From Solidesulfovibrio carbinolicus (GTDB taxonomy: Bacteria; Desulfobacterota; Desulfovibrionia; Desulfovibrionales; Desulfovibrionaceae), in NCBI RefSeq assembly GCF_004135975.1, contig NZ_CP026538.1, positions 3,906,001 to 3,970,000 of the forward strand: a DNA stretch of 64,000 nt, written 5' to 3'. The notes beneath the pieces were generated by a model, which saw nothing but the letters and a program-made list of their open reading frames with translations, was not told the origin of the DNA and did not search any database. Positions 1 to 64,000 of the stretch are shown here, in pieces (position 1 is the first letter of the stretch; every line of letters begins with the position of its first letter). A program made the position numbers and the translations under genes.

Positions 1-752
1 ACGGTGTAGCGCGTGCCGCCAAGGATAATGAATTCCGACAGCCCCCGAATGTCGCCCAGAGTCGGCCCCAGGCCCCAGCGGTAGGTGTAGCCGAGCTGGG
101 TCCAGGGGAAGTTGCTCGACCCGTAGGCGGCGGCCTCCCAGGAATTGTAGTAGGCCACGAAATTCCCGTAGGCCGCGTCGGTCATGCCGGCCGGCCGGAC
201 AAAGGTGGCGGCGCTGCCCAGGGACGTGGGCTGGCCGGCCACGGACGGGTCCTTGGTCGGCCGCTGGATGGTGTTGACGTCGGGGCTGACGAGCAGCTCC
301 ACCACGGCGTCGTTGCTGTTTGTTTGCGACATGCCAAGCACGCGGGAGGTTTCGAGCTTGACGTCGGCAAAGGTCACGCCCTGGCTGGTCAGATAGGACT
401 TGAGTTCGCCGCCCACGGTCACCCAGGAGGCGCTGGAGGCGGGCTGGCCGTACACGGTCATGGACAGGCCGGGATAGGCGCTGGTGTAATAGGAGGATTT
501 GGTGAAGGTGGCGGCCACCACCTTGCCGTCCACGTAGGCGTTGCCGTCGCCCGAACCCGGGCCGGTGATGACCTTCAAGTTGGAGACGCTCCAGGGGCCG
601 GGGTCGGCGGCATGGGCCTTGGCTTCGAGTACGGCCGCGTCGTAGGCGGCGGCGCTGTCGTTGGCCCGGGCCGTGCGGCCAAGGGCGGCCACGAGGCACA
701 GGCACAGAATGAGGACCGTTACGGGACGCAACACGACTCGCGGCGTTGTCAT
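1..752 (-). CDS. exported protein of unknown function, 3' end beyond window
   Basis: An open frame runs from an ATG at 752 to the window edge with no stop, so at least 250 residues are present and the C-terminus is missing. The start is supported by AAGGAG seven bases upstream. The first 25 or so residues are a signal peptide (hydrophobic LILCLCLVAAL core, cleavage near ARA-ND), so the protein is exported. The mature part is rich in Ser, Thr, Tyr and Gly and lacks cysteine or heme motifs. It resembles a beta-rich surface or periplasmic protein. I do not recognise the family. It is downstream of and co-oriented with nrfA, separated by about 195 bp. Confidence 0.7.
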   Translation of the reverse strand, partial: MTTPRVVLRPVTVLILCLCLVAALGRTARANDSAAAYDAAVLEAKAHAADPGPWSVSNLKVITGPGSGDGNAYVDGKVVAATFTKSSYYTSAYPGLSMTVYGQPASSASWVTVGGELKSYLTSQGVTFADVKLETSRVLGMSQTNSNDAVVELLVSPDVNTIQRPTKDPSVAGQPTSLGSAATFVRPAGMTDAAYGNFVAYYNSWEAAAYGSSNFPWTQLGYTYRWGLGPTLGDIRGLSEFIILGGTRYT

Positions 753-947
753 GGGCCACTCCTTGCCATTTCGCGGGGATACCGATGGCGATAGGACAAG
801 GGCAGCCCGGGGTCAAGGCGAGGGTCGCCGCCTGGGCCAAAGCCTGGCTCGCCTGCCCTCGCCGACCGCGCCGCTGTCCCATCCGACGCGAAAACGCCCG
901 CCCCGGAAGTTCCAGGGCGGGCGTTTGGCTTGTCGGGACTCGGCGGA

Positions 948-2414
948 CTAGAAGCGGTCCTGGACGCCCATGGGGTCCTTGAACTCCTGGTCGGCGGGCG
1001 CGCCGAGTTTCTTGGCGCCCCGGCCTTCCAGATACTTGGCCAGTTCAAGATCGACCTTGATGGGCACGTCCACGCCGGCCTTGGTCAGCACCTGGCGCAG
1101 GTAGGCCTCGGCCTTGATGGCAAAGGCCACGGAGTCGCCAAGCACGCGCAGGGCCTCGGTGGGATTGTGGAAGCCCATGGAGTTTTCCGCGCCGATATAG
1201 AGCGACCGGTAGAAGGCTTCCTCGTAGAAGTCCTTGGCCTGGTCGTAGAGGGCCTGATCAATGGCCTTGCCCTGCTCCTTGGCCTTGTGCACGGCCTCGA
1301 AGAGCTTGGCCGTGACGGCGGTGGCGTTGCCGGCCCGGATCTGTAGCGAGACGGTGCGGTCCTGGATGGTGATGACCTGCTGCTTGAGCCAGTCCGGGCT
1401 TTGGGTGTGGCACTGGATGCAGGCCTTCATGTCGTTTTTGAGCGGGCTGGTCACCCGGTGGTCGGACACCTTGCGCACGCCCACCTTGGTGTAGGGCATG
1501 TGGCAGTCGGCGCAGGCCGCGCCGGCCTTCCAGTGCACGCTGTTGTTGGAATAGAATTCGAACTCGGGATGGCGCATGAAGGCCAGCTTGAAGCCGGTGA
1601 CGGTCTGCTTCCATTCCTTGACCGAGTCGTCGCTCTTGATCTTCTTGATGACGTCCTCGACGGTGATGCCGCCCCACTTGCCGTACTGCCATGGGAAGAA
1701 CACGCCAACGGACTGCATGTCCTTGTCCTTGGGAATGTTGTAGGTCACGTGGCACTGGGCGCAGACCACGGAGCGCATTTCCTGGCGGGTGAGCTTTTTC
1801 CAGTCCACGCCCATGCCTTCCAGGGCCGGCGTCAGGCTGAAGCCGCGCGAGATGGTCAGCGAGAGGTCCTTGTTGTTGTGGCAGTCGATGCAGGCCACGC
1901 CCAGGGTGCGGAACTGCTCGGGAATCTTGTTGAGCACGTCCTTGAAGGGCAGCTTGTAGTAATCAACGCCCATCTCCTTGACCAGAAGCGGCGCATAGGG
2001 GCTTTTGCAGGTCAGACAGACGCCGCCGGCCTTGAGCCGGGCCGAGTCGATCTCCAGCTGGTCGCGCACCATGTAGGCATGGCCGCGCGGCTCGTTGTAT
2101 TCCACGCCAAAGCCCCAGCCGTTAAACAGCAGGGCCATGTAGGGAAATTCGGCCAGCTTATCGTAGGTAATACGGTCGGCGTCAAAGCCACGCTTGTATT
2201 TGCTCTTGCCGGCAGGCGTGGGCTCCTCGGTCATCTTCCAGGTTTCGTATTCTTCCGGATAGGCCTTGCCCCACACGGCCGGATCGATCTCGCCGTCGGG
2301 GATGATCACGGTCTTGACCGGCTCGGGCTTGGGCGGCGAGCAGGCGTAGGGGACGAAGAGAAAGGCGGCCAGCGCCGCGCCAATGGCCAATTTGTACAAC
2401 AGTTTGCCCCGCAT
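948..2414 (-). CDS. nrfA: cytochrome c nitrite reductase, catalytic pentaheme subunit NrfA
   Basis: Reduces nitrite to ammonium with six electrons in the periplasm. From the chosen start the protein has 488 residues, the usual NrfA length. The active-site heme is bound by the diagnostic CxxCK motif (CLTCK, residues 133-137). Four further CxxCH motifs lie at about 175, 218, 301 and 332. An N-terminal hydrophobic segment (residues 7-22) is the export signal. An in-frame start 14 codons upstream exists, but the ATG at 2414 is preceded by AGAGGGAAG at good spacing and directly begins the signal peptide. It follows nrfH by 120 bp, the order normal in delta-proteobacteria, where NrfH replaces NrfBCD as quinol dehydrogenase. 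In sulfate reducers this enzyme mainly detoxifies nitrite. Confidence 0.97.
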   Translation of the reverse strand: MRGKLLYKLAIGAALAAFLFVPYACSPPKPEPVKTVIIPDGEIDPAVWGKAYPEEYETWKMTEEPTPAGKSKYKRGFDADRITYDKLAEFPYMALLFNGWGFGVEYNEPRGHAYMVRDQLEIDSARLKAGGVCLTCKSPYAPLLVKEMGVDYYKLPFKDVLNKIPEQFRTLGVACIDCHNNKDLSLTISRGFSLTPALEGMGVDWKKLTRQEMRSVVCAQCHVTYNIPKDKDMQSVGVFFPWQYGKWGGITVEDVIKKIKSDDSVKEWKQTVTGFKLAFMRHPEFEFYSNNSVHWKAGAACADCHMPYTKVGVRKVSDHRVTSPLKNDMKACIQCHTQSPDWLKQQVITIQDRTVSLQIRAGNATAVTAKLFEAVHKAKEQGKAIDQALYDQAKDFYEEAFYRSLYIGAENSMGFHNPTEALRVLGDSVAFAIKAEAYLRQVLTKAGVDVPIKVDLELAKYLEGRGAKKLGAPADQEFKDPMGVQDRF

Positions 2415-2534
2415 ATGCGCTTCCCTCTTTTTCGTGGACTCGGTTGTTGTTGGCATTGTCCCGGCAAGGGATAGGCGTCTTGCCGCGACGGTCCGCCGTC
2501 ATGCCGTATTCGCCCGCGCCGTTTGGCCGCGCGC

Positions 2535-2996
2535 TTAGCGCGTAAACGGCACGCCCACATGCCGGTGCATGGTCCGGCGGTGGCAGTCCCAGCACCAGCG
2601 CTTCTGGTCGATCATTTCCACGGCCGTTTCGTGGCAGCGGATGCAGTTGGCCTGCACCACTTCCTTGCCGTGGGCCGAGATTCGGATGTCGTCGGGCACC
2701 CGTCCGGAATGGAAGACGACCACGTCCTTCATTCCGTCGATGCTTTTCCACAGATAGTGGCTGGCCGTGTTGTCGTTGGGCAGATGGCAGTCCACGCAAC
2801 GGATGCGTTTGTGCGCTCCGTGGTGGAACCAGGCCTCGTACTGCGACTCCATGACGTGGCAGGAAGCGCAAAAGTCGGGCGTTTCGGACTTGGCCAAGAG
2901 CCCGGGCGGGCCAAGGGCCAGGAATAGTCCTACGCCAACGACCACAAGCCCCGCCACGACAAGGAGCCGCACGCCCCCTTTGCCGGCATGTCCCAT
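2535..2996 (-). CDS. nrfH: cytochrome c nitrite reductase, membrane quinol dehydrogenase NrfH
   Basis: A NapC/NirT-family tetraheme cytochrome of 153 residues that anchors NrfA and passes electrons to it from menaquinol. One transmembrane helix spans about residues 9-28. It is followed by four CxxCH heme motifs at about 43, 67, 118 and 135. The start at 2996 has AGGAGAGGG immediately upstream. A longer frame to 3125 exists but would put 43 non-hydrophobic residues ahead of the anchor and overlap the promoter. It is the first gene of the nrfHA transcript. Confidence 0.96.
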   Translation of the reverse strand: MGHAGKGGVRLLVVAGLVVVGVGLFLALGPPGLLAKSETPDFCASCHVMESQYEAWFHHGAHKRIRCVDCHLPNDNTASHYLWKSIDGMKDVVVFHSGRVPDDIRISAHGKEVVQANCIRCHETAVEMIDQKRWCWDCHRRTMHRHVGVPFTR

Positions 2997-3025
2997 GGTC
3001 CCTCTCCTGATAAAAGGTTTGGGAT

Positions 3026-3054
3026 ATCCTACCGTGCCCAGGGGATTATGACAA
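3026..3054 (-). promoter_or_regulatory. sigma-70-type promoter of nrfHA
   Basis: On the minus strand TTGTCA (3049-3054) and TAGGAT (3026-3031) are separated by exactly 17 bases. Transcription would begin near 3019, leaving about 23 bases before the nrfH start. No convincing FNR/HcpR-type palindrome was seen around it. The call is inferred from consensus match and position only. Confidence 0.55.
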
Positions 3055-3362
3055 TGCGAAGGGTGCAAAAACATGGAACCTTCATAAAAATAATCGAAGC
3101 CATCAGAAAGCCGGCATGGCGGCAAAAACGTCGGGCCGGAAGGACGGCGCGGGAAGGCGAGGGATTGCGGGCGGGCAAGTGTGCGGGGCAGGAGACGGTC
3201 TCACGGAAAACGGCAAACAGACGGAAAAACGTCGCTTACCGGCGCTGTGCGGGGGGCGGCCAACAGGGACCAGGAGACACGACAAGCGACAAGAGGCTGT
3301 GCGATCTCCACGCCCCCGCACGCCCCAAGGCCCCCTTTACCCCTTTCTCCCCGCTGGGGGGT

Positions 3363-3399
3363 CTGGGGGCCTCAGGCCCCCAGCCGCCGGAGGCATCTT
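3363..3399 (-). repeat. gene-end palindromic element, copy A
   Basis: A perfect 21-bp palindrome (3363-3383, arms CTGGGGGCC around a TCA-type centre) is followed by CCGCCGGAGGCATCTT. The same block recurs at 26363-26398, and in opposite orientation at 19781-19826. All three lie a few bases after a stop codon and are oriented the same way relative to the gene that ends there, here the VanZ-like gene. It has no T-run typical of an intrinsic terminator but could fold as a strong 3' hairpin. Confidence 0.75.
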
Positions 3400-3405
3400 C
3401 TCTTC

Positions 3406-3801
3406 TTACAAGCGCTCGCCATCGCCGCCAAGGCCTTTGCAGCCACGGCAGTGGGCCATGAGGGTTTCGGCCAGCCAGATGCCGAGAAAGACGCCCACGG
3501 CGTTGGCCACGGCGTCCATCATGCTGGAGGCCCGGCCGGGCACGAAGGACTGGCCCCATTCGAGGAGAGCGCCCAGGGGAATCATCAGGTAGGCGGCGTT
3601 TCGGGCCGTCCCGCCCCGGGCGAAGGCGAAAAGGGGCAAGAAGCCGAGCCAGCCGTAGCCGATGAGGTGGTAGACCTTGTCGGCGTTCCAGAATTTGACC
3701 GGCAGTTCGATGGCCGGCAGCAGGGAGAGGTAGCACACCGAGGCCACGGAAAAAAGCCACACGGCCATGGCCAGGCGTTGGAAAGCCTTGGATTCAAGCA
3801 T
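3406..3801 (-). CDS. VanZ-like family membrane protein
   Basis: A 131-residue protein with three to four hydrophobic helices and the VanZ-like pattern: D-K-x-x-H in the second segment (DKVYHLIGY), then LLEWGQSFVPGR-x-x-S-x-x-D-x-x-A-N. These are the polar residues that family members share. VanZ gives low-level teicoplanin resistance in enterococci, but most stand-alone members have no known role. The start at 3801 has AAGGGG upstream. It lies alone on the minus strand and ends at repeat element A. Confidence 0.8.
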   Translation of the reverse strand: MLESKAFQRLAMAVWLFSVASVCYLSLLPAIELPVKFWNADKVYHLIGYGWLGFLPLFAFARGGTARNAAYLMIPLGALLEWGQSFVPGRASSMMDAVANAVGVFLGIWLAETLMAHCRGCKGLGGDGERL

Positions 3802-3903
3802 GGGGACCCCTTGCCGGCGGCGGATTGGCGAGAAGCCGGCCGGTCGGCGACGGGGGGGAAATTACTGCGGGGGCCGGGAAATAGCCAGCCCCGGGAGGCA
3901 GGC

Positions 3904-4380
3904 TTAGTGGAAAACGAGTTCCTCGACAGGGATGAGCTTATCGAGGTCAAGCAGGATCAACAACCGGTTGTCGAGCTTGCCCACCCCTTTGATGTATTCG
4001 GATTCGATCCCGGAGACGACCGCTGGGGGCGGTTCGACCGTGCTGGAGGGAATCCGAAGCACTTCAGAGACGCCGTCCACGACGAACCCGATGACCACGC
4101 GATGCAGATCCGCGACAATGATGCGCGTTTGGCTGTCGTGGGTGCGCGGTTCCATGGAGAAACGGCTGCGCAAGTTGATGACCGGGATAACCTTGCCCCG
4201 AAGATTGATGACGCCTTCGACATGGGGCGGCGAGTTGGGCACCTTCGTGATGGCCATGGTGCGGATGATCTCTTGGACCTTGAGAATATCGATGCCAAAT
4301 TCTTCGTCGCCGATTTCAAAGGTGACGAGCTGGAGCAAATCCCCATTGGCATGACTTTCGGCGTTTGAATCAATGTCCAT
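3904..4380 (-). CDS. cheW: chemotaxis coupling protein CheW
   Basis: Scaffold that links chemoreceptors to the CheA kinase. The 158-residue protein covers a complete CheW domain: LVTFEIGDEEFGIDI near the N-terminus, the signature GVINLRGKVIPVINLR in the middle, and RIIVADL-x-x-VVIGFVVDGVSEVLRI. No cheA or flagellar genes are nearby. The start at 4380 is chosen because AAAGGGG precedes it and the CheW domain begins right after. The frame stays open upstream, but that part is a chemoreceptor relic (see 4480-4672), not CheW sequence. Confidence 0.93.
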   Translation of the reverse strand: MDIDSNAESHANGDLLQLVTFEIGDEEFGIDILKVQEIIRTMAITKVPNSPPHVEGVINLRGKVIPVINLRSRFSMEPRTHDSQTRIIVADLHRVVIGFVVDGVSEVLRIPSSTVEPPPAVVSGIESEYIKGVGKLDNRLLILLDLDKLIPVEELVFH

Positions 4381-4479
4381 TAATAGCCCCTTTAAGACAA
4401 CACCATTCGCCCTGACAAGGACAGAGCCTGGGATGTTCCGCTGTCCGACCGAACCGTCTCTAGTACGTATCTTAGGGGC

Positions 4480-4672
4480 CTGCGCTTGACGTGTCAATTC
4501 TTCCAACGCTTGGGCTGCGGGCTTCATCGTTTCGGAGTTTTTCAGGAAAACCCTGCCAACATCCTTGATACTCTGGTTTATCTCCTCGTTAGCCGAGCAA
4601 TGTTTATTGGAGGCCGTTGCCGTCGAGGAAAATTGATTGAACGCCGCCCGCCGAGACGCCCTTGAGGCTGTT
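4480..4672 (-). pseudogene. decayed C-terminal end of a methyl-accepting chemotaxis protein gene
   Basis: Minus-strand translation of 4480-4632 contains SANEEINQSIKDVGRV and EELTRQAQ. These match in order the tail of the intact chemoreceptor at 40916-43006 ([15 protein letters not shown] ... AELADQTR). The preceding residues NSLKGVSAGGVQSIF (4628-4672) match its [19 protein letters not shown] stretch but are in another frame, so at least one frameshift lies near 4630. Everything N-terminal is gone. A receptor gene probably once preceded cheW in an operon. Confidence 0.6.
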
Positions 4673-4708
4673 GCCAAGGCGGGCTTTTTTTCCATTTGCC
4701 GGCGACCA

Positions 4709-4741
4709 ACAAAAAGACGGGGCGCGTCGCCGCGCCCCGTC
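4709..4741 (-). terminator. intrinsic terminator of htpX
   Basis: An 11-bp GC-only perfect stem (4716-4726 with 4731-4741) and a 4-base loop are followed on the minus strand by five T, 30 bp after the htpX stop. Confidence 0.85.
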
Positions 4742-4769
4742 CGCTTGCCGTTGGGTCGAAGAAAAGAAC

Positions 4770-5627
4770 CTAGCGCCCGGCCATGTCCCGCAGCCGGCGG
4801 ATGCGGTCCTCGGTGGGCGGGTGGGTGGAAAAAAGCGAGGCCATGGACATGCCGGCAAAGGGATTGACGATGAACATGTTTTCCGTGGCCGGATTGGCGT
4901 TCATGGGAATTTGGCGGGAATAGGCGTCGAGCTTGCCCAGCGCCCCGGCCAGGGCCAGGGGCGTGCCGGAAAGCTGCGCGCCGGTGGCGTCGGCCAGATA
5001 TTCCCGGGAGCGCGAGATGGCCATCTGAATGAGCGAGGCCGCGATGGGGGCCAAAATCGCCATGAGCAGGCTGCCGACCACCCCGGAGCCGCCGCCTTCT
5101 TCTTCATCGCTGCTGCGGCCAAGGCCAAAAATAGCGCCCCATTGCAGCATGTTAGCCATCATGACGATGGCCCCGCCGAGCACGGCGGCGATGGACTGCA
5201 CGAGGATGTCGCGGTTTTTGATGTGGCCCAGCTCATGGGCGATGACGCCGCGCAGCTCCTCGGGCGAGAGCAGGCGCAGGATGCCTTCGGTGACGGCCAC
5301 CACGCCGTGGGCGGGATCGCGGCCCGTGGCAAAGGCGTTGGGGGCTTCCTGGGCGATGATCATCACCCGGGGCTTGGGGATGCCGCCGTTTCGGGCCAGC
5401 TCCTCGACCATGGCGTGCAGGCCCGGGGCGTCGGCCGGGGACAGCTCGCGCGCGCCGTACATGGCCAGCACGATCTTGTCGGAAAACCAGTAGCTGCCGA
5501 CGTTCATGACCAGGGCCATGCCGAAGGCGATAATCAGGCCGGTGCGGCCTCCCATGGCCTGGCCGACGATGAGAATGAGCGCGGTAAGCAGTCCAAGCAG
5601 CAAGGCGGTCTTGATCTGGCTCGTCAT
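4770..5627 (-). CDS. htpX: membrane-bound zinc metalloprotease HtpX
   Basis: M48-family protease of 285 residues that degrades damaged membrane proteins with its active site in the cytoplasm. The zinc site is HELGH (residues 131-135) with the third ligand in SREYLADA (Glu209). Two N-terminal helices (about 8-25 and 31-48) and two central helices (about 143-160 and 185-203) match E. coli HtpX topology. The start at 5627 has GGGAGG upstream. It is a single-gene transcript bounded by terminators at both ends. Confidence 0.95.
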
Positions 5628-5649
5628 GATGCGGCGATCCTCCCAAGGA

Positions 5650-5692
5650 TAAAAATAAGACCTCGCCCGGTCCGTCGGGGCCAGGCGAGGTC
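5650..5692 (-). terminator. terminator hairpin upstream of htpX
   Basis: A 9-bp stem (5659-5667 with 5684-5692) with a GC-rich interior is followed on the minus strand by a TTATTTTTAT tract. It would end minus-strand transcripts arriving from 5.7-8.3 kb. It also lies only about 25 bp from the htpX start, so it could act as an attenuator-like leader hairpin. Confidence 0.65.
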
Positions 5693-6363
5693 GCTAGTGG
5701 TCTTGTTCGTATATTGCCGAAACCAGTTTCCCAATCGTCGCGGCATCGGATTTTTTCGGCTGTTGCGGCCGATCCGTGCCCGAAGCACCCGGCGGGAAGG
5801 CGGTTCCCCCCGCCCGGCGGGTTCCGGAGAGAACCTCCGGTCCCCGACTTCGCGGCGAGTCATCTCGCCGGGAGTGGGTTCATGATGGTTTGGCGCGACG
5901 CTCGCGCAAATCTTCTTTGCGTGTTTCCGAAATTCCAGGACCTTTTCCCCAGCGCGGCGGCCTCCTCCCCCGAGGGGGCTACCTGCCGCAGGCGGGGTCA
6001 CGTAGCGATCGGGCAAATCCTTTCGCTTTCCGGCCCTCAAGCAGCCGGGCCGACAGGGCGACTCCATTCGCCGGATATGTTCACTTCTGGCCCATCGGAG
6101 TCTACCTCCATCTTGCGCTTTCACGCGTTGTCACGTTCTCGTCATTCCCGGGAAGCCAGCGGGGTCTGTGCGGCCATTCTCGTCCGCCGCGACGCCGACT
6201 ATCCATCAACGCAATCGGAGCTGTCCTTTGCATTCTGGCGGTCCGGTTTGCTGCCCGTTCCCGCCTTCCTACTGGGGCGACTCGACTCGCCGGGTATGGG
6301 ATACGGCATTCGTGACGGGGCTTCCTCCTGCTAGGGATTGACCTCTTTCGAGGTTGCCGTTGA
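5693..6363. other. about 670 bp without a credible gene, several hairpins
   Basis: No frame here looks like protein: the open frames have no plausible start, domain or hydrophobic pattern. The DNA contains three short hairpins with the same 5-bp stem (GGCGA/TCGCC) and different 6-base loops at 5854-5869, 6057-6072 and 6276-6291, about 203 and 219 bp apart, plus smaller inverted repeats (5776-5840). The minus-strand terminator at 5650-5692 closes the stretch. It may be a structured RNA, a long 3' untranslated region or a decayed group II intron. The sequence alone does not decide. Confidence 0.5.
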
Positions 6364-8271
6364 TCATACAGTTAAGCCTTCCGTCGCCGTTGTAAAGTGA
6401 ATTTTTGATGAAATCGTCACCCGGGGATCATTTCCCCACAAACTGACCCGTTGCCCGTCCGCGCCCGTCAGATCGGCCGGCAGGACCACACCGGCCACCT
6501 TGCGCCGCCAAGGTCCCGGGATGGTGAGAAAAAGCCGCGTGCCCTCGGTCCGGCCGGCGACCTCCACGACCTCCCCCCGGCGGTCGCGCACCAGCGCCTG
6601 ACAGGTCCCGGCGGCCAGGGGCCGGGAACAGTGGACCACCAGCCGGCCGGCCTCGAAAGACAGATCCACGGGCCGGGGGGCCTCGTCATAGCCCGGGGCC
6701 GGGTTGGGCGGCATACAGAAGACAAAAGGCGGACACGGGGCCGGCGCGCCGGCCGGCTGGGCCGCGCCGGCCACGGCCAGGGCCGGGCTTTGCCAGTCGT
6801 AGTCCCCGGCCCAGTCGGTCCCGGCGGCAAGGCGCACGGGCACGGCCGGCAGGGACGGCCCGGAAAGCCGCAGATCGCCGGCAAAGGGGGCGCGAAAATG
6901 CAGCTCAGGCGCGACGCGCCCGGCCGTCTCGAAGCCGGCCGGCCCGAATCCCGCCGGCCAGGGGCGGTTGGTCAGGTCGCCGTCGAAAACGATATGGTCG
7001 CCAGCCGGATCGTCCAGAAACCCGGGTGAGGCCACAAACGACGGCCCAGGCTCGGCCATGGGGGGCACGCAGCCGAAGCTCTCGGGATCGGCGGTCAGGG
7101 GCGATGGCGCGCACGGATCGGGGCACGAGGCCGGGAACGGGCACGGCGGATCGGGATCGTAACCGCGAAGATCGGCCGGGGTGCAAAACAGCACCACGTT
7201 GTCCATATGGCGCAGGTGTTTGGTGCGGCCTTCCTTGATGAGGTTGGCCCGCAGGAAATAGGTGTTGAATGCCGCCAGCACCGGCCGGTCCGGCATCCCG
7301 CCCTCGACGTCGTACTTGTAGACCGCGCCGCCGGTGTTGTCGCCCTCGGGCAGGCCCGGTTTGTCGTTGAAGTAGCCGGTGTTGCCGCAGTAGTACCAAA
7401 AACCGCCGGCCACGTTGTCCATGGAAAACCAGGCGTGGGCGTTGACGATGCGGTTGCCTCGGACATACCAGTTGACGGCCGTGCGTTCGGGCTCCACCGG
7501 ATTGTCGCGCAGCCGGTGGAAGCGGTTGCCGGTGATCTCCACGTTGTGGTTGAGCCGGCCGCCCTTGCTGGCGCTGGCCTTGAGGCGCAGGCCATTAAAG
7601 GCCGTGCACAGGGTGTTTTCGCGAAAAACCAGGCTCCCGGAGATGTCCACCGAGCCGAAAAAGCCGCCGTTGTAGTAATAGTAGCCGGTCTCGTCCTCGC
7701 GTTTGACCGCTTCCCAGGTGATGTCGCGCCACAGCGCCCCGGTGGGGTCCTGCCGCCAAAGGCAGCCTTCGATGAGGATGTGGTGGCTGCGCTCGCCCCG
7801 GGCAAAGACCACGTAGCGGCCGTCGAAAACCCGGATGTTGCGCACGGTCACGTAACGGCTGTGTTCCATGAACAGAAAACACGGCCAGCAGCCGGCCACG
7901 TCGAAGTTCTCGAAAACCACCCACTGGCTGTCGAAGAGCTTGAAAAAGGCGAACTGGTCGGCCGTGGGCAACCGGGCGTCGGCGATTTCGGCCTTGCCTT
8001 CGCCGTAAAAAGCCGTGGTCGGCCCAAAGCCCCGGATGGTCAACGGCGCATCCTCGCTACCGGCAAAGCCCCGTATTTCCACCGGGAAGGCCTCGCCCAG
8101 GGCCCGATTGCCCGGGTCGATACGGGTGGGCGGAAAAAAGGCTCCGGGCAACAGTTGCACCACATCCCCGGGTCGGGCCGCGGCCACGGCGTCGGCCAGA
8201 GTCAGGGTATCGCGCAGCTCGCCGTCGTAGAAACGCCGGTCGCCCCGGCAGGTGGCGTAGATGGTGGCCAT
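6364..8271 (-). CDS. right-handed parallel beta-helix protein
   Basis: 635 residues without a signal peptide. Residues of about 25-60 form the typical opening of a beta-helix (LADAVAAARPGDVVQLLPG). Repeating strand units with regular N and V/I positions follow (for example ENFDVAGC, VTVRNIRVFDG, ILIEGCLW, VEITGNRFH, YVRGNRIVNAHAW), as in pectate-lyase-like and polysaccharide-depolymerising proteins. The last 150 residues look like a separate beta-sandwich. The ATG at 8271 has AAGGAG at ideal spacing. A GTG/ATG two codons upstream is less likely. It diverges from the acyltransferase at 8417. The substrate is unknown. Residues near 390-430 are unusually rich in Pro and Cys. Confidence 0.75.
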   Translation of the reverse strand: MATIYATCRGDRRFYDGELRDTLTLADAVAAARPGDVVQLLPGAFFPPTRIDPGNRALGEAFPVEIRGFAGSEDAPLTIRGFGPTTAFYGEGKAEIADARLPTADQFAFFKLFDSQWVVFENFDVAGCWPCFLFMEHSRYVTVRNIRVFDGRYVVFARGERSHHILIEGCLWRQDPTGALWRDITWEAVKREDETGYYYYNGGFFGSVDISGSLVFRENTLCTAFNGLRLKASASKGGRLNHNVEITGNRFHRLRDNPVEPERTAVNWYVRGNRIVNAHAWFSMDNVAGGFWYYCGNTGYFNDKPGLPEGDNTGGAVYKYDVEGGMPDRPVLAAFNTYFLRANLIKEGRTKHLRHMDNVVLFCTPADLRGYDPDPPCPFPASCPDPCAPSPLTADPESFGCVPPMAEPGPSFVASPGFLDDPAGDHIVFDGDLTNRPWPAGFGPAGFETAGRVAPELHFRAPFAGDLRLSGPSLPAVPVRLAAGTDWAGDYDWQSPALAVAGAAQPAGAPAPCPPFVFCMPPNPAPGYDEAPRPVDLSFEAGRLVVHCSRPLAAGTCQALVRDRRGEVVEVAGRTEGTRLFLTIPGPWRRKVAGVVLPADLTGADGQRVSLWGNDPRVTISSKIHFTTATEGLTV

Positions 8272-8416
8272 GGGCACTCCTTGTACCTATATACGTTAAG
8301 CTATCTATCAAGCCCATTTACCCAACGCAAGGGGTTCCCCGACACGCCATTGACAAGCCGCGCGGCCCGGGGCACCTCACGGCAACGCCTTAAGACCCCA
8401 CACCTGAGGAGTCCTC

Positions 8417-9475
8417 ATGACGCCTGCTCGCGACCCCGCCGTCTCCATTGCCCGGGGACTCGGCATCATTTTGGTGGTGCTCGGCCACTGCTTTGATCCC
8501 TTCAGCTGGTATCCCATCTATTCCTACCACATGGCGCTGTTTTTTCTGCTGGCCGGCTATGTGTTCAACCCGCGCCACCGGGAAGACCCCAAGCGTTATG
8601 TCCTGGCTCGGGCCAAACGACTTTTAGCCCCGTATTTCCTCTACAATCTGCTGTTTGCCGGCCTCACCGCCCTGGCCGCCGCCACCCTTGGCCTGTGGAC
8701 CGACCTGGCCCCCTTTTCCCTGCGCGCCCTGGTTTACGAACCCCTGACCACGGGGCATCAGTTTCCGCTTTTTAACGGCGGCTGGTTCCTGGTGACCCTG
8801 TTTTTCGTCCAGCTGGCCTATCTGCCCCTGCCCCGATTTCTTCGCGGTGACGGCCCGGCCCGGGAATTGGCCGCCACGGGCCTGCTGGCCCTGGTTTGCG
8901 TCCTGGTCGGCAAGGGCTTCGACCTCTCGCTCCTGGGAACCCAGCTCGGCAAGGTCGGATTTGGGCTTTTTTTCTATGCGTGCGGCCGTAGGGCCAGGGC
9001 CTGGAATGGCCTGTCCGGACTGGTTTCGGCCCGGGGCGTGACGGCCAGCGTCGTTTCGGCCGTGCTGCTCTCCTGCCTTGGCGCAAAGACCATTTATAAC
9101 CTTTCGACCATGTCCTTTTCGGGCAACCCGTTGCTGGTCTTTTTCACCTCCCTAAGCGGTTCGCTCCTGGTCTTCTGGCTCGCCCGACAACTGGCGGCCA
9201 CCAGCCGGCCGGCCAGCCTCCTCGTGGTGCTTGGCGACAACACCGTGCCCATCATGTGCCTGCATTTGATTTTTTTCTTCCTGCTTAACTGCCTGCTTAT
9301 CCCGCTTACCGGCACGGACCCGGCCATGCTTGACAACACCCTTTTTGGCGTCAGCGCTCCCCGCCTCTATCCGCTTTACGTGGCGACCGGGCTTTTCGGC
9401 CCCATCGCGGCCGTGCGTCTGGCCCGGGCCGCCGTTTCGGCCCTGGACAGCCGCCATAAGACCGCCAGTCGATAG
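8417..9475 (+). CDS. acyltransferase 3 family membrane protein
   Basis: A 352-residue protein with about ten transmembrane helices and the family signature at the N-terminus: SIARGLGIILVVLGH with the essential His, then YSYHMALFFLLAGY and the RLLAPY motif. Members transfer acetyl or other acyl groups from the cytoplasmic side onto lipid-linked or surface glycans. CTGAGGAG lies upstream of the ATG at 8417. No SGNH domain is fused, unlike OatA. Separate SGNH proteins occur elsewhere in the window. The divergent beta-helix neighbour suggests a surface-polysaccharide context, which is inference. Confidence 0.88.
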   Translation: MTPARDPAVSIARGLGIILVVLGHCFDPFSWYPIYSYHMALFFLLAGYVFNPRHREDPKRYVLARAKRLLAPYFLYNLLFAGLTALAAATLGLWTDLAPFSLRALVYEPLTTGHQFPLFNGGWFLVTLFFVQLAYLPLPRFLRGDGPARELAATGLLALVCVLVGKGFDLSLLGTQLGKVGFGLFFYACGRRARAWNGLSGLVSARGVTASVVSAVLLSCLGAKTIYNLSTMSFSGNPLLVFFTSLSGSLLVFWLARQLAATSRPASLLVVLGDNTVPIMCLHLIFFFLLNCLLIPLTGTDPAMLDNTLFGVSAPRLYPLYVATGLFGPIAAVRLARAAVSALDSRHKTASR

Positions 9476-9619
9476 ACCGCCCAAACAACGTGGCCAGGAG
9501 AGGCGTTGTCTGGTTGCCATGGCAACGCCTCCGCGCCTACCATGCCCACGCGGCGCACCGTCGCCGCCAGAAATCCGGCGTCCGGCCCCTCGCGCCCGGC
9601 CGCGCCCAAGGAGTTCGCC

Positions 9620-10609
9620 ATGACCAAGCCCCTGCCCCATGTCGTCGTCACCCGGGCCATTCCCGAGGCCGGGCTGGCCCTGTTGCGCGAGCGCGCCAGC
9701 GTCTGGGTCAACCCCGAGGACCGGCCGCTTGGTCGCGACGAACTGCTGGCCCAGGCCAAGGACGCCGACGGCGTCATCGGGCTTTTGACCGACCGCATCG
9801 ACGCCGGCTTTTTCGACGCCTGCCCGAAGCTTCGCGGCTACGCCAACTACGCCGTGGGCTACGACAACATCGACGTGCCCGAGGCCACCCGCCGAGGCCT
9901 GCCCGTGTCCAACACCCCGGACGTGCTGACCCAGGCCACGGCCGAGCTGGCCTTTGCCCTGATCCTGGCCACGGCCCGCCACATCGTGGCCTCGGACGCG
10001 GAGCTGCGTTCGGGCCAGTGGCCGGGCTGGGGGCCGCTGCAATTTATCGGCACGCAGCTGACCGGCAAGACCATGGGCATTTACGGCCCGGGGCGCATCG
10101 GCCTGGCCGTGGCCCGGCTGTCGCGCGGCTTTGACATGAAGATCGTCACCTGCGGCGGGCGCAAGCCCAACCCGGCGCTGGTGGCCGAATTCGGGGCCGC
10201 CGCCCTGCCCTTCGAGGCGTTTCTGGCCGCCGCCGACGTCATAAGCATCACCGCGCCCCTGACCGACACCACCCGCCACGCCTTCAATGCCGCCGCTTTT
10301 GCCCGCATGAAGCCCACCGCCCTGCTGGTCAACACCGGACGCGGCCCCATCATCGACGAGGCCGCCCTGGTCGTGGCCCTGCGGGAAGGCCGCATCGCCG
10401 GGGCGGGCCTGGACGTCTACGAATTCGAACCGCGCCTGGCCGAAGGGCTGGCCGCGCTGCCAAACGTCGTCATCACGCCCCATATCGGCTCGGCAACCAC
10501 GGAAGCCCGCGAGGGCATGGCCGTGCTGGCCGCGAACAATCTCATCGCCATGCTGGAAGGGACCACGCCGCCCACCTGCCTCAACCCCGAAGTTCTGGCC
10601 CGGTCTTGA
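9620..10609 (+). CDS. D-2-hydroxyacid dehydrogenase, probably glyoxylate/hydroxypyruvate reductase
   Basis: NAD(P)H-dependent reductase of 329 residues. It has the split catalytic domain, a Rossmann fold opening with GIYGPGRIG (about residue 154), and the three catalytic residues of the family: Arg in NTGRGP, Glu in YEFEP and His in TPHIGSAT. The N-terminal SNTPDVLTQATAE matches glyoxylate reductases. A longer frame from 9506 exists, but the ATG at 9620 has AAGGAG and starts right at the domain. The exact substrate (glyoxylate, hydroxypyruvate or a 2-keto acid) cannot be read from sequence. Confidence 0.9.
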   Translation: MTKPLPHVVVTRAIPEAGLALLRERASVWVNPEDRPLGRDELLAQAKDADGVIGLLTDRIDAGFFDACPKLRGYANYAVGYDNIDVPEATRRGLPVSNTPDVLTQATAELAFALILATARHIVASDAELRSGQWPGWGPLQFIGTQLTGKTMGIYGPGRIGLAVARLSRGFDMKIVTCGGRKPNPALVAEFGAAALPFEAFLAAADVISITAPLTDTTRHAFNAAAFARMKPTALLVNTGRGPIIDEAALVVALREGRIAGAGLDVYEFEPRLAEGLAALPNVVITPHIGSATTEAREGMAVLAANNLIAMLEGTTPPTCLNPEVLARS

Positions 10610-10679
10610 CAATTTTCGGCAATCGGGAGCATCCCCCAAGGCTGTCCGGGCCGTTTCGGCCGGACCCCAAGGAGCCGCC

Positions 10680-11132
10680 ATGCGTCTGCGCGAACTGATG
10701 CGAACCAACCTCTCCCGGGCCCGCCACGACACCCCCTTTGGCGAGCTGGTCGCCGCCCATCGCCGCCGCGATTCCCGGCTGGTCTATGTCGAGGACGAGG
10801 CCGGCCGGCTGGTCGGCGTGGTCAGCTGCTACGACCTGCTGCGGGCCGCTTTGCCCTTTTACGTCGATTCGAGCCTGGCCCGGGCCTTGCCCGAGGACAC
10901 CTCGGTGCTTCGTAACAGCTTTGCCGCCGCCTGCCGCGACAAGACCGCCGGCGACGTCATGACCAGCCACGTCGTCACCGTCTCCCCGGACGACACGGTG
11001 TTCGCCGCCGAGGCCTATTTCGCCGAAGGCCGCCACAACGTCCTGCCCGTGGTCGACGCGACGGGCCGGGTGGTGGGCGAGGTCACCCGGCGCACCATTC
11101 TCGTGGTCCTGGCCGGCTCCTGCGGCCTGTAG
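10680..11132 (+). CDS. CBS-domain protein
   Basis: 150 residues made of two CBS motifs in tandem: residues about 5-60 (LMRTN ... LVYVEDEAGRLVGVVS) and 92-145 (DVMTSHVVTVSPDDTVFAAE ... LPVVDATGRVVGEVT). CBS pairs bind adenine nucleotides and usually regulate a partner. Eighteen bases separate it from the ion transporter gene at 11151, so it is likely co-transcribed and may gate or sense for that transporter. CAAGGAG precedes the ATG. Confidence 0.88.
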   Translation: MRLRELMRTNLSRARHDTPFGELVAAHRRRDSRLVYVEDEAGRLVGVVSCYDLLRAALPFYVDSSLARALPEDTSVLRNSFAAACRDKTAGDVMTSHVVTVSPDDTVFAAEAYFAEGRHNVLPVVDATGRVVGEVTRRTILVVLAGSCGL

Positions 11133-11150
11133 CATCCCGGAGGCCCGCCC

Positions 11151-12488
11151 ATGTTCTGGATCGCCACCGCCATTTTCGTCGGCGCCTATGCCGTCATCGT
11201 CTCGGAAAAGATCAACAAGACCAAGGTGGCGCTTTTTGGCGCGGCGCTCACCCTGGCCGCCAAGGTGCTCACCCAGCACGACGCCTTCCACGACGCCGAC
11301 CTCGGCGTGGACTGGAACGTCATCTTCCTGCTCATTTCCATGATGATCATGGTCAACATCATGACCAAGACGGGCGTGTTCCAGTACGTGGCCGTGCGCG
11401 CCGCCAAGATCGCCCGGGGCGAACCCTTCGCCATCATGGCCATCTTCGCCGTGGTCACGGCCGTGGCCTCGGCCCTGCTCGACAACGTCACCACCGTGCT
11501 GCTTTTGGCCCCGGTGACGTTGCTGGTGGCCAAGGAACTGGAAATCGACCCCGTGCCCTTTCTCATCACCGAGGCCCTGGCCTCCAACATCGGCGGCACG
11601 GCCACGCTCATTGGCGATCCGCCCAACATTATGATCGCCTCTAAGGCCGGTCTGGACTTCATGGACTTCATCGTCCACCTCGCCCCGGCCATCGTCGTCA
11701 TCATGTTCGCCTGGATGTTCGTCTGGAAACTCGTCTTCGGCCAACGCCTGCACGTGGGCCCGGCCCAAAAGGCCCGTATCCTGGCCATGGACGAGGGCGC
11801 GCTCATCCGCGACCCGGCGCTGCTCAAAAAATCCGGCCTGATCCTCGGGCTGACCATCCTGGGCTTTACCCTCCACGGCTTTCTCGGTTTCGAGCCGGCC
11901 ACCATCGCCCTGCTCGGGGCCTCGACGTTGTTGCTCGTTTCCGGCGAAGACCCGCAAAAGGTCTTCGAGGACGTGGAATGGCCCACCATTTTCTTCTTCA
12001 TCGGCCTTTTCATCATCATCGGCGGCACGGTCAAAGCCGGGCTCATCGAGGTGTTTTCCCAAAAGGTCATCGCGCTGACCCACCCCACCAAGGACTCCAT
12101 GCTTGTGCTGTCCATGGTCATGGTCTGGTTTTCCGGCATCGCCTCGGCCATCGTGGACAACATTCCTTTCGTGGCCACCATGAATCCGCTTCTGGCCGAG
12201 CTGGCCGAGAAGGTCCTCGGCCCGGAAACGGGCCTCACCGGGCCTGCCCTCTACACCCACCCCACCATGCTGCCGGTCTGGTGGTCCCTGGCCCTGGGGG
12301 CCTGCCTTGGCGGCAACGGCACGGCCATCGGGGCCTCGGCCAACGTCATCGTGGTCGGGCTGTCGGAAAAGGCCGGTCACAAGATCACCTTTGCCCGCTT
12401 CTTCAAATACGGCGCGCCGGTGACCCTGGGGACCATCACCATCTCCATGGGCTACATCTACTTGCGCTACTACGTCCTTGGCTGGTAG
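11151..12488 (+). CDS. ArsB/NhaD-type ion transporter
   Basis: Integral membrane protein of 445 residues with about 11-12 helices, belonging to the ion transporter superfamily. Two inverted halves carry the conserved breaks LDNVTTVLLLAPVT ... NIGGTATLIGDPPNIMI (about 110-165) and VDNIPFVATMNPLL ... GGNGTAIGASANVI (about 335-405). NhaD-type Na+/H+ antiporters, ArsB pumps and citrate-type carriers share this layout. The substrate is unresolved, although the GGTATLIGDPPN box is typical of NhaD/ArsB-like proteins. The upstream gene encodes a CBS protein, a possible regulator. Confidence 0.88.
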   Translation: MFWIATAIFVGAYAVIVSEKINKTKVALFGAALTLAAKVLTQHDAFHDADLGVDWNVIFLLISMMIMVNIMTKTGVFQYVAVRAAKIARGEPFAIMAIFAVVTAVASALLDNVTTVLLLAPVTLLVAKELEIDPVPFLITEALASNIGGTATLIGDPPNIMIASKAGLDFMDFIVHLAPAIVVIMFAWMFVWKLVFGQRLHVGPAQKARILAMDEGALIRDPALLKKSGLILGLTILGFTLHGFLGFEPATIALLGASTLLLVSGEDPQKVFEDVEWPTIFFFIGLFIIIGGTVKAGLIEVFSQKVIALTHPTKDSMLVLSMVMVWFSGIASAIVDNIPFVATMNPLLAELAEKVLGPETGLTGPALYTHPTMLPVWWSLALGACLGGNGTAIGASANVIVVGLSEKAGHKITFARFFKYGAPVTLGTITISMGYIYLRYYVLGW

Positions 12489-12498
12489 CCGGCAGACC

Positions 12499-14868
12499 AT
12501 GAACGACGCCATGCGGCCCGCCGGCCGGTTTCTGGCCGGGCTGGCCCTGTGCGCCCTGGCCGTCCTGGCCTTTTGGGACGTGCCGCGAAGCGGCCCCACG
12601 GCCAGCGACGACCTGACCTACGAGCGTGCCGTGCTCGAAGGCCGCATCGGGGCCTTTAGCGCCGAGCTGGCCGCCGGCTCGGGCCGATTCCACCACTATC
12701 TCCACGTGGGCCTGACCAGCCTTGCCTACCGCATGGACAGCCCGCCCCTGCGCCGGGCCGTGGCCCTGGCCGGATTTTTGGGCGTCATCATTGCCCTGGC
12801 CGCCCTGGCCGCCCGGCTGTCGCGCCGCCCGGAACTGGGCGTCCTCGTCGCCGCCCTGGCCCTGGGCCTGTATCAGGACAACTGGCACCACAACATCCTG
12901 ACCGCCTATCCCCTGGTCTTCGATTCCGGGATGCTCTGCCTGCTTTTGGCCGCCTACGCCCTGGCGCGCCGGGCCGAGACCGGCCGAGCACGTTGGCTCG
13001 TCGTGGCCAACCTCGCTCTTTTCCTGGCGTTTTGCCATTTCGAGGCCTTTGTCGCCTACGTCCCGATCCTGGCCGGCCTGGTCTGGCTGACCACCCAGGG
13101 CGGCGCGCGGGAGCGGGCGCGCGCCCTTGTCCCGGCCTTTGCCGTGCTGCCGGCCTACGCCGCCGTCTACCTCGGCTACCGTCTGGCCCACCCCAGCCAG
13201 TACGCCGGCAACGCCCTGGACCTCACCAGCCCGGCGGCCATCCTCAAGACGGCCTGGGCCTACAGCCTCCCAGCCCTGCCCCTGGGCGGGTTTGCCTTCA
13301 ACCTCGAATACGTCAACCGCTTCCCGCAATTCTCCAAGGCCTACGTCCTGTCCTTTGGCCAGTACCTGTCGGAGCTTGCCGCCAACTTGTCCCTGCTTGC
13401 CCCGGCCTGGGTCGCCCTGGGCCTTTTGGCCGGCGGGCTGACCACTTATTGCCTGGACCGGGCCGTCCGGGCGCGCGTGCCCTGGCTCACCTGGCTTCTG
13501 TGCGCCTTTGCCGTGGTCTGCCCCAATGCGCTCATTGCCCTGTCGCCCAAGTACCAGGAGCCGGCCGCCTCGGGGCTGGCCTGGTATGTGACCACCACCT
13601 TTTCCTTCTACGCCGTGGCCGTGCTGCTGGCCCTGGCCGCCCTGGCCCTGGCCGGGCGGCTGCCGGACAAATCCCGGCGCGTCGTCGCCGCCCTGCTCGG
13701 CCTGGCCGTGGGGCTGGCCGCCTTGGTCAACGCCTCGGTCAACGCCTCGGTGCGCGACTCCAAGATCGCGGCCGGGGCGCGCTGGCGCGTGGCCGCCCTG
13801 GCCTGCCAAAGCCGGCTCATCGCCGGCCTGCCCGAGGGCGCGCGCCTTGTCGCACCGGACCTGTTTACCGCCGTCAACACCGAACTGGTTGGCCCGGACT
13901 ACTGGCCGGCCTATTTCCGCGCCCAGGCCGGCCGGGGACTGATCGTGGCATCGGGGCTGGGCGAGGCCGATCCGGCCAAAACGCCGGTTTACCTGCTGCG
14001 CCGCCTGTCCGGCCCCCTGGACCGGGACACGGCCCTGGTCCTGGCCCGGGTGACCGCGTTGGGTCCGGCCCCGGCCGATCCTTACGCCGCCGCCCCGGAC
14101 GCGCCCACCCTCCTGGCCGGCCAGGCCGTTGTCGCCATGGACGCGGCCAACCGCTTTTATGACCTCGTCTTCCGCGACGCCTCGGGCTGGCGGGTGGCCC
14201 CCCTTGCCGTCGGCGGCGGCCGGTATTCGCGCACCGACATCGCAGGCGACGGGCTTTTGCCGGCCTCCATGGCCAGGGTTGCGGCCCACAGCCTCGCCAC
14301 GGGCGAGGCCGCGCCGGTTTTCCTGCGCTTTGGCCCGGGCTTTTCCGCGCCCGAGCGGTCCGTCACCGGCGACGTGGTCTGGGCCGGCGATACGGCCGAA
14401 CTGGCCCTGGTTAACAACACGTCCGAGGTAGCCCGGGTGACGCTCGCCGCCACGGCGGCGGCCCCCGCGCCGGTCACGGTGGCCTGGGGGGGGGCGCTTA
14501 TGCCGGACGGCGCGACCATTGACTGTTCCGCCCTGGTCACGCCCCTGTCTTTGCCCCTTACCTTGCCGCCGGGCCGCCACGTGCTGCTCTTTCGCGCCCT
14601 GCCGCCGACCGGCGCGGAAAAAACGCTTGGGCCTCATCAACGCCCGGCTCGTCCCGTCATCCCCCGCGCCCTGACTCCATTTTTCCTAGACCGCTCGCCG
14701 TCAAGTCCACGGACCGACGACGCCCCGAACCGTCTCCCCTCAAAAAAGTCCATCATGGCAGCATGTTCTTCATTCTCTCTGTTTTGGCACACCCCATGCT
14801 CTATCCCTTGGCAAGAGACGCGCAGGAACCCAAAACAACTTTACATACCAGGAGACACGCCATGCTGA
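12499..14868 (+). CDS. large multi-spanning membrane protein of unknown function, possible 3' frameshift
   Basis: 789 residues as read. About ten transmembrane helices lie between residues 10 and 420, followed by a soluble region of roughly 280 residues, the architecture of GT-C-like glycosyltransferase or polymerase proteins. No signature residue was recognised. The ATG at 12499 is preferred over an overlapping TTG at 12478. The last 75 codons (from about 14640) look non-coding. They run through the sigma-54 promoter of the first flp gene and overlap its start by 7 bp. Removing one A from the six-A run at 14618-14623 would instead end the protein at a TGA at 14672. Confidence 0.7.
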   Translation: MNDAMRPAGRFLAGLALCALAVLAFWDVPRSGPTASDDLTYERAVLEGRIGAFSAELAAGSGRFHHYLHVGLTSLAYRMDSPPLRRAVALAGFLGVIIALAALAARLSRRPELGVLVAALALGLYQDNWHHNILTAYPLVFDSGMLCLLLAAYALARRAETGRARWLVVANLALFLAFCHFEAFVAYVPILAGLVWLTTQGGARERARALVPAFAVLPAYAAVYLGYRLAHPSQYAGNALDLTSPAAILKTAWAYSLPALPLGGFAFNLEYVNRFPQFSKAYVLSFGQYLSELAANLSLLAPAWVALGLLAGGLTTYCLDRAVRARVPWLTWLLCAFAVVCPNALIALSPKYQEPAASGLAWYVTTTFSFYAVAVLLALAALALAGRLPDKSRRVVAALLGLAVGLAALVNASVNASVRDSKIAAGARWRVAALACQSRLIAGLPEGARLVAPDLFTAVNTELVGPDYWPAYFRAQAGRGLIVASGLGEADPAKTPVYLLRRLSGPLDRDTALVLARVTALGPAPADPYAAAPDAPTLLAGQAVVAMDAANRFYDLVFRDASGWRVAPLAVGGGRYSRTDIAGDGLLPASMARVAAHSLATGEAAPVFLRFGPGFSAPERSVTGDVVWAGDTAELALVNNTSEVARVTLAATAAAPAPVTVAWGGALMPDGATIDCSALVTPLSLPLTLPPGRHVLLFRALPPTGAEKTLGPHQRPARPVIPRALTPFFLDRSPSSPRTDDAPNRLPSKKSIMAACSSFSLFWHTPCSIPWQETRRNPKQLYIPGDTPC
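14785..14800 (+). promoter_or_regulatory. sigma-54 promoter of flp copy 1
   Basis: TGGCAC followed by ATGCT with exactly 10 bases between the invariant GG and GC, about 62 bp before the pilin start. It lies just outside the repeated unit. Confidence 0.65.
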
Positions 14869-15029
14869 CCGCCATCACCCAGTTCATCCGTGACGAAGAA
14901 GGCGCCACCGCGGTGGAATACGGCCTCATGGCCGCCCTGATCGCCGCCGTCATCATCACCGCCGTCACCTCCATCGGCACCAAGCTCACCGCCACCTTCA
15001 CCGAGATCGCCGGCAAGCTGGGCAGCTAA
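14862..15029 (+). CDS. Flp/Fap-type pilin, copy 1
   Basis: A 55-residue type IVb (Flp) prepilin. A short positively and negatively charged leader is followed by the class signature GATAVEYGLMAALIAAVI, with cleavage expected after the Gly of EEGA and Glu at mature position 5 or 6, then a hydrophobic helix and a short tail. Flp pilins are assembled by the Tad secretion system for surface attachment. No tad or rcp genes are in this window. CCAGGAG precedes the ATG, a sigma-54 promoter lies 62 bp upstream and a strong terminator follows. Confidence 0.95.
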   Translation: MLTAITQFIRDEEGATAVEYGLMAALIAAVIITAVTSIGTKLTATFTEIAGKLGS

Positions 15030-15051
15030 ATTTCGCCTGCTTCGCGAAGCC

Positions 15052-15090
15052 AAAGGGCCGTCCCGGGCAAGGGGACGGCCCTTTTCGTTT
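15052..15090 (+). terminator. terminator of flp copy 1
   Basis: A stem of AAAGGGCCGTCCC with GGGGACGGCCCTTTT ending in a T-rich CTTTTCGTTT, 22 bp after the stop. Confidence 0.9.
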
Positions 15091-15381
15091 TGGCTGCCGG
15101 GCCAGCCGCCAGGACCAGCCGACCCTGGAAAGGCCAAGGCGCATGACCGGCTCCTGCGTATGCCAAGCCGCCTCGCCCAGGGTCCACCGCCTCCCGGCTG
15201 TTGTCCCTGGTTGCGCCGCGTATCGTCCAACCGGCACGGCCAAGCCGGCCGACACCCCCCAGACCCCGACGACTCCATTTCTCCTGGAACGGCCCACGCA
15301 TAATCCACGCGCCATGGCCCGGCTTGGCCTCATCAAAATTTTACATCAGTCTTCTAAGGGCGTTACCAACAATGCACACCT

Positions 15382-15397
15382 TGGCACGCACCCTGCT
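15382..15397 (+). promoter_or_regulatory. sigma-54 promoter of flp copy 2
   Basis: TGGCACG-CACC-CTGCT, with 10 bases between GG and GC, 61 bp before the pilin start. This is a close match to the -24/-12 consensus. Confidence 0.75.
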
Positions 15398-15457
15398 TAA
15401 GGAAAGGCAAGAGACGCGCAGGAACCCAAAACAACTTTACATACCAGGAGACACGCC

Positions 15458-15625
15458 ATGCTGACCGCCATCACCCAGTTCATCCGTGACGAAGAAGGCG
15501 CCACCGCGGTGGAATACGGCCTCATGGCCGCCCTGATCGCCGCCGTCATCATCACCGCCGTCACCTCCATCGGCACCAAGCTCACCGCCACCTTCACCGA
15601 GATCGCCGGCAAGCTGGGCAGCTAA
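15458..15625 (+). CDS. Flp/Fap-type pilin, copy 2
   Basis: Identical in protein and coding DNA to the copy at 14862, with the same leader, ribosome binding site (CCAGGAG) and terminator. It has its own sigma-54 promoter at 15382-15397, so it can be expressed independently. The absence of even synonymous changes points to a recent duplication or ongoing gene conversion. Confidence 0.95.
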   Translation: MLTAITQFIRDEEGATAVEYGLMAALIAAVIITAVTSIGTKLTATFTEIAGKLGS

Positions 15626-15647
15626 ATTTCGCCTGCTTCGCGAAGCA

Positions 15648-15686
15648 AAAGGGCCGTCCCGGGCAAGGGGACGGCCCTTTTCGTTT
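15648..15686 (+). terminator. terminator of flp copy 2
   Basis: The same hairpin and T-rich tail as at 15052-15090. Confidence 0.9.
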
Positions 15687-15977
15687 TGGCTGCCGGGCCA
15701 GCCGCCAGGACCAGCCGACCCTGGAAAGGCCAAGGCGCATGACCGGCTCCTGCGTATGCCAAGCCGCCTCGCCCAGGGTCCACCGCCTCCCGGCTGTTGT
15801 CCCTGGTTGCGCCGCGTATCGTCCAACCGGCACGGCCAAGCCGGCCGACACCCCCCAGGCCCCGACGACTCCATTTCTCCTGGAACGGCCCACGCATAAT
15901 CCACGCGCCATGGCCCGGCTTGGCCTCATCAAAATTTTACATCAGTCTTCTAAGGGCGTTACCAACAATGCACACCT

Positions 15978-15993
15978 TGGCACGCACCCTGCT
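15978..15993 (+). promoter_or_regulatory. sigma-54 promoter of flp copy 3
   Basis: Identical to the element at 15382-15397, 61 bp before the third pilin start. Confidence 0.75.
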
Positions 15994-16053
15994 TAAGGAA
16001 AGGCAAGAGACGCGCAGGAACCCAAAACAACTTTACATACCAGGAGACACGCC

Positions 16054-16221
16054 ATGCTGACCGCCATCACCCAGTTCATCCGTGACGAAGAAGGCGCCAC
16101 CGCGGTGGAATACGGCCTCATGGCCGCCCTGATCGCCGCCGTCATCATCACCGCCGTCACCTCCATCGGCACCAAGCTCACCGCCACCTTCACCGAGATC
16201 GCCGGCAAGCTGGGCAGCTAA
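16054..16221 (+). CDS. Flp/Fap-type pilin, copy 3
   Basis: Third identical 55-residue Flp pilin gene. Upstream and coding sequence match copy 2 exactly. After its terminator the DNA diverges from the repeat at 16282 and leads into the thioesterase gene. Three copies behind three promoters would raise pilin dose under sigma-54 control. Confidence 0.95.
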   Translation: MLTAITQFIRDEEGATAVEYGLMAALIAAVIITAVTSIGTKLTATFTEIAGKLGS

Positions 16222-16243
16222 ATTTCGCCTGCTTCGCGAAGCA

Positions 16244-16282
16244 AAAGGGCCGTCCCGGGCAAGGGGACGGCCCTTTTCGTTT
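16244..16282 (+). terminator. terminator of flp copy 3
   Basis: The same perfect hairpin with a T-rich tail. The repeat homology ends at its last base. Confidence 0.9.
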
Positions 16283-16330
16283 GCCGAGCGCCCGACATTT
16301 TGGCATCCCGAAAGGACAGGAGACCGCCCC

Positions 16331-16717
16331 ATGGACGTCAACACCCACCAGCGCATTGATCCCGGCCTGTGCGGCCGGCCCGAAATCCTGGGCGAAGGCC
16401 TGGCCCGGGTGGCCTTCACCGCCCTGCCGGCCATGGCCGCCGATGACCGGGGGCTTGTCCACGGCGGCTTCCTCTTTGGCCTGGCCGACTACGCCGCCAT
16501 GTTGGCCATAAACGACCCCAACGTGATTCTTGGCGCGGCCGAGGTCCGCTTCACCGCGCCGGTGGTGGTCGGCCAGACGCTTGTGGCCGAAGCCCGGCTC
16601 ACCGAAACCGCCGGCAAGAAACGCTTCGTCGCCGTCACCGTGCGCCGGGGCGAAGACGCCGTCTTCACCGGAACCTTCACCTGCTTCGTGCCGGAAAAAC
16701 ACGTGCTGGACCGATAG
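16331..16717 (+). CDS. hotdog-fold thioesterase-like protein
   Basis: 128 residues with the PaaI/4HBT hotdog layout: LVHGGFLFGLADYAAMLA (the HGG turn and long helix) and later GAAEVRFTAPVVVGQTLVAEARL with TGTFTCFV at the end. Such proteins hydrolyse acyl-CoA thioesters. The substrate cannot be predicted, and the usual catalytic Asp/Glu on the helix appears as Asp in LADYAAM. AGGACAGGAG precedes the ATG. It lies just after the flp repeats and before a small zinc-ribbon gene. Confidence 0.8.
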   Translation: MDVNTHQRIDPGLCGRPEILGEGLARVAFTALPAMAADDRGLVHGGFLFGLADYAAMLAINDPNVILGAAEVRFTAPVVVGQTLVAEARLTETAGKKRFVAVTVRRGEDAVFTGTFTCFVPEKHVLDR

Positions 16718-16755
16718 CGCCGCCCACGGGAGCTGGCCCAGCCAGGAGGAACGCC

Positions 16756-16965
16756 ATGAGCTTTGTGCTGCAAAAGCCGTCTCCGGCCGCCGAACAGCCC
16801 CGCTTCGACTGCATCTTCTGCAACCGCCCGGCCCTGGTTTCCTCCGAGGCCGGACGGGCCGACGAGGCCCGCATTGTGGAGGTCTTTTGCCGTCACTGCG
16901 GTTCCCGCAAGACCATGGCCACGCGCAAAAGCGCCGACGGAACACGCTGGGAACCAGCCGACTAA
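16756..16965 (+). CDS. small zinc-ribbon protein
   Basis: 69 residues with two CxxC knuckles, CIFC near residue 19 and CRHC near residue 45, spaced as in a zinc ribbon. Nothing else is recognisable. CCAGGAGG precedes the ATG. It is 38 bp downstream of the thioesterase gene and may share its transcript. Confidence 0.75.
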   Translation: MSFVLQKPSPAAEQPRFDCIFCNRPALVSSEAGRADEARIVEVFCRHCGSRKTMATRKSADGTRWEPAD

Positions 16966-17095
16966 ACGACGCCGTCGCCGTCGCCTCGGCCAGCATGTTT
17001 TTTTTTTCGCCGGAAAAGCCCGCTCCCCCTGCCCAAACGCCCGGCCCTGTGCTATGGCTGGCCCTGACCGCCAACCACCGCCAAGGAGGGATCCC

Positions 17096-17662
17096 ATGAA
17101 ACGCGCCTTGCTCAAGCTCGCCGTGCTCTTGACCATGCTGGCCCTGGCCGGGACGGCCCATGCCTGGAAAAAACCGCCGTTTAAAAATGTCGATAAAAAC
17201 GGCGACGGCGTCATCATCTTTGAGGAGATCGTGGTCTTCAATTCCGGCCTGACCATGGAAGTCTTCGCCGTCATCGACCTCAACAAAGACGGCAAGATCG
17301 ACCCGGCCGAATACGCCGCCATGGGCGGCAAGACCGCCAAGGGCAAGGCGGCCAAGCCCTGGTGGCGCTGTTCGTCCAAGGAAGGCTCCCTGCTCTACAA
17401 GCAGGGCACGGACCTGCTTGTGGCCGGCAAGAACGCCGAGGCCGCCACGGTCCTGCGCCAGGCCCTGACCACGCCCCTTTGCGTGGATTATTTGAGCTAC
17501 GCCTACTACAACCTCGGCGTCGCCTGCATGCGCCTTGGCGACGACGCCTGCGCCAGGGCCAACCTGGAAAAGGCCCGGGCGCTCAACGTCAACAACACCG
17601 TGCCCGAGAACAACTTCGGCCTGGAAGGCTGGCCCCGCAAGCCCGGCGTGGTCGGCAAGTAA
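17096..17662 (+). CDS. exported EF-hand protein with TPR-like C-terminal half
   Basis: 188 residues. A signal peptide (KRALLKLAVLLTMLALAGTAHA) leads into two canonical EF-hand loops, DKNGDGVIIFEE (about 31-42) and DLNKDGKIDPAE (about 62-73), with all calcium-ligand positions filled. The C-terminal half (GSLLYKQGTDLLVAGKNAEAATVLRQAL ... YAYYNLGVACMRLGDDACARANLEKARALN) is a pair of tetratricopeptide-like repeats. It is a periplasmic calcium-binding, probably protein-interacting protein. CCAAGGAGG lies upstream of the chosen ATG. A longer frame to 16763 exists in the wrong context for a signal peptide. Confidence 0.85.
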   Translation: MKRALLKLAVLLTMLALAGTAHAWKKPPFKNVDKNGDGVIIFEEIVVFNSGLTMEVFAVIDLNKDGKIDPAEYAAMGGKTAKGKAAKPWWRCSSKEGSLLYKQGTDLLVAGKNAEAATVLRQALTTPLCVDYLSYAYYNLGVACMRLGDDACARANLEKARALNVNNTVPENNFGLEGWPRKPGVVGK

Positions 17663-17899
17663 CGCCCCACGCTCCGCGGCGGCCCGGGGCAGGCTCCCCG
17701 GACCGCCGCGGCAAGGCCTGCGCCGCCCGTGGTGGCGATCCGCCCGCCGACACGAACTCCCCCGCCCCGCCCAAACCCCGCAGCCGGGCGCCCCGTCACG
17801 CCGCCTGGCCGCGTCGCCAAGCCGCCTCTTGACAGTTCCTGGCCGCGTGGTCATCCAAAAGGGCGAGCGGCCGCATAGCCGCGCGCTCCGGAGGACTCC

Positions 17900-19306
17900 T
17901 TGGGCAACGTGCTCATCATTGACGACGATCAGACCATCCGCGACGCCCTGGCCCGGGTCGTGGACCGCCTGGGCCATACCCCCACCCTGGCTTCCACCCT
18001 GGCCGAAGGCCTGCTGCGGGCCGGCAAGGACGACGTGGACGTGGTCTTTCTCGACGTGCGCATGCCCGACGGCAACGGCCTCGACGCCATCGCCGACATC
18101 CGCCGCTCGCCCTCACACCCCGAAGTCATCGTCATCACCGGCTGGGGCGACCCCGACGGGGCCGAGCGGGCCATGCGCCAAGGGGCCTGGGAGTACATCG
18201 AAAAACCCCCCACCGTAAAAACCATGACCGCGCCCCTGGTCAGCGCCATGGAACACCGGCGCGGCCGGGCCAGCGCCACCACCGTCTTCCATTTTCCCGG
18301 CATCCTCGGCGGCAACCCCGCCCGCACCGCCTGCCTGGAACAGGCCGCCCGGGCCGCCGGCAGCGACGTCAACGTGCTTTTGACCGGGGCCACCGGTTCC
18401 GGCAAGGAGCTCTTCGCCCGGGCCATCCACGACAACAGCCCGCGCCACGCCGCCCCCTTCGTGGTGGTGGACTGCGCCGCCCTGCCGGCCACCATCGTCG
18501 AAAGCGTGCTTTTTGGATCGGAAAAAGGCGTCTACACCGGCGCGGACCGCCGCCGCGAAGGCGTGCTGCTGCGCGCCCACGGCGGGACGCTGTTTCTCGA
18601 CGAGGTGGGGGAAATGCCGCTGTCGGTGCAAAAGGCCTTTTTGCGCGTGCTCCAGGAACGCCGGCTGCGGCCGGTCGGCGCGCTGGAAGAAGTCCCCTGC
18701 CGCTTCCGACTGGTGGCCGCCACCAACCAGGATCTGGAATCCCTGGTCAGGCAGGGGCTTTTCCGCGAAGATCTGCTCTTTCGCCTCCAGGGCGTGGGCA
18801 TCGAGCTGCCGCCCCTGGCCGGACACCCGGACGACATCCTGGAACTGGCCGCCCACTTCGCCGCCGAAGCCGCCAAGCGCCAGGAGCTGACGCCCAAACC
18901 GCTGTCGGACGACTTTTCCCGGGCGCTTTTGGCCTATCCCTGGCCCGGCAACATCCGGGAGCTCAAAAACACCCTGGAAGGTTGCCTGGCCCTGGCCCAG
19001 GCCGACGACGCCCTGCTCCCCATCCACCTGCCCCTGCACATCCGGGTCCTGGCCGCCCGCAACCGGGTCGTCGGCCGGGGGGCCGCAGCCGCGCCGCCGC
19101 CAACCGAGCCGATCCTGTCCGACCTGCCCGCCGCCGCCCTGCCCACCTTCCGCGACTACCGCGACGGCCGCGAAGCCCGCTACCTGCGCGAACTGGCCGC
19201 CCGCCACGGCGGCGACATCGGCCGGATGCTCGACGTCTCCGGCCTGTCGCGCTCGCGCCTCTACGCCCTGCTCAAAAAGTACGCCATCCCGGCCGCCCGG
19301 GCCTGA
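17900..19306 (+). CDS. sigma-54-dependent response regulator
   Basis: NtrC-family activator of 468 residues. It has a receiver domain (1-120) with phospho-acceptor Asp52 in VVFLDVRMPDGNG. The AAA+ domain carries Walker A GATGSGKE (163-170), the sigma-54 contact loop as GVYTGA (210-215) instead of GAFTGA, Walker B GGTLFLDEVGEM and an arginine-finger region. A C-terminal Fis-type helix-turn-helix spans about 425-462. The start is TTG at 17900 with GGAGGACTCC before it. No cognate kinase is adjacent. The nearest sigma-54 promoters are those of the flp genes 2-3 kb upstream, which it may activate. Confidence 0.92.
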   Translation: MGNVLIIDDDQTIRDALARVVDRLGHTPTLASTLAEGLLRAGKDDVDVVFLDVRMPDGNGLDAIADIRRSPSHPEVIVITGWGDPDGAERAMRQGAWEYIEKPPTVKTMTAPLVSAMEHRRGRASATTVFHFPGILGGNPARTACLEQAARAAGSDVNVLLTGATGSGKELFARAIHDNSPRHAAPFVVVDCAALPATIVESVLFGSEKGVYTGADRRREGVLLRAHGGTLFLDEVGEMPLSVQKAFLRVLQERRLRPVGALEEVPCRFRLVAATNQDLESLVRQGLFREDLLFRLQGVGIELPPLAGHPDDILELAAHFAAEAAKRQELTPKPLSDDFSRALLAYPWPGNIRELKNTLEGCLALAQADDALLPIHLPLHIRVLAARNRVVGRGAAAAPPPTEPILSDLPAAALPTFRDYRDGREARYLRELAARHGGDIGRMLDVSGLSRSRLYALLKKYAIPAARA

Positions 19307-19423
19307 GCCGCTTTTTTCGCCAAGGCTAAAGACCGCCCCCCCGGCCTCCGATGAGTCGTAAAAGGGGAATAGCGCCAGTCGGCAAGGACGCCGGCCGAGC
19401 GCCACCCCAGGCGGCGGGGCTCC

Positions 19424-19756
19424 GTGAAGTATCTGCTCATCTTCATCGTCATCATCGGCATCGTGACCTACATCTTCCTTGGCGCGCCAAGCCCCAAGGA
19501 AGAGGACGCCCACGTGGCCGACCGCCGCGAACAGGTCTGGGAACGCATCGCCTACCTGGAACACCGGCGCCGCGACATGCTCGCCGAGGCCCGCACCAAC
19601 CAGATGGCCACCGGCCCCAACCGCAGCCGCCTCACCTCGCGCGGTGCCTACTACGCCGGCTACCGCGACGGCTTCAACCAAGGCTACTACCAAGGCAGCT
19701 TCCTCTCCGCCGACCGCAAGCCTGACCCGCTATTTTTCAAGGTGCCGAATCCGTAG
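19424..19756 (+). CDS. small membrane-anchored protein
   Basis: 110 residues starting with GTG at 19424 behind GGCGGGG. One N-terminal transmembrane helix (YLLIFIVIIGIVTYIFLG) is followed by a charged, probably helical segment (residues 30-60) and a Tyr/Gly-rich tail (GAYYAGYRDGFNQGYYQGSF). The family is not recognised. It is on the same strand as the sigma-54 activator, 117 bp downstream, and ends at a repeat element of the gene-end type. Confidence 0.65.
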   Translation: MKYLLIFIVIIGIVTYIFLGAPSPKEEDAHVADRREQVWERIAYLEHRRRDMLAEARTNQMATGPNRSRLTSRGAYYAGYRDGFNQGYYQGSFLSADRKPDPLFFKVPNP

Positions 19757-19780
19757 GGGAAATGGGGAGAGAAAGAGCGG

Positions 19781-19826
19781 GAAGATGCCTTGGCGGCCGG
19801 GGGCCTCAGGCCCCCAGACCCCCCGA
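19781..19826 (+). repeat. gene-end palindromic element, copy C
   Basis: Reverse orientation of the block at 3363-3399: GAAGATGCCT, then a GGGGGCC...GGCCCCC palindrome (19799-19815) and GACCCCCC. It lies 24 bp after the plus-strand gene that stops at 19756, so its orientation relative to that gene is the same as for copies A and B. Confidence 0.7.
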
Positions 19827-19890
19827 ATGGGGAAAGGCGCAAAGGGGTTTCGGCGACGAAATGCCTTCTGCGCTTTTCGCGGACGCGGCC

Positions 19891-20796
19891 CTAGCCGCCC
19901 AGGCGCGCCTTGAGGCGCTCAGCCACCGTGGTCACGGCCAACACGTACAACTCGCTGTGATTATACGCGTAGACCACCTTGTCGCGCTGCTCGCTGGTCA
20001 TGCCCGGAACCCAGCCGTGGCCGCGCAGATAGCTGGCCACGCTGACAATGGCATCGGTCGGGGTGAACAGATCCAGCACCCCGTCATTGTCGCCGTCAAC
20101 GCCAAAGCGCAAGGCATTGGACGGCATGAACTGGCAGATGCCGATGGCCCCGTAGATCGATCCCGGGATGGTTCCCGGCCCCTGCCCCTTGGCCTTGGCA
20201 TAGCGCAAAAGCGCCGCAAGCTCCCGAAAACCCCACTCCGACCGGTCCTTGGCCGCCCAGTCGGCATAGGCCGAACGCTCGGCGTCGCCGCGAAGGGTCT
20301 TCATATAGGGCGCGATCTGCCCCAGCCCCGAGGCCCGGGCCAGACTGGCCAGGACGCTCAGCGCGTCCTGGTCGCCGAGATACGTGCCGAGCTTGGTCTC
20401 CACCATGAGAAAGGCGCAGATCAGCTCCGGCGGCGGGCCAAACTCCCGCTGGGCCCGGTCAAAGGCAGCCCGGTTCTCCCGGATGTAGCGCACCCCGGCC
20501 TCGATGCTGGCCGGCGTCAGGAACTGACGGTAATTGCTGGCTTCCAAGGTCTTCTTGGTGGGCGCGGGACGCGGCTCGAACTGCTTGCGCACCATGGCAT
20601 CGACCTTGCGGGCCATGATCGAGGGTTCGTAGTCCACCCCGGCCCCGGCAAACACCCTTTCCACAAAGGCCCGGTCCAGACCGTCGGCGGCCAGACGGTC
20701 CATAAGCGGCTGCCAGCCGGCGTCCACCCCGCCGTGGGCCGCCGCCAGCCAGCCCGACACCAACACCAGCGCCAACGCAAAAGCGTATCGTTTCAT
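19891..20796 (-). CDS. lytic murein transglycosylase, MltB type
   Basis: 301-residue periplasmic enzyme that cleaves peptidoglycan glycan strands. A signal peptide (MKRYAFALALVLVSGWLAAA) is followed by the SLT_2/MltB domain. The catalytic Glu is in LICAFLMVETKLG, and GSIYGAIGICQFMPSN and YAYNHSELYV are typical MltB motifs. The start at 20796 has AGGGAGAAGG upstream. A longer frame to 20991 crosses non-coding DNA. The gene converges with the one at 19424. Confidence 0.9.
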   Translation of the reverse strand: MKRYAFALALVLVSGWLAAAHGGVDAGWQPLMDRLAADGLDRAFVERVFAGAGVDYEPSIMARKVDAMVRKQFEPRPAPTKKTLEASNYRQFLTPASIEAGVRYIRENRAAFDRAQREFGPPPELICAFLMVETKLGTYLGDQDALSVLASLARASGLGQIAPYMKTLRGDAERSAYADWAAKDRSEWGFRELAALLRYAKAKGQGPGTIPGSIYGAIGICQFMPSNALRFGVDGDNDGVLDLFTPTDAIVSVASYLRGHGWVPGMTSEQRDKVVYAYNHSELYVLAVTTVAERLKARLGG

Positions 20797-20927
20797 GGCC
20801 TTCTCCCTGCCCAACCCTAGCGCCGGCCCGCCCCGCAGGCAACCGGTTCCGGCCCGCCACGCCCCATGGCAACAAAATTGCAATGTCCTCTGGGCCGGCG
20901 ACAAAACGCCGCCGGCAAGGAGGCGGC

Positions 20928-21272
20928 ATGAAACCATCCACCGCCGCCATGGCGAGCCTCGTCGTCGCCCTCGCCCTGGCGTTCGTCCCACGGCCGGCCA
21001 TGGCCGGCGCGCCCTTTGACGTGACCATCTCCAGCGCCGACTGGGGCAAATCCGTGGCCGTGCGCTACCACCACGGCCTTTTCGGCTGGATCGACGCCGG
21101 CCGGGTGGAATTCCACCACGACGGCCGCACCGTCATCGCGCCGCGCGGCGGCCAGCCAAGCGTTACCGACAACCTCGCCGAAAGCCTCGCCCGCTACGCC
21201 GCCGACCGCCTGGGCAACCCGGCCCTTGGCCGCCAGCTCGCCCTGGTCATTGAGCGCGAAGTGGGGAAATAA
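20928..21272 (+). CDS. small exported protein of unknown function
   Basis: 114 residues: signal peptide up to AMAGA, then a mature region of about 85 residues (FDVTISSADWGKSVAVRYHHGLFGWIDAGRVEF) without cysteines or known motifs. AAGGAGGCGG lies before the ATG at 20928. A longer frame from 20883 is less likely. The family is not recognised. It converges with the gene ending at 21280, leaving 7 bp between stops. Confidence 0.65.
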   Translation: MKPSTAAMASLVVALALAFVPRPAMAGAPFDVTISSADWGKSVAVRYHHGLFGWIDAGRVEFHHDGRTVIAPRGGQPSVTDNLAESLARYAADRLGNPALGRQLALVIEREVGK

Positions 21273-21279
21273 CGTCCCG

Positions 21280-22113
21280 TCAGCGTCCCACCAGGGGCCA
21301 CCGCTCGGGCGGCAGATACGGCCCGGCCTTTTTGGGGCACTCCCGCGCCCGCAGCTCCCGGGCCGCCGGCTTGCCGGCCGCGTCGAATCCGTAGACGGCG
21401 TAACTGCCGCAGTCGCCAACGCCCCGGGCCTTGGTCAGCACGGTGAGCGTATTGTTCGCGTCATTAAACTGCATATCGCCCACCAGGGAGTCGTCTTCGC
21501 GCCGGATGATCCTGCCGCCGTCGGCGTCGGCCGTGGGAAACCGCAACAGCCTGGCCGCTCCGTCGCCCGGGCCGGTCTCCATGGCCGCATAGACGCCCTG
21601 GTAGGCGGCCTGATCGCACTGGACGAGGTACAGGGTCCGGCCGTCGCCCAGGGCATGGCGCTCCACCCCGGCATCCCGAAGGGGCAGGCCCGGGCCGCCG
21701 GGGGCGGCGGCAAAGGTTTCCCGAAAGGAGTCCTCGCAGTCCTTGGGCCAGTGGAGCCGCGCCTGCAAGGCCGCCCGCTCGTCCCACAGCGCCTTGGCCG
21801 CCCCGGCAGCGGCCGCCGTCAGCGCCGCCCGGCGCTCGGCCAGGCGCTGCCCCAGGCAGGCGGCGTCGGGGCAGGCGTTTCGGGTTGCCAACCAGGCCCG
21901 TTGCTCGGCCCGCACCGAGGACGGGTCAGGGCTGGCGGCCACGGCCTCGCCAAAGGCCTCGGCCACGGCCGCGTCGGCCTCCACCAAATGGGGCTCGGCG
22001 CAAATGGTTTTTTCCACAGCCGTTTTGGCCTTGGCGCAGTCGATGCCGCCGGCCCGGGCCGGGCTGGCGGCCAGCGCCAGGCACAACAACAAGAGCGCTG
22101 TCCCACGCCGCAT
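21280..22113 (-). CDS. exported protein with LprI-like and DUF1176-like regions
   Basis: 277 residues with a signal peptide ending at ARA. Residues about 23-95 look like the lysozyme-inhibitor LprI/DUF1311 fold (DCAKAKTAVEKTICAEPHLVEADAAVAEAF ... Cys pairs). The remainder (about 110-277: LVQCDQAAYQGVY, RREDDSLVG, ARGVGDCGSYAVYGFD) resembles DUF1176. Cysteines are spaced for disulfides, as expected in the periplasm. It starts at the last base of the gene at 22113-22544 (TAATG-type overlap), so the two are translationally coupled. Confidence 0.75.
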   Translation of the reverse strand: MRRGTALLLLCLALAASPARAGGIDCAKAKTAVEKTICAEPHLVEADAAVAEAFGEAVAASPDPSSVRAEQRAWLATRNACPDAACLGQRLAERRAALTAAAAGAAKALWDERAALQARLHWPKDCEDSFRETFAAAPGGPGLPLRDAGVERHALGDGRTLYLVQCDQAAYQGVYAAMETGPGDGAARLLRFPTADADGGRIIRREDDSLVGDMQFNDANNTLTVLTKARGVGDCGSYAVYGFDAAGKPAARELRARECPKKAGPYLPPERWPLVGR

Positions 22114-22544
22114 TACTTGCCCTCCCGGACGTAGCGGGCGATGCCGATGCCCTTGGAAGGGCCGACGTCGTGGCTGTAGATGAGCTCCAAGGAGCCGTCG
22201 GGCAACAGCTTGCCCGTAAAGCTTCCTTCATCCTCCAAAATGTGGATGGTCGAGCCGTCATAGCCGATGACGCCCATGACGGTCTCCTTGTGGTGCGGGC
22301 TCGACTTGACGCCGACAAAACGCCGGCCTTCCTGGCGCTCGATGCGCAGGACAAACTGGCTGGAAACGAAATGCGGGCCGGGGTCGTTTTTGGGAAAATG
22401 GCGGCTGCCGGTGGTGAGGCCTTCATGGGCCACGCTTTTCCAGACTCCGACCAGATCCGGGACGGCCTGGGCCTGGGCCTGGGCGGCGGCGGCGAGCAGG
22501 ACGACGATCAAAACGGCGGCCAGGGGCAGGGGGCGAATGCGCAT
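22113..22544 (-). CDS. exported protein of unknown function
   Basis: 143 residues with a signal peptide (LPLAAVLIVVLLAAAAQAQAQA) and a mature beta-rich domain beginning VPDLVGVWKSVAHEG, which recalls lipocalin-like or avidin-like barrels (GVWKS start, alternating hydrophobic strands, IELIYSHDVG-type end). I cannot assign a family. It is the first gene of a two-gene operon with the LprI/DUF1176 protein. Confidence 0.65.
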   Translation of the reverse strand: MRIRPLPLAAVLIVVLLAAAAQAQAQAVPDLVGVWKSVAHEGLTTGSRHFPKNDPGPHFVSSQFVLRIERQEGRRFVGVKSSPHHKETVMGVIGYDGSTIHILEDEGSFTGKLLPDGSLELIYSHDVGPSKGIGIARYVREGK

Positions 22545-22741
22545 GGCGGGCTCCTTGTTGCGGTCGGCCGGCCGGGGATTGCCGGCGGCCTGGATGCTCT
22601 CCTCTATGCGCCGCGCCGGGCACGACGGTCAACAAGGTTCGCGCGACCGAGGTGAACGTGGGTTTACGTGCCGCCGGGAACCTGCTAGACGGTGCGCCTC
22701 ACGCGATTTTCCCGCGTCACCCGTTGCCAGGATCAACCGGT

Positions 22742-23512
22742 TTGAAAACTGACAAACTCCTTGTCGCGCTGTTGGCCGGCTGCCTGCTCAGCATGTCCGG
22801 CATCGCCTTCTATTACAAGTTGGGCTGGGACCGCATGGCCGCCCAGATGCGCGAGATCGCCTCTGACGTGGATCTCGTCAACACCACCATGCAGGACCTC
22901 GGCGGCCTCTACCGCCGCACCCGCATCGCCATCATCCAGGCCCAGCTGCGCTCCCAGGGGCTGCCGCTTATCGTCGTCTTTGGCGACAGCATCGTGGAAC
23001 AGCTCTTCTGCCCGGCCCTGGCCGGCCGCAACGTCTTAAACGCCGGCATTTCCGGAGCGCGGGTGCTCGAATCCCAGCCCTTCCTGGAAAGCGTCCTGGC
23101 CGCCGCGCCCGGGCCGCTGGTCATCGTGGCCATGGGCGTCAACGACGCCTTTGGCGCGGCTGGGACCACGCCCGAGCAGTTCGAGGCCGGCTACGAAACC
23201 CTGTGCAAGACCGTCCTGGCCGACAACCGCCGGCTGGTCCTGGTCAACCTGCCGCCCATCGAGCTGGACAAGCCAGAAGCCCAGCGTTTCGACGCATCCA
23301 AGATCGCGCGCTACAACGCCATCGTGGCCGCCGTGGCCGCCCGTCTCGACGTTCCCCTGGCGGACATCAACGCCATGCTCGCCGAACGCCGCAAGACCTC
23401 CGGCCAGCCCCAGACCGTGGACGGCGTGCATTTGAACCCGGTCGCCGCCGCCGCCTGGCGCGACGCCGTTTACACCGTCGCCCTGCGCGCCCTGACCCGC
23501 CCCGATTCCTAG
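22742..23512 (+). CDS. membrane-anchored SGNH/GDSL hydrolase
   Basis: 256 residues from the TTG at 22742, preceded by CCAGGA. A GTG start at 22652 is possible but lacks a ribosome site. One N-terminal helix (LLVALLAGCLLSMSGIAFYY) anchors the protein outside the membrane. SGNH blocks: I, VVFGDSIVEQ; II, NAGISGARV; III, VAMGVND; V, DGVHLN, giving the Ser/Gly/Asn/His set. These are extracytoplasmic esterases, often glycan O-deacetylases or O-acetyltransferase partners. The protein substrate is not evident. Confidence 0.8.
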   Translation: MKTDKLLVALLAGCLLSMSGIAFYYKLGWDRMAAQMREIASDVDLVNTTMQDLGGLYRRTRIAIIQAQLRSQGLPLIVVFGDSIVEQLFCPALAGRNVLNAGISGARVLESQPFLESVLAAAPGPLVIVAMGVNDAFGAAGTTPEQFEAGYETLCKTVLADNRRLVLVNLPPIELDKPEAQRFDASKIARYNAIVAAVAARLDVPLADINAMLAERRKTSGQPQTVDGVHLNPVAAAAWRDAVYTVALRALTRPDS

Positions 23513-23571
23513 TGTCTCGTCCGTGCAACATACGACCGAATTTTAAACAAAACCCCACGCCTGTAGTCCAC

Positions 23572-23591
23572 AAAACGCCATAGGCGTTTTT
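23572..23591 (+). terminator. small hairpin terminator
   Basis: AAAACGCC pairs with GGCGTTTT around a 3-base loop, ending in a T-run, 60 bp after the SGNH gene. Confidence 0.5.
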
Positions 23592-23716
23592 CGGGGACAC
23601 GGCCCTCGACGGCCGGCCCTCGCCAGTCGGGGCAGGCTCCCGCCCGCCCCGTCCGCTGTCCCACGCCTTGACAAGATGCCCGTCGGGTCGGACATTGGCC
23701 AAACCGGGAGGCCTGC

Positions 23717-26179
23717 ATGAACCAGCCCCAGCCCGGCCCGGCCCTCCCCGGGCCGGCTTTTGCGCTTCGTCTCGACCCGGCCGGGCGCGTCAAAGCCGCC
23801 GATCCGGCGGCCCTCGGTCTCTTGGGCGATTGCCTGGGGGCGCCGCCGCCCCTGCCCTGCCCGACTCCGGGGACCAGCCTGGACTGGACCGGAGCCGGCG
23901 GCGTCTGGCGGCTTTGGACCGAGGCCGAGGCGGACGGGAGTCTGGTGCTGCGCGGCCTGGACGTGGCCGATCTGGCTGAAGCCGCCGCCACCGGCGAGGT
24001 TCGGCAGCGCCAGTTCGCCGACATCATCGACGGGGCCACCGAAGGCGTGGCCGTGGCCGCCGCCGGCCGACTGGTCTACGTCAACCCCTATATGGAGCGC
24101 CTGACCGGCTACGACGCCGCCACCTTGCGCTCCAAGCCCTTTGTGGAGTTCCTGCACCCCGACGACCGCCGCACGGTCCTTGGCATCCACCTGCGCCGTC
24201 TGGCCGGCGGCCAGGCCCCGCAAGGCCACGCCTTTCGCATCGTCACGGCCGACGGCGGCCTGCGCCACGTCAACGCCGCCTCGGCCTGGATGGAGTGGGA
24301 AGGCCGGCCGGCCACGGTGAGCTTTCTGGCCGACATTTCCGAACTCAAGGCGGCTGAACAGGCCCTGGCCGAACACGTGCGCGGCCAGGAGGACGTCATC
24401 GCCGCCCGCACGGCCAGCCTGCGCGAGACCAACGACCGTCTGGCCGCCGAGGCGGCCCGCCACGAGCGCACCGCCCAAAAGCTCAAGACCGCCCGCACCA
24501 AGCTGGCCCGGGCCCTTCGGGCCAAATCCGTGTTCCTGGCCAACGTCAGCCACGAGATCCGCACGCCCCTAAACGTCATCCTGGGCATGGCCGACCTGGC
24601 CCTGCGCCCGGACAGCGGCGGCCAGGCCGACCTGACCCGTTGCCTGGAAATGATCCGCGAGGCCGGCACGTCCCTGCGCGGCATCCTGGGCGACCTGCTT
24701 GACCTGTCCCGGGTGGAGTCGGGCCGGCTGGAACTCGACGCCGCGCCCTTTTCCCCCCGGCAGGTGCTTGAGGCGACCCTGGCCGCCCACCGCCACGTGG
24801 CCCAGCGCCAGGGGCTTGCGCTCACCGGCGAAACCGCCGCCGACGTGCCCGAGCACGTCATCGGCGACGCCGGCCGGCTGGCCCAGGTGCTCGGCAATCT
24901 CGTCGGCAACGCGCTCAAATTCACTTCCGTCGGCGGCGTCAGCCTGCGCCTGACCCTGGCCCGGCCCGGCCGGCGCGCCCCGGATGGCCGGGTGAGCCTG
25001 CGTTTTGCCGTGCGCGACACCGGCATCGGCATCCCCGAGGACAAGCAAAAGACCATTTTCGAGAGCTTCAGCCAGGCCGACGAGACCATCGGCCGGCGCT
25101 ACGGCGGCACGGGCCTGGGCCTGGCCATCTGCCGCCGGCTGGCCGCGCTCATGGGCGGCCGTTTGCGCTTGGCCTCGTGCGTGGGCCAGGGCAGCGAATT
25201 CGTTTTGACCGCCCGCTTCCCCCTGGCTGAGGGTCCGGCCCAACCGGCCAGCGCCGCCAGAACCAAGCTGCCGGCCCTGGACATTCTGCTGGCCGAGGAC
25301 GCCGACCTGGCCGCCGAGATGATCCAGGCCTTCCTGGTTCCCAAGGGGCACAACGTCATCCGGGTGGTCAACGGCGAGGAGGCCCTGGCCGCCCTGGTCC
25401 TTCGCCGCTTCGACGTGGTCCTCATGGACATCCAGATGCCGGTCATGGACGGCCTGACCGCCACCCGGCGCATCCGGTCCGGGGAGGTTGCCGGAATCCC
25501 CCGGGACATCCCCATCCTGGCGCTCACCGCCTACGGGGCCGTGCGCGACCGCGAGCGCATCCTTGGCAGCGGCGCGAGCGGTTATCTGGCCAAGCCCGTC
25601 AATTTCGACCAGCTCCTCGACGCCCTGGCCGCCAGCCAGTCCCCGGCCCCGGACAGCCCCCCCCAGGCCGAAGCCGGGCCGGCGGCGACGACGGCCGACG
25701 CACCCGAGCGGCGCGACGTCATGCCGGCCGCCAAGCCCCGTTCCGGGCGCTCCCGGACCAAGGCCGGATCGGCGCCCGCCTCTTCCCGAAGCAAGGCCGA
25801 CGCCCGGACCAACAACGCGGCCGAGCCGGCCTTCGACGCCGGCCGCGACGAAGCCCTGGCCAATCTTGGCGGCGACGAGGCGCTTTACGACCGGCTGATT
25901 GCGGTGTTCCTGCGCGACACGCCCGGCGACCGGGCGCGGCTGGCGGCGGCCCTTGACGCGTCGGACGCCGCCGGGACGGCGCTTTTGGCCCATTCCCTCA
26001 AGGGCAATGCCGGGGTGGTGGGAGCGACCACGGCCGTCGCCCGAGCCAGGGAGCTCGAACACGCCGCCCGGGCCGGGGAAACGGCCCGTTTCGCCGCCTG
26101 CCGCCAGGCCCTGGACGAGGCCCTGGACGCCGCCCTGACCGGCTTCGCCGCCAAAGGGCACCAGCCGGCCGCGCCGTAG
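23717..26179 (+). CDS. hybrid sensor histidine kinase with receiver and HPt domains
   Basis: 820 residues with no transmembrane segment, so a cytoplasmic sensor. The order is: N-terminal unassigned part (1-95), PAS (about 97-210, VYVNPYMERLTGYDA), coiled linker (210-270), HisKA with phospho-acceptor His279 in SHEIRTPLN, HATPase_c (about 380-505: NALKF, DTGIGIP, GGTGLGL), receiver with Asp571 in VVLMDIQMPVMDG, Ala/Pro linker, and an HPt domain with His759 in LLAHSLKGNAG. This multistep relay layout needs a separate output regulator, which is not adjacent. The signal is unknown. Confidence 0.93.
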   Translation: MNQPQPGPALPGPAFALRLDPAGRVKAADPAALGLLGDCLGAPPPLPCPTPGTSLDWTGAGGVWRLWTEAEADGSLVLRGLDVADLAEAAATGEVRQRQFADIIDGATEGVAVAAAGRLVYVNPYMERLTGYDAATLRSKPFVEFLHPDDRRTVLGIHLRRLAGGQAPQGHAFRIVTADGGLRHVNAASAWMEWEGRPATVSFLADISELKAAEQALAEHVRGQEDVIAARTASLRETNDRLAAEAARHERTAQKLKTARTKLARALRAKSVFLANVSHEIRTPLNVILGMADLALRPDSGGQADLTRCLEMIREAGTSLRGILGDLLDLSRVESGRLELDAAPFSPRQVLEATLAAHRHVAQRQGLALTGETAADVPEHVIGDAGRLAQVLGNLVGNALKFTSVGGVSLRLTLARPGRRAPDGRVSLRFAVRDTGIGIPEDKQKTIFESFSQADETIGRRYGGTGLGLAICRRLAALMGGRLRLASCVGQGSEFVLTARFPLAEGPAQPASAARTKLPALDILLAEDADLAAEMIQAFLVPKGHNVIRVVNGEEALAALVLRRFDVVLMDIQMPVMDGLTATRRIRSGEVAGIPRDIPILALTAYGAVRDRERILGSGASGYLAKPVNFDQLLDALAASQSPAPDSPPQAEAGPAATTADAPERRDVMPAAKPRSGRSRTKAGSAPASSRSKADARTNNAAEPAFDAGRDEALANLGGDEALYDRLIAVFLRDTPGDRARLAAALDASDAAGTALLAHSLKGNAGVVGATTAVARARELEHAARAGETARFAACRQALDEALDAALTGFAAKGHQPAAP

Positions 26180-26362
26180 GATGATTCCAGCGCCAAGTCG
26201 CAACGGCCGCCTCAACCATAAAGGGGTCTAGGCGGTCGGCTCTCGGACGTCGGAGCAACGCGACTTCCCACGAATGCTATGCTGGTCTCTTTGGCTACCC
26301 AGGTCACTGGAAAATAAAATACCCCCGAAAACCCCTTCCACATTTTCTCCATATGGGGGGGG

Positions 26363-26398
26363 CTGGGGGCCTCAGGCCCCCAGCCGCCGGAGCATCTT
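26363..26398 (-). repeat. gene-end palindromic element, copy B
   Basis: The same palindrome and CCGCCGGA-GCATCTT flank as copy A, 14 bp beyond the stop of the minus-strand gene that ends at 26412. Confidence 0.75.
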
Positions 26399-26411
26399 TT
26401 CTGTACCCGCC

Positions 26412-26972
26412 TTAGCGAGCGAACTGGGGCATGGCTTTGTTGAGTTCGTAGAGCAGGGTGGTCAGCCGCACGAGGTAGGTCTCGTAGAGCTTTTGCACGT
26501 CGGAAGAGGCGGGCACGTCGTATTCCTGATTGCGGGTGGTCAGGAGATAGACCATGTTGTTGAGGAACGTGACGATATTTTTCGTGCGGTTGACGACATA
26601 GGCGTTGATGTCGCTTTCCTTGGAATTGCCGAGCTTGAGATAGATGTAGAGCATGTCCACCAGATTGTTGAGGCTGGTGGTGGCTTTCTGGTAGGTGTCG
26701 AAGAGAAAGCGCAGTTTTTTGTATTCCGGGCTGTCCTTGCTCTTTTCGTGGACCGGCAGCAGGGCTATGATCTGGCTTTCGGCCGGCCGGGCGTCCTCAT
26801 AATACTTGATGAGGTCATCAAGCATGGCCACCAACACGGCCTCGTCCAGGGTGACGGCGGTCGATGGCGGCGTATGTTCTTCGGCCCGGGCCGGGGCGGG
26901 GACGACGGCCAGACAGGCCGCGAGCAGCAGACTGCCCAGCAGCACGGCGAAAACGCGGGAACAAACGCGCAT
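26412..26972 (-). CDS. exported helical protein of unknown function
   Basis: 186 residues from the ATG at 26972 (GCGAGG upstream). A signal peptide with a possible lipobox-like LLAAC precedes an all-helical mature region: LDEAVLVAMLDDLIKYYEDARPAESQII, FLFDTYQKATTSLNNLVDMLYIYLKL and KLYETYLVRLTTLLYELNKA. No cofactor motif is visible. It lies 38 bp downstream of a thioredoxin-fold lipoprotein gene, so the two are probably one operon. The family is not recognised. Confidence 0.65.
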   Translation of the reverse strand: MRVCSRVFAVLLGSLLLAACLAVVPAPARAEEHTPPSTAVTLDEAVLVAMLDDLIKYYEDARPAESQIIALLPVHEKSKDSPEYKKLRFLFDTYQKATTSLNNLVDMLYIYLKLGNSKESDINAYVVNRTKNIVTFLNNMVYLLTTRNQEYDVPASSDVQKLYETYLVRLTTLLYELNKAMPQFAR

Positions 26973-27010
26973 GGGGCGCCTCGCTTGGGGGTGCAAACCG
27001 GGCGTGGGCA

Positions 27011-27808
27011 TCAGGGCTTTTTCTTGTCGCAGGCGGCGCACGGGGCTTCCTGGCCGCCGCTGCGGGCCACCCGGCGCAGCACGTCCTCGAACTCGGACAG
27101 CGGGGCCGCGCCGCGCACGGAAACGCCGTTGACAACGAAGGTGGGCGTGGCGTCGAAACCGAAGGCCCGGGCCTCGGCCGTGTCGTCCTCAATGCGTTTG
27201 GCCAGTTCGGGGCGTTTGAGGTCGCGCTTGAGCTGGTTCACGTTGGCCCCGAGCTTGATGGCCAAGGCGTAGACCACGGGTTCGCCGCCCTGCTCCACCT
27301 CGGTCTGGGCGGCGAAGACGGCGTCGTGAAAGGCGAAGGCGAGCTGGGGATTCTGGGCGGCCAGGGCCTCATAGACCAGGGCGACCTGTTTGGCCAGTTC
27401 GTCGGTGGCGTAGTGCTTGAAAAGCACGCGCACGGAATCGGGATGGCGGGAGGCGAATTCCTTAAGCGTCGTAGCCCCCTTGGCGCAGTAGGGGCACAGG
27501 AAGTCGGAATAGACCACCACGGTGGTGGCGGCGTCGGCTGGGCCGCGCATGGCCCGGGCCGGATCAATGGCCGGAGACAGCGGCTTTTGCAGCTCGGCGT
27601 CCTGCCGGGCCTGGCGCTGGCCGGTCTGGTAGTCCTGCTGGCCCTCGACGACGAGAGCGAACAGTTCGGCCTTGCGCTCGCCCAGGGCGTCGAGCACGAT
27701 TTCCGGGTGTTCCTTGATGGCTTCCTTGACGCCGTCCCGGGACGGGGACGGTGCGCAAGCCACCAAAAGCAGCAAGGGCAGCATAGCCAAAACGGTGCGC
27801 GAAACCAT
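27011..27808 (-). CDS. DsbA/DsbG-like thioredoxin-fold lipoprotein
   Basis: 265 residues. The lipoprotein signal peptide (MVSRTVLAMLPLLLLVACAPS) has Cys in a proper lipobox. A helical segment of about 70 residues precedes a DsbA-type thioredoxin domain with active-site CPYC in VVYSDFLCPYC and the cis-Pro loop TPTFVVNG. Two further cysteines (APCAAC) lie at the C-terminus. It acts in thiol-disulfide exchange on the periplasmic side of the membrane. The ATG at 27808 has AAAGGA. It is first in an operon with the gene at 26412. Confidence 0.88.
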   Translation of the reverse strand: MVSRTVLAMLPLLLLVACAPSPSRDGVKEAIKEHPEIVLDALGERKAELFALVVEGQQDYQTGQRQARQDAELQKPLSPAIDPARAMRGPADAATTVVVYSDFLCPYCAKGATTLKEFASRHPDSVRVLFKHYATDELAKQVALVYEALAAQNPQLAFAFHDAVFAAQTEVEQGGEPVVYALAIKLGANVNQLKRDLKRPELAKRIEDDTAEARAFGFDATPTFVVNGVSVRGAAPLSEFEDVLRRVARSGGQEAPCAACDKKKP

Positions 27809-27995
27809 GGGAAACGTCCTTTGCCTGGAGATGTCCACGACGTGCAAGCCTACCCTGGGCTGATGGAAATGCAACAAAAATTTCCCAAATGCAAGGCAAA
27901 CGCAGTGAAAGCATTGCCTTTTTAAAAAGTCGGGATATGGTGAAAGCGATTCCCCGTCGTGGGGCATCGCCGGGAGCACACCCAAGGAGGATCGC

Positions 27996-28280
27996 ATGAA
28001 ACGCATCGGCATATTGATTTGCGCTTTGGTGCTGGGGCTTTGCGCCCTGGCTTACGCCGCCGGCGACGCGGCCAAGGGCGCCGAGCTGGCCAAGGGCTGC
28101 GCCTGCCACAAAAGCAAGGGCGACCTCGACGGCCTGGACGTGGCCGCGTTGACCGCCAAAATGCAGGCCTTCAAGGACGGCAAGGGCGAAAACAAGGCCA
28201 TGGTCGCCATCATGAAGAAGCAATCCGACGAAAACATCGCCGATCTGGCCGCCTATTACGCCTCCCTGCCCAAAAAATAA
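27996..28280 (+). CDS. small periplasmic class I cytochrome c with CxCH heme site
   Basis: 94 residues: signal peptide (MKRIGILICALVLGLCALAYA) and a mature domain of about 72 residues resembling Desulfovibrio cytochrome c553 (GDAAKGAELAKG ... NKAMVAIMKKQSDENIADLAAYYASL), with a Met in the place of the sixth heme ligand. The heme site reads KGCACHK, with one residue between the cysteines rather than the two of CxxCH. The codons TGC GCC TGC CAC are unambiguous. CCAAGGAGG precedes the ATG. Confidence 0.8.
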   Translation: MKRIGILICALVLGLCALAYAAGDAAKGAELAKGCACHKSKGDLDGLDVAALTAKMQAFKDGKGENKAMVAIMKKQSDENIADLAAYYASLPKK

Positions 28281-28300
28281 CCATCTTGCCCGTTGCCGTG

Positions 28301-28336
28301 AAAAAGGCCATGGAAGCCCTTTCCATGGCCTTTTTT
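28301..28336 (+). terminator. terminator of the cytochrome gene
   Basis: A 15-bp stem (28301-28315 with 28321-28335) ending in six T, 20 bp after the stop. It also forms the leader of the next gene. Confidence 0.9.
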
Positions 28337-28352
28337 ACGAGGTTTCCCCACC

Positions 28353-29306
28353 ATGCGCAAATGCCTTTCCCTGGCGGCACGCTTCGGCTTGGCCGCCGCC
28401 TGCCTGGCCTACGCCCTGTGGGGCGTCGATTTTCACCGGCTGGGGCAGGCGCTGGCCGGTTTCCCGGCCTGGGCCATGCTGCTCTACGCCGTGACGGTTC
28501 TGGCCAGCGCGCTGGCCCCGGGGCTGCGGCTGCGTTTTCTGGCCGGCGACCGGATCAGCCCGGCCGGCGGGGTGCGGGCCTGTCTGCTCGGGCTTGGCGT
28601 CAACAACGTGCTGCCGGCGCGCCTGGGCGAGGTGGCCAAGGCGGCCTATCTGTGCCGCGAGGCCGGCCTGTCCCTGGGGCAATCCCTGGAAGCGGTCTTT
28701 TGGGAGCGGTTTTTCGACTTGTCGGCCCTGCTCGTCCTGGGCATCGCCGTGGCCGCGTTGCTTGGCCAGGGGCTTTTGCTCTACCCCTTGCTGGCCATCG
28801 TCGGCGGCGGCTGGGCTTTTCTGGCCTTGCTGCGGCTGCGCCCGGCGGCGGCCCATGCCTGCCTGCGCCTTGTTCCTGGCGAGCGGCTCAAGCTGTTCGC
28901 CGGGGAGATGCTGACCCTGTTTGAAGGCCGGTTGCGGGCCGGCTTCCTGCTACGTCTGGCGGCCTGGACGGCGCTTTGCTGGACCGGCTTCATCCTGACC
29001 TTCGCCGTAGGGCTGACCAGCATCGGCGGCCGGCCGGCCGATCCAACCATGATCCTCACGGTGTTCGCCGTCACCACCCTGGGCTTTGCCCTGCCGGCCG
29101 CCCCGGGCGGCATGGGGGTCTATGAAGCCTCGGCCGTGCTGGCCCTTGGCTGGTTCGGCGTGGACCGGGACCAGGCTTTTGCCTTGGGCCTCACCATGCA
29201 CATGCTGCAATACATCCCGATAACTTTGGCGGGCATGGGGGTGCTGGCCGTCAGCGGCCTGTCCCTGGCCGATCTGCGCCGGCGGGCCCAGACGCCGGGG
29301 CTGTGA
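28353..29306 (+). CDS. lysylphosphatidylglycerol synthase TM-region (UPF0104) family protein
   Basis: 317 residues with about eight transmembrane helices and the family signatures GLGVNNVLPARLGEVAKAAYL (about residue 75), EAVFWERFFDL and LPAAPGGMGVYEAS. Members share the flippase-like half of MprF but lack the synthase domain. They are linked to lipid-linked glycan or phospholipid translocation. The start at 28353 has ACGAGG and follows the terminator directly. Confidence 0.85.
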   Translation: MRKCLSLAARFGLAAACLAYALWGVDFHRLGQALAGFPAWAMLLYAVTVLASALAPGLRLRFLAGDRISPAGGVRACLLGLGVNNVLPARLGEVAKAAYLCREAGLSLGQSLEAVFWERFFDLSALLVLGIAVAALLGQGLLLYPLLAIVGGGWAFLALLRLRPAAAHACLRLVPGERLKLFAGEMLTLFEGRLRAGFLLRLAAWTALCWTGFILTFAVGLTSIGGRPADPTMILTVFAVTTLGFALPAAPGGMGVYEASAVLALGWFGVDRDQAFALGLTMHMLQYIPITLAGMGVLAVSGLSLADLRRRAQTPGL

Positions 29307-29443
29307 CCCCGGTCCAGGTGTTCGAGCAGCGCCGCGAGGCCCGTGTCGAGTCCGCTAAAAACATATCTGGTGTTTTGTAGTCAACAAGCTAAAACTATTT
29401 ATTTTTCTTAAAAAAACCTCTCGTATTTTTCCGGGACGCGACA

Positions 29444-30274
29444 CTAGCCCTGGCGTTCGCGGTGGCGGTCGAGGTGCCAATAATAGAGGATGTCGGCCAG
29501 TTCCGGAATGACGTGCCCTTCCACGGGCTGCCAACGGATCTTGCCGGCCTTGGCGTCCAGGCTGCCGCTGGCCAGGAACTGCAGGCCGAACTGGAGATCG
29601 CCGTCGCAGCCCAAGGTCGCCACATGGCAGACCTTGGCCACCATCCAGAAATCGCCGGCCGTAACGGCCCGAGGCTCGTCCAGTTCCAGGCGCACCACCA
29701 AACGGTCGCCTTTGGCCGCCTCAAGGCCGCGCGGGCCGGCCAAGGCGGCGCTGACGGCCAGCCCCAGGCCGCCGGCCGAGAGATTGAGCAGCCGGGCCCG
29801 GCCGTTTCGAAAATCCGCCGACCGCAGGGCCGGGTAATCCAGGGAAAAGCCCGCCGCTTTGTCGTAACGCCAAAAAAAGGCCTCCCGCAGCCGGTCCAGA
29901 TCGGGCTCCAGACGCAGGCTCTTGCGGCGCTGGCCGAAAACCAGGCGCTCGGGTTCGGCCAGCCGCAGCCGGGCCAGGCCGGCGGGACTGGCCGCCGCCG
30001 CCTTGATGTGGCTGTTGAAGGTGTAAAACGTCTCCTCCAGCGTCTGTCGTTTGATGGCCACCCGGAAATAGCCTTTCACGTCGAGGCCGACCCAGTGCGA
30101 ACCGGCTGCGGCCTTACCGATGCTCTCCAGCAGGATGCCACGGTTGGTGGCTTCCAGGATGGCGCAATCGAGGTTTTTGAGCCCGACCACGTTTTCGGGC
30201 AGCGACAAATGACAGCGCGAACGCTGGGCCAAAGCCTCTTCCAACAGGCGGCGGGGGGGGGCGGGAGACGTCAT
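29444..30274 (-). CDS. PilZ-domain protein
   Basis: 276 residues in YcgR-like arrangement: an N-terminal beta domain (about 10-110) and a C-terminal PilZ domain. The c-di-GMP signature is seen as RRKSLR (RxxxR, about residue 115) and LSAGGLGL (the D/NxSxxG box, here NLSAGG, about 165). It would bind cyclic di-GMP, made for example by the cyclase at 54889, and regulate motility or surface structures. It is an isolated gene on the minus strand. Confidence 0.82.
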   Translation of the reverse strand: MTSPAPPRRLLEEALAQRSRCHLSLPENVVGLKNLDCAILEATNRGILLESIGKAAAGSHWVGLDVKGYFRVAIKRQTLEETFYTFNSHIKAAAASPAGLARLRLAEPERLVFGQRRKSLRLEPDLDRLREAFFWRYDKAAGFSLDYPALRSADFRNGRARLLNLSAGGLGLAVSAALAGPRGLEAAKGDRLVVRLELDEPRAVTAGDFWMVAKVCHVATLGCDGDLQFGLQFLASGSLDAKAGKIRWQPVEGHVIPELADILYYWHLDRHRERQG

Positions 30275-30379
30275 GGGCGTACTGCTTCATTGCCCAGGCC
30301 CGCAACGCCCCGGACGAGGCGCACACGGACGCGGATTCGTTTGCCGTGGGTCACGGCGTTGAGGCACTGTGGCTTATAT

Positions 30380-30398
30380 GAAAATGAAAATCAATACC
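30380..30398. promoter_or_regulatory. possible Fur box
   Basis: GAAAATGAAAATCAATACC matches the 17-base core of the Fur consensus at 14 of 17 positions by eye. It lies 150 bp upstream of the SGNH gene at 30544 and 105 bp from the start of the PilZ gene on the other strand. Match quality is the only evidence. Confidence 0.3.
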
Positions 30399-30543
30399 AG
30401 GAAAGACCTGTTCCCGGAGAAGGCCATGAAAAACGGGGAGCTGCCCGGCCGGGGGACTTTTCAATCGGTTCGGGCCGTGCTACCAGCTGCCCCGTGTTGG
30501 ATTTTGCCTAGGGGATGGATGTATGCGCACAAAGAGGGGAGCA

Positions 30544-31185
30544 ATGGTGTCGTTTTGGTTTCGCGCGACCGTCATTTCGGCGGCGCTCGTGTTGTGCGCC
30601 ACCGGGGCGCTGGCCAAGACCGTGTTTTTGGGCGGCAGCCAGACGGCCGGTTGGAAGCACATGGGCATGTTCAAGGATGTGGTCAACAAGGGTGCGGTGA
30701 GCAACACCACGGCCAAGATTTTGAAGACCTTGGGGCCGGTGGTGGCGCAAAAGCCGGAAAAGATCTTCATTTTGGAAGGCATAAACGAGCTGTATAGCCC
30801 CAATGCCGCCATCCTGGCCCGTTACCGCGAGATTTTGCTTCGCATCAACAAGGGCTCGCCCAAGACCATGATCTTCGTGCAAAGCGTGCTGCCGGTCGTC
30901 AACCGCCAGGACCTTTCCAACGACAAGATCATGGAATTAAACGCCGGCCTCAAGACGCTTTGCGGCGAGATGCAAAACTGCGTCTACATCGACCTGTACA
31001 GCCACTTCGCGGAGGGCGGCGCGCTGCGCGAATCCTTGACCACCGACGGCGTGCATCTGCGGCCCGACGGTTACAAGCTGTGGCAGGCGCTCATCGAGAA
31101 GTACGTGACCCAGCCCAACGAACAGCTCACCCGGCCCGAGACCGTGGCCGGCCTGGCCCAGCCGACGCAGACAAGCGCCAACTGA
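30544..31185 (+). CDS. exported SGNH/GDSL-type hydrolase
   Basis: 213 residues from the ATG at 30544 (GAGGGGAGC upstream). A second ATG at 30523 would add seven residues. The signal peptide ends at GALAK. The SGNH blocks are degenerate but in order: block I is VFLGGSQTAGW (GGS in place of GDS, Ser kept), then LEGINEL in place of GxND, and DGVHLRPDGY for the catalytic Asp/His. These are properties of the DUF459/GDSL group acting on glycans outside the cytoplasm. Confidence 0.72.
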   Translation: MVSFWFRATVISAALVLCATGALAKTVFLGGSQTAGWKHMGMFKDVVNKGAVSNTTAKILKTLGPVVAQKPEKIFILEGINELYSPNAAILARYREILLRINKGSPKTMIFVQSVLPVVNRQDLSNDKIMELNAGLKTLCGEMQNCVYIDLYSHFAEGGALRESLTTDGVHLRPDGYKLWQALIEKYVTQPNEQLTRPETVAGLAQPTQTSAN

Positions 31186-31228
31186 GGCTGCGGCCGCCTG
31201 GCGGCCTGTACGCGCCCAAGCGATCATC

Positions 31229-31258
31229 AAGCCCCTGCCCCGGCGGGGGCTTTTCGTT
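31229..31258 (+). terminator. terminator of the SGNH gene
   Basis: A stem of GCCCCTGCC with GGCGGGGGC followed by TTTTCG, 45 bp after the stop. Confidence 0.75.
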
Positions 31259-31848
31259 TTGAAGAGATGCCGGCCCCGGTCCGTTTTCCCGGCATCCAGG
31301 TTTTGCGGCGACAGGTTGCGCAGCAGGGCGTCTTGCAGTGCGGCCAGGCCACTTTCGGCCGTGCCGCCTCCTGCTTCCGTGGCGCGCGCATGTCCGCCCC
31401 TGTTTCGCCGGCGCCAAGAAGCGTCGACAGGTTTTCCCTTTGTGAAGATTACTCCCATCATGGCACGGACGGAAGACGACGGCCGGATGTACGGCATCGC
31501 CAAAACCTTCCCCGACATGGGACCGGACAATCTCCTGCGGCCATGCGATTGATGCTTAGGCCGCGCATGACAGCCCCAAGGGGAATTTCCCAAAGGTGGG
31601 GGAACGGCGCCTGACCTCTTCGGCATCGGTCAATTCATGGGTTACCTGCGTCGTTCATAGTCTGTGCTCGCGACATCCAATACCAATTGCCTTGCCGCTC
31701 TGGTCATAATGACCTAAAGTGGTAAAACAATCGGTTAAGAGGGTTATGCGCCTTCGGCCGGCAAACGGCGAAAGCCCGCCTTGGCGACGTTGCCAGCGTC
31801 GCAAGGGCGAAGTCGGCACGATTCGTTTGGCTGGAAGGAGTGGACGAG
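31259..31848. other. 590 bp without a supported gene
   Basis: Short open frames (for example 31259-31552 plus) have no start context or domain. Base composition drops from GC-rich to AT-rich near 31640, marking the left edge of the island that follows. A minus-strand stretch around 31650-31730 (GHYDQSGKAIGIG) could be a gene remnant but is too short to name. Confidence 0.45.
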
Positions 31849-33408
31849 ATGGCATCGCGGAGTACTACGTCCTGGGCAATGCGTTTGTTAGCAGGGACCT
31901 TGCTGATCGGACTTCCAATAGCGATAAGCTTCTGGACAATATGCATCATCTTTCAGTCGTCGCCATGGACCTATCTGCCGCGAAACCATGATGAAACATT
32001 GTTCTGGATAGATGCCAATTCGTTTTATCATGTCGGTTTGCAGGGTGGCTATTCCGGTTTTGAAGAGATGCTGGGATTTGCCCCGAGACTTGGCATAGGA
32101 TTATATGGCGGCCATGGTTTCTTCGCCTTTTTTTTGGCGACAATCATCGGGAAGCTCATAGGATTCCCGGAGTATAGCGGCATTAATTTTGCCTATTTTT
32201 TTTATTTTGCAGCTGCCGCTATATTTTTCGTTGCGCGCTGGCGCGGTCGCAGCGATATGTTGCTTTTTGCCGCATTGTTTATCGGTTCATTTTTCCCTTT
32301 TTTCTCGCATTTGATACTGAATTGGCAGGAAACACTGCATGTGTCTGTGGCCATCGCGCTCGCATCGATATTCATGAGCCTGATATCTGAGGATGCACAC
32401 ACACCAAAGAGACGAAATGCGTTCATCATAGGGTTCGTTCTTCTTCTGCTGGCTTCATTATTGCGGTATTCCTGGGCGTTGCTGTACTTACCCCTTTTTC
32501 TTTTTACGCGAAAGCCTGGCAAGTGGGGTTATATTCGGTCGACCATAGCCGGATTTCTTATGATTGGCGTTTGCTACATCATGTACAAACTCATATCCGC
32601 CCCATATCCCTACGGAAAATTCGGATTTAATTATCTCGAAGGCCTTTTCTCCGAAGGATTTTCATCAAAACACTACCTTGATTATTTAGCATGGAATATT
32701 GAGTTCTTTTTTTCGTTCGAGAGAGACAACGTTCATGACAAGCTACTGCTTTGGACCATGTCCTCGTTTGTGTTTGCCGCACCCGTGCTGACCTATCTCT
32801 TTCAAAACAAGATTGAGGGTGTGGGCAAGAATGGCACTACGGCAGCAGATCTGACTCTTTTCCACATCATCAATATGGGAGGACTATTCATATTCTCTAT
32901 CTTTTGGTATTATCCAAACACTCGATTGCTGGCTCCATGCTTTCTTCTTTCCTTAGTTATCATGACAAGTTATTTGCCGTCTCGCTGGTATTATATTGTG
33001 CTTGTAGCAAGCCTTATGCTCCTTCCCGTAAATCTCGAGAACCATAGAGACGGACAGACGGATACCTATCCTATCAAGCAGGAATATGAGTATTTAAGCA
33101 ACAAGTACAAGACCTACGGGAGAGAGATGGCAAAAACAATACGTTACATTCCTGACAGTTCGCCTTGGTGCAACACGTTGATGTTGCTTGATTGGACAAA
33201 GAGGGATTTTTTGGATGTTCCGCCGGGGATCGCCATCCATTTTTTCAAAGAGCCTGAAAAACACGACCTGCCATACAAATCGCACTACATTTTTATCATG
33301 AACGACGAGCAGTATTCTCAGGTGACGCGGACAACAAAGATAGAACAACTCTGGAAGAGTGATCACGGAACATTGTATTTAAATCTAGACGCGCAATGCC
33401 AGAAGTGA
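31849..33408 (+). CDS. multi-spanning membrane protein, GT-C-like
   Basis: 519 residues. The ATG at 31849 is preferred because AAGGAG lies 8 bases upstream. A GTG three codons earlier overlaps that site. About ten transmembrane helices are followed by a soluble tail of about 110 residues. Asp/Asn/His residues in the first external loop (NHDETLFWIDANSFYH) recall the catalytic loop of GT-C glycosyltransferases, but I cannot name a family. Codon use (TTT, ATA, AAA, AAT frequent) differs strongly from genes on both sides, a sign of transfer. The next gene starts within 30 bp. Confidence 0.7.
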   Translation: MASRSTTSWAMRLLAGTLLIGLPIAISFWTICIIFQSSPWTYLPRNHDETLFWIDANSFYHVGLQGGYSGFEEMLGFAPRLGIGLYGGHGFFAFFLATIIGKLIGFPEYSGINFAYFFYFAAAAIFFVARWRGRSDMLLFAALFIGSFFPFFSHLILNWQETLHVSVAIALASIFMSLISEDAHTPKRRNAFIIGFVLLLLASLLRYSWALLYLPLFLFTRKPGKWGYIRSTIAGFLMIGVCYIMYKLISAPYPYGKFGFNYLEGLFSEGFSSKHYLDYLAWNIEFFFSFERDNVHDKLLLWTMSSFVFAAPVLTYLFQNKIEGVGKNGTTAADLTLFHIINMGGLFIFSIFWYYPNTRLLAPCFLLSLVIMTSYLPSRWYYIVLVASLMLLPVNLENHRDGQTDTYPIKQEYEYLSNKYKTYGREMAKTIRYIPDSSPWCNTLMLLDWTKRDFLDVPPGIAIHFFKEPEKHDLPYKSHYIFIMNDEQYSQVTRTTKIEQLWKSDHGTLYLNLDAQCQK

Positions 33409-33436
33409 TGTGCGCAACAGTGGGCAGGTTAACCCT

Positions 33437-33991
33437 TTGAAAATCAAAATATCTACGGTTGTTTTTGTGCTGTCCCTATTGGCTACCGGCACTGTTTTTT
33501 TCTTTGCGCAGGAAGGTCTCATCACCCGAACGATATGCAGTTTCATTGTGCCATGGCAAGATACCGCCCTGCGGCGCGAGCGTTTTTTGGAATGCAGCAA
33601 TATACAACAACAGATTATTTTCACCGACAATATAGCAACAAGCGAAGAGCAAAACACCCCCTGGCAAGTACTTTCCCCGCGTGATCCTTCCAAGCCTGCC
33701 TTGGTCAAAGTCACGTTGAAAGTTGATCGCGACCTAGCCATACTGTACCCGCGGACATCCGGGCCGGAGGATGCGATTACAATTCATGAGGAACGCAATG
33801 TTCGCAGGCGTCTTCTCTTTGTTGTCAACGGCAAGGACCGCGGATGGTCGCCCATCAGCAAGCAATATCGCATCTGTCTGGATTGCGTCGATTTTGGCTG
33901 GGTCGATGAAGATTTCAATACCACGCTTGTCATTTCTCTTTATGGCAAGTTTGCGCAGTTGTGGACACTCAACGGCGCTGTGTTTTTTTGA
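33437..33991 (+). CDS. small membrane-anchored protein of unknown function
   Basis: 184 residues from the TTG at 33437 (AGG seven bases upstream). A GTG at 33410 directly after the previous stop is the alternative. One N-terminal helix (VVFVLSLLATGTVFFFA) anchors an external, beta-rich domain with three or four cysteines (TICSF, LECSN, RICLDCVDFGW). Its low GC content matches its neighbours. It probably belongs to the same operon as the genes at 31849 and 34074. The family is not recognised. Confidence 0.6.
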   Translation: MKIKISTVVFVLSLLATGTVFFFAQEGLITRTICSFIVPWQDTALRRERFLECSNIQQQIIFTDNIATSEEQNTPWQVLSPRDPSKPALVKVTLKVDRDLAILYPRTSGPEDAITIHEERNVRRRLLFVVNGKDRGWSPISKQYRICLDCVDFGWVDEDFNTTLVISLYGKFAQLWTLNGAVFF

Positions 33992-34073
33992 CCATCATCT
34001 CTGAGCAACGGCCCTGAAATGGCATATTGGCGATGAATTGCCAGCCGCTTGCCAAGCATTGTCGATCGTCACC

Positions 34074-35270
34074 ATGACAACTACAAGAATCCTGTCGGTG
34101 CACCGAATGATCATAAAAAGAATACTAAGCAGCCTCGTCGGCGTTGCTTTGCTTTTGGCAACGGCTGAATTTGTCTATAGGTTTGTTCATGATAAACAAA
34201 CGACAGACAAGTATGCCAATGATCCATTGTGCGTTTCTGACGCCGTACTTGGATATCGCTTTCGACAAGGAAGCGTTTCGCCGCAAGGCAAGTCTGTAAA
34301 TTGCATAAATAATGTCGGCTTCAGAGGGGACGATGTTGACGTCATCAAGCCCAAAAACACCTATCGGATCGTGTGCGTTGGCGATTCCGCAACGAATGGA
34401 GTCAACGTACATAACCATGAAACATACCCAGGCATTCTTAGTGAAATGTTTTCAAGGTCACAATTTAAAGACAATTTGAAAGTTGAAGTTATCAACGCCG
34501 GTGTTCCTGGCTATGTCACGGATCATCATGCCTATCTCTTTGAGCGTTATTTAGAGATTTCCCCTGATTTGTTTATTTTCATGCTCGGAATGACTGATGT
34601 TCAAGCTATTCTACAAAGACACGAAGGATGGGACACTATCAGAAAGCGCGTTGCTGCAAGGAATTATAACACTTTTGTCGAATATTTAATCCAGAGAAGC
34701 CGCCTTTGCAGCGCGATCGAGGCATGGCTGTCCGAATGGATCGATGAATTGCAGCTCCAAGCCCATGAGAAAAAAGATTTGACACCTGAAATTGAGCAAG
34801 CTCTCATTTTGTATTCAAAAAACATGCAGGCCATGATAGACGGATGCCGAGCCAGAGGCATCTCTGTCTTCAACATAAACTACCCGTGGAATTTCACTTC
34901 CTCTGTCGGCAGAGAAGACAATTTCACGCCATTAAAAGACACCATCAAGTATTGGGAATTTAATCTTTTCTGGCAGGCGATGCCCCTGCTTGGCCAGGCA
35001 AATGCCAGTCTCGCCGCTAAAAATAATATGGTTTATCTTGATCCGCAGCCGTCTGTTCTCAAAGCGAAAGATCGGCTGTTATTTTACGGGAAAGCTGATT
35101 TCAGCCATCCGAGCATCCAGGGCAATTTTATCATTGCAACGCTTGTTTACAAGACACTGCTCAAAACCGTATTGCGCGACAAAATTGTGCGCGAATGCGA
35201 CGGTTTTGAGTTTGCACAGTTGTATCTTCTCGGCATCCCGGAACTTCCCGTCAACGATATGAAGCAATGA
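34074..35270 (+). CDS. membrane-anchored SGNH/GDSL hydrolase of the AT-rich island
   Basis: 398 residues. ATG at 34074 or 34107 may be the start, and neither has a strong ribosome site. One N-terminal helix (ILSSLVGVALLLATAEFVY) is followed by an external SGNH domain: block I VCVGDSATNGVNV, block II INAGVPGY, block III LGMTDV (Asn replaced by Thr-Asp), and block V DFSHPSIQGN for Asp/His. It resembles DHHW/AlgJ-like and O-acetylation SGNH proteins. Its location beside a membrane glycan protein and an acyltransferase at 35573 supports a role in glycan acylation. Confidence 0.78.
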   Translation: MTTTRILSVHRMIIKRILSSLVGVALLLATAEFVYRFVHDKQTTDKYANDPLCVSDAVLGYRFRQGSVSPQGKSVNCINNVGFRGDDVDVIKPKNTYRIVCVGDSATNGVNVHNHETYPGILSEMFSRSQFKDNLKVEVINAGVPGYVTDHHAYLFERYLEISPDLFIFMLGMTDVQAILQRHEGWDTIRKRVAARNYNTFVEYLIQRSRLCSAIEAWLSEWIDELQLQAHEKKDLTPEIEQALILYSKNMQAMIDGCRARGISVFNINYPWNFTSSVGREDNFTPLKDTIKYWEFNLFWQAMPLLGQANASLAAKNNMVYLDPQPSVLKAKDRLLFYGKADFSHPSIQGNFIIATLVYKTLLKTVLRDKIVRECDGFEFAQLYLLGIPELPVNDMKQ

Positions 35271-35572
35271 CGGCCAACTCAGGAGCTTGAACCACCAAGC
35301 TGACAACACGTCGCCGGCCTGGGTATGGGCCTCGGGCGTACGGGAGGCGTACAAGGCTTGGAGTTGGGCTGTCTGGACGGCTTCTTGCCGAGCCAAAACG
35401 GATTTAGCCGTTTCCTCTGCTTCGATGATGACCTGCTCTTCAGGCGTGTCCAAGAAAACCCTAGGCCAATCCAGACGGAAAAAACAGGCTGGACACTTCC
35501 CTGGACCACCCGCAAAGCCGGGAAAGCTTGGCGCCGGCAACAAGCCGAGGCAGCCGGGTTTTCGTCGGGCGG
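35271..35572 (-). pseudogene. possible coding remnant between island and acyltransferase
   Basis: The minus strand keeps an open frame from about 35500 to 35275 whose translation has protein-like composition (FLDTPEEQVIIEAEETAKSV ... VLARQEAVQTAQLQALY, a helical pattern). It has no start codon with a ribosome site and it runs on into the antisense of the SGNH gene. I cannot name a parent family. It may equally be chance. Confidence 0.25.
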
Positions 35573-37159
35573 TCAGAAGGCCATCGTGAGCGCATTGAAG
35601 CAAACGGCAAGGGGACGCTCATCACTTGGCGCAACACGAGGAGCCGCGTTGTCTTTCCCGTTCCAATCGTCGTACATAAAACGAATGACATTATTCGTCT
35701 TTTGCAGCGGCAAACGATACTGTCTGAAGACAATTTCATCCTTCTGCATAGCCACCTTTTCCAGAAGCTGGCCATTGCAATAGATGGATACGACTTGCCC
35801 CTGCAGTAAAGAGAAGAACTGAAAAGTAAGCGTGCAATTCGCCGCCTTTGGCAGCGAAAAGAGCATCTCGGATTTTGAGCCAAGCCCCCATCGCCATGTG
35901 TTTGCCCCGTTACGTTCGGGCGCGTCGAAACCGACGAGCACGATTCTGTCCGGGGCATCCGCCAGAAAATCATACGCTGCAAAAGCCGCTGCCCTGGAGA
36001 GATGCTCTCGCTCAAAAACCGCTTTGCCGACAAAGGGCAGGACAACGACGGCAAGCACGAAACTCGCGCCCGTAACCGCCCCCGTAAACGTCGGCCAGCG
36101 TCGCGGCGGCCCGTCCACAATACGCTTGCGCCGCTCTTCCGCCTGGCGCTCGACAAAGACGTACAGCAGCACGGACAGCACGAGCGTCAGGGCCACGCCA
36201 GGCAGTTCGTCCCCCATCTTCGTGTATTGCGTTAAAGCATACAGCACCAGAATATGGCTGATGTAGATCGGATAGGACAGTTCGCCCACAAGCCGATCCA
36301 GGCGACTGTCGCGCGTGAGGAGGAAAAGCGACGGGATGCACAGCGCCAAGGCTGCATAGCGAGCGGCTTCCGGGACATCCCAGGCAAAGGACAAAAACGG
36401 TACGGCCAGCGCCAACACGACGGCTCCGTGCACACGGCCGCCAAGGCTTCTGAAGCGCTCCCACGCGTAGAGTTTGTACGCCAGACCACCAAAACAGAAA
36501 AAAATAATCTCAAAGAGAAAGAAACGGTAACCGAGCCGTTCAGCCTCAATGCCGCACCAAGGAAAAACCGCAAAGCGCAGCAAACAGCTTCCGGCGACGA
36601 CGCTGGCGATGACAAGGGACGAACGGGCGATGAAAAACGGCGCGACAAGATAGAATGACAATTCGAGTCCAAGCGTCCAGGCCTGGGGCACGAGCATGTA
36701 GCCGCCGAAAGGCCCGTCTGTATAACGGGCAAGGTAGTCAAGCACCAGACGGCCATCTGGGGCCACATTGAAAAAACTCAGAATATCCTGGCCGAACAGG
36801 AACACGTTCGAGAGCGCGTATCCTACGATGGCGCTATCGCTGAGTCCGGTTACGGTATGAACCCACCCGGCCAAAGGCCACTGGACTGAACCGACAACGG
36901 CCCAGGTTACAAAACCATAAACGACCGTCAAAACCAGCACGGCCAAATAGGCAGGAAAAAGCCGCATGTACCGACTACAAATGAACACATAGTACGGCTT
37001 AGTCTTGTATTTTGATGACAAAACAAGAGCCATATAAAAACCAGAGATCATATAAAACGAACGGACTGCCAGGGTCGTGTCCAGCCCTGGCAAGCCTGAA
37101 GAATGATCGGCATGACCTACAACAACTGATAAAGCGAGAATGAAACGAAGAATTCCCAT
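35573..37159 (-). CDS. acyltransferase 3 family protein with external C-terminal domain
   Basis: 528 residues from the ATG at 37159. AAAGGA is about 14 bases upstream, and the frame stays open beyond but runs into tRNA-Leu. About ten helices cover residues 1-370 with family motifs RFILALSVVVGH (catalytic His), MISGFYMALVLS and RYMRLFPAY. After a further helix near 395 comes an external domain of about 120 residues (SKSEMLFSLPKAANCTLTFQFF ... VSIYCNGQLLEKV) that looks beta-rich and is not SGNH. It faces the AT-rich island tail to tail. The likely role is acylation of a surface polysaccharide. Confidence 0.85.
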   Translation of the reverse strand: MGILRFILALSVVVGHADHSSGLPGLDTTLAVRSFYMISGFYMALVLSSKYKTKPYYVFICSRYMRLFPAYLAVLVLTVVYGFVTWAVVGSVQWPLAGWVHTVTGLSDSAIVGYALSNVFLFGQDILSFFNVAPDGRLVLDYLARYTDGPFGGYMLVPQAWTLGLELSFYLVAPFFIARSSLVIASVVAGSCLLRFAVFPWCGIEAERLGYRFFLFEIIFFCFGGLAYKLYAWERFRSLGGRVHGAVVLALAVPFLSFAWDVPEAARYAALALCIPSLFLLTRDSRLDRLVGELSYPIYISHILVLYALTQYTKMGDELPGVALTLVLSVLLYVFVERQAEERRKRIVDGPPRRWPTFTGAVTGASFVLAVVVLPFVGKAVFEREHLSRAAAFAAYDFLADAPDRIVLVGFDAPERNGANTWRWGLGSKSEMLFSLPKAANCTLTFQFFSLLQGQVVSIYCNGQLLEKVAMQKDEIVFRQYRLPLQKTNNVIRFMYDDWNGKDNAAPRVAPSDERPLAVCFNALTMAF

Positions 37160-37420
37160 AGGGTCAATGGCCGTCCTTTCAAACACCGACGGAGGCGGTG
37201 TTAGGCTACAATGACAGCTTGCGCCAACTGGAACTGTCTGCCGAAAAAGCAACACCCCAAGAAGCGACATGATGGGAGCTGAACCGTCTCTCTTCCGAAG
37301 GCTCAAGACCTGGACGGCTCCTGCGTCATGGATGTTCGTGCCAGCAAATCGACCAACAGCTTGCCCCAAGCGCCAAGCCCGACGCCGACGCGAAAAGGCA
37401 TGACGCCGTAGCGATACAAA
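37160..37420. other. gap between acyltransferase and tRNA-Leu
   Basis: About 260 bp with no gene. It should hold the promoter of the acyltransferase on the minus strand. No convincing -35/-10 pair was picked out. Confidence 0.4.
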
Positions 37421-37452
37421 AACAAAAAGGCCGGGTTGTGAAACCCAGCCTT
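37421..37452 (-). terminator. terminator of tRNA-Leu
   Basis: A stem of AAGGCTGGGTT with AACCCGGCCTT (one G-T pair) followed on the minus strand by TTTTTGTTTTTG, 11 bp beyond the CCA end. Confidence 0.85.
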
Positions 37453-37462
37453 TACTGTCTTT

Positions 37463-37549
37463 TGGTGCCGAAGGGGAGACTCGAACTCCCACCCCCTTGC
37501 GAGGACTAGACCCTGAACCTAGCGTGTCTACCAATTCCACCACTTCGGC
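37463..37549 (-). tRNA. tRNA-Leu (anticodon CAG)
   Basis: 87 nt including an encoded CCA. The acceptor stem GCCGAAG pairs with CTTCGGC. The anticodon loop TTCAGGG is closed by CTAGG/TCTAG. A long class II variable arm (CCTCGCAAGGGGG) and the T-loop GTTCGAGTC are clear. Leu is assigned from anticodon CAG and the long variable arm. Confidence 0.95.
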
Positions 37550-37745
37550 GCGGTGCAGAAGAAAGCTTTTACGGACGACGGCCCGTCTTGGCAAGCAAAA
37601 AAATGCGGCCCGTGAAAAATTTCTGCAAAAAACCGCTCGCCGGCCTTCCGGCCCCCTGCTCGGTTGAAGACCGACGCCTTTTGCGGTAGCACCTTCCTCG
37701 AAACGGGCCACGCTTCGCCACTTCGCGCCCGCCGGACCACCCGCC

Positions 37746-38684
37746 ATGATTGTCGTCAACCGCGTCGAGGACATCCACGAAGCCCTGCACGGCGTTTGCC
37801 TCACCATCGGCAACTTCGACGGCGTGCACATGGGCCACGCCAAGCTGTTGCAGCGCACCCGCGAACGGGCTGTCGCCGCCGGCCTCGTCAGCGCCGCGCT
37901 CACCTTCGATCCCCACCCGCGCCGGGTGCTCATGGGCAACGCCGCCCCGCCGGCCATCACCATGCTGGAGCACAAGCTCGAATGCATCGGGCAAAGCGGC
38001 GTCCAGGTCTGCGTCGTGCTGCCCTTCACCCGCGAACTGGCCGCCCGCGAACCGGAAGATTTCGTACGCGAGGTGCTGGTCGGCGGCCTGTGCCTCAAAC
38101 ACCTTGTCATCGGCTATGACTACGCCTTCGGCAAGGGCCGGCGCGGCAACTTCGAGATGCTCTCGGCCATGGGCCAGAAGTACGGCTTTGGCGTCGAACG
38201 CCTGGACCCGGTCATCCTAAACGGCGCCGTGGTCTCCTCCACCCGCATCCGCGACATGGTCCAGGCCGGCAACGTCTGGGACGCCAGGCCGCTGCTGGGC
38301 CGTTTCCATCAAGTGAGGGGGTTGGTCGTCCACGGCCAAAAACGCGGCCGAAAACTGGGCTTTCCCACGGCCAACGTGGGCGTGCGCGACGAACTCGTGC
38401 CGCTGTCGGGCGTCTACGCCGTCTGGGTCGAGGTGGACGGCATTTTGCGGCCGGGCGTCGCCAACATCGGCAAGAATCCCACCTTCGGCGACTTCGACCT
38501 GTCCGTGGAAGCCCACATCCTCGACTTCAAGGGCAAAATCTACGACCAGCCCATCCGGGTGCATTTCGTCCAGCGCATCCGCTCCGAAAAGAAATTTTCC
38601 GGCCCCGAGGAGCTCATCACGCGCATCCGCGAGGACATCGGCCTGGCCCGCATGATCCTGGCCGCGCCCGACGCCCGGCCCTGA
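37746..38684 (+). CDS. ribF: bifunctional riboflavin kinase / FMN adenylyltransferase
   Basis: Makes FMN and FAD from riboflavin. 312 residues, full length. The FAD synthetase domain (1-175) has the nucleotidyltransferase HxGH-like motif in LTIGNFDGVHMGHAKLL and the SSTRIR box near 168. The C-terminal riboflavin kinase domain (185-305) has GRKLGFPTAN and GVANIGKNPTFG. It starts at 37746 and is followed after 5 bp by the ClC channel gene. Confidence 0.96.
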   Translation: MIVVNRVEDIHEALHGVCLTIGNFDGVHMGHAKLLQRTRERAVAAGLVSAALTFDPHPRRVLMGNAAPPAITMLEHKLECIGQSGVQVCVVLPFTRELAAREPEDFVREVLVGGLCLKHLVIGYDYAFGKGRRGNFEMLSAMGQKYGFGVERLDPVILNGAVVSSTRIRDMVQAGNVWDARPLLGRFHQVRGLVVHGQKRGRKLGFPTANVGVRDELVPLSGVYAVWVEVDGILRPGVANIGKNPTFGDFDLSVEAHILDFKGKIYDQPIRVHFVQRIRSEKKFSGPEELITRIREDIGLARMILAAPDARP

Positions 38685-38689
38685 CCGCC

Positions 38690-40537
38690 ATGGACGCGCC
38701 CCAGGCCCCAGCCTCCAGCCGCCCGACCTTTTTCCGCCGCCCCCGCGCCCTGTGGCGGCTTTTGGCCCGGCGCTACACCCACATCGCGCTCATGCGCTGG
38801 CTGGTCCTGGGCGTGGTCGCCGGCCTGGGTTCCGGAACCCTGGCCATCGCCTTCCACGCCGGCCTCGAAGGCCTGTCCCATCTGCTCCAGGTACATCTGG
38901 CCGGACTGACCCTGCCCCATCCCTCGGGCGAGAAGCTTATCTCCGGCCCGGCCGGCCCCTACCGGCCCTGGCTCATCCCGGTCTTCACCACGGCCGTGGG
39001 GCTGGTGACGGGACTGCTTGTCACGCGGTTCATCCCCAAGTCTTTAGAAGGGGTCACCGACGGCACCGACGCCATGATCAAGGCCTTCCACACCCAGGGC
39101 GGCGTCATCCGGCCGGCCGTGCCGGCGCTCAAAAGCGGCACCGCCATCCTGACCATCGCCGCCGGCGGCGCGGCCGGCCAGGAAGGTCCCATCTCCCAGC
39201 TCGGGGCCGGCTTCGGCTCGCTTTTGGCCCAAAAGCTCGGCCTGACCGCCCGTCAACGCCGCATCCTGCTCCTGGCCGGCGCGGCCGGGGGCCTGGGGGC
39301 CATCTTCCGCGCGCCGCTGGGAGGAGCCATCACCGCCGTGGAAGTGCTCTACTGCGAGGATTTCGAGGCCGAGGCCCTGCTGCCGGCCGTGGTCTCGTCG
39401 GTGGTGGCCTACACCCTTTTTGCCTTTGTTTTCGGCGGCCGGGCCATTCTCGCTACCCCGAACTACAATTTCACCAACGCCTTCGAGTTGCCCTTCTACC
39501 TGGCCCTGGCCGTGGCCGCGTCCCTGGCGGCCAGACTTTTTATCCGGGTCTTTTTCGCCGTCAAGTTCAAGGTCTTCGGCCCCATCGCCAAACGCTTCGG
39601 CCCCACCGTCGCCATGCTGGCCGGGGGCCTTGGCATGGGGCTTTTGGGCTGGCGGTTCCCGGAACTGTGCGGCGGCGGCTACGGCTGGCTGGAGCTGGCC
39701 GCCGGCGGCAAGCTCGACATGCTCTTTTTGCTCGGACTTTTTGGCGGCAAGCTCCTCGCCACGGCCCTGACCATCGGCTCGGGCTTAAGCGGCGGCATGT
39801 TCGCGCCGGCGCTGTTTCTCGGCGGCTCCGTCGGCGGCGTGGTCGGTCAGGCCGGGCACATGTGGCGGCCCGACATCGTGACCCAGCCCGGCGGCTACGT
39901 CCTGGTCGGCATGGCCACCTTTTTCGCCGGCGTGGCCCACGCCCCCATCGGCCCGCTGATCATGGTCTGCGAGATCTCCCAAGGCTACGGCCTGCTGGCC
40001 CCGCTCATGCTCTGCTCGGCCGTGGCCTTGGTCCTGTGCGACGACATTCACCTCTACGAAAACCAAGTGGACAACAAGTTCGCCTCCCCGGCCCACGCCG
40101 CCGACGCCACCACCAACATCCTCGAAACCCTGCCCGTGTCCTCGGTCTTCACCCCGGGCCGGACCGTCGTTTTGGAGGAATGCGTGACGCTTCGGGCCAT
40201 CACCGACGTCATCGCCGCCACCCGGGACTTCGTTTTTCCGGTACAAAACGAGCACGGCGTCCTCACCGGCCTGCTCGATGTCCACGACGCCCGCGGCGTG
40301 CTGTTCGAGCCCAGCCTGCGCGACCTTGTCGTGGCCCGCGACCTCATGCGCCCCCCCACCGTGGTCCACCCCGACACGTCCCTCTACGACGCGCTTATGC
40401 TCTTTGTGGAAACCGACCTCGGCCAGCTGCCCGTGGTCGGACCGGACAAGCCCGACACGGTGCTGGGGCTGCTGGACCGCCGCCACGTTTTCACCGCCTA
40501 TTCGAGTACCCTCAAGGCGATTCAAAGCGCCGACTGA
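38690..40537 (+). CDS. ClC-family chloride channel/antiporter with CBS pair
   Basis: 615 residues. The membrane part (about 30-450) carries the ClC motifs GSGTLAIAFHAG, GQEGPISQLGAGFGS (with the gating Glu of GxEGP) and GSGLSGGMFAPALFLGG (GxFxP). Two CBS motifs follow at about 475-600 (SVFTPGRTVVLEE..., DLMRPPTVVHPDTSLYDAL). It moves chloride, possibly with proton exchange, across the inner membrane. CBS domains usually bind adenine nucleotides and regulate gating. It is directly downstream of ribF and probably co-transcribed. Confidence 0.93.
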   Translation: MDAPQAPASSRPTFFRRPRALWRLLARRYTHIALMRWLVLGVVAGLGSGTLAIAFHAGLEGLSHLLQVHLAGLTLPHPSGEKLISGPAGPYRPWLIPVFTTAVGLVTGLLVTRFIPKSLEGVTDGTDAMIKAFHTQGGVIRPAVPALKSGTAILTIAAGGAAGQEGPISQLGAGFGSLLAQKLGLTARQRRILLLAGAAGGLGAIFRAPLGGAITAVEVLYCEDFEAEALLPAVVSSVVAYTLFAFVFGGRAILATPNYNFTNAFELPFYLALAVAASLAARLFIRVFFAVKFKVFGPIAKRFGPTVAMLAGGLGMGLLGWRFPELCGGGYGWLELAAGGKLDMLFLLGLFGGKLLATALTIGSGLSGGMFAPALFLGGSVGGVVGQAGHMWRPDIVTQPGGYVLVGMATFFAGVAHAPIGPLIMVCEISQGYGLLAPLMLCSAVALVLCDDIHLYENQVDNKFASPAHAADATTNILETLPVSSVFTPGRTVVLEECVTLRAITDVIAATRDFVFPVQNEHGVLTGLLDVHDARGVLFEPSLRDLVVARDLMRPPTVVHPDTSLYDALMLFVETDLGQLPVVGPDKPDTVLGLLDRRHVFTAYSSTLKAIQSAD

Positions 40538-40915
40538 TACAGCCGCCAACCAAAAGCCTGCTCTGAGGCCGGCCAAGCGCAAGACATTTTGCGCAACATG
40601 AATACGACTCGCCAATATCCAGCCTGCCAAGCGCTTCTTCCCCTGAAGCATGGGATGGTCGGTGTCCATAATACTCTCGCGGAATTGTCATGGGACACGC
40701 TCCCAAACGACATCGATTTTCATCATGACGGCTTGCTTTTTTCCAATTCTTATGCTTCCTAGGAAATAAATCGAATTGCTCGTAGCGCCACTTCTTTACG
40801 TCTGACTTCCTACACTCTGCTATTCTGGGAATTTTCACTGCAACGGCTACGCCAGGCAACGACAATCAACACTTTATCCCAAGCATTTGTTGTCGATCTG
40901 CCAAAAGGAGCCTTC
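40538..40915. other. 378 bp intergenic region before chemoreceptor
   Basis: No credible coding frame. It is less GC-rich than its surroundings. It must contain the promoter of the chemoreceptor at 40916. A partial -24/-12-like pair (GGAATTTTCACTGCAA near 40832-40846) lacks the conserved CAC and was not scored as a promoter. Confidence 0.4.
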
Positions 40916-43006
40916 ATGCGCCTCAAGACTAAATTCATCATTCCGACCTTGTTGCTCATCTTTATTGGAATGACTGGCACGACCTGGCTGACCTACTCCA
41001 AAAGCACACAAGCCTTGACCACTCTTGGGACTCAACAGGCTGCAATCAACCTTGCATCCTTGAACTCCCTCGTCGATATCTGGATGGAAGGCGCAAAAAA
41101 CGAAGTCCTCACGCTTTCCAAAACTGAAGACATCACCCAAGCGCTGGCCAACCCGAACGCCGCAACCCAGGCCAAGGCCCTGGCTCTGGCTCAGGACGTC
41201 GTCACGCGCAACCCCTCCTTTGACAGTGTCCTGTTCATCAATACGCAAGGCAACGTCACTCTGGCCACCAACCCTGTTTTTGTCGGCGTGGCCCGCACCG
41301 ACAGAGACTATTTCAAAAAGGCCATTGCCGGAGAGACCTTTATCTCTCCGCCAATTCTCAGCAAGGATATCCAGAAATTTGTTTTCGTCATCGCTACCCC
41401 GGTCCGTAGCGAAGGCAAGATCATCGGCACCATCGCCATCGGGGTCCGCATCGACCGCTTCACCGATCAGTTCGTCGCTCCCCTGGACACTCCCGCCGGC
41501 TACGCCTTCATCACGGCCCCCGACGGTTTGACCCTGGCTCATCCAGATCGCGAACTGGTCGGCAAATTCAACGTGTTCAACGACACGGATTTCGGACGCC
41601 AGATGGCCGGACAATCCAAAGGCCTCCTCAACGTCGTTTCCCTGGGCGTTGAAAAGCTCATCCTTTTTGAAAAATCCCAGCGGACCGGCTGGATGCTCGG
41701 CATAACCGTCAACAAAGCCGTTGCGTTTGTTGAAGCCCGCAATCTCGGCCTGCTCATTGTGTGGCTTTCGGCCGGCGTGGCTCTTTTCCTCAGCCTTGGC
41801 GTCTGGATCATCCTTTCCGTCAATGTGCTGCGCCCCGTGGAAGGGCTGGTCGCCGTTGCCAAGCGCATTTCCGGCGGCGACCTGGACACGCCCCTCGACA
41901 CGGATCGACGTGATGAAATCGGCAGCCTGCAAAGCGCCATGGCGGCCATGGTCGCCAACCTCAAGGCGAAAATCATCGAGGCCAAGGAGCAAAGCGCCCT
42001 GGCCGCTCAGGAAACCGAAAAGGCCAGAGCAGCCATGCAAGAGGCCGAGACCGCCCATTCCAAGGCGGAAAATGCCCGGGAACAAGGCATGCTTCAGGCA
42101 GCGGCGACCCTGGAGAGCATCGTGGCCGCCGTGACCGACGCCTCCGAGGAGATTTCAGCACAGATCGCCCATGTGAGCCAAGGTTCCCGCGACCAATCGC
42201 ACCGGGTCAGCGAAACGGCCTCCGCCATGGAAGAGATGAACGCCACGGTCCTCGAAGTGGCTCAAAACGCCTCTCAGGCTTCCCAGACCGCCGAAAACGC
42301 CCGGCACAAGGCCAATGCGGGTTCGGACAACGTCGCTCGCGTCATCCACAGCATCGCCGAGGTTCAAAACCGGGCCGGACGACTCAAGGAGGATATGACC
42401 GCCCTGGGACGGCAGGCCGAAGGCATCGGCAGCATCCTGGGCGTCATTTCCGACATCGCCGATCAGACCAACCTGCTTGCCTTAAACGCCGCCATCGAAG
42501 CCGCCCGGGCCGGTGAGGCAGGGCGCGGTTTCGCGGTTGTTGCCGATGAAGTCCGCAAGCTGGCTGAAAAGACCATGACCGCCACAAAGGAAGTCGGCGA
42601 AGCCATCCGCGACATCCAGCAGGGAACCCGCCTGAACATTGACAACGTCGAGCTGGCGTCAGAAAAGATTAATGACGCGACAACGTTGGCAGAAGAGTCC
42701 GGTCAAACGCTTCAGGCCATCGTCACCCTGGTTGACGCCACGACCGATCAGGTTCGCAGCATTGCCACGGCAGCAGAAGAACAATCCGCCACCACCGAAG
42801 AGATCAACCGCAGCATCCTGGACATCGACCGGCTGGCCGAGGACTCGGCCAGGGCCCTGGAACAATCGACCCGGTCGGTGGCTGAACTGGCGGACCAGAC
42901 TCGCATTTTGCGGGGGCTAATTGACGAAATGCAAGCTGGGGGCTCCAAAGGCAAACGCCTGACGGCCGGCGACCAACGCCCAGCCTTGCCTTCAGCACAC
43001 CGGTAA
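40916..43006 (+). CDS. methyl-accepting chemotaxis protein with dCache sensor
   Basis: 696 residues. Helix 1 (9-27) and helix 2 (about 280-305) flank a periplasmic dCache domain ([53 protein letters not shown]), which binds small organic ligands. HAMP (305-360) and a coiled-coil signalling domain follow. The hairpin tip carries [21 protein letters not shown] and [19 protein letters not shown]. Methylation helices are visible on both sides. No CheB/CheR docking pentapeptide is seen. AAAAGGAG precedes the ATG. Its tail is the template that identifies the relic at 4480-4672. Confidence 0.95.
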
Positions 43007-43186
43007 AGCGCCTGCGAAGACGTCTGCCGTCTCCTGGAGTCCGCAGCGAACGAGAGACCGCCGTTTCTTGGACGCTGCGGAAACGCTTGAGCGGACGATC
43101 CCGAAGGCCGCCGCCTGGATGCTTGCCCCCGGCGCGCATCCGGCCTATGCACGGGGGCGATTCCAAAACCGATTCCCGGAGCAGCC

Positions 43187-45310
43187 ATGCGCATACGGAC
43201 CAAGTTGCTATGCTTCCTGCTGGCGGTGGTCATCATCCCCCTTTGCGCCTTAGGGCTGTATTCCTGGTCCCGAACCAGCGAACTGGGCCGTGAGCTGGCC
43301 CGGGGCGCGGCCCGGGCCCTGGAGTCCAACGCCGCCGGGGAGCTGGTCCAGACCGCCGAAATGTTCGGCGAGCACTGCGCCGACACCCTGGACCTGCTGG
43401 AAACCTCCCTGTCGCTGACCGCTGACGCCGCCGTCAGACTCCTTGAGGTCCAGCCGCCCCAGGCGGCCAACGGCCTCATGCCCCTGGCCAGTGACTTCGA
43501 CGACGGCGCGGTGACGGACGCCCCCCTGACCCCCATCCCCGGTTCGGACGTCACCGCCAGCTACGACCATGTCTCCTTCCATCTGGCTCCGGGCCTGTCG
43601 CGTCAGGCCGCCTTGCCCGACATGCGGGCGCTGTCCGGCCTGCTCCCTTTTTACCGCACCTTGTTTGCCCGCCACAAGGACCTCATGCAGTTCGGCTATG
43701 TGGGGCTGGCCACGGGCCTGCATTGCGCCTACCCCGGCCACGGCGGCTACCCCCCCGACTACGACCCCCGGCGGCGACCTTGGTATCTCGACGCCGCCGC
43801 CAAGGACGGCATCACCTGGACCATCATGACTGACGCCGTCACCAGGCAGGTCATGGCCACCATGGCCCTGGCCCTGCGCAGCCCCTCGGGCAAGGTCCTG
43901 GGCGTGGCCGGGCTGGACGTGCCCATGGGCCGGCTGTTTCTGGACAGCGACCTGTCCCGGGCCTTTGACGGCCGGCTACGTTCCATGGTGGTCACCCTGT
44001 CGGACAAGACCCTTTCGGGCAAACCCGAACTGGTGGTCGTGGCCGGCCGTGACTATGCCCAAAAAAGCCGGGACTGGGCCGCGCCGGTGGAGCTGGAGCG
44101 CGTCGAATCCCCGGACGCAGCCGTTTTGGATGATATCGCGGCCACCCTGGCCGCCGGCAAAAGCGGCGTGCGCCGCCTGTCCTACCGGGGCGAAGACACC
44201 TTGCTCGCCTTTGCGCCGGTGACCAAAAAGCGTCTGGCCGTGGTCCTGGCCGCCCCGCGCGAGATGGTGGTGTCCGAGGCCCGGCTGGCCGAGGCCAAGG
44301 TCATCCGGGCCACCTCGGGCCTGGCCGGCCAGATCGGCCTGTTTCTGGCCGGCGCGGTGGCCCTGGTGGCCTTGCTCGCCGTGGCCGCCTCCAAAACCGT
44401 CACCAGACCGGTGCGCGAGCTGGCCGAGGCGGCCCGAAAGCTCGCTTCGGGGGATTTCTCGGCCCGGGTCACGCCCTACGGCCGCGACGAGCTGGCCGAG
44501 ATGGCCGCCTCGTTTAACGACATGGCCCCCCAGCTCGTCGAGCGCATGAAGCTCAAAAACGACATGGCGCTGGCCATGGAGGTGCAGCAGCACTTGCTGC
44601 CCGGGCGGCCGCCGGCCATGGAGGGCATGGACATCGCGGCGCTCAGCCTCTACTGCGACGAAACCGGCGGCGACTATTTCGATTTCCTGGAATTCGCCCA
44701 GGACGACGCCAGCCATGCCGACATCGTCATCGGCGACGTCACAGGCCACGGCGTATCAGCGGCCCTGTTCATGGCCACGGGAAGGGCGCTCTTGCGCGGC
44801 CGGGCCGTGGGCCAGCCCGGGCCGGGCGCGCTTTTGACCGAGGTCAACGACTTGCTGTGCCAGGACACCCATCTGACCGGGCGCTTTATTACGCTGTTTT
44901 TCCTGCGCCTGGACCGCGGCGCCAAGGAGATGGTCTGGTGCCGGGCCGGGCACGATCCCGGGATGCTCTACGATCCGGCCAGCGACGCTTTCGACTTGAT
45001 GCAGGGCTCGGGCATTCCCCTGGGGGCCGTGCCGGACTGGAGCTACGAGGAGATGCGCCGGCCGTGGCTGGTCCCTGGTCAGGTGCTGGTGCTTTTCACC
45101 GACGGCATCCACGAGGCCCGAAACCCTACCGACAGCATGTACGGCAAGGAGCGCATGGAAGCGGTGATCCGCCGCGAGGCAGCCGGCCCGGCCTCGGCCA
45201 TCGTCAACGCCCTGGTGGCCGATCTCAAGGAATTCAAGGCCGGGCTGCCCCTGGAGGACGACGTGACGCTGGTGGTCATCAAGGCCACGGACGAGGGAAA
45301 GGCGGGGTAG
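43187..45310 (+). CDS. SpoIIE/RsbU-type serine phosphatase with Cache and HAMP domains
   Basis: 707 residues. TM1 (8-25), an external Cache domain (about 40-385; FGYVGLATGLHCAYPGHGG, DPRRRPWYLDAAAKDG, VAGLDVPMGRLFLD), TM2 (about 385-405), HAMP (405-458) and a PP2C-type phosphatase domain (about 470-700) with the metal-binding GGDYFDFLE, GDVTGHGVSAAL and FTDGIHEARN motifs. It would dephosphorylate an anti-sigma-factor antagonist in response to an external ligand. No anti-sigma partners lie next to it. Confidence 0.94.
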   Translation: MRIRTKLLCFLLAVVIIPLCALGLYSWSRTSELGRELARGAARALESNAAGELVQTAEMFGEHCADTLDLLETSLSLTADAAVRLLEVQPPQAANGLMPLASDFDDGAVTDAPLTPIPGSDVTASYDHVSFHLAPGLSRQAALPDMRALSGLLPFYRTLFARHKDLMQFGYVGLATGLHCAYPGHGGYPPDYDPRRRPWYLDAAAKDGITWTIMTDAVTRQVMATMALALRSPSGKVLGVAGLDVPMGRLFLDSDLSRAFDGRLRSMVVTLSDKTLSGKPELVVVAGRDYAQKSRDWAAPVELERVESPDAAVLDDIAATLAAGKSGVRRLSYRGEDTLLAFAPVTKKRLAVVLAAPREMVVSEARLAEAKVIRATSGLAGQIGLFLAGAVALVALLAVAASKTVTRPVRELAEAARKLASGDFSARVTPYGRDELAEMAASFNDMAPQLVERMKLKNDMALAMEVQQHLLPGRPPAMEGMDIAALSLYCDETGGDYFDFLEFAQDDASHADIVIGDVTGHGVSAALFMATGRALLRGRAVGQPGPGALLTEVNDLLCQDTHLTGRFITLFFLRLDRGAKEMVWCRAGHDPGMLYDPASDAFDLMQGSGIPLGAVPDWSYEEMRRPWLVPGQVLVLFTDGIHEARNPTDSMYGKERMEAVIRREAAGPASAIVNALVADLKEFKAGLPLEDDVTLVVIKATDEGKAG

Positions 45311-45318
45311 CGGCGCAT

Positions 45319-45344
45319 CCGAAAAATACGGCCGTATTATTCGG
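45319..45344. other. palindrome between convergent genes
   Basis: CCGAAAAATACGG with CCGTATTATTCGG is a nearly perfect 26-bp palindrome between the phosphatase stop and the hicB stop. It may be a bidirectional terminator, though it has only short A/T tracts. Confidence 0.4.
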
Positions 45345-45423
45345 AAAACCAATGGGCGTCGTTTATCGTCAGTGAAATGTCCCTGGCGCTTTTCGTACAC
45401 GGGACACGTAAGGGGGAGTTTTT

Positions 45424-45771
45424 CTAGCGGGCTTCGCTACGGGAGGCCTGGGCCAGGATCTCCGCCGCCCAGGCGTTGAGGCTTTTGCCAGCGCCCTTGG
45501 CTTGCTCGGCCAGGGCGGCATGGAGCTGGCGCGGCACCCGCAGGGTGATCTTGCCGGAATACGGCGTCTCAGCGGCTTTCCCGGCCTCGCGGCAGGCGTC
45601 GAGATAGTCGTCCACGGCGTTTTGGAAATCTTCTTCGAGCCGGGCCACGGAGTCGCCCTCGAAGGCCACGATGTCTGAAATGCCCAGCACCCGGCCGTGG
45701 AAGACCTTGTCCCGGCCATCGTATTCGACAGAGCCGACATAGCCCTTATAGCGCATCGTGTTGTCGTGCAT
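45424..45771 (-). CDS. hicB: HicB-family antitoxin
   Basis: 115 residues. The partially degraded RNase H-like HicB fold spans about 6-70 (YKGYVGSVEYDGRDKVFHGRVLGISDIVAFEGDSV, LEEDFQNAVDDYLDAC). A ribbon-helix-helix DNA-binding tail follows (KITLRVPRQLHAALAEQAKGAGKSLNAWAAEIL). It neutralises HicA and represses its own operon. It is 3 bp downstream of hicA. GGGGTGAG precedes the ATG at 45771, and an in-frame ATG five codons later is an alternative. Confidence 0.94.
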   Translation of the reverse strand: MHDNTMRYKGYVGSVEYDGRDKVFHGRVLGISDIVAFEGDSVARLEEDFQNAVDDYLDACREAGKAAETPYSGKITLRVPRQLHAALAEQAKGAGKSLNAWAAEILAQASRSEAR

Positions 45772-45774
45772 GGC

Positions 45775-46047
45775 TCACCCCCGCTCCGGTCCGACGCCGA
45801 TCTTGGCCAGAAATTCCCGCGCCAGCTCCACCATGTACTTCTTCATTTCCTTTTGCGGATGCGGCGTGTGCATGTTGAGCATGAACGCGCCAAGCTCAAT
45901 CCGCACCCGGGACCCCCGGCCTTCCTTGACCGCCGCGCCGCAGGCCTCCAGCAAGGCCCGCACTTCCGGCCAGGTCACGTCCGAACGCGTCGGTTCCGCG
46001 TAAACCCGCTCCAACGTCTTTCGCTGCCGGCTGTTGAGTGCAAGCAT
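45775..46047 (-). CDS. hicA: HicA-family toxin
   Basis: 90 residues. A small mRNA interferase with the dsRBD-like HicA fold: NSRQRKTLERVYAEPTRSDVTWPEVRALLEACGAAVKEGRGSRVRIEL and a C-terminal helix. It belongs to the HicA subgroup with GRGSRV where classical HicA has GSH, and with conserved HTPHPQKEMKKY. The GGAGCGG site precedes the ATG at 46047. Order toxin-antitoxin and 3-bp spacing are typical. The start is 26 bp after the aldolase-family gene, so it could be read from that promoter as well. Confidence 0.9.
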   Translation of the reverse strand: MLALNSRQRKTLERVYAEPTRSDVTWPEVRALLEACGAAVKEGRGSRVRIELGAFMLNMHTPHPQKEMKKYMVELAREFLAKIGVGPERG

Positions 46048-46073
46048 AAAGCCGCTCCGGGCAAAGGCAAGCC

Positions 46074-46931
46074 CTACTCCCCGGCCGCGTCTGCCGCCGC
46101 TTCGGCCGCCGCTTCGGCCGCCGCTTGCGCCTCTTCCACCGCGCGAAGGGTTTCTTCGGCCAATTCCAGCACTTCCTTGCCGTGCACGATCTCCACGATG
46201 CGCCGCATGGCCTCGGTGGGGTTGGGATGCTGGAACACGTTGCGCCCGATGCAGGCCCCGGCCGCGCCGGCCCCCATGGCCGCTTCCACCATGGCCGCGA
46301 AGCTCTTGAAATCCGCCCGCGACGGGCCGCCCGTCACCAGCACCCGGGACGACGACGCGGCCACGGCCCGGCCAAAGCTGCGGGCGTCGCCGGAATACGG
46401 CACCCCGGTGACGTCGGCCCCAAGCTCGGCCCCCAGCCGGATGCAGTGGTTGATAAGGCTCGGGTCCATCTCGTTGACCACCCGCTCGCCCTTGGGGGCG
46501 ATAAGGGCCAGCACCGGCGTGCCGAACCCGTGCGCCTCGTCCACGATGGCCCCCAGATCGGCCAGCATCCGGTCCTCGAACTCGTTGGCGATGTTGACCT
46601 GCACCGCCACCATGTCCGCGCCCAGGCGCAAGGCCTCGGCCGTGGAGCACATGAGGCTTCGGGCATAGGGCGGCTGGCAGTGCCGCGTGCCGCCGGAAAG
46701 CTGGAGCACGGCCGCGATGTCCACCGGAATCTCGTGCAGGTAGGCCCGAAGTGCCCCCTTGTTGAGCATGATGCCCTGCACCGGAAACCGCGACACCATC
46801 TCCAAAAGGCTCGTCAGTTCCTCCAGCCCCGAGAGCATCCCTTCCGAGACGCCATGGTCCAGGGGAGCCACCACGGCCTTGCCGGTGTGGGGATGGAAAA
46901 GCCGCGCCAGTTTGCGATCATTGCCGTGCAT
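46074..46931 (-). CDS. DhnA/FbaB-type aldolase-family protein lacking catalytic Lys and Tyr
   Basis: 285 residues with the class I TIM-barrel pattern of archaeal-type fructose-bisphosphate aldolase and ADTH synthase: VVAPLDHGVSEG (conserved Asp), MLNKGALRAY, GGPSRADF and AGAAGACIGRNVFQHPNP. In that family the Schiff-base Lys lies in ADxxKxxYTGD and the catalytic Tyr in YPRG. Here these read ADVTGVPYSGD (Gly176 at the Lys position) and APKG (Ala145). It may therefore use other chemistry or be non-catalytic. The C-terminus is an Ala/Glu-rich tail. The gene is downstream of an rRNA methyltransferase, 20 bp apart. Confidence 0.85.
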   Translation of the reverse strand: MHGNDRKLARLFHPHTGKAVVAPLDHGVSEGMLSGLEELTSLLEMVSRFPVQGIMLNKGALRAYLHEIPVDIAAVLQLSGGTRHCQPPYARSLMCSTAEALRLGADMVAVQVNIANEFEDRMLADLGAIVDEAHGFGTPVLALIAPKGERVVNEMDPSLINHCIRLGAELGADVTGVPYSGDARSFGRAVAASSSRVLVTGGPSRADFKSFAAMVEAAMGAGAAGACIGRNVFQHPNPTEAMRRIVEIVHGKEVLELAEETLRAVEEAQAAAEAAAEAAADAAGE

Positions 46932-46950
46932 TGATCCTCCAAAAAAAGAC

Positions 46951-48216
46951 TTATCGGTCGGACCACAAGGCCCGGGAACCTTTCCTCGTCAAAAATCCCA
47001 GCGGTAGCCCGCGCCAGTACAGGCCTGCCCTGGCCGGCAGATCGCCGGCCGGCAGGCTCTGGCCGGCAAGCAGCGCCTCGATACGGGAAAGCGCCAGCTC
47101 GTTCAAGCCCGGCCCGCCGCGCCCCATAAGCAGCCGCGCCCGGCCATGGGGTCGGAACACCTTGGAGCGAAACGAGCCCACGGCAAAGCCCTGGTAACGA
47201 AAGCCGGCCGGGAGCCGCGCCGCCCCGGCATGGAGAAAAAAGGCCTTGTCGCCAAAGGATCGCACCGCCCCGGGCGGCAGGCCCGAGGGGTCGCAGCCGG
47301 CGGCCGTGATCGCCGCCTGCGGCACGGACTCGCCCGGAAGCGTCCCGTCGCCGGAATCGTCGGCCTCGCCGCCGATCTTCTCGAAGAGTGCCATATAAAA
47401 GCCCTGGGCGGCACTGGCCGCGCTGTCCACCCGCAACACCCCGGACACGTCGCCCCGATGCGGGGCCTCGAACACGAACCCGGCCGGCGCGGCCAGGGGA
47501 ATCTGGCGCAGGGGCAGTTCGTCCAGGGCAAAGCGCGTCTGGTCCTCGTTTTCGGCCACGTTGGTGGTGCAGGTGGAATAGAGCACCCGCCCGCCCGGGG
47601 CCAAAAGCGCGGCGGCCGTGGCCAAAAGCTTGCGCTGCAGCCCCACCAGGGGCGCGACCTTGTCCCCGGCCCAAATCTTGGCCGCCTGCGGATTCTTGTC
47701 CAGGGTGCCCCAGCCGCTGCACGGCGGATCGAGCAAAATATGGGTGAACGAGCCGGCCGGCAGCTGAGGCGAAAGATCGGCAAAGGAGCAGGTGGCCGTG
47801 TTGGCCAGGCTTTCCCGAAACAACGTCTGGCGCAAGGTGGCCAGCCGGTCGGGGGAAGGCTCGTTGCCCAGGACAAAGCCCGTTGGCCCCACGAGCTGGG
47901 CAAGAAACCCCGTCTTGCCGCCCGGCGCGGCGCACATGTCCAGCACCCGCGCCCCGGCCGGCGGATCAAGCAGCAGCGGCGGCAGCATGGACGAACGGTC
48001 CTGGATGTGGATGTAGCCAAACCGCGCCGCCAGCGACGCGCCCAGGGCCGTGGGTTCGGCCACCACGCGCCGGCACCACGGCGAAAACGGCTCCGCCTCG
48101 GCCATATGCCCCGTGGCCGCCAGAAAAGCCTCCACAATATCCCGCTGCCCCGCCTGGCACACCAGCCGAAAGCTGCGCCCCGATCCCTTTGCCCCATCCG
48201 TGTCGCAAACCGCCAT
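46951..48216 (-). CDS. RsmB/RsmF-type RNA 5-methylcytosine methyltransferase
   Basis: 421 residues from the ATG at 48216 (AGGG seven bases upstream). A GTG two codons earlier is possible. SAM-binding motif LDMCAAPGGKT (about 90), motif IV catalytic region LLDPPCSGWGTLD and motif VI cysteine in YSTCT are those of NOL1/NOP2/Sun-family enzymes that methylate cytosine in rRNA or tRNA. The C-terminal 120 residues (KAFFLHAG ... GLYWRGLPLGFLTRKG) resemble the RsmF PUA-like extension, so RsmF-like is more likely than RsmB. Confidence 0.9.
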   Translation of the reverse strand: MAVCDTDGAKGSGRSFRLVCQAGQRDIVEAFLAATGHMAEAEPFSPWCRRVVAEPTALGASLAARFGYIHIQDRSSMLPPLLLDPPAGARVLDMCAAPGGKTGFLAQLVGPTGFVLGNEPSPDRLATLRQTLFRESLANTATCSFADLSPQLPAGSFTHILLDPPCSGWGTLDKNPQAAKIWAGDKVAPLVGLQRKLLATAAALLAPGGRVLYSTCTTNVAENEDQTRFALDELPLRQIPLAAPAGFVFEAPHRGDVSGVLRVDSAASAAQGFYMALFEKIGGEADDSGDGTLPGESVPQAAITAAGCDPSGLPPGAVRSFGDKAFFLHAGAARLPAGFRYQGFAVGSFRSKVFRPHGRARLLMGRGGPGLNELALSRIEALLAGQSLPAGDLPARAGLYWRGLPLGFLTRKGSRALWSDR

Positions 48217-48373
48217 GCCCACACCCTATCCCGCCGGCAACGCCTTGAAAAGCCCCGACGACAGCTCCATGCCGAAACGATGTCGGGCCGGTCGGCCGCG
48301 AAACGCCCTTGCCAAACGCCCAAGCCCTGCATAGGAAGAGGCTTTCCGCCACGAACAGCTGCAAGGAGCTTCC

Positions 48374-49027
48374 ATGGACATCCTGATGCACTTCATCGAC
48401 GTCATGTTACACGTCGATAAATATCTGAACGCCATCGCCGCCGACTACGGCATGTGGACCTATGCCATCCTTTTTGCCATTGTTTTCTGCGAAACCGGCT
48501 TTGTCGTCACCCCGTTTTTGCCCGGCGATTCCCTACTTTTCGCGGCCGGGGCGCTTTCCGCCGGGGGCGTCCTCGACCCCCATGTCATCGTCGGTCTGCT
48601 CATCACTGCCGCCTTCATCGGCGACAACGTCAACTACTGGATCGGCAGAAGGGTCGGCCCCGCCGTCTTCGAGCACGACAACATCCGCTTCTTCAAAAAG
48701 GAACACCTGCTCAAAGCCCACGCCTTCTACGAGAAACACGGCGGCAAGACCATCATCCTGGCCCGCTTCGTGCCCATCATCCGCACCTTTGCCCCCTTTG
48801 TGGCCGGCATCGCCCGCATGACCTATCCCACATTCCAGGCCTATAACATCGTCGGCGCCGTCATCTGGGTCGTCCTTTTCGTCTATTCCGGCTACTTCTT
48901 TGGCAACCTGCCGTTTATCAAGCGCAATTTCAGCGCCGTCATCCTCGCCATCATCGTCATCTCGGTGCTGCCCGGCGTGATCGAATACCTGCGCCACAAA
49001 AAAGCCGCCGCCGCCGCCGGCAAATAA
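48374..49027 (+). CDS. DedA-family membrane protein
   Basis: 217 residues with four to five helices and the DedA/SNARE-assoc signature: ETGFVVTPFLPGDSLLFAAGAL (about 40-60), GDNVNYWIGRRVG, and EKHGGKTIILARFVPIIRTFAPFVAGIARM with the conserved Arg residues. DedA proteins flip phospholipids such as undecaprenyl phosphate or PE. AAGGAG precedes the ATG at 48374. Confidence 0.92.
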   Translation: MDILMHFIDVMLHVDKYLNAIAADYGMWTYAILFAIVFCETGFVVTPFLPGDSLLFAAGALSAGGVLDPHVIVGLLITAAFIGDNVNYWIGRRVGPAVFEHDNIRFFKKEHLLKAHAFYEKHGGKTIILARFVPIIRTFAPFVAGIARMTYPTFQAYNIVGAVIWVVLFVYSGYFFGNLPFIKRNFSAVILAIIVISVLPGVIEYLRHKKAAAAAGK

Positions 49028-49135
49028 GCCGGGCGCCAGGGCGCTGCCCTGGACCCGGCAGGGCGCCGCCCTGCACCCGCCGGGCGCTGCCCGGACCCGC
49101 CGGGGGATAATCCCCCCGGCCCCCCTGGCTGTCTG
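49028..49135 (+). repeat. cluster of GC palindromes after the DedA gene
   Basis: Successive imperfect palindromes of the form GGGCGCTGCCC followed by GGACCCG or GCACCCG occur at about 49037-49060, 49061-49081 and 49079-49099, then CCGGGGGATAATCCCCCCGG. The block directly follows the stop codon. It is a second type of gene-end repeat, unlike the element at 3363. Confidence 0.6.
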
Positions 49136-49260
49136 TGGCGGGCGGGGGAGCCACAAGCGGGCTGGGCAGACGCGGGAGCGATGAAGACAATCCCCCTCGC
49201 CATCTGCAGCATGCGGGATAAGTTAAGGGCGCAAGAGAGAAAGGCCGAGCCGGCCATAAC

Positions 49261-49301
49261 GACAAACGCCCTGTCCGGCATTGCCGGACAGGGCGTTTGT
49301 C
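49261..49301 (-). terminator. terminator of amtB-glnK
   Basis: A near-perfect 19-20 bp stem (GACAAACGCCCTGTCCGGC with its complement) between the glnK stop and the DedA gene. It is symmetrical and could work in both directions, though T-runs are short. Confidence 0.7.
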
Positions 49302-49318
49302 GTTGCACGCTCCCGAGA

Positions 49319-49660
49319 CTAGCGCAGAATGTCCGTGCCGGTTTCGCCGGTGCGGATGCGGCGAGCGTTGGCGATGTCCATGACGAACATCATGCCGTCG
49401 CCTTCCTTGCCGGTTTTCGCGCCGTCGGCGATGGCGTCCATGACCAGATCGACTTTTTCGTCGGCCACGGCCACTTCCAGACGCACTTTTTTGAGCAAAT
49501 TCACCTCGACGATGACGCCGCGATACTGTTCGGTATAGCCCTTCTGGCGACCGGAGCCGGCGATGTTGGTGACGGACATGCCGTGGATGCCCTGAGCGTA
49601 GAGCGCCTGCTTGACGCTGTTGAGCTGCTCGGGCCGAAAGTAGGCGATGACGAGTTTCAT
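49319..49660 (-). CDS. glnK: nitrogen regulatory protein PII
   Basis: 113 residues, standard PII length. It has the T-loop GYTEQYRGVIVEV with Tyr51 (site of uridylylation), the B-loop KTGKEGDGMMFV and the C-loop region RIRTGETGTDIL. PII binds ATP/ADP and 2-oxoglutarate and blocks AmtB when nitrogen is plentiful. It lies 24 bp downstream of amtB, hence GlnK by position. Confidence 0.96.
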   Translation of the reverse strand: MKLVIAYFRPEQLNSVKQALYAQGIHGMSVTNIAGSGRQKGYTEQYRGVIVEVNLLKKVRLEVAVADEKVDLVMDAIADGAKTGKEGDGMMFVMDIANARRIRTGETGTDILR

Positions 49661-49684
49661 AGACGTATCCCCGCTAGTCCGTGG

Positions 49685-51040
49685 TTACTCGGTGATGAAA
49701 ATCTGGAAGCCGCTGTAAGCCTCGGAACCGTGCTCGGTGATGTCCAGGCCCTTGAGTTCCTCTTCCTCGCTCACCCGGATGCCCACCGTGGCCTTGAGCA
49801 GGGCGAAGACGACATAGCCGGTGCCGAAAGCCCAGATGAACACCGAACCCACGCCAAGGACCTGGGTGATAAGCTGGGTCAGACCGCCGCCATAAAGCAG
49901 GCCGGCCACGCCGCCGAAATCGGGATGGGCGAGAAAGCCCACCATGAGCGTGCCGAACGCGCCGCACACACCGTGGACGGAAATCGCGCCGACCGGATCG
50001 TCGATCTTGAGCACCTTGTCCACGAATTCCACGGACATGACCACCAGGATGCCGGCGCAAAGCCCGATGATGATGGCCCCCATGGGCGAGACGTTGGCGC
50101 AGCCGGCGGTGATGGCGACCAGCCCGGCCAGGACGCCGTTTAAGGACATGGACACGTCGGGCTTGCCGTAGCGCATCCAGGTGGTGAGCATGGCGGTCAA
50201 AGCGGCGGCGCAACCGGCCAGGTTGGTGGTGACGGCGATAAGCCCGATGTTGCCCGTGGCCGTGGTGGTGGAGCCGGGGTTGAAGCCGAACCAGCCGAAC
50301 CAGAGGATAAAGACGCCCAGGGCGACCAGGGGCAGGTTGTGGCCGAGAATGGCCTTGGACACGCCGTCAGGAGTGTACTTGCCCAGACGAGGGCCAACGA
50401 GCATGGCTCCGGCCAGGGCGATCCAGCCGCCCACGGAGTGGACCACGGTGGAGCCGGCGAAGTCGATCATGGGCGCTTCGAGCTTGGACAGCCAGCCGCC
50501 GCCCCATATCCAGTGGCCGGACACGGGGTAAATCAGCGCCGTGACCACGAAGCTGAGGATGAGGTAGGCCACGAATTTGGTGCGTTCGGCAATGGCCCCG
50601 GAGACGATGGTGACGGCGGTGGCGGCGAACACGCACTGGAAAAACCAGTAGGTGTAGGCCCACAAGCCGTCAGGCGTGGTCGGCGTGGCCTCGGACAGGC
50701 CAAAATTGGAAAACCCGACGAAGCCGCCGACGTCGGCGCCGAACATCAAGGCGTAGCCCACAAGAAAAAAGGCGATGGAGCCGGCAGAGAAGTCGAACAT
50801 GTTCTTCATGAGGATGTTGCCGGCGTTTTTGGCCCGGGTCAGCCCGGTCTCCACCATGGCGAAGCCGGCCTGCATGAACATGACGAGAATGGCGGCAATC
50901 AAGGTCCAGAGGGTGTTGCCGTTTAAGATGGACAAGAATTCGGGCTTGGGCGCTTCGTCCTGGGCCAGGGCCAGGGCGGGCAGGGTCAGGATGGCCAGGG
51001 CCATCAGGGCGACGTCGCGCGTCTTCGGTCTGTGCAGCAT
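49685..51040 (-). CDS. amtB: ammonium transporter Amt
   Basis: 451 residues with a cleavable signal peptide (LMALAILTLPALALA) and 11 helices. Signatures: FMQAGFAMVETGLTRAKNA (about 55), the Phe gate and the twin His of the pore in SGHWIWGGGWL and HGVCGAFGTLMVG, and the DDPVGAISVHG motif. The tail (EEELKGLDITEHGSEAY) is the GlnK-responsive C-terminus. It is co-transcribed with glnK under a sigma-54 promoter at 51145-51160. Confidence 0.96.
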   Translation of the reverse strand: MLHRPKTRDVALMALAILTLPALALAQDEAPKPEFLSILNGNTLWTLIAAILVMFMQAGFAMVETGLTRAKNAGNILMKNMFDFSAGSIAFFLVGYALMFGADVGGFVGFSNFGLSEATPTTPDGLWAYTYWFFQCVFAATAVTIVSGAIAERTKFVAYLILSFVVTALIYPVSGHWIWGGGWLSKLEAPMIDFAGSTVVHSVGGWIALAGAMLVGPRLGKYTPDGVSKAILGHNLPLVALGVFILWFGWFGFNPGSTTTATGNIGLIAVTTNLAGCAAALTAMLTTWMRYGKPDVSMSLNGVLAGLVAITAGCANVSPMGAIIIGLCAGILVVMSVEFVDKVLKIDDPVGAISVHGVCGAFGTLMVGFLAHPDFGGVAGLLYGGGLTQLITQVLGVGSVFIWAFGTGYVVFALLKATVGIRVSEEEELKGLDITEHGSEAYSGFQIFITE

Positions 51041-51445
51041 AAAACCCCCCTTTCACGAAAGCGTTGAACGTTTTGTCTGGCCGGCGGCCGCCGCGCCCGG
51101 CGCGGCGGCCCGGGGTCGGCCCTCCCCGGCCCCTCCCGGAGAATTGCAAACCCGAGGCCATTTACAACATACTTATATCACACGAATTTTAAACAACCCT
51201 CCGCGCCGCGGACATTTTTGAAGCACGGAAAAGTCTGTTTCATACATTTTTGTATCACAACAAATTCCTGTCACTCTTCCCCAGAAACCCCCCAAAACAG
51301 GTTTTTTTGGCACAGCCGAACATGCGGCGCAAGGATAAAAAAAGAGATTTTGACAATTTTGACACCACATCCACACTCCCCCCCGTCAGGCCCCGACAGA
51401 CCCTCCCCGCCTGTCGCCCCCTCCAGACAAGCGCCCCAAGGCCCC
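51041..51445. other. intergenic region between amtB and glnA
   Basis: About 400 bp with no gene. It holds the amtB leader and promoter (to about 51160) and then an AT-richer stretch (51165-51380) with several short inverted repeats that may bind regulators. None could be named. Confidence 0.5.
51145..51160 (-). promoter_or_regulatory. sigma-54 promoter of amtB-glnK
   Basis: On the minus strand TGGCCTC-GGGT-TTGCA, with 10 bases between GG and GC. The -12 half is a perfect match. Transcription would begin near 51133, about 93 bases before amtB. This is the expected class of promoter for nitrogen-regulated amtB-glnK operons. Confidence 0.75.
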
Positions 51446-51484
51446 AAAAAAAAGCCGCCGCCCGGGATAAACCGGACGGCGGCG
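51446..51484 (-). terminator. terminator of glnA
   Basis: A GC-rich stem (51454-51466 with 51472-51484) followed on the minus strand by eight T, 34 bp after the glnA stop. Confidence 0.9.
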
Positions 51485-51517
51485 TTCACTCCATGCCGTA
51501 TCAAACGACGCGGTGAA

Positions 51518-52855
51518 TTACAAAATCGGCAGATAGCGCTCGATCTCCCATTCCGTGACCTGGGTGCGGTAGGCGTCCCATTCGGCCTTCTTGTTCTCCA
51601 CCAGGGCGGCGTGGAGATGGTCGCCCAGCACCTCGCGCATGAGTTCGCTCTTCTCCAGATTGTCCACGGCCTCGCGCAGGCTGCCCGGCAGCGAGGTCAC
51701 GCCCTTTTCCTCCATCTCCTCGTCGGTCATCTTGAAGATGTTCTCCTCGATGGGGTCAGGCAGCGTATAGCCTTCCTCGATGCCCTTAAGCCCCGCGCCG
51801 AGCATGGCGGCAAAGGACAGATAGAGGTTGCAGGCAGGGTCCGGGCTGCGCAACTCAATGCGCGTGGCCGACTCCTTGCCGGGCTTGTACATGGGCACCC
51901 GCACCAGGGCCGAGCGGTTGCGCCGGGCCCAGGCGATGTAGACCGGCGCTTCGTAGCCCGGCACCAGCCGCTTGTAGGAATTGACCCACTGGTTGGTGAT
52001 GAGCGTGAATTCCGGGGCATGGCGCAAAAGCCCGGCGATGAATCCCTTGGCCTCGCCGGACAGGTGGTAGGGGTCGGAAGCGTCGTAAAAGGCGTTTTTG
52101 GCTCCCCGGAAAAGCGACTGATGACAATGCATGCCCGAGCCGTTTTCGCCGAAAAGGGGCTTGGGCATGAAGGTGGCGTAGCAGCCGTGCTTGCGGGCCA
52201 CTTCCTTGACCACCACCCGGTAGGTCTGGGCGTAGTCGGCCATGATCAAGCCTTCCTGGTAGCGCAGGTCGATCTCGTGCTGGCTAGGGGCGACCTCGTG
52301 ATGGCTGTATTCCACGGCCACGCCCATGGATTCCAGGGCGAAGTTGATGTCGCGGCGCACGTCGTTGGCCAGATCGCGCGGCGGCGCGTCAAAGTAGCCG
52401 CCGTGGTCGAGGATCTTGGGTTCGGTGGAGTTGGCGAAAAGGAAGAACTCCAGCTCCGGGCCGACGTAGTAGGTGTAGCCCAGGTCGGCGGCCTTTTTGA
52501 GCATCCGCTTGAGCACATAGCGCGAATCGGCCGCAAAGGGCGTGCCTTCCGGGTTTTTCACGTCGCAAAAAAGCCGGGCCACCGGCCGGTCCGACGGCCG
52601 CCAGGCCACCAGCTGGAAGGTGGCCGGGTCCGGGAAGGCCACCATGTCCGATTCCTGGATCTTGGTGAAGCCGGTGATGGACGAGCCGTCGAAGCCCATG
52701 CCTTCTTCAAAGGCGTTTTCCAGCTCCCGGGGCGATATCTGGAAGCTTTTGAGCACCCCCAGCACGTCAATGAACCAGAACTGGATGAAGGAAACGTTGT
52801 AATCCTTGACGGCACGCAGCACGTCGTCGGCGTTTTTGCAGTTGAAAACCGCCAT
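51518..52855 (-). CDS. glnA: glutamine synthetase type I (GSI-alpha)
   Basis: Makes glutamine from glutamate, ammonia and ATP. 445 residues, the short GSI-alpha form. Motifs: FDGSSITGF, YVGPELEFFLF, VEYSHHEVAPSQHEIDLRY, GSGMHCHQSLF, NSYKRLVPGYEAP, RNRSALVRVP and RIELRSPDPACNPYLSFA-type. The C-terminal region lacks the NLYDLP adenylylation site and the 25-residue insert of GSI-beta, so it is probably feedback-regulated rather than adenylylated. Its location next to amtB-glnK fits nitrogen assimilation. Confidence 0.97.
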   Translation of the reverse strand: MAVFNCKNADDVLRAVKDYNVSFIQFWFIDVLGVLKSFQISPRELENAFEEGMGFDGSSITGFTKIQESDMVAFPDPATFQLVAWRPSDRPVARLFCDVKNPEGTPFAADSRYVLKRMLKKAADLGYTYYVGPELEFFLFANSTEPKILDHGGYFDAPPRDLANDVRRDINFALESMGVAVEYSHHEVAPSQHEIDLRYQEGLIMADYAQTYRVVVKEVARKHGCYATFMPKPLFGENGSGMHCHQSLFRGAKNAFYDASDPYHLSGEAKGFIAGLLRHAPEFTLITNQWVNSYKRLVPGYEAPVYIAWARRNRSALVRVPMYKPGKESATRIELRSPDPACNLYLSFAAMLGAGLKGIEEGYTLPDPIEENIFKMTDEEMEEKGVTSLPGSLREAVDNLEKSELMREVLGDHLHAALVENKKAEWDAYRTQVTEWEIERYLPIL

Positions 52856-53109
52856 CGGCCTGTCCTCCGTTTGCGGGTTGCGAAGCAGGCGGCCTCAACC
52901 GAGGCCGTTTATAAACGTATTTCTGGAAATACCGCCGCCCTTCCACAGGGCGCTCTCCCCGGGCGCGACCAACCGGGCAAGGCGGGCGCGGCCGGGGCGG
53001 GAAAGTCTCCTATTCTGGCCGACTTGGCCCGCCAAATCAAGGGACGGACGGCCCCCGAGGCCGCAAACACGGCGGCGCATCGCCGGTTGGCCCCGGCCTG
53101 ACCGCGCCG

Positions 53110-53634
53110 CTACAGCCCCTTGCGCTCAATGAACCGCAAAATGGCCGCGAAGGCGACGATAAGGATGGCGATGACCAGCCAGTGGTTGATCCCAAGGACG
53201 CCGGCCAGGGTGATCTTGCCGTAGTTGCCCCAGGTGTAGACCGTGGGCAAAAGCCCGTCGTAGGCCCGGGCAAAGATGCCCGCGCCCACGAGCATGCCGG
53301 CGATGGCGGCCAGGGCGTCAAGCCGCCCTTCGCCCACGGCCCCCAGCGACGTGCCCGGGCAGTAGCCGACCAGCCCCCAGCCCAGGCCGAAAATAAGCCC
53401 GCCAAGGGCGTTGGCCCCGACCACGGTGGCCTTGAGCGAGAGCTTCACCAGCCCCAGATCGTTTAAAAGGTAAATCCCCACCATGGCCACCATGATGTGG
53501 GAGAGCATGAACTTGACGATGGTCATGTCCTTAAGGCGCAACGCCCCGAGCTGCACGTCGTAGCGCAGCACTTGCCCCCGCTGGAGCAAAAACCCGAAGA
53601 GCACGCCGGTAAGCAGGCCAAACAGCAGGTCCAT
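53110..53634 (-). CDS. YeeE/YedE family sulfur transporter, C-terminal-half subunit
   Basis: 174 residues with four to five helices. The conserved Cys motif GYCPGTSLGAVGEG near residue 90 is the one used for thiosulfate relay in TsuA/YeeE. The ATG at 53634 has AGGGGGAA upstream. It begins 2 bp after the stop of the partner gene. In TsuA both halves are one chain. Here they are separate proteins that presumably pair in the membrane. Confidence 0.85.
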   Translation of the reverse strand: MDLLFGLLTGVLFGFLLQRGQVLRYDVQLGALRLKDMTIVKFMLSHIMVAMVGIYLLNDLGLVKLSLKATVVGANALGGLIFGLGWGLVGYCPGTSLGAVGEGRLDALAAIAGMLVGAGIFARAYDGLLPTVYTWGNYGKITLAGVLGINHWLVIAILIVAFAAILRFIERKGL

Positions 53635-53635
53635 G

Positions 53636-54148
53636 TCATTTCCCCCTATAGAGCAGCCGGGCCATGAGGATGCCCCCGGCGAAAAAGCCCGCCCCGGCCA
53701 GATAGCCCGAGACGGCGAGCTGCGACATGCCCGACAGCCCATGGCCGCTGGGGCAGCCGTCGGCCAGCCGCGCCCCGAACATGGCTACCGCTCCGCCCAC
53801 AAAGGCGGCCAAGGCCCGCAGCCCGACCCCGTCGCCAAACCGCGCCCGCCAGGTGTCCGGCACGAGCTGCACCTTAAAATCATTGCTGGCCTTGGCCGCG
53901 ATGAACGCCCCCAAGGCGATGCCCAGCACGAACAAAAACTGCCAGTCAATAAGGGGCTTTTCCTTGAGATAATAGGCCAGCGTCGTCACCACGTCCGGGG
54001 CATAGAGCCGCTCGGCCAGACCCGCGCCGCGAACGAAGGTGGTGGACGCGCCCAGATATTTGCCGGCGACCCACACCGACCCCACCGACACCAGCCCCGA
54101 AAGCGCCCCGGCCAGATACGGGTTCCAGCCTTTTGCCTGTCGCGCCAT
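53636..54148 (-). CDS. YeeE/YedE family sulfur transporter, N-terminal-half subunit
   Basis: 170 residues with four or five helices. The conserved DGCPSGHGLSG motif (about residue 130) carries the relay cysteine. It resembles the other half of the YeeE/TsuA fold that moves thiosulfate or related sulfur into the cell. AAGGAGGA precedes the ATG at 54148. It is the first gene of the pair. No tusA/yeeD-like partner follows. Confidence 0.85.
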   Translation of the reverse strand: MARQAKGWNPYLAGALSGLVSVGSVWVAGKYLGASTTFVRGAGLAERLYAPDVVTTLAYYLKEKPLIDWQFLFVLGIALGAFIAAKASNDFKVQLVPDTWRARFGDGVGLRALAAFVGGAVAMFGARLADGCPSGHGLSGMSQLAVSGYLAGAGFFAGGILMARLLYRGK

Positions 54149-54270
54149 GTTCGTCCTCCTTCCGCAAAACCTTTTTGCGTCTTAGCAGCACTAGCGCCTT
54201 GGCCGGCCCGCGTAAAGGGAGTCGGCGCAAGTTCTTGCATCCGCCGACGCAACGGGGCACAACCCCGGCC

Positions 54271-54789
54271 ATGACGCACCCACCACACCCTGACCCGTCG
54301 CAGGACGTTTTCCGCCATCTGGCCGAGCGCCTCGCCCAGACCGGCCTGCCCCACGTCGTCCACGTCCACGCCCCCACCCGCACCGTGGCCGAAGCCGAGG
54401 CCAATCTTGACTTCGACACTTCCCGCATCGTCAAAACCATCGCCTTTGCCCTGCGCGGCGGCGGGCTGGCGCTGGCCGCCCTTCGCGGCACGCGCCGGGT
54501 GGCCTATCCGGCCCTTGCCGGCCTGCTGGGCGTGGGGCGAAGGGATCTGGCGGCGCTGTCGCCCGAGGAAGTTATGACCCGTCTTGGCGTCGCGCCGGGC
54601 AGCGTGTCGCCGCTGCTGGCCGAAGGGCGGGGGAAGCTCTTGGTGGATGCGGACGTGCTGACGATACGCCCGACGGTTTATTGCGGGCTGGGGCGATCGG
54701 ACCGGACGCTGGAAATCGCGCCGGGCGATTTGGTCGCGGCGGCGGGAGGGATGGGAGAAGTGGTTGCGGGGGAGTTTTCGAAAGAATGA
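54271..54789 (+). CDS. YbaK/EbsC-type aminoacyl-tRNA deacylase
   Basis: 172 residues. The fold covers residues about 25-165: HTPTRTVAEAEANLDFD-like start (VHVHAPTRTVAEAEA), the conserved Lys in RIVKTIAFAL, and the end motif VYCGLGRSDRTLEIAPGDLVAAAGG. These proteins hydrolyse mischarged tRNA. The ATG at 54271 has only a weak ribosome site, but the domain starts there. A frame extension to 54133 overlaps the divergent promoter. A decayed copy of its last 55 bp lies at 56172-56250. Confidence 0.85.
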   Translation: MTHPPHPDPSQDVFRHLAERLAQTGLPHVVHVHAPTRTVAEAEANLDFDTSRIVKTIAFALRGGGLALAALRGTRRVAYPALAGLLGVGRRDLAALSPEEVMTRLGVAPGSVSPLLAEGRGKLLVDADVLTIRPTVYCGLGRSDRTLEIAPGDLVAAAGGMGEVVAGEFSKE

Positions 54790-54888
54790 CGGGAAGAGGG
54801 AAGAAATAATATCTTGTGAATTCCCCTGTTGTTACATAATATCACAAAGCATCGAGTCGTCAATATTGCCATATCGGAGGCAATTTTT

Positions 54889-55986
54889 ATGAACCTGACA
54901 GACCAGGATTTGGCTGTTCAGTTAAAGATTACGCGCCAAGACATCCGCAGGCGCAAAGAGCTTCTGGGCTTTACGGAAGAAGACGCCAAAATTCTGGCCG
55001 AGTTGAAGCCAGATATAGACATCAGCGCATCTTCAATTGTTGACGAATTCTATGACGATCAAGTCACCAAACCGGAGATCGAAAGAACTATTGGAGACGC
55101 TGGCACGCTCGGGCGATTGAAACACCACATGTCAAACTACATTTTAGACATGTTTTCTGGACGTTATGACGACATCTATGTTCTCTCCCGCCTCAGAATA
55201 GGTTTGGTCCATGACCGCATCGGCGTTCCGCCGATGCTTTACATTTCTTCCATTCGCACGCTCTTTCAAATACTACGACAACGATTGACCAGCAAACTGT
55301 CCGCGAGCAAGCAATGCAGCACTTGCCACAAAATTCTTGAAGCGCTTGAAAAAATTATACTTTTCGACCTCACTCTCGTCATAGACACCTACATCCATGC
55401 GCTTGTCAAGCAAGTCTCCAACAGCCAGGCAGAGCTGGAGAACTACGCCAAAAGCCTCGAAGAAGAGGTATCTTCGCGAACAAAAGAACTCATTGAATTT
55501 GCCCAGACTGATGCACTGACGCAACTCAATAACAGAAGAGCGTTCTTTGATGCTTTAAGAAGAGAAATAGCCCGATCAATTCGGCACGAAGAAGAATTCG
55601 TCCTGGCCTATATCGACCTTGATCACTTCAAACAGGCCAATGATACGCTTGGACATCAGGAAGGCGACAGGATTTTGATTTGCATGGCCGAGGCCGTGCG
55701 TGAGTCCTTGCGGGCCGAAGACCTTGGCGCGCGAATTGGCGGCGACGAGTTTGCTGTCATCATCGCCGATGTCGATCTTGCCAAAGCAAAAGAGGTCATT
55801 GAAAGACTGACGAAAAGGTTCGACACAAACAAAGGAAACTCCTCCGTCACGATGAGTGTCGGCCTCGCTCGCTTCAATTTAGAATACCCCCAGCTTCCTG
55901 ACGCGTTGATGAAGGAAGCCGACATAGCCATGTACAACGCAAAAAAACACAAAGGAAACAGCATCGCAGCTTTTGGCCAGTCGTAG
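54889..55986 (+). CDS. globin-coupled diguanylate cyclase
   Basis: 365 residues. The globin-sensor domain (about 15-160) keeps the proximal heme His108 in RIGLVHDRIGVPP. A coiled linker (170-205) precedes a GGDEF domain (205-362) with the intact active site GGDEF (284-288) and a complete RxxD inhibition site (RAED, 275-278). It makes cyclic di-GMP in response to oxygen or another heme ligand. CGGAGG precedes the ATG at 54889. GC content is lower than in the neighbours. A CSTCH motif at about 143-147 inside the linker region looks like a c-type heme site, but the protein is cytoplasmic. Confidence 0.93.
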   Translation: MNLTDQDLAVQLKITRQDIRRRKELLGFTEEDAKILAELKPDIDISASSIVDEFYDDQVTKPEIERTIGDAGTLGRLKHHMSNYILDMFSGRYDDIYVLSRLRIGLVHDRIGVPPMLYISSIRTLFQILRQRLTSKLSASKQCSTCHKILEALEKIILFDLTLVIDTYIHALVKQVSNSQAELENYAKSLEEEVSSRTKELIEFAQTDALTQLNNRRAFFDALRREIARSIRHEEEFVLAYIDLDHFKQANDTLGHQEGDRILICMAEAVRESLRAEDLGARIGGDEFAVIIADVDLAKAKEVIERLTKRFDTNKGNSSVTMSVGLARFNLEYPQLPDALMKEADIAMYNAKKHKGNSIAAFGQS

Positions 55987-56097
55987 TCCCTATCTTTTGT
56001 TTCTTCATCCTTCCGATGCATCCAGCCCCTCCTGACCATGAGGGGGCTCCGCGACGTGCGACAAATCAGCCCCTTTTGGCCGCCTGCTCGACAATTA

Positions 56098-56175
56098 GTT
56101 CGCCAGGACACTGACCGCGATTTCTCCCGGCGTCCCGGCTTCTCTCCATGAGCGAATGGGCGAACGACAGCGAAC
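56098..56175 (-). pseudogene. relic of the 3' end of the XdhC-like gene
   Basis: Minus-strand translation reads IVRCRSPIRSW-REAGTPGEIAVSVLAN, matching IARCHSPIGLSIEAETPEE and IAVSIVAEL at the end of the intact gene (57309-57390). It is cut off on both sides, and no start or remaining domain is present. Confidence 0.65.
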
Positions 56176-56250
56176 GATACCGGCGACGGCAACCGGACGC
56201 TCGAAATCGCGCCCAGGGATTTGCTCGCGGTGGCGGAAGGGAGGAACGAC
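56172..56250 (+). pseudogene. relic of the 3' end of the YbaK-like gene
   Basis: CCGGACGCTCGAAATCGCGC and the following GGGATTTGCTCGCGG match, with scattered changes, the last part of the gene at 54271-54789 (54697-54754; protein RTLEIAPGDLVAAAGG). It directly abuts the XdhC-like relic. Confidence 0.6.
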
Positions 56251-56281
56251 AGGAGCGCCTTCCAGATAAAAGACCGTGAAA

Positions 56282-57061
56282 TCACCTGCTGAAATGCTTG
56301 TCGGCGTGGCGCAAGAACCGCGCAATCATGACTTCCGCCGTCGCCTTGGGGCGCTCAAAGCAATGCAGCATCCCATGAACCAAAAAAATCGTGGGCAACG
56401 GTATTGCCCGGGTCTTTATCGCCTCAAGCCCGTCGAAGGAGGCCGCCGCGCTGCCGAAGTCGTGGGACAACCTGATCCTTTCGATCAGGTGGTCCTTCTG
56501 GAAAATCTTCCCGCAATGCTCCGGGTCGGAACTGACGCCATACTGCCGGCAAATAAACGGTCGATAGGGATATATGGCGCAGGCGTCGTCAAGCAAGAAC
56601 GGACAGGCCAGCCCGAGCGCCCAGTACCGTTTTTGCGCGTCAACAACCAGCTCCCTGTCATCAAACGCATTCACATGCGAATGCAACAGATCACGAAACA
56701 AGCCGGCATTTTCAAGGCGCGTCAAACTCTCGTCAAAAGCTGATCGTATCCGCTGCTGCTCTTCCTGACACAGCAGACCGACTATGTGCGCCAGCAATAA
56801 AGCTTCATGAACGGACACCGTAATCAGCTGATGACAGCAACTGACGCAGCCCTTGCCGCATCTGACCGGTTTTCCATTCTGCTCGCTTTCCTCGAAATTG
56901 ACGCCGAGGACATTGGTGTAGATCTCATAGATCTCCGGCAACACGTCCACGAACGTCACATCGCCGTCAGGCGGAGACAGGACGCAGGAAAAGGACTGCG
57001 TTGCCTCCAATCCTATCGAAACGTCGAGGAGTCGGCCATTGGCAACAATATCGATCTTCAT
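56282..57061 (-). CDS. YkgJ-type cysteine-cluster protein
   Basis: 259 residues. Cysteines are grouped as CGKGCVSCC (about residue 70) and CPFLLDDACAIYPYRPFICRQYG (about 155-175), the CxxC...C pattern of the zinc/iron-chelating UPF0153 (YkgJ) family. No enzymatic role is established for this family. The N-terminal 60 residues are unassigned. It is moderately AT-rich, like the cyclase gene upstream on the other strand. Confidence 0.85.
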   Translation of the reverse strand: MKIDIVANGRLLDVSIGLEATQSFSCVLSPPDGDVTFVDVLPEIYEIYTNVLGVNFEESEQNGKPVRCGKGCVSCCHQLITVSVHEALLLAHIVGLLCQEEQQRIRSAFDESLTRLENAGLFRDLLHSHVNAFDDRELVVDAQKRYWALGLACPFLLDDACAIYPYRPFICRQYGVSSDPEHCGKIFQKDHLIERIRLSHDFGSAAASFDGLEAIKTRAIPLPTIFLVHGMLHCFERPKATAEVMIARFLRHADKHFSR

Positions 57062-57276
57062 GAGGGGGTCCTGAAAAGCGCTCTCGCCTGACGCGGCCGG
57101 GTCTTCCCGGCCCGAACGCGCGGCGTCCCGACCTCGCCGGGCGCACGGTCGCCGGGCGCGACAGACAAGCCGCCGCCATGCCGCCGCCTGCCGCTTCGCT
57201 GTTGTCGTCTACCCCGGACAACCCCCACGCCGCAAGGGCGGACGACATGCGGCGCGCAGCACCCGAATGCCGACGC

Positions 57277-58305
57277 CTAGCCCCGGCGCGCCGCCCGGCA
57301 GGCGATCAGCTCGGCCACGATGCTGACCGCGATTTCCTCCGGCGTCTCGGCTTCGATTGAAAGGCCAATGGGCGAATGGCAGCGGGCGATGTCGGCGGCG
57401 GTGAAACCCTCGGCACGAAGCCTGGCATACACCGAATCCCGCTTGCCCACGCTGCCGATCATGCCGATGTAGCCGGCCCGCGTGCGCAGGGCCAGGGCCA
57501 GCACGTCCTTGTCCTGGGCGTGGCCGCGCGTGACGATGACAACCGAGGCGTTTTCCTCATATAAACGGCCCGCGAAGCACTCGGCCAAATCCTTATAAGC
57601 CATCGTTTCCCGGGCGTCCGGGAACCGCTCGGGATTGGCGAATTCCGGCCGGTCGTCGAAAACCGTGACGCCAAAGCCCACCATGGCCGCCATTTGGCAG
57701 GTCGGGCGCGACACATGGCCGCCGCCGAAAATATAGAGCGGATCGCGGGCCAGGGCCGGCTCCAGCATCCACGGTACTCCGGCCACCTCGAAACAGATGG
57801 GCGCGGCGATGCCCCGGCCTTGCTTGCGGGCGGCTTCCAGCACCTCGGGCGGTACAGCGTCACCAAGAACGCCGTCCGGCGCGATGAGCGCCCGGCCGCT
57901 GGTCCCGTCGCCGATGCGGGCCACGATGAGGCAGCTGCGTCCGGCGGCCAGATGGCCGGCCAGGGCGGCGAACAGCGCCTTGGCGGCATCGTCGGGGGCG
58001 ATGCGCTCGATGAAAACCCGCATCCGGCCGCCGCAGATGAGATCGGCCCCGGCCGAGGCCTGGCCGGTCATGTCGATGCCGAGCAGCCGCGACGGACCGG
58101 CGGAGAGCGTTTCCTTGGCGGCGGCGATGGCCATGCCCTCGCCCAGGCCGCCGCCCACGGTGCCGGCGATGGAGCCGTCGGCAAAGACCAGCATCTTGGA
58201 GCCGGCCGTGCGCGGGGTGGAGCCTTCGTTGGTGACGATGGTGACGGCGGCCAGGGCCTCGCCCCGGGACAAACGGCCGTTTATGGCGGCAATCAGTTCG
58301 ATCAT
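57277..58305 (-). CDS. XdhC/CoxI-family molybdoenzyme maturation factor
   Basis: 342 residues. The N-terminal XdhC_CoxI domain (about 15-80) has NEGSTPRTAGSKMLV and the GTVGGGLGE turn. CGGRMRVFIE marks the conserved Cys region. A C-terminal Rossmann domain (about 190-330) follows with YIFGGGHVSRP and CHSPIGLSIEAETPEEIAVSIVAEL. Relatives insert sulfurated molybdenum cofactor into xanthine dehydrogenase/aldehyde oxidoreductase enzymes. It overlaps the CoA-ligase gene by 4 bp and is the last gene of the cluster, so its target enzyme is probably an aldehyde oxidoreductase encoded beyond the window. Confidence 0.9.
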   Translation of the reverse strand: MIELIAAINGRLSRGEALAAVTIVTNEGSTPRTAGSKMLVFADGSIAGTVGGGLGEGMAIAAAKETLSAGPSRLLGIDMTGQASAGADLICGGRMRVFIERIAPDDAAKALFAALAGHLAAGRSCLIVARIGDGTSGRALIAPDGVLGDAVPPEVLEAARKQGRGIAAPICFEVAGVPWMLEPALARDPLYIFGGGHVSRPTCQMAAMVGFGVTVFDDRPEFANPERFPDARETMAYKDLAECFAGRLYEENASVVIVTRGHAQDKDVLALALRTRAGYIGMIGSVGKRDSVYARLRAEGFTAADIARCHSPIGLSIEAETPEEIAVSIVAELIACRAARRG

Positions 58306-59360
58306 GCCCTACCCTTTCCCTTGTCTGGGGTGACGACGGCAAAGCCGCCGGTAGTTGTTTCGATGCGTCCCAAAATCGGCCCCAGCCGCCGCAGCGGACT
58401 GCCGCACGGGCACGGCCCGGGCAGCATGGCCGCCGCGTCGCCGGTGCGGTAGCGCAGAAGCGGCACGCCGCGACAGGTCAGCGTGGTGAAGGCCACCTCC
58501 CCCACTTCGCCCTGGGGCAAGGGGACGTCGGAGAGCGGATCAAGCACCTCGAAATAGAGCTGCGCCTCGCGCAGATGGTAGCCGGCCCCGGCCAGACATT
58601 CCATGCCGCCGCCGTAGGCCATTTCCGTGGCGCTGTAATAGTCGAAGACGCGGCAGCCGAAACGCGACGCCGTGCGCTCGCGAAGCTCGGGCGAAAGGAA
58701 ATCCGAGGCGTAGACCACCGAGCGCAGCGTCTCCCGGGCGGCCTGCATGGCGGTGACGTCTTCCAGGGCGGCCCGCAGCTGGGACGGCGCGGCAATGAGA
58801 CTGGCCGGACGATGGGCGCGCAGCGCCTCGGCCAGCCGGGCCGGATTGCCGGTCGGGTCGCCGAACACCGGCAACGCGCCGAGCCGGCGCATGCCCCGGC
58901 CGATGAGGTCGCCCACGCTGTCGGGCTTGTCGGCCGGAAACAGGATCAGCACCGTCTCGCCGGGATTAAGCGTCACGGCCATGACCACCTGGAAGCACTC
59001 CAAGGTTTCGGCAAGGTCGGCGTCGGTGAGGCCCATGCGTTTGGGCGGGCCGGTGGTGCCCGAGGTGGCCACGGTGACCATGCGGGCGACCGCGTCCTGG
59101 GGCACGGCCAGGAAGCGCGGAAACTGGGCGGCCAGATCGGCCGGCGTGGTGGTCGGCAACGTGGCGAAGGCCTCGAAGCTTTCGGGAAACCCGGGCGGCA
59201 GCCGGGCCAGCCGGTCGCGGTAAAAGGGGGCCTTGCGGGCATGGTCCAGGGCGCGGCACAGGGCAATAAGTTGCCAGCCGGCCAGCCGGGCCGGGTCCGG
59301 GGTGCCGCCGTCCTGGCCGATAGAGGCGGCGATCCAGGCGTCAAAAGGGCTTACGCGCAT
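58302..59360 (-). CDS. AMP-dependent CoA ligase (DVU_1553-like)
   Basis: 352 residues with the phenylacetate-CoA ligase layout: an N-terminal helical part (WQLIALCRALDHARKAPFYRDRL), the adenylation loop VTVATSGTTGPPKRMGLTDAD (about 105) and the motif VFDYYSATEMAYGGGMEC, where family members have YG-x-TE. RYRTGD is visible near the C-terminus, but the usual C-terminal lid is short. It should adenylate a carboxylic acid and form a thioester. The substrate is unknown. It overlaps the radical SAM gene by 10 bp and the XdhC gene by 4 bp, so it is translationally coupled. Confidence 0.87.
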   Translation of the reverse strand: MRVSPFDAWIAASIGQDGGTPDPARLAGWQLIALCRALDHARKAPFYRDRLARLPPGFPESFEAFATLPTTTPADLAAQFPRFLAVPQDAVARMVTVATSGTTGPPKRMGLTDADLAETLECFQVVMAVTLNPGETVLILFPADKPDSVGDLIGRGMRRLGALPVFGDPTGNPARLAEALRAHRPASLIAAPSQLRAALEDVTAMQAARETLRSVVYASDFLSPELRERTASRFGCRVFDYYSATEMAYGGGMECLAGAGYHLREAQLYFEVLDPLSDVPLPQGEVGEVAFTTLTCRGVPLLRYRTGDAAAMLPGPCPCGSPLRRLGPILGRIETTTGGFAVVTPDKGKGRA

Positions 59361-60697
59361 GGTTTTTGGCGATACAGCGCCGTCCCGTCGGCGGCGGTCA
59401 GGTTGTAGAGGCAAAAGGGAATGAGCCGGCCGTCCGGCACGGCCACGTGGATGCAGCAGCCGCGCGCCCGTTCCAGGTCCAGGGTCCAGGCGTCCATGAA
59501 GGCCATGGCCGAGACGCTCAGTTTGGGCCGGCTGGCGGCGGCGGCCAGGAAGCGGTCGAAGTCGTCGCGGATGGCGGCCGGCTCGAGCGCGGCCTTGGCC
59601 GGCCCCCACTGGCGGGCGACAAAGGCCATGGACTGGCGCGCCCCGTCCTCGGCGGGAATCGGAGCCGCGCCCGTGTCGCAGCAGCCCCCGCCGCCGGACA
59701 CAGCCAGCCGGCCGTCCGGGGCCACGGCAAACGAGGCGGAAAAGGAGCACAGGGAATGCTCGCAGCACGGGGCATGAAAGTCGGCGGTACGCAGTTCGCC
59801 GCCCGTTTGCGCCTCCAAGGCGGCCAGGAGTTCGGGCAGGGTCAGGCGCGGGGCGCTGGCCCCGTCGCCGGGATAGCGGCCAAAACAGGCGGCCGGCTGG
59901 AAATGGACCCCGCGCACACCCGGGGCCAGCCTTGCCGCCAGCCGCACCAGTTCCCCGACCTCGGCCACGTTGACGCCCGGGACCAAGGTCGCCACCAGCA
60001 CCACGCCAAGGCCGGCGGCGGAACACGCCTCCATGGCCGCGCGCTTCTCCCGGGCAAGCCGCCGGCCGCGAAGGGCCGTATGGACTGCGTTGGACACGCC
60101 GTCGCACTGTAAAAATACCGAATCCAGGCCGGCTGCCGCCAGACGCGGGGCCAGGGCGGCGTCGGCGGCCAGGGCCAGGCCGTTGGTGTTGAGTTGCACA
60201 AAGGGAAACCCGGCGGCCTTGGCGGCGGCCACGATGTCGGGCAGATCAGCGCGCATGGTCGGTTCGCCGCCAGACAGCTGCAGATTGGCCGGTCCGGCCT
60301 GCTGGCGGGCCTGGACCAGCCGGGCCGCGATGTCGGCCAAGCTTGGATCGGGCGCGCTGGCGCTGCCGGCGTCGGCAAAGCAGACCGGACAGCCAAGGTT
60401 GCAGCGGCTGGTCACTTCCAGGACCACGGTGCAGGTGCGCTGATGGTGCTCCGGGCACAGGCCGCAGACGTAGGGACAACCCGGCCCCGGGGCCGCGCCC
60501 TGGGGTTCGGTCCCGGGCTTGGGGATTTTCGGCCGGTCCCAGCCTTGGGGCCCCGGAGGGCCGTGCCAGTAGCGCGTACGAAAGGGGCCGTGTTCCGGGC
60601 AGGTCCGCACCAGCCAGCCGTCGTCGCCGTCCTGTTCGCGATATGCCGGCAACCGGGCCAGACACACTGGACAAACGCTCTCGGTCGCCGTCATCAT
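59351..60697 (-). CDS. trsS: radical SAM protein, TrsS type
   Basis: 448 residues. The N-terminal Cys pairs CPVC (about 9) and CPYVCGLC (about 74) precede the radical SAM motif CNLGCPVC (about 99) and SGGEPTM. The C-terminal half carries HAPCCEHSLC, GGGGCCDTG and RARGCCIHV, giving several auxiliary Fe-S or metal sites. The CPYxCGLCxxH-x-x-T block resembles the MJ0619/tetraether-lipid-synthase group. From memory the family includes selenoproteins. Here a plain Cys codon is used and no in-frame TGA is present. It sits between the CoA ligase and a C-GCAxxG-C-C protein gene. Confidence 0.85.
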   Translation of the reverse strand: MMTATESVCPVCLARLPAYREQDGDDGWLVRTCPEHGPFRTRYWHGPPGPQGWDRPKIPKPGTEPQGAAPGPGCPYVCGLCPEHHQRTCTVVLEVTSRCNLGCPVCFADAGSASAPDPSLADIAARLVQARQQAGPANLQLSGGEPTMRADLPDIVAAAKAAGFPFVQLNTNGLALAADAALAPRLAAAGLDSVFLQCDGVSNAVHTALRGRRLAREKRAAMEACSAAGLGVVLVATLVPGVNVAEVGELVRLAARLAPGVRGVHFQPAACFGRYPGDGASAPRLTLPELLAALEAQTGGELRTADFHAPCCEHSLCSFSASFAVAPDGRLAVSGGGGCCDTGAAPIPAEDGARQSMAFVARQWGPAKAALEPAAIRDDFDRFLAAAASRPKLSVSAMAFMDAWTLDLERARGCCIHVAVPDGRLIPFCLYNLTAADGTALYRQKPCA

Positions 60698-60769
60698 ATC
60701 CCGTATTCCTTCCAGCCAGACGACGCTCTCCCGCCGCCCGCGCCAGCCCCCGTTAAAAGTCTTTGGAAG

Positions 60770-60812
60770 GGGGCCCGGGGAAACCTTTCTCCAGAAAGGT
60801 TTCCCCCGCTCT
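60770..60812 (-). repeat. inverted repeat in the operon gap
   Basis: GGGGAAACCTTTCT pairs with AGAAAGGTTTCCCC, flanked by GGGGGCCC and TTGGAAGG, between the genes ending at 60824 and starting at 60697. The hairpin lies in the only gap above 100 bp in this cluster. It may lower downstream expression, but it lacks a clear T-run. Confidence 0.6.
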
Positions 60813-60823
60813 TCCTCTTCGTC

Positions 60824-61267
60824 CTAATCACGCCCTTCGGACGGGTCGAGGCCGTAGGCCACGAGCAGTTCGAGCATCTTGTTCCAGGCGTCGGCCATCA
60901 GCCCGCCGCAGCGGATGGGGTCGGGCTTGCCGTCGTTTAAGATGGCGGCGCAGGTAGTGGCCCCGTAGTCGTCCTGGGCGCGCTGGCTGAACCAATCGAC
61001 GAAATCGGACACCAGGGCGTCGCCTTGTTCGAAGGGCGTTTCCTCGTCGCGGCCTTTGCCGGTGTAGAGTCCCAGGGCCAGGCAACCGCCGGTCATGATG
61101 CCGCAAGCGCCGCCCGTGCCGCCCATGCCGTGGCACAGCCCCATTGCCGCGCGGACGAGTTCCGGGTTTTCCCGGCCCTGGGCGGTCAGGGCCAGAAGAA
61201 TGAGAATCTGGCTGCAGCAGTAGCCCTTGTGGGCCAGGGGCAGGATTTCGAGCAGCGTGGGATTCAT
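60824..61267 (-). CDS. C-GCAxxG-C-C family protein (DVU_1555-like)
   Basis: 147 residues. It has the family cysteine set: GYCCSQ near residue 18, GLCHGMGGTGGACGIMTGGCLALG (about 44-67, the GCAxxG-x-C core), TTCAAI and RCGG near 105-120. These cysteines are thought to hold a metal or Fe-S site, with possible redox function. AAGGAGG precedes the ATG at 61267. It lies 2 bp after the methyltransferase gene. Confidence 0.9.
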   Translation of the reverse strand: MNPTLLEILPLAHKGYCCSQILILLALTAQGRENPELVRAAMGLCHGMGGTGGACGIMTGGCLALGLYTGKGRDEETPFEQGDALVSDFVDWFSQRAQDDYGATTCAAILNDGKPDPIRCGGLMADAWNKMLELLVAYGLDPSEGRD

Positions 61268-61269
61268 GG

Positions 61270-62040
61270 TCACGCCTCCTTGCGGCAAATCCACAGGCCG
61301 TAGCCCAGACGCGGTTTTTGGCCGTCCCCGGCGCAGCCCGGCTCCCGGCCTGTCAGCACGGCCATGACCTCCCGGGCGGAACCGAGTTCGAGAACAAGAC
61401 GGCAGGAAAGATCAATGAGGTGGCGGGTGTGGTCCTCGAAGACCACGGCAGGCAGCCCATGCCGGGCAAAGCGCGATTCGGCCACTTCCCGGGACAGGGC
61501 TCCGGCGGCGCAGCCCGCGCCCGCGCCCCCGCTGCCGGGCGACCCGGCCCGCAGATAGAGATCGGAGACGACGAGGTAGCCGCCCGGGACGAGGACCCGG
61601 GCGATCTCCTCCAGGGCGGCTTCGGGCCGGGCCAGGGCCGAGAGCACGCATTCGCCAAAAACGCCGTCAAAGGCGGCCGAGGCAAAGGGCAGCGCTCCGG
61701 CCTCGGCCCGCAGCGCCCGGCCCGGGACGCGGCCGGCCGCCTCAGCGGTCAGGACGGCGGAAATGTCGCAGCCAACGGCCCGGAAGCCGGCGGCAGAGAG
61801 GCGCGATAGCGTGGCCCCGGCTCCGCAGCCGCAGTCCAGGAGCCTTGCGCCGGCGGCAAAGGGGAGCAAGTCCAGGGCGCGGTCGGTCAGCGCCAGCCCG
61901 CCCGGACGGATGGCTCCGCCGGTGGCCCGGCGCACGTCGGCGCGTTCGTAGGGCTTTTCGCCGGGCCGCCCACCCCCGAAGCCGGGGCCGGCCGGCGGCG
62001 CAAAGGGCGCGGGGCCGGTGAGCGGCGCGGCAAAGGGCAC
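61270..62040 (-). CDS. trsM: SAM-dependent methyltransferase, TrsM type
   Basis: 256 residues from the GTG at 62040, chosen because GGAGG lies 7-8 bases upstream and the codon overlaps the previous stop (TAGTG). A longer frame would run into that gene. The N-terminal 35 residues are Pro/Gly-rich. The class I methyltransferase domain has LLDCGCGAGATLSRL (motif I, about 68), VGCDIS and GVFGECVLSALARPEAALEEIARVLVPGGYLVVSDLYLR. The acceptor is unknown. Products of neighbouring radical SAM or CoA-ligase steps are possible. Confidence 0.85.
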   Translation of the reverse strand: MPFAAPLTGPAPFAPPAGPGFGGGRPGEKPYERADVRRATGGAIRPGGLALTDRALDLLPFAAGARLLDCGCGAGATLSRLSAAGFRAVGCDISAVLTAEAAGRVPGRALRAEAGALPFASAAFDGVFGECVLSALARPEAALEEIARVLVPGGYLVVSDLYLRAGSPGSGGAGAGCAAGALSREVAESRFARHGLPAVVFEDHTRHLIDLSCRLVLELGSAREVMAVLTGREPGCAGDGQKPRLGYGLWICRKEA

Positions 62041-62255
62041 TACTTGTCCTCCAGGAGCTGTTCCACCTCGAACATCTTGCCCACGGCCAGATGCTCGGGC
62101 ACCAGCGACAGGCCGCACTTTTGGCAGGTCATGAGCGTGATGGTGAACCCGCCCTGGAGATAGGTGACGCCGACCGGCGCGGGGGCGAGTTTTTCGCCGC
62201 AGGCGGCGCAGCTCCAGTCGCCGGACTCGGGCAGATAGGTGGGGGTGTCGTTCAT
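62040..62255 (-). CDS. small zinc-ribbon redox protein (DVU_1557-like)
   Basis: 71 residues with two CxxC pairs, CAAC (about 16) and CQKC (about 44). They are separated by a beta hairpin (GVTYLQGGFTITLM), like a zinc ribbon or rubredoxin-type site, and a C-terminal helix (FEVEQLLEDK) follows. It may hand electrons or metal between neighbours. Its stop overlaps the methyltransferase start. It begins 5 bp after the oxidoreductase gene. Confidence 0.85.
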   Translation of the reverse strand: MNDTPTYLPESGDWSCAACGEKLAPAPVGVTYLQGGFTITLMTCQKCGLSLVPEHLAVGKMFEVEQLLEDK

Positions 62256-62260
62256 GGCGC

Positions 62261-64000
62261 TTACGCCTCCTGCCGGTCCACGCCGGTGACGTTCATGCGG
62301 TGGCTGTAGCCGGCGTGGATGTGGGCCACGCCTTCCAGCATTTCGTAGAGCGCCCAGTAGGTGACCCGCGCCCCGGCCAGCCCGGCCAGATGGCGGCCGG
62401 TTGCCGTGTCGGTGAACTTGCGGCCCGTGGCCTCGGCGTAGGCCACGACCCGGGCCAGATCCGTGTCCAGCACGTGGCGGGCTTCCAGCACGGCGCGCAC
62501 GGCCTCGGGGATGACCAGCCGCACGGCCGGCGGCGTCTCGGGCGGGGCCGGCTCCTTCCAGACGGTTTCCAGCACGGACCGCTTGAGCCGGCCCCGGGCT
62601 TCGTGGCGGTAGGAAAAGCCGGGATCGGGCCGGGCCGGATCGGCGGCTTGGCTTGGGAAAAGCAGATCCAGCAGATGGAAGGTGCGCTTGCCGGCCCCGG
62701 CCAGCCGGTCGCGGCACATGGAGCAGGTGGCCACGAAGTCGCGCGGGCTTTCGGCCACGCGCCGGGCCAGGGACGCGGCGGCCAATTCCGGGTGGGCGTT
62801 GGCCTGCAAGCCGCCAAAGCCGCAGCAGGAGGCCAGCTTGCCCGAGGCGGGCAATTCTTCGACGGTCACCCCAAGCTTGGCCAGGATCTCGCGCACGGCG
62901 GCCAGCCCGGCGGCGTCGTGGCGGCCGGTGCAGGCGTCGTGGACGGCCACCGGCGCGTCGGGAAGCTGGCCGGCGGGCGCGGGCAGCCCGGTCTCGTCCA
63001 GAAGCACGCGCCACAGGGAGACCACGGGAATGTCGGGGGCCAGGCGGGCAAAGGTGGCCTGGCAAGAGGCGCAAGCGGCGATGACGCGCGGTTTGCCCAA
63101 GGCTTCCCAGTCAGCCTGGAAGGCGGCCATGGCCGCCTCGGCCAGATCCTGCCGGCCGGCCCAGAAGGCCGGCGCGCCGCAGCAGGCCAGGCCCAGCCCC
63201 ACGCCGCCAGGCAAGCCGGCGCGCAGATGGGCGTAGACGGCCGGCACGGAGGCGGCCGGATCGCCGCCGAGCTGGCAGCCCGGGAAAAAGAGGTGGGAGC
63301 AGGTCGTCTCGCCCGGCGCGGCCCGCATCAGGCGGAAGGCGTCGGACAGGGAAAAGGCCATGTCCTCCAGGGCGAACTCATGGGCCCACAGCGGCATCTT
63401 GCCGCGCGCCACCATGTCGCGCCGGGCCGTGAGGATGAGATCGGGCATGGAAAAGCCCGACGGGCACAGCTCCTCGCACTGGCCGCACAGGGTGCAGGAG
63501 TTGATCATCTGGTTGTACGACCGCGCGCCCTGGACGATGGAAAGATTATTATAGATCTGGCGGGCGTAGACGCGGGGATAGCCCTTGTAGCGAGCCAGGT
63601 ACGTGCAGGCCTTGACGCACTCCAGGCACTGGCAGTCCAGGCAGCGGGCGGCCTCGGCCTTGGCCTCGTCCGGGGTGAAGCCGGCGGCGGCATCGGCCGC
63701 GGCCACGGCCGGCAAGGGAATGACGCCGGTGGTGTTGGTGAAAAGGCGCGTGGGGCAGGCCCCTTCGCGCTCGCGGGAGGCGGTGACGGACACGCCGGCC
63801 AGATGCCGGTCCAGGGACACGGCGGCCCGGCGGCCGTCGCCGGCCAGGGAAATAACGGAGAGCGGCTCTCCGGGAACGGCGAAACCGCCGCCAAAAACGC
63901 CCTCGCAACCGTCGAGGGCCAGGGCCAGAGTCAGGGCGTCGGCGTCAGCCTTGGCGACCCCCAGGGCCGGGGCCGAGACGGCCTCGACGTAGACGCCGTC
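62261..64000 (-). CDS. flavin/NAD(P) oxidoreductase fused to dicluster Fe-S/CCG domains, 5' end beyond window
   Basis: The frame is open from the window edge, so at least 579 residues are present. Residues 1-60 end a GltD-type pyridine-nucleotide/FAD domain (ISLAGDGRRAAVSLDRHL). Cys-rich segments CLDCQCLECVKAC and CTLCGQCEELCPSGF follow for two Fe-S clusters. Then come two CCG-type (heterodisulfide-reductase D/GlpC-like) domains (FFPGCQLGGDPAASV, CCGAP, CASCQATF; CTGRHD, CCGFGG, CSMCRDR). It probably moves electrons between NAD(P)H and a cysteine-ligated cofactor or partner. It is the most upstream gene of the cluster visible here. Confidence 0.9.
   Translation of the reverse strand, partial: DGVYVEAVSAPALGVAKADADALTLALALDGCEGVFGGGFAVPGEPLSVISLAGDGRRAAVSLDRHLAGVSVTASREREGACPTRLFTNTTGVIPLPAVAAADAAAGFTPDEAKAEAARCLDCQCLECVKACTYLARYKGYPRVYARQIYNNLSIVQGARSYNQMINSCTLCGQCEELCPSGFSMPDLILTARRDMVARGKMPLWAHEFALEDMAFSLSDAFRLMRAAPGETTCSHLFFPGCQLGGDPAASVPAVYAHLRAGLPGGVGLGLACCGAPAFWAGRQDLAEAAMAAFQADWEALGKPRVIAACASCQATFARLAPDIPVVSLWRVLLDETGLPAPAGQLPDAPVAVHDACTGRHDAAGLAAVREILAKLGVTVEELPASGKLASCCGFGGLQANAHPELAAASLARRVAESPRDFVATCSMCRDRLAGAGKRTFHLLDLLFPSQAADPARPDPGFSYRHEARGRLKRSVLETVWKEPAPPETPPAVRLVIPEAVRAVLEARHVLDTDLARVVAYAEATGRKFTDTATGRHLAGLAGARVTYWALYEMLEGVAHIHAGYSHRMNVTGVDRQEA

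Follow-up and report, generated by a model that had tools for sequence, protein, structure and literature searches.

A radical SAM operon built around TrsS, a Tes paralogue, beside the aldehyde oxidoreductase of Solidesulfovibrio carbinolicus

The radical SAM enzyme Tes (GDGT-MAS) welds archaeal membrane lipids, and the aldehyde oxidoreductase (AOR) of Desulfovibrio has served for decades as a model molybdoenzyme; we know of no settled cellular role for the latter. The AOR family is known for the direction opposite to the conversion of carboxylic acids to aldehydes, and ANL acyl-CoA ligases use their C-terminal domain for the thioester step. In D. vulgaris the AOR is DVU1559, according to the accessible portions of PMC10920352 and PMC11784015; the RB-TnSeq study PMC10102598, in its available part, concerns the tungsten AOR DVU1179, not DVU1559. 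The D. gigas AOR is described with an ordinary MCD cofactor at 1.28 Å in the available part of PMC10223205, and neither this part nor that of PMC4287179 mentions the genes adjoining AOR. For bacterial homologues of Tes, a role as brGDGT enzymes has been put forward (accessible passages of PMC8941075 and PMC11868695), and a table entry in the accessible text of PMC13188914 names the enzyme considered here as TrsS. The first-pass annotation knew of no assigned pathway for the gene set to which TrsS belongs, and we likewise found none within the open-licence literature; in the available part of PMC10838667, on Synergistota monofluoroacetate, we found no link to the operon.

Gene content of the operon

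We analysed a stretch of 64,000 nucleotides of contig NZ_CP026538.1 (the window) and kept its numbering past its end. The seven-gene packed operon annotated there is real: all genes lie on the minus strand between 57277 and 64000, and each exceeds the cut-off of its own curated NCBIfam family (the D. vulgaris locus tags used here are taken from the NCBIfam names). The products are an XdhC-family AOR maturation factor with XdhC_C and XdhC_CoxI domains (57277..58305; NF045664, 388.8 bits, cut-off 350), a DVU_1553-type AMP-binding ligase with the N-terminal domain only (58302..59360; NF045666, 376.3 bits, cut-off 300), TrsS (59351..60697; NF045646, 599.2 bits, cut-off 490), a DVU_1555-type C-GCAxxG-C-C redox protein (60824..61294; NF045669, 169.6 bits, cut-off 103), a DVU_1556-type class I SAM methyltransferase (61270..61950; NF045667, 212.4 bits, cut-off 155), the DVU_1557 zinc-ribbon protein (DUF7479; 62040..62255; NF045645, 94.8 bits, cut-off 60) and the C-terminal part of a dicluster/CCG oxidoreductase (62261..64000; the whole gene, 62261-64594, scores 962.4 bits against NF045663, cut-off 530). 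The start codon of the ligase is uncertain (ATG at ~59360 or GTG at 59354), as is that of the methyltransferase, whose ORF is open from 62118; the C-GCAxxG-C-C gene has an internal ATG at ~61267. Extension upstream past 64000, as the annotation had advised, revealed the molybdenum AOR on the same strand (64664-67396; NF045668, 1611.5 bits, cut-off 1100), and further upstream a MoeA-like gene (MoCF_biosynth; 67494-68558, minus strand). A DVU_1551-type NTP transferase with an HD domain is encoded at a separate site of the contig, near 0.2 Mb, paired with a histidine phosphatase gene.

TrsS is a paralogue of Tes. Its nearest solved relative is Tes (268 bits), and its fold matches Tes along the whole chain (TMq 0.75; runner-up MoaA, ~0.4). 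The CX3CX2C motif occupies residues 99/103/106, with C99, C103 and C106 invariant across 41 sequences, and the protein carries an N-terminal C-x2-C...C-x2-H site and further invariant cysteines. A selenocysteine form of TrsS was considered for locus L096, where the gene calls held no TrsS ORF, and was rejected: reading TGA as U gave the ordinary Cys form. Both the match to Tes and the brGDGT proposal for bacterial homologues (partial texts of PMC8941075 and PMC11868695) would fit a role of TrsS as a synthase that makes tetraethers or membrane-spanning lipids in bacteria. We regard this as very improbable: TrsS scores 310.6 bits against the Tes family NF045702, below its cut-off of 450, and the genes recurring around it are redox, AOR and Moco genes. 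There is a warning here for lipid geochemistry, as the bacterial 'Tes homologues' that the accessible parts of those two papers count among potential brGDGT producers may include TrsS-like proteins from operons of a different type.

The label 'CoA ligase' describes only part of the window's ligase gene: the AMP-binding family score and motifs A3, A5 and A7 agree with it, but the gene ends soon after A7 and the C-terminal domain is absent. The domain is missing in 15 of the 69 loci in our tree, which leaves out L260-L262; the 15 are the window and 14 others, and 54 loci keep the domain. Thioester formation, as originally suggested, is weakened by this repeated loss; because the domain has been lost, a simple acyl-CoA route is disfavoured. 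A carboxylic-acid-to-aldehyde route, one of the annotation's suggestions, may be possible.

For the annotated flavin/dicluster/CCG oxidoreductase, the family score upholds membership in the dicluster family, but the flavin fingerprint weakens the first reading: GxGxxG reads GGDVSA in the window and is degenerate. The FAD/NAD fingerprint GxGxx[GAS] is intact in 66 of 73 aligned NF045663 sequences, the window being among the other 7. The last ~90 residues (c92) form a domain without a Pfam match, which elsewhere is a separate gene and in L111, L132 and L165 is fused to the zinc ribbon. A model of c92 (pLDDT 91.6) drew no PDB match from Foldseek at E ≤ 0.001; a second structure comparison placed BrnT first (Z 8.2, rmsd 2.6, 74 aligned), followed by many RelE/YoeB-type entries. 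We take this likeness as a shared small fold only and assign no function from it.

Co-occurrence of TrsS and AOR

The genes co-occur across genomes, as had been predicted. Among 148 genomes of the window's phylum, to which named relatives point as Desulfobacterota, 15 encode both AOR and TrsS, 0 AOR only, 5 TrsS only and 128 neither; for 199 genomes of Sporomusa's phylum the counts are 15, 1, 1 and 182. TrsS is therefore present in 15/15 and 15/16 AOR genomes, respectively (Fisher p ~1e-16 and ~2e-20, in tests that ignore kinship). In one genome counted as TrsS-only in the first sample (G055) AOR is in two pieces across two contigs, and in that of the second (G225) an AOR fragment adjoins TrsS at a contig end. 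Several AOR-less genomes are MAGs and may be incomplete.

One set of the loci examined came from the best 80 of at least 561 confirmed relatives. Both AOR and TrsS are present by strict scores in 64 loci, on the same strand in 63 of them, with a median gap of 3.85 kb. Matches above 25 bits anywhere within these 64 loci were found for the dicluster protein (64), methyltransferase (60), ligase (57), C-GCAxxG protein (56), zinc ribbon (51), XdhC (33) and MoeA-like protein (29); genes were called with a simple ORF caller, so small ones are undercounted. Co-occurrence and conserved gene order rule out a chance assembly of unrelated genes. The proposed tie to an aldehyde oxidoreductase is strongly confirmed by the adjacent AOR gene and the co-occurrence in two phyla. 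This usual pairing in anaerobes suggests that AOR serves an undescribed pathway; being near-obligate in both samples, it points to one specific pathway, testable by gene deletion.

Neighbours of AOR-free cores and the maturation question

Where the trs core lacks AOR, it adjoins BamB-type tungsten genes, or acyl-CoA and transporter genes. L111 and L132 carry a BamB-type gene upstream of the core, L133 has one close by, and in L165 one lies ~7 kb away from TrsS on the opposite strand; that of L111 scores 1003 bits against BamB 4Z3W, and the other three were matched to L111's. Among the remaining AOR-free cores, L078 has 2-hydroxyacyl-CoA-dehydratase-type genes and a BcrAD/BadFG-type ATPase (a similar set occurs in L259), L077 has a MaoC-like gene nearby, and L083, L087 and L261 have TRAP transporter, corrinoid-activation and flavoprotein genes. 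The neighbours of these cores, and of L262, are catabolic company. The gene sizes of L262 nearly equal those of L261. In a sister radical SAM clade, an acetylene-hydratase-like molybdoenzyme is directly adjacent in 6/6 loci, three of which were found after the pattern had been noticed.

TrsS and the sister clade neighbour enzymes of three unrelated Mo/W superfamilies: xanthine-oxidase-family AOR, BamB-type tungsten enzymes and acetylene-hydratase-like enzymes. It is conceivable, if rather doubtful, that the Mo/W enzyme itself is what Tes-like radical SAM enzymes work on, at a metal ligand, the pterin or a residue of the protein, and that every clade is paired with a different partner family; XdhC, MoeA-like and MocA-like genes in these loci, and a cysteine desulfurase in 10 of 101 loci, are consistent with this. 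The plain MCD seen in D. gigas AOR at 1.28 Å (PMC10223205, available part) argues against it and leaves the earlier idea of a new modified pterin in AOR disfavoured. L082, a full trs operon, contains an AOR that closely matches the other crystallised one (1925 bits to 1DGJ, 907 residues), and related AORs (~740-813 bits) are found in genomes where no TrsS passes the cut-off. Second AOR copies without an adjacent dicluster gene, in G064 (other contig) and G153 (other strand, ~6.6 kb from the main set), also count against maturation; this argument is weak, since both genomes carry TrsS. A broader version, which we consider unlikely, would make Tes-fold radical SAM enzymes a general partner family of anaerobes' Mo/W-pterin oxidoreductases, with clades for xanthine-oxidase-type AOR, a BamB-type sub-branch and the acetylene-hydratase-like sister, installing or supplying something needed; we know of no description of such a step.

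In a Desulforhabdus genome the set is split. One place reads MoeA-like-AOR-dicluster-zinc ribbon-XdhC-NTP transferase, and a look through the following 16 kb found neither TrsS nor the methyltransferase, C-GCAxxG protein or ligase; the other reads c92-zinc ribbon-methyltransferase-CGA-TrsS-ligase, beside a Bam-type gene set. With c92 and zinc ribbon at both places and one TrsS found, TrsS, methyltransferase, ligase and NTP transferase could together build a small diffusible redox carrier that docks to several redox enzymes via c92 and zinc ribbon. The c92-zinc ribbon fusions fit this, as do the accompanying nucleotidyltransferase-like genes, of DVU_1551 type with TrsS and of TIGR04282 type with the sister clade. 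We nevertheless judge such a carrier quite improbable: none is known, and the AOR-free type B loci L077, L078, L083, L087, L089 and L259-L262 showed no NTP transferase. The nearest relative of the NTP transferase, its own family aside, is MocA (127.6 bits), and the cofactor of AOR itself accounts for the gene.

A putative metabolic module and its described relatives

We tentatively favour, with a little less than even confidence, a dedicated anaerobic metabolic module over a set of AOR helpers alone, and infer each chemical step, substrate and product. The ligase-like enzyme would adenylate a carboxylic acid; TrsS, with a Tes-type Fe-S cluster set, would abstract hydrogen from an unactivated C-H and form a C-C (or C-S) bond; and methylation would fall to the methyltransferase. 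Electron movement would be the task of the CCG/dicluster protein, C-GCAxxG-C-C protein and zinc ribbon, with AOR oxidising an aldehyde intermediate and passing electrons to the dicluster protein. In other lineages a different redox enzyme beside the same core would replace AOR. The demand of AOR for sulfurated molybdopterin cytosine dinucleotide would explain why XdhC, MoeA-like, NTP transferase-HD and phosphatase genes accompany the set. The co-occurrence of TrsS with AOR, the catabolic company of AOR-free cores, the split set in Desulforhabdus and the Tes-like fold of TrsS speak for such a module. Since D. gigas AOR is described with an ordinary cofactor, we prefer such a module with exchangeable redox enzymes to a modified pterin. 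Several observations count against it: an unsystematic look at AOR-form loci noticed no recurring substrate-specific transporter or regulator, their accessory genes are mostly Moco genes, which also fits maturation, and G312 has four AOR copies, three with the dicluster protein, and no TrsS over the cut-off.

Of the closest described systems, Tes (PDB 7TOL) shares with TrsS the whole-chain fold, the N-terminal zinc-ribbon-like motif, CX3CX2C, and the GCPxxCGLC and CCIH...PFC motifs; however, the invariant TrsS Cys89 aligns to Ile in Tes, TrsS falls under the Tes family cut-off, and its neighbours are redox and Moco genes. The operon ligase has the AMP-binding domain of PaaK-type CoA ligases, with A3, A5 and A7, but in the 15 of 69 tree loci it lacks their C-terminal domain. 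Class II benzoyl-CoA reductase BamB has its likeness at or near the trs core in L111, L132, L133 and L165; it differs from AOR in enzyme superfamily and reaction and is absent from the operon of the window's genome. The nearest solved AORs are Desulfovibrio Mop (1DGJ, 1418.9 bits; 1SIJ/1VLB, 1392.8 bits), matching the operon AOR over nearly its full length; Mop, however, is described as a stand-alone enzyme.

The window operon and its pairing with AOR

Seven minus-strand genes at 57277-64000 of the window (contig C1, 3906001-3970000) each score above the curated NCBIfam profile cut-off of their family: the XdhC-type maturation factor of the molybdenum aldehyde oxidoreductase (AOR), the DVU_1553 ligase, the radical SAM (rSAM) enzyme TrsS, the DVU_1555 C-GCAxxG-C-C protein, the DVU_1556 methyltransferase, the DVU_1557 zinc ribbon and the dicluster oxidoreductase. 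The dicluster gene runs beyond 64000 and, being cut at the window end, was scored whole. The first-pass annotation had judged the operon likely to be tied to an AOR further on; extending the sequence located it, followed by a MoeA-like gene. The same genome carries a DVU_1551-type NTP transferase with an HD domain, paired with a histidine phosphatase gene away from the operon; in other loci such genes often lie near XdhC. DVU1559, the D. vulgaris AOR, is among the proteins detected under 'Ethanol metabolism' in a proteome table of PMC10920352. The gene at 54829-55986, near the operon, encodes a globin-coupled diguanylate cyclase with fused Protoglobin and GGDEF domains (Pfam).

Of 148 genomes of the window's phylum, taken to be Desulfobacterota, 20 have a TrsS above its cut-off and 15 an AOR, and all 15 AOR genomes encode TrsS. 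TrsS occurs without an AOR above cut-off in G055, G098, G059, G092 and G113; in G055 the AOR is split into two pieces on two contigs. In the phylum of Sporomusa (199 genomes) each exceeds its cut-off in 16 and both do in 15; the exceptions are G312 and G225, of which G225 has an AOR fragment beside TrsS at a contig end. Fisher tests that ignore kinship give p of about 1e-16 for the first sample and 2e-20 for the second. The sole clear exception within both samples is genome G312, with four AORs (loci L280-L283), three of them with the dicluster protein, and no TrsS above cut-off. By strict scores AOR and TrsS occur together in 64 of the 101 surveyed loci, on the same strand in 63; many of the remaining loci are cut by contig ends. 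Record titles of 80 named loci, the best of at least 561 confirmed relatives, include Desulfobacterota groups, Chloroflexi, Firmicutes, Acidobacteriota, Proteobacteria, Synergistaceae and Sulfurospirillum.

Ligase and dicluster protein

The ligase tail after motif A7 is at most 65 residues long in 15 loci, including the window (placed by hand from the ORF), and at least 123 in 55, of which 54 are on the tree; two loci cut by a contig end were excluded. Four changes between short and long tails are required on the TrsS tree. The short tails suggest that the ligase may work without thioester formation.

Of 73 sequences of the dicluster protein, 66 keep the flavin fingerprint intact; that of the window copy is degenerate. 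Its terminal ~90-residue domain, c92 (62261-62545), also occurs alone (for example, L133:8218-8490) and is fused with the zinc ribbon in L111, L132 and L165. It has no match in Pfam; its small fold is nearest to BrnT/RelE-type entries, and HRM near its end is almost invariant. A protein of ~100 residues lies between a cysteine desulfurase and TrsS at L126:9651-9965 and L136:1821-2123; the L126 copy, which was the one searched, matches neither Pfam nor NCBIfam.

Two possible readings: exchangeable partners or a bond with Mo/W enzymes

In a separate TrsS branch without AOR (L077, L078, L083 and L087, support 0.999; L259 added by score) the dicluster protein is short, c92 is encoded on its own, and the neighbours are acyl-CoA, transporter or corrinoid genes. 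This context suggests a metabolic module.

Other contexts suggest that the bond is with Mo/W enzymes themselves, as in their maturation or tailoring. L111 and L132 each have a tungsten (BamB-type) gene upstream of the core and in the same orientation, accompanied by a MoeA gene; in L111 a BamC-like ferredoxin gene is also called. L165 has its BamB-type gene on the opposite strand, ~7 kb from TrsS, and a DMSO-reductase-family gene adjoining the core. No AOR above cut-off was found in the genomes of these three loci, all MAGs, and their TrsS form a single branch (support 0.81) inside the AOR-type tree. The TrsS of L133 falls elsewhere in that tree; in L133/L264 the Bam-type set is divergent relative to the trs core. 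The L133 genome has an AOR at another place, with dicluster protein, zinc ribbon, XdhC and NTP transferase; TrsS, methyltransferase, C-GCAxxG protein and ligase are all missing from the 16 kb beyond this set.

The bond is likewise suggested by a sister rSAM clade scoring under the TrsS cut-off, which adjoins a DMSO-reductase-family enzyme in L293, L287 and L298; for the L293 enzyme the nearest solved relative is acetylene hydratase (377.7 bits). Searching 398 and 395 genomes of the same two phyla, sets that overlap the earlier phylum samples, yielded further members in G722, G614 and G570; G353 and G601 were excluded as TrsS proper. The same acetylene-hydratase-like enzyme is directly downstream of the rSAM in 3/3 new members and 6/6 overall. 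L293, L287, L298, L312, L313 and L314 all have this order, and CofC-like, GNAT, DUF169 and MBL-fold genes are often present in sister-clade operons. We know of no description of this operon type.

With moderate confidence we prefer the metabolic module with exchangeable redox enzymes, because the AOR of D. gigas, a putative host of the trs operon, is described with an ordinary molybdopterin cytosine dinucleotide cofactor at 1.28 A in PMC10223205; because the trs operon of L082 holds an AOR closely matching the other crystallised one (1925 bits to 1DGJ); because related AORs are found in genomes without TrsS above cut-off; and because the core has the same composition in L077, L078 and L259, loci in which no Mo/W enzyme was found. 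Against the module, a DMSO-reductase-family gene does lie within the fetched stretch at AOR-free L087 and L261.

TrsS and described systems

The closest solved relative of TrsS is tetraether synthase, Tes (7TOL, 268 bits), whose mechanism is radical coupling. The AlphaFold model of TrsS (pLDDT 88.1) superposes on 7TOL over its length (TMq 0.75, E 8.9e-39), and the structures that follow reach only ~0.4; against the Tes profile TrsS scores 310.6, under the cut-off of 450. By homology, TrsS should cut SAM and bear additional Fe-S clusters.

In nine loci that encode further Tes-like proteins (L294-L297 and L299-L303) no gene matched the Mo/W references; L303 has two MoeA-like genes close by. Several divergent Tes-like rSAM genes cluster in L296:9008-11817 (genome G293) and L295, with genes judged by eye to be acyl carrier protein-, ketoreductase- and dehydratase-like; these clusters may serve lipid or polyketide biosynthesis.

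The protein families of the operon are already named in NCBIfam, and no paper describing a pathway was found in the open-licence literature. This analysis adds counts of AOR-TrsS pairing, cases in which the gene set is split or its partner exchanged, losses of the ligase C-domain and the sister clade next to an acetylene-hydratase-like enzyme.
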